Virus record (IMG/VR): IMGVR_UViG_3300030116_004199
Location: 1 to 20,191 of that record
DNA from: a virus
Length of the DNA: 20,191 nt
Reading direction: 5' to 3' (one strand)
Below, one piece after another: positions 1 to 20,191 of this stretch. The notes under the pieces were generated by a model, which was given only the letters and a program-made list of their open reading frames with translations, had not been told where the DNA came from and searched no databases. Positions within the stretch are counted from its first letter, which is position 1. Every line of letters starts with the position of its first letter. A program made the translations under genes and the position numbers.

Positions 1-2382
1 GCAACAACGTACAAAGATTTACTTACTGTAAACGTATCTACAGACAATGAGGGGTTAGAAACAACTTTAAAAAGAGTTAGCGATGGCGAAGGTGTTGCAT
101 CTGCAATAGAACTTTCATCCAATGATATTAATATATCAACACACAATGCATCAAGCACAGGATTAAAACTTGGTGGTACACTAGTTACATCTAGTGCTGC
201 AAACCTAAATGCTATTTCAGCAATAACATCTTTAGATACTGATCTGTCATCTGTTAGTGGTTCTGATGATTCACTAGCTAGTGCAAAATCAATTAAGACT
301 TATGTTGATGCCCAGGTCACCGCACAAGATTTAGATGTTACTAGTGATTCTGGAACAATAGCAATTGACCTAGATAGTGAAACACTTACTATAGCTGGAG
401 GTGAAGGGATTGATACATCTGCAACAAGTAATAGTGTTACTATAGCTGCTGAAGATGCAACCACAAGTAATAAGGGTGTGGCAAGTTTTAGTAGTGATCA
501 TTTTGGTGTATCAAGTGGAGCTGTCACTTTAAAAGCAGACGGAATTGATGACACATTAATAGATTTTGGTACAGGATCAAACCAAGTAGATACAGATGTA
601 ATCCCGGAAGGATCATCTAATTTATTTTACACAGATGAGAGAGTTGATGATAGAGTCAATACATTAATTACAGATGGTGAAGGAATTACAACTACATACA
701 ATGATGGTTCAAATACTTTAACTATTGACTGCGAAGATGCTACATCATCTAATAAAGGTGTAGCTAGTTTTAGTACATCGCATTTTTCTGTTAGCTCTGG
801 TGCAGTTTCAATTGCAACCGATAGTATTGATGACACACTTATTGATTTTGGAACTGGTACTAATCAAGTAAATACTGATGATCTACCAGAAGGATCTACC
901 AATCTTTATGTAACAAATGAAAGAATTGACGACAGGGTAGATGCTTTAGCAACGGCTGGTGAAGGTATTGATATAACTTATAATGATTCGGCTGGTACTC
1001 TTACATTTGCTGGAGAGGATGCTACTGAAACTAATAAAGGGATAGCTACTTTTGATGGAACAGACTTTACAGTTTCTAGTGGTGATGTAACATTAAATGT
1101 TGAAAGAGTGCAAGATATTGTTAATGGTTTAGCCACAGCTGGTGAGGGTATTGACATCACATATGATGATTCAGCTAATACACTAACATTTGCTGGAGAA
1201 GATGCCACAACATCTAACAAAGGTATAGCAAGTTTTAGTTCAGATAATTTTTCTGTTTCTAGTGGTGCGGTTACAATAAAAGATAACGGTGTTATCCTTG
1301 GAACCGAAACCACTGGAAATTATGTGGCAACTGTAGCAGACTCTGGAACAGGTGGTATTACTGTATCAAACTCTGGATCAGAAACTGCTGGTGTAACTTT
1401 AGAATTTGATATTAATGGTTTGACAGCTGCTGACATTGCAAGTGGAGATCAAATAGCTTTTTCTGATGAAGGAACTGCTGGTGACCCATCTAAAAAAGAA
1501 TCCATAGATGATATAGCTACTTTGTTTGCTGGTACAGGATTAACTGCATCAAGTGCTGTAATATCAATAGATGCAGCACAAACAGGAATTACATCCTTAC
1601 TAGCTGCTGATATTAAAATTGGTGAAGACGATGAAACAAAAATAGATTTTGAAACAGCAAATGAAATACATTTTTATGCTAATAATGTTGAGCAAGTTTA
1701 TTTAGGTGATAACATATTTGGGCCACAATCTGACAGTGATGTTGATCTAGGTGCTACTGGCACAAGATGGAAAGATGCTTACATTGACACAATAACAACC
1801 GGTGCAGAAACTATACAAAATAGTGGTAATGCTATTTTACAACTCATTTCTGAAAGTAGTGATGGAGATTCTGTTTCAGCAGTAACTCTTACAAGAAATA
1901 ACAATAGCAATCAAGTTGCTAATTTAGGTGTTAGAGATAATGAAGATGTTTTTAGAATAACAGTTGGTTCAAATGTAGGGCCAAGCTATGCAAATTTAGG
2001 AGATTTTACAAGGTTTGCAATTAATGCAAATGGTTCATCTTTATTTGACTCATCTGTTGGTGTAGGTAGAGTAGGTGCAAATGTTGTTTCTGTTGCAGAT
2101 GATGCAACTATTGCACTCTCAGATAATGATGGTGCAATATCTCACATTTATATATATGAAAGAGGTAGTGGTGCTGGTGCTATTTACACAGTTGGTTATC
2201 CTTCTGCAACAGCAATTGTTTTACAAGGCGGTGGTCTTACGTTTGCTAATAGTGATTCTGATGGAAATGTATGTCTTTATTCAGGTGTTAATAGTCATGC
2301 AGTGACATTTAAAAATAGAACTGCTGCAACAAGAAATTTTAGAATAATGATGGTAGGTGCTGGATTTGCAGCCCCAATTTAA
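1..2382 (+). CDS. Repeat-built phage tail fibre protein (5' end missing)
   Basis: The reading frame is open from the first base and gives 793 residues up to TAA, so the start lies upstream of the window. A GTG at 478 could be mistaken for the start, but coding continues unbroken before it. The protein is rich in Ser, Thr, Gly, Asp and Asn, has almost no Cys, and contains degenerate 61-94 residue repeats beginning EDATxSNKG. Each full unit carries [11 protein letters not shown], LPEGSxNLY and a DERxDDRV block. A C-terminal section contains [13 protein letters not shown], a motif I associate with long tail fibres of marine phages. This composition fits an extended, trimeric host-recognition fibre. 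It is followed 13 bases later by a small gene with a good ribosome binding site. Fibre identity is inferred from family resemblance; no receptor-binding domain is recognisable. Confidence 0.8.
451..1290 (+). repeat. In-frame tandem repeats in the tail fibre
   Basis: Units start at 451, 733, 1015 and 1198, each with an EDAT(T/S/E)xNKG motif. Units 1 and 2 are both exactly 282 bases (94 codons). Unit 3 is 183 bases (61 codons) and lacks the 33-residue [11 protein letters not shown]-to-RVDDRV section. Unit 4 matches only over its first 30 or so residues before the sequence diverges. The amino acid match is much closer than the nucleotide match, so the duplications are old. Confidence 0.85.
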
Positions 2383-2395
2383 TTAAGGAGTAGTA

Positions 2396-2650
2396 ATGAG
2401 TTTAACTTACACAATTAAAAACTATGAAACAGATTTAACTGATTCATCAAAAACCAGAGTTGGTTTTTTTGTTACAGATACTCAAGGCAATAAACTTGCA
2501 ATTGATAAACTTGTAACAACAGGTAGTAAGTCAAAGGAAGCGATTATTACTGAGGCATCAAATGCAGCAAAAGATGAAATAGACACTTGGGCATCTCAGT
2601 TTGAGGTAGTTGGTAAAATTTGGAATCCAGATACAAACTCATTTGAATAA
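2396..2650 (+). CDS. Small hypothetical phage protein, 84 aa
   Basis: ATG at 2396 follows TTAAGGAGTAGTA, a strong Shine-Dalgarno, 13 bases after the fibre gene. The 84-residue product is soluble and mixed in charge, with a Lys/Thr/Ser-rich first half and the ending WNPDTNSFE. No signal peptide, membrane span or catalytic motif is visible. Its place directly after the fibre and before the lysis genes suggests a late gene, possibly a small fibre-associated or assembly protein, but that rests on position only. The stop overlaps the next start in a TAATG junction, so the two are probably translationally coupled. Confidence 0.75.
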   Translation: MSLTYTIKNYETDLTDSSKTRVGFFVTDTQGNKLAIDKLVTTGSKSKEAIITEASNAAKDEIDTWASQFEVVGKIWNPDTNSFE

Positions 2651-2889
2651 TGTTAAAAAGATTAACCATACCATTCTTTTTTTTACTTAGTTGCAATGGA
2701 GTAAGTAATATGGATATAGAAGATCAAAATGGCAAAAAACATTTTTACAATAGAATACTACACTTTAATGAAGACTCTACAATGCTTTGGTGTTATAACC
2801 ATGAAGAGTTTGAGGTTGTAAAAAAAGATACCAATAGAACTATGTATAAAGATTGGAATGATATAGCAAGTGATTGGATATTATATTAA
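2650..2889 (+). CDS. Small predicted lipoprotein, 79 aa
   Basis: The N-terminus is a short signal peptide: MLKR, a hydrophobic stretch rich in Phe and Leu, then the lipobox LLSC with Cys at residue 15. This predicts lipid attachment and membrane anchoring after export. The mature part, about 64 residues, is polar and ends in an aromatic tail (SDWILY). The gene overlaps both neighbours by one base (TAATG at each end). A small lipoprotein beside membrane coiled-coil proteins and an endolysin would fit an outer spanin subunit, although o-spanins are usually Pro-rich and this one is not. A superinfection-exclusion lipoprotein is the main alternative. Confidence 0.7.
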   Translation: MLKRLTIPFFFLLSCNGVSNMDIEDQNGKKHFYNRILHFNEDSTMLWCYNHEEFEVVKKDTNRTMYKDWNDIASDWILY

Positions 2890-3218
2890 TGAGTAAAATA
2901 CAAGAATCATCTGGAGTAAGTTTTTCTTTATCATATTTAATTCAATTAGTTGGCGGAATTGCTGTGGCCACATTTGCTTTTTCTGAACTTAACAATCGGA
3001 TAGGAATTGTTGAGAATACATCAACCTCTAATGTTACTCATATAGAGGCAATCATAAAAGCACAAGAGGAAAATCAAAATTCTTGGATTCCAGCCGATTT
3101 CCAGCAATTTGAAATATTAAAAGCACACAAAGAATTACTAGCACAGCATCAAGCAGAAATCATACGTCTGCAAGATAAAGTGTATCAATTAAATAGATTG
3201 TTGAGTATGAGGAGATGA
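2889..3218 (+). CDS. Single-span membrane protein with coiled coil
   Basis: ATG at 2889 overlaps the previous stop (TAATG); I prefer it to a TTG at 2874 because of this coupling. The 109-residue product has one hydrophobic span at about residues 16-33 and then a long, charged helical region (about 60-105) rich in Gln, Glu and Lys with heptad-like Leu/Ile spacing (EILKAHKELLAQHQAEIIRL). This N-terminal span plus periplasmic coiled coil is the layout of an inner-membrane spanin and also of some pinholin-like proteins. With the lipoprotein next to it, a spanin pair is a reasonable hypothesis. No sequence motif proves it. Confidence 0.7.
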   Translation: MSKIQESSGVSFSLSYLIQLVGGIAVATFAFSELNNRIGIVENTSTSNVTHIEAIIKAQEENQNSWIPADFQQFEILKAHKELLAQHQAEIIRLQDKVYQLNRLLSMRR

Positions 3219-3228
3219 AAACCTTTGT

Positions 3229-3474
3229 ATGACATCATTAGGTGGATTGTTTTCAATATTAAACAAAATGAAAGCTTTTAACAACACTACGGAGATAAGA
3301 CCAGTTATGGATTATAAAGAAAAAGTACAAGAGCTACAAAGCAAATATAATAATGTAAATACAGCTATAAACAATTTGGTTGTACAAAAACATCAACTAG
3401 AAGGTGCAATAAGTGCACTTTCTGATATTGATAAAGAATGTAAATGTAAGGATAATAAAAAAAATGACAAGTAA
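3229..3474 (+). CDS. Small coiled-coil phage protein
   Basis: Unrecognised. The frame opens at ATG 3229, with AGGAG about 14 bases upstream. A second ATG at 3307 (residue 27), with GGAG 12 bases upstream, would give a 55-residue product containing the whole coiled coil. Both spacings are long, so the start is uncertain. From MDYKEKVQEL onward the protein is one predicted amphipathic helix with regular Leu/Val/Ile spacing, followed by a short Cys/Lys-rich tail (ECKCKDNKK). The 3' end overlaps the next gene by 11 bases. It probably belongs to the late small-protein block; function unknown. Confidence 0.6.
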   Translation: MTSLGGLFSILNKMKAFNNTTEIRPVMDYKEKVQELQSKYNNVNTAINNLVVQKHQLEGAISALSDIDKECKCKDNKKNDK

Positions 3475-3796
3475 ACCAGGATTGTACTATTACATGAATA
3501 AAAGAAAAAAGGCTGGAACAAGCCGATCTAAAGCTAATAGTACAGTATCACCAGAGGCTTATGCACAGGCTGCAAAAGGCTTTATTAATAATAAAAAAAA
3601 AAGAAAAAAAAATGATGAACCTAATAGTGTAAAAGGTGTAAGTCTAACTGGATTGTCATCTAGTAACAAAAACAAGATGATTGCACATAGCAACCATCAC
3701 ACTAAAAAACATCTAAAAGTCATGGCTAGTGAATTGAGAAAAGACAAATCATTTAAGCAATCACATGATATTGCTATGAAAAAAGTAGGTGCATAA
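3464..3796 (+). CDS. Small basic KPGLY-motif phage protein
   Basis: ATG at 3464 begins MTSKPGLYYYMNKRKKAG. I prefer it to the longer frame starting at 3413, because the KPGLY(x)NxxRKKxG opening is a recurring N-terminus among small basic proteins of marine phages, and AAGG lies upstream at 3448-3451. The 110-residue product is very basic, with a Lys run near residues 43-50, a His-rich stretch (HSNHHTKKH) and a C-terminal helix (ASELRKDKSFKQSHDIAMKK). It may bind nucleic acid or sit in the virion, but its role is not established. It is coupled to the next gene through a TAATG junction. Confidence 0.7.
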   Translation: MTSKPGLYYYMNKRKKAGTSRSKANSTVSPEAYAQAAKGFINNKKKRKKNDEPNSVKGVSLTGLSSSNKNKMIAHSNHHTKKHLKVMASELRKDKSFKQSHDIAMKKVGA

Positions 3797-4053
3797 TGTC
3801 AGAGGCTTGGACTAGAAAAGAAGGTCAAAGTGAGGCTGGAGGTTTAAATGAAGAAGGTAGAAGGTCTTATGAAAGAGCAAACCCAGGATCAGATTTAAAA
3901 GCACCCACTAAAGATAAAAAAAATAAAAGACGTATAGCTTTTTGCAAAAGAATGTGTGGTATGAAAAAACTATTGACTAGTGCTAAGACAGCTAATGACC
4001 CAAACTCTAGAATTAATAAAGCATTAAGAAGATGGGATTGTAGGTGTACATAG
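3796..4053 (+). CDS. DUF6321-like conserved phage protein
   Basis: The 85-residue product opens MSEAWTRKEGQ and has the conserved body FCKRMCGMKK followed by TSAKTANDPNSRINKALRRWDC. This is a small, basic protein family found widely in phages of marine bacteria, which I recognise as DUF6321. Four Cys residues (two around residue 50, two in the C-terminal WDCRC) could bind metal or form a disulphide. Its biochemical role is unknown. It often sits, as here, beside the KPGLY-type protein and late genes. The start overlaps the preceding stop; the next gene begins immediately after its TAG. Confidence 0.8.
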   Translation: MSEAWTRKEGQSEAGGLNEEGRRSYERANPGSDLKAPTKDKKNKRRIAFCKRMCGMKKLLTSAKTANDPNSRINKALRRWDCRCT

Positions 4054-4347
4054 TTGGCAGAAATTTTTACAGAGTATGGCATTACTGGAGTGATGGTTTT
4101 ATTATTTGCTGGACAAATGGCTTGGTTGCAAAAAGTATTAACACAAAAACTTTTAGATCAATATCAAATACTTATCAAACTAATTGACAGATTTAATAAA
4201 TCAGATGATGCTTATGATAGATGGCAAGAAAAAATGATTGACAATGCTGAAAGACGGCATGAGTCAGTTATTAAAGAATTAAATGATCTTACTGATGACA
4301 TAAATTATTTAAAAGGAATTGTATCAAGGTTAAATGGTAAACATTAA
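4054..4347 (+). CDS. Holin- or spanin-like single-span membrane protein
   Basis: Translation probably starts at TTG 4054, directly after the preceding stop, giving 97 residues. A short N-terminal segment is followed by one hydrophobic span (about residues 9-25, GITGVMVLLFAGQMAWL) and a long amphipathic, charged helix ending SRLNGKH. Small membrane proteins of this shape just upstream of an endolysin are commonly holins or related lysis regulators. The window has two such proteins (the other at 2889-3218), so one may be the holin and the other a spanin or antiholin. The sequence alone cannot assign them. Confidence 0.65.
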   Translation: MAEIFTEYGITGVMVLLFAGQMAWLQKVLTQKLLDQYQILIKLIDRFNKSDDAYDRWQEKMIDNAERRHESVIKELNDLTDDINYLKGIVSRLNGKH

Positions 4348-4372
4348 CCATAAAATAAGGAAAAAATAAAAG

Positions 4373-4408
4373 ATGTATCTTAATTACGGAAAAAAGAAAC
4401 CTAGATAA
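4373..4408 (+). CDS. Possible 11-residue micro-ORF
   Basis: Between 4348 and 4507 there is no long gene. This frame reads MYLNYGKKKPR and stops, with AAGGA about 12 bases upstream. Its aromatic start and Lys/Arg-rich end look less random than most AT-rich spacer, but 11 codons is too short to judge. The same gap holds an AGGCGA/TCGCCT hairpin (4422-4427 with 4436-4441, 8-base loop) with no T-run, so it is not a clear terminator. Confidence 0.2.
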   Translation: MYLNYGKKKPR

Positions 4409-4507
4409 AACTTAAAAATTTAGGCGAGTATAGTATCGCCTTATATGCTAAAAGTGGCGTTAAGTGCCCTTTATGCAACCCGTTTTTTTATAAATCAAGG
4501 AGAAATT

Positions 4508-4687
4508 ATGGAATACATGAAAAAAGTGGCAGAATTGCTACAAGATGAAAAAAATAGAGATATGATTGTAGATGCAATAAATCGCAACGTAAATATTCCT
4601 GTCTTAGGTGAAAAAACTGAGGCAAAAATTTACGATGCTTTGCTTGACACTATAGCACAAGTTCTAGATAATAAGTTGTCTGATTGA
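4508..4687 (+). CDS. Small helical hypothetical protein upstream of endolysin
   Basis: ATG at 4508 follows CAAGGAGAAATT, a strong ribosome binding site, and is preferred over an upstream in-frame ATG at 4445 that has none. The 59-residue product (starts MEYMKKVAELLQ, ends VLDNKLSD) is acidic, all-helical in appearance, and has no membrane span or signal. It lies three bases upstream of the endolysin gene and is probably co-translated with it. A regulator of lysis or a small structural protein are both possible; nothing visible separates them. Confidence 0.7.
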   Translation: MEYMKKVAELLQDEKNRDMIVDAINRNVNIPVLGEKTEAKIYDALLDTIAQVLDNKLSD

Positions 4688-4690
4688 AAC

Positions 4691-5176
4691 ATGGTATCAA
4701 TTGAACAGATAAGAGGATTAGTTGCAGCCACCTTAAAAGGTATGGGTAGTAAATTTATGAGCAAGTCAAGTGTTGATCTTGTTGTTGCTACTGGAATGGT
4801 AGAAAGCCGCTACAAATATCTTAGACAATTAGGTGATGGCCCAGCCAGGAGTTTTTGGCAAGTAGAACCAGCTACAGCTGTAGACAACTGTCAACATTAT
4901 TTAATACACAGAAAAGATTTGATGCGAGATTGTGCAGCAACATCTTTAGTTGATATTAAATATTGGCAAACAGGTGATACACAAACTTGGGGTAAAATAC
5001 TTGAAACTAACATTGCAGCTGGTATTGTACATTGTAGGATCAAGTATTGGCGTGTACCAAAAAAACTACCTTCATCAATAGAAGGCATGGCCTCCTATTG
5101 GAAGGAATGGTACAACACACACCAAGGTGCTGGACACGCTGAAGATTTTATTGAGGTTGCTAAAAAATATTTATAG
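4691..5176 (+). CDS. Lysozyme/transglycosylase-like endolysin
   Basis: The 161-residue protein has the layout of a goose-lysozyme/SLT-type glycan hydrolase. A helix carries the candidate catalytic Glu38 (TGMVESRYKYLRQLGDGP), followed by the Gly-rich turn and FWQVEPATA (residues 55-63), which matches the G-x-x-Q-x-x-P-x-T-A loop of lytic transglycosylases. A Trp/Tyr-rich C-terminal half would form the rest of the fold. It would cleave peptidoglycan at lysis. There is no signal peptide, so release would depend on a holin, and candidate holins lie just upstream. A virion-associated tail lysozyme is the main alternative. ATG 4691 is three bases after the preceding stop. Its 3' end overlaps a convergent minus-strand gene by six bases. 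Confidence 0.75.
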   Translation: MVSIEQIRGLVAATLKGMGSKFMSKSSVDLVVATGMVESRYKYLRQLGDGPARSFWQVEPATAVDNCQHYLIHRKDLMRDCAATSLVDIKYWQTGDTQTWGKILETNIAAGIVHCRIKYWRVPKKLPSSIEGMASYWKEWYNTHQGAGHAEDFIEVAKKYL

Positions 5177-5311
5177 CAATTGATTTTTCAATTCTTGTAT
5201 TGCACTTTTTAAAGCCTCAACCTCAAAATCATATAGCTTACCTTTTATAGCCATACTAAGTAAATATTCAATAATATCTATTTTGTTTTTAATTGAGTTT
5301 GTGTTTTGCAT
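5171..5311 (-). CDS. Small hypothetical protein, 46 aa, convergent to endolysin
   Basis: On the minus strand an ATG at 5311 is preceded by an A-rich tract ending AAGGATCATAGT, a good ribosome binding site. The product (starts MQNTNSIKNK, ends QELKNQLL) looks like two short amphipathic helices, the second with Leu/Ile/Val heptad spacing. It stops inside the last codons of the endolysin gene. Length and composition fit a small regulatory or adaptor protein. It is unrecognised. Its position between the lysis genes and attP, pointing the same way as the repressor unit, suggests expression in the lysogen, but this is inference. Confidence 0.5.
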   Translation of the reverse strand: MQNTNSIKNKIDIIEYLLSMAIKGKLYDFEVEALKSAIQELKNQLL

Positions 5312-5379
5312 ACTATGATCCTTTTTTTTTGTTTAGATGAAAAAAGGAGCAAATATGGCTTTTTTTTCTTCAAAAAATA

Positions 5380-5485
5380 TTTTCTCGTCAATAGAACCTC
5401 TTGTTTCTAGGGGCTCATAACCCGGAGGTCATCGGTTCAAATCCGGTCCCCGCTACAGACGAGAAAACCCAATTTTCAGACGAGA
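5380..5485. repeat. Inverted repeats bracketing the attP core
   Basis: TTTTCTCGTC (5380-5389) and its exact reverse complement GACGAGAAAA (5458-5467) flank the tRNA-like core. A further direct copy, CAGACGAGA, is at 5456-5464 and again at 5477-5485. They could be core-type integrase sites or binding sites for a directionality factor. The right-hand copies overlap the terminator hairpin. Confidence 0.5.
5411..5455 (+). other. attP: attP core: 3' part of an initiator-type tRNA-Met
   Basis: Bases 5411-5455 read as a tRNA from the anticodon stem to the discriminator base: GGG, loop CTCATAA with CAT anticodon, CCCGG, variable loop AGGTC, T-arm ATCGG-TTCAAAT-CCGGT, acceptor CCCCGCT, then A. The three G:C pairs next to the anticodon loop are the hallmark of initiator tRNA. 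No D-arm or 5' acceptor strand (it would need to read AGCGGGG) exists upstream, so this is not a complete gene. Phages that integrate at tRNA genes carry such a 3' fragment in attP so that the host gene is rebuilt. The integrase at 12818-13969 is the natural partner. Confidence 0.8.
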
Positions 5486-5499
5486 GTTGGGTTTTTTTT
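5464..5499 (+). terminator. Rho-independent terminator after the lysis genes
   Basis: AAAACCCAA (5464-5472) pairs perfectly with TTGGGTTTT (5487-5495) around a 14-base loop and runs into eight T residues (5492-5499). It would end plus-strand late transcription coming from the endolysin gene. It is placed directly after the attP core. Confidence 0.8.
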
Positions 5500-5632
5500 A
5501 TGTGAAAAAGCCATTTTAAAATACTCCCATATATACCAATATATATCCATATAATATAAAAATTTTGGAGCAAATATGGCACTAACTAATTTTATAGTTT
5601 GGAGCACATATGGCAATTGCCCGGAGGATTTA

Positions 5633-6181
5633 TTAGTTCTTATCACTAGCATAGTTAAAAGTTGTTCTAATTTCAACCTCTCTGGCAAGTAAATTAAGAC
5701 GTGCATAAAACATAGCATTTACATCATGACCCTGTTTATGTATATATGTAGTGCTCATTACAAGTGGAATTACTGGTGTCCATGATGGATCAAAAAATTT
5801 AAATAATCCAGTAATGTTCATGTTCAGTTTGCGATATTTTTTTCTTTCTGGTTTTCTCATAATATCAAAAATAGGATGTTTTTTTGGTGCAAACCACTTA
5901 CCAATAGACCATGCATTTTCTAATTCATCTATTGAATAACCTAAAAATTTGACACACTTTTGCTTGTATTCTACAGATATCATTTTAAGATCAAACAAAT
6001 TTTTATTCAAACCCGGTCTAAATTTCATGGTACATATAGAATGATATTTATTACCAGCTAATATTTCTTTATTAACACTAGCAATTGGTTTTGGTATGTT
6101 GTTTAGTTCTGATGCAAGACTAGCTTTATCATTTTCTAATTTTACGATTCTATCAATTAACGATTGTATCTGTTCTCCCAT
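5633..6181 (-). CDS. HTH-less paralogue of the phage repressor (PAS-like domain)
   Basis: The 182-residue protein starts with a short coiled coil (IQSLIDRIVKLENDKASLASEL) and continues into a domain that matches the C-terminal domain of the adjacent repressor. Both have LGY(S/T)xxE(L/I), then HP 22 residues later, then GLFK 23 residues after that, and then a similar strand-rich end. The LGYSIDEL motif resembles the start of PAS domains (LGYSxEEL). The helix-turn-helix region is missing. It could mix with the repressor through the shared coiled coil and PAS-like domain and so lower repression, or sense a ligand. It has a strong ribosome binding site (AAGGGGG) and lies 22 bases downstream of the repressor in the same operon. 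Function is inferred. Confidence 0.7.
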   Translation of the reverse strand: MGEQIQSLIDRIVKLENDKASLASELNNIPKPIASVNKEILAGNKYHSICTMKFRPGLNKNLFDLKMISVEYKQKCVKFLGYSIDELENAWSIGKWFAPKKHPIFDIMRKPERKKYRKLNMNITGLFKFFDPSWTPVIPLVMSTTYIHKQGHDVNAMFYARLNLLAREVEIRTTFNYASDKN

Positions 6182-6203
6182 ATCAGCCCCCTTATATAAT
6201 ATA

Positions 6204-6956
6204 TTATTTTTGGAATCTTACCTTTGTAGCAACTATTTTATCTTTTAAGTTTATTGTGTTTCTTGTGTAAGCGGTCACTAGCGTACCGTTTTTATTTATA
6301 AATTTTATTTCATATGGTAATGTGAACATACCATTTTTTTGTTTAAATAACCCATATAAGGTGTTTTGTAGATTGTTTATTGTAGCAACAGAACTAGAGT
6401 CAATTATTTTAAAAAAAGGGTGATCATTGTTATAATATTCAACACCTATGTCTACAATATCATCTATTTCTGCTTTTGTATAACCAAGATGTTTGTTTAT
6501 AGCCTTAATAGTATTACCGTCAATGCTTTCTACCGCTCTATACATTTTAAAAGATTGCATCCTTATTCTTGTCATACATGAAAAATCATGTTGCCAAGTG
6601 CTTTCATGCATATTAATAGACTCTTGAGCACGTTTATATTCATTTAATTCAGATGTCAATTCTTCTATTTTGTCTAACAATGGTTTTACAACATTATCAT
6701 TTTTATCAGTTTTGTCAGAAATTTCTACGTTATCTCTGGAAATCTGGTTTTCAATTAATTCCATAGCAAAACGTCTAACGTGTTTTTCTGGAACTTTACC
6801 ATCTCTAGACCATGCACTAATTCTTGTTTTAGTAAGTCCTAAATAATCAGCAACAGCTTTTTTTGTTGGTAAGTTTTTTTCTAACATAATAGTGTGTAAA
6901 AATTCATTTGGCGACATTTTTGAAAATTTCTGAAACAATGTTTCTAGTTGGTTCAT
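6204..6956 (-). CDS. Lysogeny repressor: helix-turn-helix plus PAS-like domain
   Basis: I place the start at ATG 6956 (MNQLETLFQK) because AAGGG sits five bases upstream; an in-frame ATG at 6980 would add eight residues but has no such site. From 6956 the product has 250 residues. About 30-60 form a CI-type helix-turn-helix (KAVADYLGLTKTRISAWSRDGKVPEKHV), 90-115 a coiled-coil linker, and 120-250 a PAS-like domain with HLGYTKAEI, DHPFF and GLFK. No LexA/S24 protease Ser-Lys dyad is evident, so control by RecA-stimulated self-cleavage looks unlikely. It faces an excisionase-like gene across an operator-rich region, the typical place of a lysogeny repressor. Confidence 0.8.
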   Translation of the reverse strand: MNQLETLFQKFSKMSPNEFLHTIMLEKNLPTKKAVADYLGLTKTRISAWSRDGKVPEKHVRRFAMELIENQISRDNVEISDKTDKNDNVVKPLLDKIEELTSELNEYKRAQESINMHESTWQHDFSCMTRIRMQSFKMYRAVESIDGNTIKAINKHLGYTKAEIDDIVDIGVEYYNNDHPFFKIIDSSSVATINNLQNTLYGLFKQKNGMFTLPYEIKFINKNGTLVTAYTRNTINLKDKIVATKVRFQK

Positions 6957-6980
6957 AACATCCCTTTTGTTTTGTTGCAT

Positions 6981-7163
6981 CTATTTTAACACACTTTAGT
7001 TTTATTAACAAGCACTAATAGTAAATATTATAGTATATTTATACATTTTATTTGATTTTATAACACTTTTAAATTGTGTTTTTTATTTGGAATTTAAGAC
7101 ACATTATAGTATTTTAGTGTAAGTTATATTATACAAACAACACTTTAGTAGGAGTTGCGGGAT
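6981..7163. promoter_or_regulatory. Divergent promoter/operator region of the lysogeny switch
   Basis: This AT-rich spacer separates the repressor from the early genes. A minus-strand -10 element, TATAAT, lies at 7027-7032, suitably placed for the repressor; I see no strong -35. ACAC/GTGT half-sites cluster here: the identical ACACTTTAGT at 6991-7000 and 7140-7149, GCACTAATAGT at 7012-7022, the dyad AACAC(N9)GTGTT at 7062-7080, and ACAC(N14)GTGT at 7099-7120. These are the best operator candidates for the repressor. A plus-strand early promoter must also be here but no clear consensus stands out. Confidence 0.6.
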
Positions 7164-7340
7164 ATGGATCAAGAAAAAAAATATTACAGCATTAATGAGG
7201 TTTCTAAAATTTTAAGCGTTTCAATGGGAACCGTTTATAATTACATAGGAGAAGGTTATTTAAAAGCCATAAAACTAGGCAAAAAAACTATAAGAATTTC
7301 AAAAAAGAATTTAGATCAATTTACAAAAGATAAATCGTGA
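7164..7340 (+). CDS. Excisionase/Cro-like helix-turn-helix protein (HTH_17 type)
   Basis: ATG 7164 is preceded by GGAG nine bases upstream and is preferred to a TTG at 7155. The 58-residue product is a single MerR/excisionase-type winged-helix DNA-binding domain: YYSINEVSKILSVSMGTVYNYIGEGYLKAIKLGKKTIRISKKNLDQF, with the helix-turn-helix at about residues 9-30 and the wing at 35-48. Proteins of this family act as recombination directionality factors (Xis) or small regulators. As first gene of the early operon opposite the repressor it may act like Cro, as excisionase for the attP/integrase system, or as both. Its stop codon forms part of the first stem of a predicted RNA structure. Confidence 0.8.
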   Translation: MDQEKKYYSINEVSKILSVSMGTVYNYIGEGYLKAIKLGKKTIRISKKNLDQFTKDKS

Positions 7341-7443
7341 GGGCATTCTCAGTGTTTATAATCAACCTGTTTTGTTCTGAGAAATTGGTGTTAACGTGTG
7401 TTTCCCCAACCTTAACCACTGCTCAATTAACACCATAGCCCTC
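7339..7443 (+). ncRNA. Predicted three-way-junction structured RNA
   Basis: The gap between two early genes folds into three nested perfect stems. P1 is GAGGGC (7339-7344) with GCCCTC (7438-7443). P2 is TTCTCAG (7346-7352) with CTGAGAA (7377-7383). P3 is TGGTGTTAA (7386-7394) with TTAACACCA (7427-7435). Only five bases are unpaired at the junction, a compact geometry typical of riboswitches and other structured RNAs. CAGTG (7350-7354) and CACTG (7417-7421) could pair as an alternative. The 3' strand of P1 ends eight bases before the next start codon, which has no Shine-Dalgarno, so the fold may set translation of the exonuclease. Covariation is untested. Confidence 0.5.
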
Positions 7444-7451
7444 CATCTTTT

Positions 7452-8327
7452 ATGAAGAAAAATCCAAACGTACTGCACAGAGATTTAGTAAACGGAAGAT
7501 GGTATTTTCCAGATAAGTATAAAGAGGATACATCTAAATGGTGTCCGTCTGTTACTACTATATTAAATGTACTTTCTAAGCCCGGCCTAGATGATTGGAA
7601 AACTAAAATGGGTCAATACCATAAAATATATTCCAGTGCACTAGCGTTCAGAGGAACTATTGTACATCATTTTTGTGAGCGTTTAGTATATGGTGACAAG
7701 GTAACAAAGGATGATATCAATCTTTACATATATAATAGTAATGAGCACAGATGGAAAATGGAGTTTACACAGGATCAATTAAATTATTCTTGCCGACAAA
7801 TGATCAAAGGTTTTGTCAAGTTTTGGGAAGAAAAAAATCCTACTGCACTAGCAGTAGAATATCCACTTTACCATGAATCAATTCCATATGCTGGACGAGG
7901 TGATATGGTTCTGGAACTCAATGATAAAAAGGGTGTAAAGATTAGAGTTTTAATGGATATAAAAACTGGTTTTGAAAACCCACAATATACATTACAAAAT
8001 TCAGCATATAAAAAAATATGGGACACATTGTTTCCAAGAGAAACTATTACCCATGTTGGAAACTTATACTTAAATGACAGATTTAGAACTGAGAGGGGGG
8101 TTTATAAGGTCAAAATAACCAAACCCAATATTGAGGCGTTTGAAGATTGTTATGATCTTTGGAAATGGAACAATACTCCCATGAATAAAACCCATCCAAT
8201 TCCAAAATTAAAAAACCCTCCACCAGAATTATTTGAATTAAAAAAGGAGAAAGAAGATGGCGTATCAAAAGCAACAGCCAAAACCACTACAACCCGGAGC
8301 CGGAAAGTTGTGGAAAAACAAGTATAA
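7452..8327 (+). CDS. RecB/Cas4-like PD-(D/E)XK exonuclease
   Basis: The 291-residue protein has the ordered active-site motifs of the RecB/Cas4 nuclease family: His72-His73 (GTIVHHFCE), GRGDMV with Asp151, LMDIK with Asp169 and Lys171, and Gln178/Gln182 just after. It would be a metal-dependent DNA exonuclease that makes single-stranded ends for phage recombination, working with the SSB-tailed protein encoded next. The last 25 residues are a Thr/Lys-rich tail lying in the part that overlaps the next gene by 71 bases. The start at ATG 7452 has no Shine-Dalgarno and directly follows the structured RNA, which is unusual for this window. Confidence 0.8.
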   Translation: MKKNPNVLHRDLVNGRWYFPDKYKEDTSKWCPSVTTILNVLSKPGLDDWKTKMGQYHKIYSSALAFRGTIVHHFCERLVYGDKVTKDDINLYIYNSNEHRWKMEFTQDQLNYSCRQMIKGFVKFWEEKNPTALAVEYPLYHESIPYAGRGDMVLELNDKKGVKIRVLMDIKTGFENPQYTLQNSAYKKIWDTLFPRETITHVGNLYLNDRFRTERGVYKVKITKPNIEAFEDCYDLWKWNNTPMNKTHPIPKLKNPPPELFELKKEKEDGVSKATAKTTTTRSRKVVEKQV

Positions 8328-8559
8328 AACCACAGCACCAGAAGATAAAATGAAACCAGACTATCAAGGTGAGGTTATTATTCCAGGTGATCAGTTAGGA
8401 CAGACTAGAAAGATTGCATTGTGGCACAACAAGTATGATGATGGTAATGTGCAACTTAACATTAAGATTAATGATGAGTTAAAAGAACAAACTCAACAAC
8501 AACAAAGACCACAGCCAGTCAATAATCAACAAAATGATGATATAGACTTGCCATTTTAA
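8257..8559 (+). CDS. Putative single-stranded DNA-binding protein with SSB-type tail
   Basis: ATG 8257 has a strong site, AAAAAGGAG, seven bases upstream, inside the exonuclease gene and in another frame. The 100-residue product has a basic N-terminus, a short strand-rich core (GEVIIPGDQL, KIALWHNKYDDGNVQLNIKIN), a Gln-rich linker and the acidic C-terminus DDIDLPF. That tip closely matches the DDDIPF tail by which bacterial SSB recruits partner proteins. A role in coating single-stranded DNA for recombination or replication follows. The core is shorter than a standard OB-fold SSB, so it could instead be a small accessory protein that only copies the tail. Confidence 0.65.
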   Translation: MAYQKQQPKPLQPGAGKLWKNKYKTTAPEDKMKPDYQGEVIIPGDQLGQTRKIALWHNKYDDGNVQLNIKINDELKEQTQQQQRPQPVNNQQNDDIDLPF

Positions 8560-8567
8560 ACCCTACT

Positions 8568-8876
8568 TTGCGGAATTTAGATGAGAAGAGAGAGAAGATA
8601 CAACAACTTATTGATGATCAAAGTCTTACAGACCAAGGTAAAGTTTTTAAGTTGTTGTTATCTCATTATGTAGGTGAGATAGATTGGCCAACCTATGTTC
8701 ATTATTGCGGAATATTGTACAGTTATTTTTTGGCTAATGCAAAGACACCATATGAGAGATCAATATTTGAAAAAGATATTGAATTTTTTAGAAACTTGCG
8801 GGACAACAACTATGACAAAAAAATTATTGAAGATTACTTTAAAAAGATTGACCGCAAAAAATTACAACCTTTTTAA
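8568..8876 (+). CDS. Hypothetical early protein, helical, 102 aa
   Basis: Unrecognised. The frame opens at TTG 8568, nine bases after the preceding stop; it has no clear ribosome binding site and no in-frame ATG nearby, so the start is uncertain. The product is mostly helical and rich in Lys, Asp and aromatic residues (HYVGEIDWPTYVHYCGILYSYF, then YERSIFEKDIEFF). Its last base is the first base of the next ATG (TAATG), coupling it to the replication initiator gene. Its position suggests a replication accessory role, for which the sequence itself gives no direct support. Confidence 0.65.
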   Translation: MRNLDEKREKIQQLIDDQSLTDQGKVFKLLLSHYVGEIDWPTYVHYCGILYSYFLANAKTPYERSIFEKDIEFFRNLRDNNYDKKIIEDYFKKIDRKKLQPF

Positions 8877-9661
8877 TGAAAAATCTTAATGTAAAAATTA
8901 ACATAAAAGATACTTTTTTGTGGGATGATCCAGATTTTATAAAGGCATATTTAGACCTTTGTTTTGCTACAAAATCTAGAACAATTACACAACTTTCTAT
9001 AGATTGGAAATGGTCTAGGCCAAGGGTCTACAGGTTCATTGAAAAGATAGGTAGTGTTACACCTAGCGTTACAACCAATGTTACAGGTGCCGTTACATCT
9101 ATCTACAATAATATAGAAGGTTACAAGAATGAGCGTACACTAGGTGTTACAAGTGATGTTACACAGGGTGTTACAGATTTAGAGGAAAACCATGAAAAAT
9201 CAAACAAAAAAGATTCTGCTTATATATATAATATATATAATAATATTAATAATATTAAATCTAATAGTATTAAATCTAATTCTATAAAGAAAAAAGAAAA
9301 TATTATTAACAATAAAGAATTGTTAATAATAAAAGAAAAAAGAAATGATTTTGTTGAAAAGCCAAAAGACCTTCAAATGGTCATTGAATATTTTACACAG
9401 CAAGGCATAGCTGATCCTACCAAGAACGCTAAAAAATTCTTTGACCATTATGAGGCAAATGGTTGGTATCGGGGTAAAACAAAAATTAAGCGTTGGCGTA
9501 GTTGTTTAACCCAATGGGACTTTGAAAAGAAATCTTCACATTCAAATGCTTATACCTATGAATGCCCTAGTTGTAAAAACTACAGAATTAAAAGTGAATC
9601 AAATCAATTATTTGCACATTGCCCAACCTGTGATCAAAGATTGGTTAAGGTATTTGTGTAA
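8876..9661 (+). CDS. Replication initiator protein containing the origin
   Basis: The 261-residue protein has a helix-turn-helix-like N-terminus (about 15-60, TITQLSIDWKWSRPRVYRFIEKI), a middle part of low-complexity sequence, and a C-terminal domain with FFDHYEANGWYRGKTKIKRWRSCLTQW, a motif common in phage replication (replisome organiser) proteins. It ends with a four-Cys zinc ribbon (CPSC at 230-233, CPTC at 249-252). The middle part is encoded by iterons and an extremely AT-rich tract, so its xxVT tetrapeptides and Asn/Ile/Lys-rich segment look like by-products of an origin inside the gene, as in lambda O. No helicase or helicase loader is visible nearby, so it presumably recruits host helicase directly. 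Confidence 0.75.
   Translation: MKNLNVKINIKDTFLWDDPDFIKAYLDLCFATKSRTITQLSIDWKWSRPRVYRFIEKIGSVTPSVTTNVTGAVTSIYNNIEGYKNERTLGVTSDVTQGVTDLEENHEKSNKKDSAYIYNIYNNINNIKSNSIKSNSIKKKENIINNKELLIIKEKRNDFVEKPKDLQMVIEYFTQQGIADPTKNAKKFFDHYEANGWYRGKTKIKRWRSCLTQWDFEKKSSHSNAYTYECPSCKNYRIKSESNQLFAHCPTCDQRLVKVFV
9056..9175 (+). repeat. GTTACA iterons at 12-base spacing
   Basis: GTTACA starts at 9056, 9068, 9080 and 9092, then at 9120, then at 9146, 9158 and 9170. A degenerate copy (CGTACA) at 9134 completes a second block of four. Spacing within blocks is exactly 12 bases. Each copy encodes Val-Thr, yet all eight perfect copies use the same two codons, GTT ACA, out of sixteen possible pairs, which argues for selection on the DNA. 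Confidence 0.8.
9301..9331. repeat. Perfect 13-base inverted repeat in the AT-rich origin tract
   Basis: TATTATTAACAAT (9301-9313) and its exact complement ATTGTTAATAATA (9319-9331) are separated by AAAGA. It lies at the downstream edge of the AT-rich tract. In single-stranded form it would make a stable hairpin and could serve as a primase or loader entry point. Confidence 0.65.
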
Positions 9662-10032
9662 TGTCAGCCACTACTACTAGAGGCACCATTGCTGAGTACA
9701 AGGTAACACTGAGCTTGATAGACCAAGGATGGGATGTGTATCAACCTGTAATTCCAGATTATGTTGACCTGGTAGCTGTTAAAAAAAATAAAGTTAGAAA
9801 GATACAGGTAAAATCCAATTGGACTACAACCACAAAAAGTAGTTGTGAGTTTAGGGTTCATAAATACCAAGACACAGACATTGACTACTTTGCCTGTTAC
9901 ATAAACAAAACAAATGAAATAGCATATATCAAAGCCAACAACCAAAGAGCTATATACGTTGCTTACCAACCAGCATTAAATGGTCAACTAAAAGACCGTG
10001 TGTTTGCTCATGAAAAAAGGATGTTAAAATGA
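9661..10032 (+). CDS. PD-(D/E)XK endonuclease/resolvase-like protein
   Basis: The 123-residue protein begins with GTIAEYKVTLSLIDQGW (Glu12), followed by PDYVDLVAV (Asp36) and KIQVKSNW (Gln49, Lys51). This Glu, Asp, (E/Q)xK series is the small PD-(D/E)XK nuclease core seen in Hjc-like resolvases and related endonucleases. It probably cuts branched or specific DNA during recombination or packaging. It is coupled to the initiator gene by a TAATG junction and to the next gene by ATGA. A second protein of this shape at 11187-11504 means at most one of them need be the junction resolvase. Confidence 0.65.
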   Translation: MSATTTRGTIAEYKVTLSLIDQGWDVYQPVIPDYVDLVAVKKNKVRKIQVKSNWTTTTKSSCEFRVHKYQDTDIDYFACYINKTNEIAYIKANNQRAIYVAYQPALNGQLKDRVFAHEKRMLK

Positions 10033-10505
10033 ATGATCATGAACGTTTTAAAAAACATTTAATGAATTCACAAAAGTGTGTTTGGAAGGCTAGTAAAAAT
10101 TTAAGTGATCTGGGTTTACCAGTAACTATTGAGCCTACGTTTTTTTCAGATAGCTATGATAATAGACTTTACTACCAAGACAATGGTGATATTAGGATCA
10201 GTTTAAGGATTGAGGTCAAAGGAATTAACACTGACTTTACTTGCCAAGAAGACTTTCCGTATAGCCATATGTTTGTTTGTGCAAAGCATTCTTGGGACTT
10301 TGCTCATCCAAAACCTTTTGGTTATGTGATTTACAATAAAGATCAAACACATTTTGCATTTATACTAGGATCCACCTCCAAGAGATGGAGTGTTAATACT
10401 ATAAAAGATAAGCGTTATGATAACATGGTACAAAAAGTTTACAAGGTTTCACTAGATCAAGTTCTCTGGAATAAATATCCAGAAACCATAGAAGGTAATA
10501 AATGA
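10029..10505 (+). CDS. Hypothetical protein with possible PD-(D/E)XK-like core
   Basis: The 158-residue product is not a family I can name. A strand-turn-strand segment, GDIRISLRIEVKG (Asp54, Glu62, Lys64), has the D...ExK arrangement of the PD-(D/E)XK nuclease core, and a helix precedes it, so a nuclease fold is possible. The rest contains several aromatic residues and a Ser/Lys-rich stretch (GSTSKRW). It overlaps its neighbours by four bases at both ends (ATGA), so it belongs firmly to the early operon between a nuclease and a methyltransferase. Nuclease identity is tentative. Confidence 0.6.
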   Translation: MNDHERFKKHLMNSQKCVWKASKNLSDLGLPVTIEPTFFSDSYDNRLYYQDNGDIRISLRIEVKGINTDFTCQEDFPYSHMFVCAKHSWDFAHPKPFGYVIYNKDQTHFAFILGSTSKRWSVNTIKDKRYDNMVQKVYKVSLDQVLWNKYPETIEGNK

Positions 10506-11203
10506 GTTTATTACAAACTAAGGTGAAAGTTTTAGAGTTATTTGCTGGGTCAAGGTCTTTTACAAAAGTAGCGATGGAGCATGGTTGCAAAACTTATACA
10601 ACAGACATTGAACCCTTTGAAGGTATTGACCAAGTCTGTGATATATTTGATTTTGATGTTGATCTTGCCGAAAAATCATTAGGTGGTTGTCCCGATATTA
10701 TTTGGGCATCTCCACCATGTACTTATTTTTCTGTTGCATCAATGGGGTATCATTGGAATAAAAACGGAACACCTAAAACAAAACAAGCAGAATTTGGTAT
10801 TTCATTAATAAAACAAACAAAAAAAATTATTGAATATTTTAAAAATTTAAATAAAGAACTGTTTTATATAATAGAAAATCCAAGAGGCAAGTTAAGAAAA
10901 TTAAATCTTTTGGATAGCATGAATATACACACCGTAACATATTGTCAATATGGTGATAAGAGAATGAAACCTACTGACTTATGGTCAAATATAGAATTGA
11001 AGTTAAAACCTATGTGCAAAAATGGAGATGATTGCCATGAATCTGCACCAAGGGGAAGTAGAACTGGCACACAAGGTTTAAAAAACCCATTTGAAAGAAG
11101 TAAAGTTCCCGCAAAACTATGTTTTGATGTTTTGAGATTTGCTATTGACAACCAATACAAAAACAATTATACAAAGGAGAGTTTTTATGACACATCCAAA
11201 TAA
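10502..11203 (+). CDS. C5-cytosine DNA methyltransferase
   Basis: The 233-residue protein has the ordered motifs of C5-cytosine methyltransferases. Motif I for S-adenosylmethionine binding is LELFAGSRSFT (about 11-21), motif IV is SPPCTYFS with catalytic Cys73, motif VI-like is ENPRGKLR (Glu125), and QYGD (149-152) matches motif VIII. Motif VI reads ENP rather than the usual ENV. At 233 residues it is short, leaving little target-recognition domain. No restriction enzyme partner is obvious, so it is probably an orphan enzyme protecting phage DNA from host restriction or marking it. It overlaps the next gene by 17 bases. Confidence 0.8.
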   Translation: MSLLQTKVKVLELFAGSRSFTKVAMEHGCKTYTTDIEPFEGIDQVCDIFDFDVDLAEKSLGGCPDIIWASPPCTYFSVASMGYHWNKNGTPKTKQAEFGISLIKQTKKIIEYFKNLNKELFYIIENPRGKLRKLNLLDSMNIHTVTYCQYGDKRMKPTDLWSNIELKLKPMCKNGDDCHESAPRGSRTGTQGLKNPFERSKVPAKLCFDVLRFAIDNQYKNNYTKESFYDTSK

Positions 11204-11504
11204 AGTAAAAGGCAATACTTTTGAAAGAGAGATTGTTAACTGTGCAAAGAACAAAAACTTAGATGCTGAAAGGGCTTACGCCAGTGATGGAAGATCGCTT
11301 GGGTTTCACCAAGAGGTGGATTGTGTAGTTACAGGTCTAGGTGAAACTTGGAAGATACAAGCAAAAAGAAAAAAATCATTACCGAAATGGTTACAAACTC
11401 ATAAAAGCGTTGATGCTGTTTGCTTTAGAGCAGATAGATCAAACATAAAGATCATGATTGATTATGAAGACTTTCTTGATCTGATTGGAGGTAAGTATGA
11501 ATAA
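11187..11504 (+). CDS. Hjc-like Holliday junction resolvase candidate
   Basis: ATG 11187 follows CAAAGGAGAGTTTTT and is preferred over upstream in-frame codons from 11139. The 105-residue protein starts NKVKGNTFEREIVNCAK (Glu13/Glu15) and has HQEVDCVV (Asp45) and WKIQAKRKK (Gln58, Lys60), the E...D...(E/Q)xK pattern and length of archaeal Hjc-type junction resolvases and related phage proteins. It would cut four-way DNA junctions so that replicated phage DNA can be packaged. Its start lies inside the methyltransferase gene and its end overlaps the next gene by eight bases. Confidence 0.7.
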   Translation: MTHPNKVKGNTFEREIVNCAKNKNLDAERAYASDGRSLGFHQEVDCVVTGLGETWKIQAKRKKSLPKWLQTHKSVDAVCFRADRSNIKIMIDYEDFLDLIGGKYE

Positions 11505-11748
11505 AGCTATAATAACAATCAAGTTTACAGAAAATGAACTGATCACAATGATGGATGCATTACGTTGTACAAGAGAAATGCGACCAGATGCTGAATCTAA
11601 TTACTACACTACATTAATCGCTGATTTTAAAAAAATATTAATGAATGCTGAAGAAATTAGACAGGAACAAAAACCACAGGAAAGGAACAAGGCAGACAAC
11701 TGCCCAGAATGCCATGACGTTAGAACAATTAGTAACAGCAATGAATGA
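11497..11748 (+). CDS. Hypothetical small early protein, 83 aa
   Basis: ATG 11497 has GGAGG five bases upstream within the end of the preceding gene. The product starts MNKAIITIKFTENEL, has a helical middle (MMDALRCTREM, LIADFKKILMNAEEI) and a polar C-terminus with one CPEC motif near residue 73. One CxxC alone is not a zinc ribbon. Unrecognised; it probably works in early phage metabolism or regulation. Confidence 0.65.
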   Translation: MNKAIITIKFTENELITMMDALRCTREMRPDAESNYYTTLIADFKKILMNAEEIRQEQKPQERNKADNCPECHDVRTISNSNE

Positions 11749-11905
11749 AAAGGTAAAGAAAAAAGTGGATTCAGAGGTTTTCCAAGCGTACAGATATTTA
11801 ATAGAAAAATATTTAAAAGAAGGTAAAGATGCTAAAAGATTAAAACAGCGTTTAGGTGAGATCACTTTGGTTTCAATACCAAGAGGAGAGAGGCAAAATA
11901 AATGA
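11714..11905 (+). CDS. Hypothetical small basic helical protein
   Basis: The frame is open from an ATG at 11645, but the part before 11714 is poor in protein-like composition and would overlap the preceding gene heavily. ATG 11714 gives MTLEQLVTAMNEKVKKKV and 63 residues; ATG 11741 is another possible start. None has a convincing ribosome binding site, so coupling to the overlapping upstream gene is likely. The product looks like two charged amphipathic helices (VFQAYRYLIEKYLKEGKD, AKRLKQRLGEI). Function unknown. ATGA overlap couples it to the next gene. Confidence 0.55.
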   Translation: MTLEQLVTAMNEKVKKKVDSEVFQAYRYLIEKYLKEGKDAKRLKQRLGEITLVSIPRGERQNK

Positions 11906-12195
11906 AAAATAAAAACATGAGTCATAACCTTGGTAGCATGAGAGTTATCTATAATCAAAAAGATGCTGATCCTAGAGCTGAATTAGAAAGTATTGCAGAT
12001 GATGAAGGTGTTAATGATTTGATTTTACATGACATTGAAAAACGGCTTAAAAAAGGATCATTAAAGTACGGTGGTCAAATTACCCTAGGTGATAAAAGAA
12101 ATTGGATTAGAGAGGCATATGAAGAGATTTTAGATGCATTGGTGTACATGACCATAGCTCTTTTTAAGCTGTTGAGAAATGGAAAAAAGAATTGA
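11902..12195 (+). CDS. MazG-like nucleotide pyrophosphohydrolase-type protein
   Basis: The 97-residue product contains KRLKKGSLKYG (about 47-57) followed by WIREAYEEILDALVYMTIAL (68-87). The EExxD pattern (Glu74, Glu75, Asp78) on a helix, preceded by a KYG motif, is typical of the all-alpha MazG/dUTPase-like superfamily, whose members hydrolyse nucleoside triphosphates to monophosphates with Mg2+. Phages use such enzymes to adjust nucleotide pools or (p)ppGpp signalling. Only one helix pair is recognisable, so activity is not certain. The start overlaps the previous stop (ATGA) and the end overlaps the next gene by 17 bases. Confidence 0.6.
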   Translation: MKNKNMSHNLGSMRVIYNQKDADPRAELESIADDEGVNDLILHDIEKRLKKGSLKYGGQITLGDKRNWIREAYEEILDALVYMTIALFKLLRNGKKN

Positions 12196-12451
12196 TCTCA
12201 TCCGGGCGTTTGCTAAATCACAACACAAAGATGTTTTAGGTGTAGCTTACACAAAAAGAATGGCAAACCATATATGTCCAGAAGGTATTGTAAATACACC
12301 GCTACCAAAATTAGAAAGGTTAATAAATGAGCTTAGAAAAGAATGGTCAAGAAGAGTTGGAGTGGAAAGACAAGTTACAGAACAAAGAACTGATGATATT
12401 AGAACTCCTAAAATATTTCAAACCAGAATATTCCAAGAACTTGATGAATAG
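12179..12451 (+). CDS. Hypothetical early protein, 90 aa
   Basis: ATG 12179 lies within the last codons of the MazG-like gene. The product starts MEKRIDLIRAFAKSQ and contains GVAYTKRMANHICPEG and a basic helix (LERLINELRKEWSRRVG). Its C-terminal third is polar and low in hydrophobic residues and overlaps another plausible frame (12327-12518). Unrecognised; it is near the end of the early operon. Either the last 40 residues or the overlapping gene may not be real. Confidence 0.55.
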   Translation: MEKRIDLIRAFAKSQHKDVLGVAYTKRMANHICPEGIVNTPLPKLERLINELRKEWSRRVGVERQVTEQRTDDIRTPKIFQTRIFQELDE

Positions 12452-12518
12452 TTCAATCAATCTTATTAGAGCCTTATACATTAATATCCATTCTAAAAGA
12501 TTTCAAAATAAAAAATAA
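12327..12518 (+). CDS. Possible overlapping small protein, 63 aa
   Basis: ATG 12327 has AAAGG about seven bases upstream, and the product reads as a charged amphipathic helix pair (ELMILELLKYFKPEYSKNLMNSSINLIRAL). It overlaps the gene at 12179-12451 by 125 bases in another frame, so only one of them may be coding there, or a frameshift may join them. It is the last possible gene of the early operon; its stop touches the following hairpin. Confidence 0.35.
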   Translation: MSLEKNGQEELEWKDKLQNKELMILELLKYFKPEYSKNLMNSSINLIRALYINIHSKRFQNKK

Positions 12519-12598
12519 GGGTAAGTATTTATTTTATTAACTAAATAAACGCTATGTAGTTTTTTGTTAATGCTCTGCGAGGGATATTTACTTACCCT
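12518..12598 (+). other. Long inverted-repeat element before the early terminator
   Basis: AGGGTAAGTA (12518-12527) is exactly complementary to TACTTACCCT (12589-12598). Inside, ATTAAC (12536-12541) pairs with GTTAAT (12566-12571). Together they make an 81-base two-tier hairpin that codes for no protein, immediately upstream of the bidirectional terminator. It could be an RNA stability element at the 3' end of the early message, a small RNA, or a protein-binding DNA dyad. Confidence 0.4.
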
Positions 12599-12631
12599 AA
12601 AAAAAAAGGCTCTAATTAAAGAGCCCTTTTT
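12599..12631. terminator. Bidirectional terminator between convergent operons
   Basis: GGCTCT (12608-12613) and AGAGCC (12620-12625) form a hairpin with loop AATTAA. Nine A residues precede it (12599-12607) and five T residues follow (12627-12631). It thus ends in U-runs on both strands, the minus-strand side being stronger. It separates the plus-strand early operon from the minus-strand integrase operon. Confidence 0.85.
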
Positions 12632-12652
12632 AGTTCGCATAACACAATATCG

Positions 12653-12808
12653 CTATTCTACCTTTTTTTTATAATCAGCAACAAAGTTTTCTAAGATCAA
12701 TCCAATCATGCGACCAATACCTACTTTTTCATCTATTGATATTTTTTTCAATTCAGTAAAAGCAGATGGGTTTATTTTCATCTTAAATGCCTTATATATT
12801 AATTCCAT
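12653..12808 (-). CDS. Small ribbon-helix-helix-like DNA-binding protein, 51 aa
   Basis: ATG at 12808 on the minus strand has TAGGAG seven bases upstream; the binding site overlaps the integrase stop. The 51-residue protein starts MELIYKAFKMKINPSAFTEL and continues with KKISIDEKVGIGRMIGLILENFVADY. A short alternating strand followed by two helices separated by a Gly-containing turn is the Arc/MetJ ribbon-helix-helix layout. Such proteins bind DNA as dimers. As last gene of the integrase operon it may regulate the operon, or act as an accessory (Xis-like) factor. No toxin partner is adjacent. Confidence 0.6.
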   Translation of the reverse strand: MELIYKAFKMKINPSAFTELKKISIDEKVGIGRMIGLILENFVADYKKKVE

Positions 12809-12817
12809 TATTTACTC

Positions 12818-13969
12818 CTATTCTATTACTGGTAATTTGTCTAATAATTCATTGCCTATCTCAACATCAACCTCAATGTAATGTTCAACAGCATCTTCAG
12901 TTGAATGTTGTAAATGCAATGCTACAGCTTTATGATCAGCACCATTTTTATGTAATTGCTGACCAGACGTTCCTCTTATACCGTGTAAAGTATAAGTGTT
13001 ACCGTTTTCATCTTTTTTGTTTATTCCAATCCTTGGTAAAAGATTATCTTGCAAATGAACTCTAGTCTTTGCACTCAAATCTTTTCTTTTTTGCTTATCT
13101 TCATGATACAAGGTTGGAAAAATTGGATCAACATTTCCAGAATCCAATGCAATCTTAGCTTTATTAGCTAGGTGTTGATGGAGTGGATATGTTTCTACTT
13201 TTTTAGACTTATGAACTCTTAAACGTATTGTTCTCTGGACGTAATCAATGTCTGTCCATTTCAATAAAGTTAGATCATTTAGTCTTACTCCAGAATAATA
13301 CAACCACTGGTAGAACTCACCCCAAAGCGGGTCTTTAAAAATATAACTCAATTGATCTACAGTGAATTTTAAGTATTTTTTCTGTTCACTTTTTCTTACT
13401 ACAGGTAAGGTAAATGTATCCATGCCTTTTATGTTCCAAGGGTACTCAAAATAACCTTTAGTGATTGATCCATATTGCAAAGCCTTGTTTAAAGCCTTGA
13501 ACCTCATGTTAGTAGTTTTTTTTGCATACCCTTTACCAGCATTAAACAAAGACCCTTGAAGGTCAGTAATAAGATCATTAGCTGTTCCTTGTTTTAGGTC
13601 AGTAACGTATTTGATCTTATTGATCTTCAACCAGTTGTTTAATTCTGATCCATGAAAAAAGCCCTTATATTCCTTGTAAGAATTGTTAGTCTTTTTACTA
13701 TTTTCTAGGTGTTTTTTATACCAGACCAAGTATTCATTTAAGAGATCACTTAATAACATTTTTTTGACCTCACTACTTGGTTGATCTAGTTTACCACCAC
13801 ACTTAGCACAAATTCCACCTTCCTTGTGTAAGGTGTAATATCCAGAAAAGTTTTCAAACTCTTTCTGTGCCATTTTTTTGGTAAAACTTTTAGGTAAAAA
13901 TATTCTTTTACCTAATGTTGATCTGGCATCTATAATCCATCTACCATCACCTCTTTTACTTAATTTCAT
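12818..13969 (-). CDS. int: Tyrosine-type phage integrase
   Basis: The 383-residue protein has the full tyrosine recombinase catalytic set: Arg229 in YYSGVRLNDL, a Lys-rich strand turn (KSKK, about 254-257), His329 and Arg332 in LHGIRG, His355 in LQHST, and nucleophile Tyr364 in VEHYIEV. About 70-180 form the core-binding helical domain, and an N-terminal portion carries a CAKC motif (54-57) near the arm-binding region. It would join attP with the tRNA-Met attB and, with a directionality factor, reverse this. The candidate attP is 7 kb away rather than adjacent, which is unusual. The start overlaps the upstream gene by four bases (ATGA). Confidence 0.92.
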   Translation of the reverse strand: MKLSKRGDGRWIIDARSTLGKRIFLPKSFTKKMAQKEFENFSGYYTLHKEGGICAKCGGKLDQPSSEVKKMLLSDLLNEYLVWYKKHLENSKKTNNSYKEYKGFFHGSELNNWLKINKIKYVTDLKQGTANDLITDLQGSLFNAGKGYAKKTTNMRFKALNKALQYGSITKGYFEYPWNIKGMDTFTLPVVRKSEQKKYLKFTVDQLSYIFKDPLWGEFYQWLYYSGVRLNDLTLLKWTDIDYVQRTIRLRVHKSKKVETYPLHQHLANKAKIALDSGNVDPIFPTLYHEDKQKRKDLSAKTRVHLQDNLLPRIGINKKDENGNTYTLHGIRGTSGQQLHKNGADHKAVALHLQHSTEDAVEHYIEVDVEIGNELLDKLPVIE

Positions 13970-14235
13970 TTAGCACCTACTTTCATACCAAATTCATCTT
14001 TAATGTTTTCAAGTACGTCATTGGCCTCAAGTGGTGGAATCATTAAACCGTCTTGATCCCACATTTGCCAACTCATGTACATCATGTTAGACTCAAAGTA
14101 TTCTTTAGCCCGATCTGTCATAGGATAAAAAACAAAGTATTTATCCACATACTTGATCTTAAAATGGTTCTGGAAACCATTGGCTGTTTCACGTTCAAGC
14201 CATTGTTCATATCGCATCTTTAATTTGCTGTTCAT
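13966..14235 (-). CDS. Hypothetical protein, 89 aa, integrase operon
   Basis: Unrecognised. Starts MNSKLKMRYEQWLE and contains an aromatic strand (YVDKYFVFYPM), a Met/Trp-rich stretch (MMYMSWQMWDQDGLMIPP) and a short helical end. There is no membrane span or known motif. It is tightly coupled on both sides: TAATG with the upstream gene and ATGA with the integrase. Perhaps its product is needed with the integrase, or only shares its regulation. Confidence 0.65.
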   Translation of the reverse strand: MNSKLKMRYEQWLERETANGFQNHFKIKYVDKYFVFYPMTDRAKEYFESNMMYMSWQMWDQDGLMIPPLEANDVLENIKDEFGMKVGAK

Positions 14236-14441
14236 TATTTCACCTCACTTTCATATCCATTTAACTCAAAAAACTCTTCCTCTAAAGCTTGTTCATATGT
14301 ATGCCAACCGGCTCTGGAATAGATCACGCTGTTAAGAGAGTCTTCATTGGTACCATTGATGGATGTGATCAACCTAAGCTCATCACCTGTAGCCCAACCT
14401 TTTAAAACTATGTAATCCCATATTTCTTGTATTTTATCCAT
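14235..14441 (-). CDS. Hypothetical small acidic protein, 68 aa
   Basis: ATG at 14441 on the minus strand has GAGGA eight bases upstream. The 68-residue product starts MDKIQEIWDYIVLKGW and continues ATGDELRLITSINGTNEDSLNSVIYSRAG, a pattern that could be a small winged-helix fold (helix, helix, recognition helix), and ends in an acidic tail (EEEFFELNGYESEVK). A regulator is possible but not shown. Its last base is shared with the next ATG in a TAATG junction. Confidence 0.6.
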   Translation of the reverse strand: MDKIQEIWDYIVLKGWATGDELRLITSINGTNEDSLNSVIYSRAGWHTYEQALEEEFFELNGYESEVK

Positions 14442-14471
14442 TTTATAATCCTCATGTTTTGTTAATAAATC

Positions 14472-14532
14472 ATCCTAAGACAAGGGCTAAAAAGCCCTTG
14501 TTTCGCCTTTTAAAGGCATCGTCAGTTAGGAT
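14472..14532 (-). ncRNA. Predicted three-way-junction element in the minus-strand operon
   Basis: An outer stem, ATCCTAA (14472-14478) with TTAGGAT (14526-14532), encloses two hairpins: ACAAGGGCT (14480-14488) with AGCCCTTGT (14493-14501), loop AAAA, and GCCTT (14505-14509) with AAGGC (14513-14517), loop TTA. On the transcribed minus strand this is the spacer after the 210-residue gene; the outer stem includes that gene's stop codon. No U-run follows, so it is not a standard terminator. It may be a processing or attenuation element. Confidence 0.5.
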
Positions 14533-15158
14533 TGTACTTGCTCTGTGAGTGGTAAAGACCCTTCATAATTATCATACGCCCTGATCATGGGTTGTGGATA
14601 ATCATCTATTTTATTATCCATGATGTCGGTGTAATCCTCTTTAGATATATAGAATCTTCCACCATTGAAATATTCTAAATCAGTGTATATCTCAATCCAC
14701 TCTTCATCTCTTAAGTGGTAAAAGTCACCATCTTCACCATATATGTAGGTATGTGATACAACTCTTGGATCAAGTAAAACAAAGTGGTTAATAAAGTGTT
14801 TGTACTCTGATTCATATTCTTCAGTATCCATCATCCAGTTGTGGGCTGTTTGGTTTGTGAAAAGCAATAACATCTCTGGTAAATCAGCTGGAAATGGATC
14901 AAAGGCTATTGTTTCCAACGTCCCATGACTATGCATATCTATGTATTCTTTAAGATCATAGTCATCCATCTTTCCTATAGCATGAACCATGTCATATGCA
15001 TCACCAAATGTCAACTGAGATACATTTTTATAGTATTCATGAAATTTGAAAAGCATGGCAGTTTTGTTTAGATCAAGATTTCTATCTGGATCATTACTAC
15101 TGTTTAATACCTTTGTAATGACTGATGCTTTTTTTAGCTGTCTATTTAACTCGTTCAT
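14526..15158 (-). CDS. Hypothetical acidic protein, about 210 aa
   Basis: Unrecognised. Two in-frame ATGs compete: 15164 lies only three bases after CAGGAG, while 15158 (MNELNRQLKK) has the normal nine-base spacing and is chosen. After a short basic N-terminus the protein is strongly acidic and aromatic, with clusters such as MMDTEEYESEYKHF, GEDGDFYHLRDEEWIEIYTDLEYF and EDYTDIMDNKIDDYPQP. It has no membrane span. As first gene of the minus-strand integrase operon it is probably made early. The acidity would fit a DNA-mimic or inhibitor protein, but that is speculation. Confidence 0.65.
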   Translation of the reverse strand: MNELNRQLKKASVITKVLNSSNDPDRNLDLNKTAMLFKFHEYYKNVSQLTFGDAYDMVHAIGKMDDYDLKEYIDMHSHGTLETIAFDPFPADLPEMLLLFTNQTAHNWMMDTEEYESEYKHFINHFVLLDPRVVSHTYIYGEDGDFYHLRDEEWIEIYTDLEYFNGGRFYISKEDYTDIMDNKIDDYPQPMIRAYDNYEGSLPLTEQVQS

Positions 15159-15164
15159 TTTCAT

Positions 15165-15373
15165 TTTCTCCTGTTTTGTTATTTAATAGTGTTGTTATCA
15201 ACAACTAAAAGTTACTTTAGTTACTATCTAAATGTCAAGTTTTATTTTACTTTAAGACATTTTTAGTGTTTTTATAGAGAATAAAAAAACTTGTTAGTAA
15301 CTACATTTGGTGTTGTTTTTGTTGTTTTATCTAATAAAACTATAACCGTGATAACACATTTTAGGAGCGTAGT
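15165..15373. promoter_or_regulatory. Divergent control region of integrase and late operons
   Basis: This AT-rich spacer lies between genes transcribed outward on both strands. It contains a dyad GTTGTT-ATC-AACAAC (15191-15205) and two copies of the palindromic nonamer TAGTTACTA/TAGTAACTA (15218-15226 and 15295-15303). TTTTAGTGT at 15261-15269 is identical to a half-site in the repressor's own operator region (7112-7120). The downstream end has AGGAG for terS. Clear -35/-10 pairs are not obvious. The dyads are the best candidates for control of both operons. Confidence 0.5.
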
Positions 15374-15718
15374 ATGAGTAAAATTTTAAGAGAGCCAAAT
15401 GGAAACTTTAAAAAAGGCCATTCAGCTAATCCTGGAGGCCGTAAAGGCACTGAATTTGGTAATTGGTTAAGAAATAACCCTAAATCCATGAAAGTATGGG
15501 AAAAGATACTAAGTGCTGGATTAAAAGATGATGACCCCAGGCAGACTATAGCGTGGAAACTTATTGCTGATAGAACAGCTCCATCTTTAAGAGCTACCAA
15601 GCTTAATATAAAAGATACTGGTAAGACTCCGGTGATCATGATTCCAAGTTCTAAACCAGAAGGATCACCAGTTGATACATCTATATCTTATGATCCAAGT
15701 ATTAAAGCAGAGGCTTAG
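15374..15718 (+). CDS. terS: Putative terminase small subunit
   Basis: ATG 15374 follows TTTTAGGAGCGTAGT. The 114-residue product opens with GNFKKGHSANPGGRKGTEFGNWLR, the F-x-x-G-H-S-x-N-P-G-G-R signature of the DUF5681-type DNA-binding domain often found in small phage proteins next to the large terminase. A helical middle (MKVWEKILSAGLKDDDP, TIAWKLIADRTAP) and a polar C-terminus follow. It would recognise the packaging site and load TerL. It stands 207 bases before terL, with a GC-rich gap between that may hold the packaging site. Assigned from motif and position. Confidence 0.7.
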   Translation: MSKILREPNGNFKKGHSANPGGRKGTEFGNWLRNNPKSMKVWEKILSAGLKDDDPRQTIAWKLIADRTAPSLRATKLNIKDTGKTPVIMIPSSKPEGSPVDTSISYDPSIKAEA

Positions 15719-15925
15719 TCGGGTATGTAGCCCGAAGGTTACCGAGGAGAAACTACAGATCATTAATAATATTGCCATATGGTAGCCAAATTGAGGACAA
15801 AAGTGATCCAAATAATATATGAGATGGACGACAAGATTGACGAGAAAAGTGGGGTGGGGCGAGTCCCGTTGCGGTACCCGTTCGCATCTGACATTAGGAG
15901 ATGTTTTTTTTCACATATTTAGTGA
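15719..15925 (+). other. Structured, GC-rich gap between terS and terL (candidate cos/pac)
   Basis: This is the longest non-coding stretch of the late operon. It starts with a hairpin, TCGGG (15719-15723) with CCCGA (15731-15735). A stretch at 15849-15888 has 28 G/C in 40 bases, far above the rest of the window. CGGGTA (15720-15725) and TACCCG (15875-15880) are complementary over 150 bases. Such local base composition and repeats beside terminase genes fit a packaging site, which is an inference. Confidence 0.4.
15779..15922 (+). CDS. Possible 47-residue protein in the terS-terL gap
   Basis: The frame starts at ATG 15779 and reads MVAKLRTKVIQIIYEMDDKI, then a Gly/Arg/Pro-containing segment encoded by the GC-rich part, and ends RRCFFSHI. 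No good ribosome binding site lies next to the ATG (GAGGAG is about 30 bases upstream). Composition changes sharply in mid-frame, so I consider it more likely chance than a gene. Confidence 0.2.
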   Translation: MVAKLRTKVIQIIYEMDDKIDEKSGVGRVPLRYPFASDIRRCFFSHI

Positions 15926-17314
15926 GTGCAAATTTTGGAACAAGACAATATAATTTTTCAACCACATCCTGGCCCACAAACAGAAGCTTTACAACGCTCT
16001 GAATATGAGATTTTATATGGAGGAGCAAGAGGGGGTGGTAAAACTACAGCTGGAATGGCATGGTTGATACATCCAGACTATATTAAACATCCACTTTATA
16101 GGGCCCTGGTTATCAGACGTAATTATGATGATTTAAAAGACTGGATTGATAGGGCGAGATTCATGTGGAGATCATTTGAAATGGAGGTGGTCGGAAACCC
16201 AGCTGAATTTAGATTTGCCAGTGGGGCTAAAATAAGAACAGGTCATCTTCAAGATAGAGATTCCTACACCAAGTATTTAGGTCATGAATATCACAGGCTG
16301 GTCTTAGAAGAGGCGAGTCTTATACCAAATGAATTAGATTACTTACGTTTAATATCTAGCGTAAGATCAACAATTTCCGAGTTACGTCCATCTATCTTCC
16401 TCACAACTAATCCTGGCGGCCCTGGTCATTTATGGCTTAGAGATAGGTTTGTTAACCATGCCAGGAATAAATCGTATACCGATCCTACTACTGGACGTAC
16501 TCGGATTTTTATACCAGCAAAAGTAACAGATAACCCAACACTAATGGAAGAAGACCCACACTATATTAAATCTTTAGAGGCTTTGCCAGATGAATTAAGA
16601 AGAGCGTGGTTAGATGGTGATTGGGATATTTTTGCGGGTCAATATTTTAAAAAGTGGCGACATGATGTTCATGTGATAGATCCTATAGAAATACCAAATC
16701 ATTGGTATAGATACAGGGCGATTGACTATGGATATGCAGCACCTTTTTGTTGTCTGTGGTTAGCAGTTGATTATGATAGAAATGTCTATGTTTATAAAGA
16801 GCACTATGAGGCGGGTCAAGATTTGAATTATCACATTGATAAGATCAAAGAAAAATCTGAAAAAGAAGAATATATGGCGACTTTAGGTGATCCAAGTATG
16901 TGGATTAGAAACCCACAAAATACTAATAAAAGTGATACTACAGCACCGAGTCACCAAGGAATAGCACATATTATGCAGTTTGCCGGGATTAATATGATAA
17001 AAGCAAACAATGATAGAATCAATGGTTGGAACTTAATACGTCAATACCTAGACCATGGAAAAGAATTAAAACCAAAAATTAAAGTGTTTAGCACTTGTGA
17101 AAACCTCATTAGAACATTGCCAAGCATGATACATGATGATAGAAGGCCAGAGGATTTAGATACAAAACAAGAAGATCATGCAATGGATGCATTGAGATAT
17201 GGATTGTATCATATTGGAAAACCACCAGAGGTACAAGAAACTAAGCCTTGGGTGCAAAGAGAAATAGAAAAGCTATTAAGATTAGAGGTAGGAGTTCCTG
17301 GGGTTAGAAATTGA
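15926..17314 (+). CDS. terL: Terminase large subunit (ATPase and nuclease)
   Basis: Translation starts at GTG 15926, since a stop codon lies directly upstream in frame. The 462-residue motor protein has Walker A GGARGGGKTT (about 32-41), Walker B HRLVLEEAS, the coupling motif FLTTNPGGPG, and a C-terminal RuvC/RNase H-like nuclease with acidic residues in AIDYGYAAPF, LGDPSMW and EDHAMDALRYG. It pumps DNA into the procapsid and cuts it at packaging start and end. Length is normal for a two-domain TerL. The next small gene starts within its stop codon (TTGA). Confidence 0.93.
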   Translation: MQILEQDNIIFQPHPGPQTEALQRSEYEILYGGARGGGKTTAGMAWLIHPDYIKHPLYRALVIRRNYDDLKDWIDRARFMWRSFEMEVVGNPAEFRFASGAKIRTGHLQDRDSYTKYLGHEYHRLVLEEASLIPNELDYLRLISSVRSTISELRPSIFLTTNPGGPGHLWLRDRFVNHARNKSYTDPTTGRTRIFIPAKVTDNPTLMEEDPHYIKSLEALPDELRRAWLDGDWDIFAGQYFKKWRHDVHVIDPIEIPNHWYRYRAIDYGYAAPFCCLWLAVDYDRNVYVYKEHYEAGQDLNYHIDKIKEKSEKEEYMATLGDPSMWIRNPQNTNKSDTTAPSHQGIAHIMQFAGINMIKANNDRINGWNLIRQYLDHGKELKPKIKVFSTCENLIRTLPSMIHDDRRPEDLDTKQEDHAMDALRYGLYHIGKPPEVQETKPWVQREIEKLLRLEVGVPGVRN

Positions 17315-17481
17315 GAATTGTAGCAGAAAAATTAAACAAAGAAACAGGCGAGTGGGAAGAATTTGATGTGGAGCACACAGATATTATGACAGATGAAGAT
17401 TTACTAGAATTGAAAGACATTACTAGTGCGATAGCGGATATACAAACAAAAATGCATACTCAAATAATGGAGAAAAATTGA
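17311..17481 (+). CDS. Small acidic protein between terL and portal, 56 aa
   Basis: A TTG overlapping the terL stop (TTGA) opens a 56-codon frame, MRIVAEKLNKETGEWEEFDV, then DEDLLELKDITSAIADIQTKM and the end QIMEKN. The frame is bounded by four-base and one-base overlaps with terL and portal, which argues for a real, coupled gene despite the TTG start. It is acidic, with a likely C-terminal amphipathic helix. Its position suggests an accessory packaging or connector protein; no family recognised. Confidence 0.65.
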   Translation: MRIVAEKLNKETGEWEEFDVEHTDIMTDEDLLELKDITSAIADIQTKMHTQIMEKN

Positions 17482-19304
17482 TGGAAGATAAATATTCACC
17501 TAGTCCAGGTGACAAAGATTTAATCAAAAGATGTGAGGCTATGTTTGATATGGCCAAAAAATCTAGACAAGATACAGAAAATGTATGGCGAGATAGTGAA
17601 GAGCTGTATATGGGTAACCATTGGAAGGGTTTCAAAATGCCAGAATATCAAAACCAAATAACTTTGGAGTTAATTGGTTCTATGATTGATACTATGATAC
17701 CTATTCTTTCTAGTAGGCCACCCAAAATAGATGTCATGCCTGTTGAGTATAATGAAGAAACCATACAAGCTGCACAAAATTTACAAGCACTAATGGATGA
17801 AATGTGGATGATCAGAGATTTACAAAACACAGTCCCAGAGTGGTTGCTTGATTATTTAGTGTATGGCACTGGGATTATGAAGGTCAGATTTAATGAAGAA
17901 GATGATTTGCCAGATGCAGATATAGTTGATCCTTTTGCATTTTATGTAAATCCTTCTGCTACAAAACTAGAAGATGCCGAGTGGGTCATTCAAGCATCTC
18001 CAACACCACTTTGGAGAATTAGAGATAAATATAAGAATGGGCACTATGTACAAAGTCAGTCAAATCTTGACAAATATGAGGCTATTAAGATGAACACTGC
18101 TCCATTAGCAGATGAAAGAGTACAGGTAACAGATACAACTGGTGCTGAAACACACTATTATGACTCTCCTAAAAAAGCCATGGAGTCTTTAGAGGAAAGA
18201 GCTCTTGTTATAGAGTGCTTTATGAGAGATGGGTCAATGGAATATGTGGATATGGAAGATGAATATGGTAAAAAACAACAGAAAAAGCGTTATAAATACC
18301 CATCTCAAGTAAGACAAGTGGTCATGGCGAATGGAGTTTTGTTGTATGATGGGCCAACAAAATATCCATTTTTTAACAAAAAACACCATTTATCGCACCC
18401 ATTTCCTTATATATGTCTAAAAAACTCTGGTTCTGCTCATACTTTTTGGGGTAAACCAGAACCTAGAAGGTTAAAAAGTTTAAATCTTGCTATGGATAGA
18501 CTAGCTAGTCAAATGATGGACAACATACACTTGACCGCTAATCCAATGTGGGTAGTAGATGAAACTACAGATGTAACTGATCAGATATCAAATAAGCCTG
18601 GACAAGTCATTAGAAAAAAAGGGCCAGGTCAAGCATCTATGCAAAACCCAGCAAGTATGCCAGGGTATGTATTTAATTATTTTCAATTACTAGAAAGCAT
18701 GATTGAAACTGTTAGTGGAGTTAATAAAGCTACACAAGGTAAAGAGGCGAGTAATGTAACTAGTGGTGTACAAGCACAAGTATATAGACAGGCGGCAACC
18801 ACTAAAATAGATTTTAAATCAAGAACTCTTGACAATGCAATACAAACATTAGGTTCTATGTGGATTGCAGCAGTACAAAATATGTCATTAGTTCCTAAAA
18901 AAGTTCAAGTAATTACACCTAACCAGACCCAAGAAGAAAGAGGTTTTGTTGGTATTGAATACCAAAAAATGGATTTTAATGTAAGGGCAAAGGCTGGGTC
19001 TATGTTACCAGAAAACAAGCAATATGTAGAAAATAAAATATTACAACTTGCACAAATGGGCTTGATTCAAGACCCAGAATTTATTCTAGATAATGTTGAT
19101 CTTCCTGGAAAAGAGGTTCTTTTACAAAAAATGAGAGGACAGAGAGCTATGGATGAAGAGGCTCAACAAAGAATGCAAACACCTATGTCTGAAGAAGAAC
19201 TAGCACAATTAGGTGGAAATGAAGATGAAATATTTAGAAGAATGCAAGAAAATCCAGAATTAGCACAAAGGTTAGAAAACATGAGTGCACAAGGAGAAAT
19301 TTAG
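17481..19304 (+). CDS. Portal protein
   Basis: ATG 17481 has GGAG eight bases upstream and overlaps the previous stop. The 607-residue product fits a phage portal of the larger podovirus/P22-like type: an N-terminal helical part (KDLIKRCEAMFDMAKKSRQD, WRDSEELYMGNHW), ITLELIGSMIDTMIPILSSRPP, the wing region VDPFAFYVNPSATKLEDAEWV, and a long stem/crown region ending in a Glu/Gln-rich helical tail (DEEAQQRMQTPMSEEELAQLGG). Twelve copies would form the DNA channel at one capsid vertex and dock TerL. Position after terL and before the scaffold supports this. Confidence 0.85.
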   Translation: MEDKYSPSPGDKDLIKRCEAMFDMAKKSRQDTENVWRDSEELYMGNHWKGFKMPEYQNQITLELIGSMIDTMIPILSSRPPKIDVMPVEYNEETIQAAQNLQALMDEMWMIRDLQNTVPEWLLDYLVYGTGIMKVRFNEEDDLPDADIVDPFAFYVNPSATKLEDAEWVIQASPTPLWRIRDKYKNGHYVQSQSNLDKYEAIKMNTAPLADERVQVTDTTGAETHYYDSPKKAMESLEERALVIECFMRDGSMEYVDMEDEYGKKQQKKRYKYPSQVRQVVMANGVLLYDGPTKYPFFNKKHHLSHPFPYICLKNSGSAHTFWGKPEPRRLKSLNLAMDRLASQMMDNIHLTANPMWVVDETTDVTDQISNKPGQVIRKKGPGQASMQNPASMPGYVFNYFQLLESMIETVSGVNKATQGKEASNVTSGVQAQVYRQAATTKIDFKSRTLDNAIQTLGSMWIAAVQNMSLVPKKVQVITPNQTQEERGFVGIEYQKMDFNVRAKAGSMLPENKQYVENKILQLAQMGLIQDPEFILDNVDLPGKEVLLQKMRGQRAMDEEAQQRMQTPMSEEELAQLGGNEDEIFRRMQENPELAQRLENMSAQGEI

Positions 19305-19320
19305 CTGTTAAGGGGTTTTA

Positions 19321-19383
19321 ATGTTGGTGAATATCACTTTAAATAAAAAATTTAATAGCAAATGGAGATCACAAAATGAGTGA
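19321..19383 (+). CDS. Possible 20-residue leader peptide
   Basis: ATG 19321 follows TTAAGGGGTTTTA and reads MLVNITLNKKFNSKWRSQNE before TGA inside the start of the scaffold gene. The good ribosome binding site and overlap with the next ATG suggest translational coupling, but its length prevents any firm call. The rest of the 71-base gap after the portal gene shows nothing else. Confidence 0.25.
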   Translation: MLVNITLNKKFNSKWRSQNE

Positions 19384-20191
19384 TGATATAATACAAGGTA
19401 CTGCCTATGGTAATGATGTAAAGATTACATCTGCTGAGGCTGAGTCATTAATTGTAAGTGAGGATGCTGGTCTTGATCAACCAACAACTCCTGTTAGTGA
19501 CCAACAGACTACAGCTGCTACTGAGAGTACCACCGGTGAGGATGCAACCGCACAGCAAGTAGAGCCTCCACAGGAGCAACCTACTAATGTTGAAACAGCA
19601 CCCTCGGAAGGAGAGAGTGAAGGCGTTGAAATTGATGAGGTCGTAATCAATGGAGAGCGTTATCAAATGGAACAGTTAGAATCTTTTATTGAAGATTCCA
19701 AAAATAAGTCAGAGTGGCAACGTAAAAATACACAGCGTAGCCAGGAACTTGCAGAAGAGAAAAAATCGTTAGATGCCGAATTGGATAAATGGAAAGCTCT
19801 TAAAAAAGATGACGAATTAATGGATGTAATAAAAGACTATGTTGAACCAGATCATCCTCTCTTTAAGGAAGAACAACCTGTAAAATCCGAGGAGCCACAA
19901 GTAACTGAATCTAGAACAACTGAACCTTCCGATCAAAAGGTATCAGAGCTAGAGAATAGGTTAATGCAAGTAGAGGCAGAAAGAAAAGTAGAACAAGACG
20001 TTGCAGCATTAGCTGCTAAACATCCAGAGCTAAAGGATAATCCAGAGGCAATAGATCAAGTCTTAACAACTGCTGTAGAAAAAGGTTTAGTAGACCTTGA
20101 CACTGCTTATGCTGTAACAGCCTATCAATCTGCTGAGGATTCAGCTTTCAAAAAGGCTCTTAAACAAGTAGAGAAAGCTAATGAGCTTAGG
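19376..20191 (+). CDS. Scaffolding protein (3' end outside window)
   Basis: ATG 19376, with TGGAGA eight bases upstream, opens a frame of 272 codons that runs off the right edge. The product is highly acidic and Gln/Thr/Pro-rich for the first 85 residues, has a short folded stretch (EIDEVVINGERYQMEQLESFIEDS), then long charged coiled coils (EWQRKNTQRSQELAEEKKSL and SELENRLMQVEAERKVEQ) and a helical end with LAAKHPELKDNPEAIDQV. This matches capsid scaffolding proteins, which sit between portal and major capsid genes and guide procapsid assembly. The major capsid gene would be expected just beyond the edge. Confidence 0.75.
   Translation, partial: MSDDIIQGTAYGNDVKITSAEAESLIVSEDAGLDQPTTPVSDQQTTAATESTTGEDATAQQVEPPQEQPTNVETAPSEGESEGVEIDEVVINGERYQMEQLESFIEDSKNKSEWQRKNTQRSQELAEEKKSLDAELDKWKALKKDDELMDVIKDYVEPDHPLFKEEQPVKSEEPQVTESRTTEPSDQKVSELENRLMQVEAERKVEQDVAALAAKHPELKDNPEAIDQVLTTAVEKGLVDLDTAYAVTAYQSAEDSAFKKALKQVEKANELR

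Follow-up and report, generated by a model that had tools for sequence, protein, structure and literature searches.

A putative phage repressor with an exchangeable coil-PAS module and an HTH-less homologue encoded beside it

The window (the whole 20,191-nucleotide stretch of viral DNA analysed here) contains a gene, P0002, that combines an N-terminal helix-turn-helix (HTH) domain, a coiled coil and a C-terminal domain of predicted PAS fold, and directly downstream of it a second gene, P0001, whose product repeats the coil and the PAS domain. Judging by the sequences of related phages, the PAS part of such proteins is exchangeable like a cassette, under a constant HTH and constant putative operators, and we regard this exchange as a stronger finding than the pairing with an HTH-less protein on which the original prediction was centred. 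The explanation that best covers the data as a whole, a temperate immunity locus with a PAS repressor, an exchangeable cassette and P0001 as a modulator, is given a probability of about 0.5.

The gene pair and its shared C-terminal domain

Both open reading frames proposed from the sequence are confirmed on the minus strand, with the following anatomy.

6204-6956, minus strand: P0002, putative repressor of 250 residues, with the HTH at about 3-72, the coiled coil at 87-114 and the PAS domain at 122-250
6207-6593, minus strand: PAS domain of P0002 (residues about 122-250), from the structure model and its fold matches
6182-6203, minus strand: intergenic gap of 22 bp between P0002 and P0001, containing the P0001 Shine-Dalgarno sequence AAGGGGG
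5633-6181, minus strand: P0001, HTH-less protein of 182 residues, with the coil at 2-28 and the PAS domain at 46-180

For P0002, the ATG at 6956 has a better Shine-Dalgarno sequence (AAGGGA-N4-ATG) than the in-frame upstream ATG at 6980. Both genes are read from one strand and have a ribosome-binding site of their own; the region of the pair yielded no terminator-like site, and by its layout the pair looks like one operon, in agreement with the common mRNA that had been suggested. An HTH is found in P0002 only, whereas P0001 consists of a coiled coil and a PAS domain and nothing else, as had also been predicted. The Pfam signal for an XRE/cI-type HTH is weak for P0002 alone (HTH_3, E 0.002) and strong for its relatives; residues 3-72 form five helices in the structure model, and the profile of the P0002 family matches solved XRE/cI-type HTH structures with E values down to 6e-8. 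Each protein has a coil of four heptads, with a/d positions running from I5 to I29 in P0001 and from V90 to I114 in P0002 (p about 0.015 each), and the spacing from coil to PAS is similar in the two.

The C-terminal domains of P0001 and P0002 are homologous. The motifs LGY, HP and GLFK start at residues 157, 179 and 202 of P0002 and at 80, 102 and 125 of P0001, giving in both proteins the identical spacings of 22 and 23 residues that the original prediction had pointed out. BLASTP aligns the two proteins with an E value of 6e-7, Smith-Waterman alignment of the coil-free C-terminal parts gives Z = 10.7 with a score reached in none of 5000 shuffles, and the E values in leave-one-out profile tests are 4e-14 for P0002 and 2e-14 for P0001. 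A merely superficial resemblance, arising from coiled coil and composition with no common fold, could be argued from the identity of just 26-27% between the two proteins, but it is already refuted by the coil-free Z score, the leave-one-out E values of about 1e-14 and the same predicted PAS fold in both, and is highly improbable barring experimental structures that differ.

The PAS domain is a common sensor fold. AlphaFold2 models built on six-row alignments have a mean pLDDT of 81.7 for P0001 and 74.7 for P0002, with values mostly of 75-94 in the PAS core, and after the coil both show the order bbaaaabbb (beta2-alpha4-beta3) with an antiparallel sheet, which is the PAS topology. The top PDB matches of each model in Foldseek are PAS domains (8px4, 6pps, 10jx), VIA-align 2 gives Z of about 10 to 3h9w and 8px4 with about 100 residues aligned, and entries of HIF-2a/ARNT occur among the fold matches. 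Structure prediction thus supports the PAS-like signature read from the sequence, whereas profile families do not recognise it: no Pfam PAS family matches P0001, P0002 or P0004 (E up to 10) or four other members (E up to 5), no family member has a sequence-level PAS match in PHROGs, and no sequence match to any solved PAS structure was found. The PAS assignment is therefore one of predicted fold, the sequences being too divergent for curated PAS models, and since those models give no match the PAS call made from the sequence was a good one. PHROG 3716, a family of unknown function, weakly matches residues 136-218 of P0002 (E 0.002-0.006), and no haem or flavin cofactor motif was recognised in the domain. 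The strongest viral structure match is A0A516M3Q0 (245 residues, E 9e-14). A PAS-like protein of 240 residues in Cellulophaga phage phi19:1, probably gp108 by protein length, lies near tail/lysis genes, has no Pfam match and is not a clear relative.

No peptidase family in Pfam matches P0002, and its C-terminal domain is modelled as PAS instead of an S24 peptidase, so that RecA-triggered self-cleavage is not expected. The domain is not a LexA-type peptidase, in line with the original prediction, which had argued against RecA-triggered cleavage. A PAS-type repressor without reliance on RecA self-cleavage is well supported as anatomy; as function we infer it.

The locus in the window and in related phages

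The window, an IMG/VR virus record, also encodes a terminase, a portal protein, an integrase, an exonuclease and a small xis-like HTH protein. P0002 is divergent from the early genes and lies near an att-like site and the excisionase-like gene.

5343-5615, plus strand: GGAGCA(A/C)ATATGGC three times (5343, 5564, 5598), candidate integrase arm sites
5410-5457, plus strand: 3' part of a tRNA(fMet-like), GGGGCTCATAACCC...CCCCGCTACA, candidate attP core by its sequence and similar 3' ends in relatives
6957-7163, no strand: divergent intergenic region separating P0002 from the xis-like gene; it contains four AACAC half-sites and is a candidate operator region
7062-7080, no strand: AACACTTTTAAATTGTGTT, a perfect AACAC-N9-GTGTT dyad (0 mismatches), candidate central operator
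7164-7340, plus strand: xis-like small HTH protein with PHROG excisionase/HTH matches, conserved in relatives and divergent from P0002
12818-13969, minus strand: tyrosine integrase (PHROG integrase, E 8e-28)
15165-15373, no strand: second divergent intergenic region, upstream of a small-terminase-like gene, with four AACAC half-sites (post hoc motif)

No whole tRNA was found in the window, only the 3' part at 5410-5457, and this tRNA(fMet)-like end together with the three nearby repeats looks like an attachment site. The direct repeats flank the tRNA fragment; the distance to the integrase gene exceeds 7 kb. AACAC half-sites number four in the 6957-7163 region against 0.8 expected (p 0.002) and four in 15165-15373 against 1.3 expected (p 0.02), an enrichment that is a lead only, because the motif was picked after the sequence had been seen; the second region is possibly a further target or control point of P0002.

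Direct search of viral contigs found no close relatives of P0001 or P0002, and relatives were obtained only through terminase synteny and a three-row profile. Two weak matches were rejected, one to Ochrobactrum phage ORM_20 (tblastn E 0.07), in which the annotated protein has none of the family motifs, and one to a plasmid, which covers residues 26-125 only. The terminase relatives are uncultured phages whose common gene order is lys - repressor (divergent) - xis - exo, and in several of them, as in the window, a tRNA-like 3' end lies in the stretch from lys to the repressor. At the syntenic locus, from lys-att to xis-exo, five relatives (G009, G042, G043, G046 and G047) carry an HTH-coil-PAS protein and four (G010, G017, G018 and G052) an HTH protein of 99-122 residues with no PAS, while G003, G006, G008, G013, G020 and G025 have no repressor-sized open reading frame between lys and xis. 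In G053 the module stands at another position, with an integrase directly after it and a truncated PAS. When 57 records including the window were scanned with a seven-row profile, the window gave two copies, each of the five syntenic relatives one, and G053 its broken copy; the weakest members by leave-one-out profile are G042 (E 7e-5) and G043 (E 5e-5). In view of homologues that occupy the syntenic position by the att-like tRNA fragment, with xis and exo running the other way, P0002 can with high probability be taken as the repressor, a function assigned here by synteny. No prophage or lysogen was found in bacterial genomes by searches with the C-terminal profile or the terminase.

The PAS domain is dispensable in this phage group, since the repressor is absent or HTH-only in many relatives. 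In G003, G006, G008, G020 and G013 (L048, L052, L054, L062 and L067) the repressor may be lost or located elsewhere; at least G003 and G013 keep the tRNA-like 3' end. As a separate observation, a peptide deformylase-like protein is encoded between xis and exo in several contigs (L048 17290-17847, L059 6523-7104, L052 2232-2792 and L062 13867-14487). The deformylase-like proteins of relatives have a C-terminal SEC-C-like zinc motif, PGRNDPC.CGS..K.KKCC, and what is left between xis and exo of G009 and G010 is just a short protein carrying this SEC-C-like tail.

Exchange of the coil-PAS module and the role of P0001

The clearest case of exchange is provided by the repressors of G042 (L133 16919-17698) and G043 (L153 7804-8583), which come from different metagenomes. 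Their proteins are 100% identical over residues 1-99, comprising HTH and coil, and 45% identical from residue 100 to the end, with a sharp break at the end of the coil. At the DNA level the two phages share about 92-100% identity in lys, xis and exo and 100% over the first 99 repressor codons and the upstream putative operator region, and this drops to about 50-80% over the PAS; within the PAS, the central part diverges most and the final strands are well preserved. In a second case, G009 and G053, the HTH parts are unrelated (17% identical) and the coil-PAS parts 85% identical. This case is weaker because both come from one metagenome and the G053 repressor (L074 5614-6307) has lost about 94 bp internally, which leaves its PAS truncated.

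P0001 spans just what is exchanged, coil plus PAS, with the coil in register. From its intact frame, its own ribosome-binding site and its well-modelled PAS we argue that it is probably a working protein. It is not a recent tandem duplicate of P0002, because its PAS is no closer to that of P0002 (Z 10.2) than to that of G009 (about 10-11), whereas the PAS domains of P0002 and G009 lie nearer one another (16.5); in a tree of the seven PAS domains the support around P0001 is 38 and its placement is not resolved. Mixed dimers with P0002 are for this reason less likely. That the pair is a switch design, as in the original prediction, is not supported, and a conserved linked pair fails: an HTH-less copy occurs in the window and in none of the 56 related records, although, the records being fragments, this absence can be relied on only for those that show the locus. 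The five syntenic PAS repressors stand alone, and relatives that regularly have only one of the two genes are what that prediction had named as speaking against it.

P0001 might be a left-over or by-product, namely an older coil-PAS module kept downstream with its own start codon after an HTH-coil-PAS gene or a C-terminal cassette had recombined in; such a protein may be neutral, decaying, or self-associating with no contact to P0002. We lean against this account while giving it real weight. It draws on the coil-PAS exchange seen in the phage group, on the identity of P0001 in extent with that module, on its presence in one record only and on a PAS as distant from that of P0002 as from that of G009, but it sits poorly with an intact frame of 182 codons, a strong Shine-Dalgarno sequence, a confident PAS with all family motifs and a 22-bp gap with no HTH remnant. 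The intact frame and family motifs after long divergence indicate that P0001 has been kept under selection somewhere.

PAS domains can form heterodimers. In the model originally put forward, which is equally tentative, P0001 would serve as a dedicated antirepressor and, by drawing P0002 into inactive mixed dimers, would tune or trigger induction. In its favour are the common operon, the homologous PAS domains with a similar coil-to-PAS spacing, the equal length of the four-heptad coils and the HIF-2a/ARNT entries among the fold matches; against it, P0001 and P0002 are only 26-27% identical, relatives have no such pair, and a cotranscribed P0001 would be present throughout lysogeny, so that it alone could tune induction and not trigger it. 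A built-in antirepressor is possible in the phage of the window; it is not a conserved design.

A further alternative, which we consider rather unlikely, is that the PAS is a dimerisation module with no ligand sensing, comparable to the C-terminal dimerisation domains of other repressors, and that its divergence reflects selection for dimer specificity against co-resident relatives. Divergent PAS domains on the same HTH and putative operators, as in G042 and G043, would be expected if heterologous subunits must not mix, and the four relatives with an HTH and a coil-like tail but no PAS indicate that PAS sensing is not essential; however, divergence in the middle of the PAS with conserved last strands fits changing ligands as well or better.

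The reading that we prefer treats this as a temperate-phage immunity locus, in which P0002 would be the lysogeny repressor, dimerising via coil and PAS. Its operators would be AACAC...GTGTT dyads in the region that separates it from the early operon with xis and exo. With a PAS in place of a RecA-dependent self-cleaving peptidase, induction would most likely proceed through a small molecule or protein partner that binds the PAS and reshapes the dimer or, by way of the coil, changes how the HTH domains are spaced. A swap of the coil-PAS cassette would then bring in a new signal, or put a new antirepressor within reach, with the operators unchanged. P0001, as a free-standing copy of the cassette from the same mRNA, would most likely modulate P0002 by coil/PAS contacts, either in mixed dimers or in competition for the signal. 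Of all this, the architecture, the homology, the synteny, the module exchange and, as a prediction, the PAS fold have been shown, whereas repressor function, operators, dependence on a signal and a role of P0001 are proposals. The bolder combination, that a temperate phage family re-aims its switch by coil-PAS cassette exchange over the same operators and that the free copy here forms mixed dimers, as a phage counterpart of inhibitory PAS partners devoid of DNA binding, is unlikely to hold in full.

Most studied prophages respond to DNA damage. If the proposal is correct, a built-in PAS would give lysogeny a direct link to conditions in the natural host, be it a metabolite, a gas, the redox state or a partner protein. 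Near-identical phages with the same HTH, putative operators and flanking genes but different PAS alleles make the question of the signal testable, and in the HTH-less copy there is a natural case for testing whether phages use dominant-negative repressor relatives.

Comparison with known systems

In the full-text literature searched, which leaves most subscription papers outside its coverage, we came across neither a phage repressor of the HTH-coil-PAS type nor an HTH-less partner of one. Phage regulators that combine PAS and HTH do exist, and VqmA-phage (PMC12802170) shows that a PAS-based phage switch is not unprecedented. VqmA-phage of VP882-like phages (PMC12802170, PMC8284805) is, as proposed for P0002, a phage DNA-binding PAS protein that controls lysis/lysogeny independently of DNA damage; it activates a separate antirepressor gene, qtip, and Qtip sequesters the cI repressor. 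In VqmA the PAS precedes the HTH and the protein is an activator of qtip/vqmR, whereas P0002 has the order HTH-coil-PAS, with the PAS at the C-terminus of the putative repressor itself. The same-strand neighbour of P0002 is P0001 and not a qtip-like smORF.

The architecture of P0002 also resembles that of the MmyB/MltR regulators (PMC3406030, PDB 3pxp), in which a PAS-like domain lies C-terminal to an XRE-type HTH. The HTH is reported to be conserved, and the less conserved PAS-like domain is thought to adapt to different inducers. SCO6676 of the same group is a PAS-like domain alone and in this resembles P0001, being likewise devoid of an HTH (PMC3406030). Unlike P0002, the MmyB/MltR proteins covered there are cellular, mainly from actinomycetes, with no phage immunity locus and no coiled coil described. 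P0002 is alike in architecture and gave no sequence match to the group, and 3pxp is absent among the fold matches listed. With repressors of the lambda cI/LexA-like type P0002 shares an N-terminal HTH, a C-terminal dimerisation domain, a divergent early operon and dyad operators (candidate ones in P0002), but their C-terminal domain is an S24 peptidase and that of P0002 a PAS.

Two further systems bear on the role proposed for P0001. In the TF-smORF prophage modules (PMC10432266) induction is controlled independently of the SOS response and a small partner inactivates the repressor, as proposed here; that partner is divergently transcribed and unlike the repressor, whereas P0001 is homologous to the C-terminal half of the repressor and lies in the repressor operon. 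In the Stl/dUTPase system (PMC10806181) antirepression comes about by disturbed dimerisation of the repressor, as would be the case for P0001, but the antirepressor of Stl is an unrelated phage enzyme, whereas P0001 is an HTH-less relative of the repressor.

Follow-up and report, generated by a model that had tools for sequence, protein, structure and literature searches.

Positions 9056-9352 of the window, by which is meant the entire linear virus record of 20,191 bases analyzed here, very probably constitute a theta-type origin of replication embedded in the gene of its own initiator, within the part that encodes a disordered linker. The candidate initiator gene (8876-9661, + strand) is an open reading frame for a protein of 261 aa, which has been modeled with AlphaFold and which shares its C-terminal domain with phage initiators. 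Along this gene lie an array of GTTACA iterons, then an A+T tract, and then a hairpin near the 3' part of the tract. Two features of in-gene theta origins of the lambda or SPP1 kind are found here, repeats selected at the level of the DNA and an adjacent A+T-rich element; against such an assignment stand the 12-bp step of the iterons, which departs from the ~10.5-11 bp helical repeat of most relatives, the occurrence of this N-terminus with GTTACA in two lineages only, the lack of an extreme A+T tract in one of them (L249), the weak outcome of untargeted repeat tests, and relatives that share the C-terminal domain but have no obvious iteron (L265) or no helix-turn-helix (in the L254-L262 group). 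The general type, an origin within a gene, is known; the set of initiators and the iteron format presented below are not described in the literature searched.

A mechanism can be proposed from this arrangement. The N-terminal helix-turn-helix of the initiator would occupy the GTTACA array with one molecule on each 12-bp unit, and the assembled complex, together with negative supercoiling, would open the adjacent A+T tract. The hairpin beside the tract may serve to mark the opened strand or to keep it in place, and the C-terminal domain would then bring in the replicative helicase or its loader. Because no DnaB was found among the window's proteins, and a search for DnaB (PF00772) in the records of ten relatives, which are fragments, likewise found none, the helicase or loader is probably that of the host.

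The GTTACA array and its codons

As the initial annotation had reported, GTTACA occurs eight times on one strand (+) within the initiator gene, starting at 9056, 9068, 9080, 9092, 9120, 9146, 9158, and 9170 (span 9056-9175); no second cluster exists in the 20,191 bases. The claim that they are mostly 12 bases apart in two blocks holds, with this distance in five of the seven start-to-start steps (12, 12, 12, 28, 26, 12, 12). Block 1 (9056-9097) comprises the first four copies and block 2 (9146-9175) the last three, all at 12-bp steps, while the additional copy at 9120-9125 is off phase. Similarly, the claim that all Val-Thr pairs use identical codons is correct for seven copies, which read GTT-ACA in frame, but not for the one at 9120, which is out of frame and is read GGT-TAC-AAG (Gly-Tyr-Lys).

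It could be argued that the repeats are simply a Val-Thr-x-x linker needed by the protein, with the uniform codons arising from codon preference or recent tandem duplication. The seven in-frame copies and the frequency of Val-Thr-x-x repeats in phage tail proteins would fit this explanation, which is nevertheless scarcely credible. GTTACA encodes only 3 of the 22 Val-Thr pairs in other genes of the window. When the initiator gene is recoded synonymously with the codon usage of the window, at least eight copies appear in 2 of 20,000 trials, and this test is conservative because the Val-Thr pairs themselves are retained. Untargeted tests of the window gene alone give p=0.03 for any 6-mer and p=0.105 for any 7-mer; here the A+T tract raises the null expectation, which weakens the tests. 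Furthermore, the spacers between the units are diverse (mean identity 0.26) around an invariant core, and such unrelated spacers exclude a recent duplication. For comparison, a codon-neutral search of IMG/VR for four Val-Thr-x-x units yielded many tail-fibre-like arrays. An array with an identical core was present in 39 of 120 loci, but most of these arrays had arisen in tandem fashion, with spacers resembling one another; spacers as divergent as those of the window around an invariant core were seen at only 3 loci. Judged by sequence, an invariant core with unrelated spacers looks like a series of binding sites.

A further argument against a purely protein-level repeat comes from an independent virus contig, L249 (the same as L245), which was found by its iteron pattern and then by profile. 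Its gene order matches that of the window (exonuclease, SSB-like protein, a protein of ~100 aa, initiator and, further on, resolvase), and its initiator is ~43% identical in protein, with an identical WSRPRVYRF helix in the N-terminal domain; the contig has a higher G+C content and a different codon usage. Each of its five Val-Thr pairs is nonetheless encoded by GTT-ACA, a combination expected from its own codon usage at 7% of such pairs (p 2e-6). Of the codons at the Val-Thr sites shared with the window, 10 of 10 are identical, compared with 12 of 44 at other identical four- or six-fold residues (Fisher 2.7e-5). The relative has therefore kept the GTTACA codons rather than exchanging them for others, which upholds the earlier proposal of selection at the DNA level.

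The spacing is conserved as well. L249 keeps the 12-bp step, and the distance from the last unit of one block to the first of the next is likewise unchanged at 54 bp (9092 to 9146 in the window, 2541 to 2595 in L249), with 4 + 3 units in the window (plus the odd copy at 9120) and 3 + 2 in L249, so that the two differ by whole units. Both 12 and 54 bp exceed full turns of 10.5 bp by 1.5 bp; given this common remainder, each conserved step rotates the site to the same slight extent. The counterpart of the 9120 copy in L249 is CTTACC, and hence that copy may be due to chance. A second relative, L004, has no differences within the iterons, but with 97% protein identity it is too close to the window to add much. 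The combination of the window's N-terminus with GTTACA occurs in only two separate lineages, the window with L004 and L249.

The A+T tract and the hairpin

Directly after the iterons, the proposed unwinding element (9223-9352, + strand) is 90.8% A+T and is the A+T-richest 130-bp segment in the window; its G+C content lies below that of synonymous recodings (34/5,000). Direct repeats with periods of 12 and 15 are found at 9221-9280, and 9301-9331 is occupied by a perfect inverted repeat whose 13-bp arms (9301-9313 and 9319-9331) flank a loop of 5 bases. The latter is the longest perfect inverted repeat with a loop of 3-8 bases in the window, and shuffling the tract 500 times matched it once. 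These three elements, the nearly pure A+T stretch of about 130 bases, its direct repeats, and the 13-base inverted repeat, are all as the initial annotation described them. L249 does not have an extreme A+T tract; at the matching place (2740-2757) it has a smaller perfect hairpin with a 7-bp stem and a 4-base loop. The layout of iterons, A+T tract, and hairpin recurs in relatives.

Runs of 7-8 TAN trinucleotides follow the iterons in the window (9238-9280), in L249 (2649-2675), in L263 (3840-3900), and also in L264. A reading of these runs as DnaA-trios gave recoding p values of 0.00-0.03 in these four but is not general in the set of initiators discussed below, and it is not claimed here because Asn, Ile, and Thr codons readily yield TAN runs. 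DnaA boxes were considered as well and set aside: a single TTTTACACA is present at 9391, with one at 8309 on the minus strand, and they form no cluster.

The initiator and its gene neighborhood

In the AlphaFold model, the protein is ordered at about residues 13-61 and 160-215 and in a C-terminal stretch, and it is disordered in the middle (61-159). The iterons and the A+T tract thus encode the disordered middle between two ordered domains. The N-terminal domain (aa 13-61, encoded by 8912-9058) is predicted to consist of three helices (pLDDT mostly 74-86), and residues 13-72 align in fold comparisons with many winged helix-turn-helix DNA-binding domains (Z 5-6). Because this fold is common, the likeness by itself does not give a function, and this domain is proposed to be the one that binds the iterons. 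The helical C-terminal domain (aa 160-215, encoded by 9353-9520), which is common to the initiator set and would contact the helicase or loader, matches phrog_15768 (E 1e-8) and phrog_28809 and carries the HYExxGWxxGKTKIKxW...W motif of the phrog_15768 type. A zinc-ribbon-like stretch (aa 226-257, encoded by 9551-9646) gives weak Pfam matches below the cut-off (E 0.0008-0.003).

The families that the protein itself matches, including these two PHROGs, have no annotated function; its connection to annotated initiators lies in the shared C-terminal domain. A fold search with the initiator gave no match with E <0.001, and the best viral match, an annotated replication initiator at E 0.009, is suggestive only. 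Relatives carry the C-terminal domain in fusion with N-termini of different kinds: replication initiation O-like (L266), DnaD-like loader (L265), and replisome organizer (L167). Among annotated phages that have the domain, the next gene encodes 'replication protein P' in Psychrobacter phage vB_PmaS_Y8A and a DnaB helicase in Vibrio phage 1.236.O. The domain is also present, along with the zinc-ribbon-like tail, on short proteins that have a coiled-coil-like N-terminus and no evident helix-turn-helix (L254, L255, L257, L258, L260-L262).

Since the N-terminus resembles helix-turn-helix regulators and clustered short sites can serve as operators, the array might instead be a transcriptional operator at which this protein or another regulator blocks or times transcription, with no role as an origin. 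This is quite unlikely, however. The array lies ~180 bp inside the coding region, away from a promoter, no GTTACA cluster is present upstream of the gene, and the C-terminal domain is common to initiators rather than repressors. In addition, the array is followed by an A+T tract and a hairpin, as at known in-gene origins.

The gene belongs to a replication/recombination module, whose order is kept in L249, L263, and L264. It includes an exonuclease (7452-8327, + strand; phrog_298, E 2e-28), followed by an SSB-like protein of ~100 aa (8257-8559, + strand), which has no family match and was recognized by eye from its acidic tail, DDIDLPF. The SSB-like neighbor is conserved in L249, where it ends in DDDLLF. 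Directly upstream of the initiator, an all-helical protein of 102 aa (8568-8876, + strand) is conserved in the same position in L249 (about 45%) and is a possible replication accessory protein; a fold search of the PDB for likeness to helicase loaders found nothing significant. Downstream of the initiator are a PDDEXK nuclease, a gene without an assigned function, a methyltransferase, and a resolvase. Where the window has the DNA methyltransferase gene (10502-11203), the otherwise nearly identical L004 has an ORF of 94 aa (2410-2694), a mosaic exchange.

This setting bears on a further explanation, in which the array is a partition, packaging, or recombination site, resembling a centromere or a pac site, that happens to lie within the gene of a DNA-binding protein. 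Phased short direct repeats next to A+T-rich DNA do occur at centromeres and satellite sites, and the exonuclease, the SSB-like protein, and a Holliday-junction resolvase gene, which the module also contains, would be in keeping with such a site. However, the neighbors scanned include no ParA/ParB-type gene, the terminase genes are 6 kb away, and a self-encoded helix-turn-helix joined to an initiator-type C-terminus suits an origin better, making such a site very improbable.

Cumulative GC skew, which had been suggested as a check of the origin, was uninformative. It tracks gene strand (the genes at 5.6-7.0 and 12.8-15.2 kb lie on the minus strand) and gives no origin signal; because of this dependence, and because the record is linear and covers 20 kb, it cannot serve as a test. 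Prophage scans of genomes for the host found no relative with A2 and one weak Bacillota fragment with A3.

Related initiators and known origins

Loci with the C-terminal domain were collected; removal of redundancy left 76 genes, for which ORFs from their own contigs served as controls, and a repeat was counted when a 7-mer with at least two G/C recurred on the same strand at a fixed distance. Recurrence at 11 bp was found in 37 of the 76 genes (49%) compared with 9 of 244 control ORFs (4%; p 5e-19), and synonymous recoding lowered the count to a mean of 5.1 and a maximum of 10. The corresponding numbers were 26/76 versus 6/244 at 22 bp, and 25/76 genes at 10 bp. The repeats are concentrated 30-180 bp before the code for the C-terminal domain; just ahead of this domain, the coding strand is rich in A (0.48) and poor in C (0.10). 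Perfect hairpins are present in the last 150 bp in 26 of 76 genes (34%) but in only 8 of 200 control segments (4%); some are built of iterons, and others lie between the iterons and the C-terminal domain as in the window. In contrast, the rule that the A+T peak always follows the iterons did not reach significance across the set (19 vs 14, with crude iteron calls).

An 11-bp spacing corresponds to one helical turn and causes the iterons to be read in rotating frames. At least three phased copies of one word occur in 33 genes, and in 24 of these the copies fall in multiple reading frames (11-bp examples are L275, L126, L129, L263, L294, L295, L307, L309, and L343). A repeat in the protein cannot be the source of iterons that are read in more than one frame, and the rotating frames in most relatives therefore also argue against the protein-level explanation considered above. 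One pair, L263/L264, has the gene neighborhood and the C-terminal domain of the window but another helix-turn-helix and another iteron, GAATCAA, at 11-bp steps; the A+T tract of this pair is similar and rich in TAA/TAG. L265 has no obvious iteron.

These patterns lead to a broader hypothesis, for and against which the case is evenly balanced: initiators with this C-terminal domain would form a large modular set in which the N-terminal helix-turn-helix, the iterons, the A-rich tract, and the hairpin are exchanged as one cassette, with iterons usually 11 bp apart and the window carrying an unusual, in-frame version at 12 bp. In the open-access literature searched, in-gene iterons phased at 11 bp are not described for phage initiators as a group. 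If the interpretation given here is right, the origins of many uncultured and metagenomic phages could be found without experiments by scanning the linker code of initiators for phased repeats. It would also become testable how coding DNA carries a phased binding array, in rotating frames at 11 bp or in frame at 12 bp, and whether the helix-turn-helix domain and the iterons move jointly between phages.

For lambdoid phages, an origin lying midway through the initiator gene is established (PMC7466680), and the region in the window resembles the lambda origin in gene O in being placed mid-gene and in having iterons followed by an A+T-rich region, which is where opening occurs in lambda. Iteron number in lambdoid and Stx phages varies by whole units, 4 versus 6 (PMC7466680), a gain or loss like that between the window and L249. 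However, each iteron of lambda is an imperfect inverted repeat of 19 bp to which O binds as a dimer (PMC5043065, PMC7466680). Those of the window are direct repeats of 6-7 bp every 12 bp on one strand, and so are shorter and denser. Furthermore, the protein has no match to O-like families in Pfam, PHROGs, or NCBIfam, and no P-type helicase loader is found downstream in the window. Thus, the initial annotation of a lambda-like origin inside an initiator gene is supported as to the origin, by the codons of L249 and the C-terminal domain shared with initiators, but not as to a relationship with O or the iteron type; the lambda iterons with which it compared the phase are 19 bp and inverted rather than 18 bases.

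SPP1 oriL, which lies within gene 38, consists of direct repeats and an A+T-rich unwinding element and is bound by gp38 (PMC6316719). The repeats and A+T-rich element inside the window's candidate initiator gene are similar in layout. SPP1 also has its own loader (gp39), a DnaB-type helicase (gp40), and a second origin (oriR), none of which is seen in the window. In plasmids, the iterons are direct repeats, each recognized by a monomer and generally spaced in register with the DNA helix (PMC5043065). Like those of P1 and RK2, the iterons of the window are direct repeats beside an A+T-rich region; unlike them, they follow one another at 12 bp and form part of the initiator gene.

A parallel in sequence is provided by initiators of the replisome-organizer/DnaD-like type (phrog_4880, phrog_10469; L167, L183, L235, L226), some of which share the C-terminal domain (L167). 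In some members, GTTACA or GTAACGTTACA repeats in the linker-coding DNA are followed by an A-rich stretch, as in the window, but the N-terminal domain of ~120 aa (phrog_4880 type) does not match the 50-aa helix-turn-helix of the window. The common GTTACA core may be a case of convergence or of a shared mode of recognition. More widely, GTTACA or GTAACGTTACA cores were observed in the linker-coding DNA of initiators with unrelated-looking N-termini (these four and L190, L298, L299, L301, L320, and L336). Clusters of GTTACA-containing repeats in both orientations also occur outside long ORFs on other virus contigs (L142, L176, L177, L234, L244, L164), where they would be either operators or intergenic origins.
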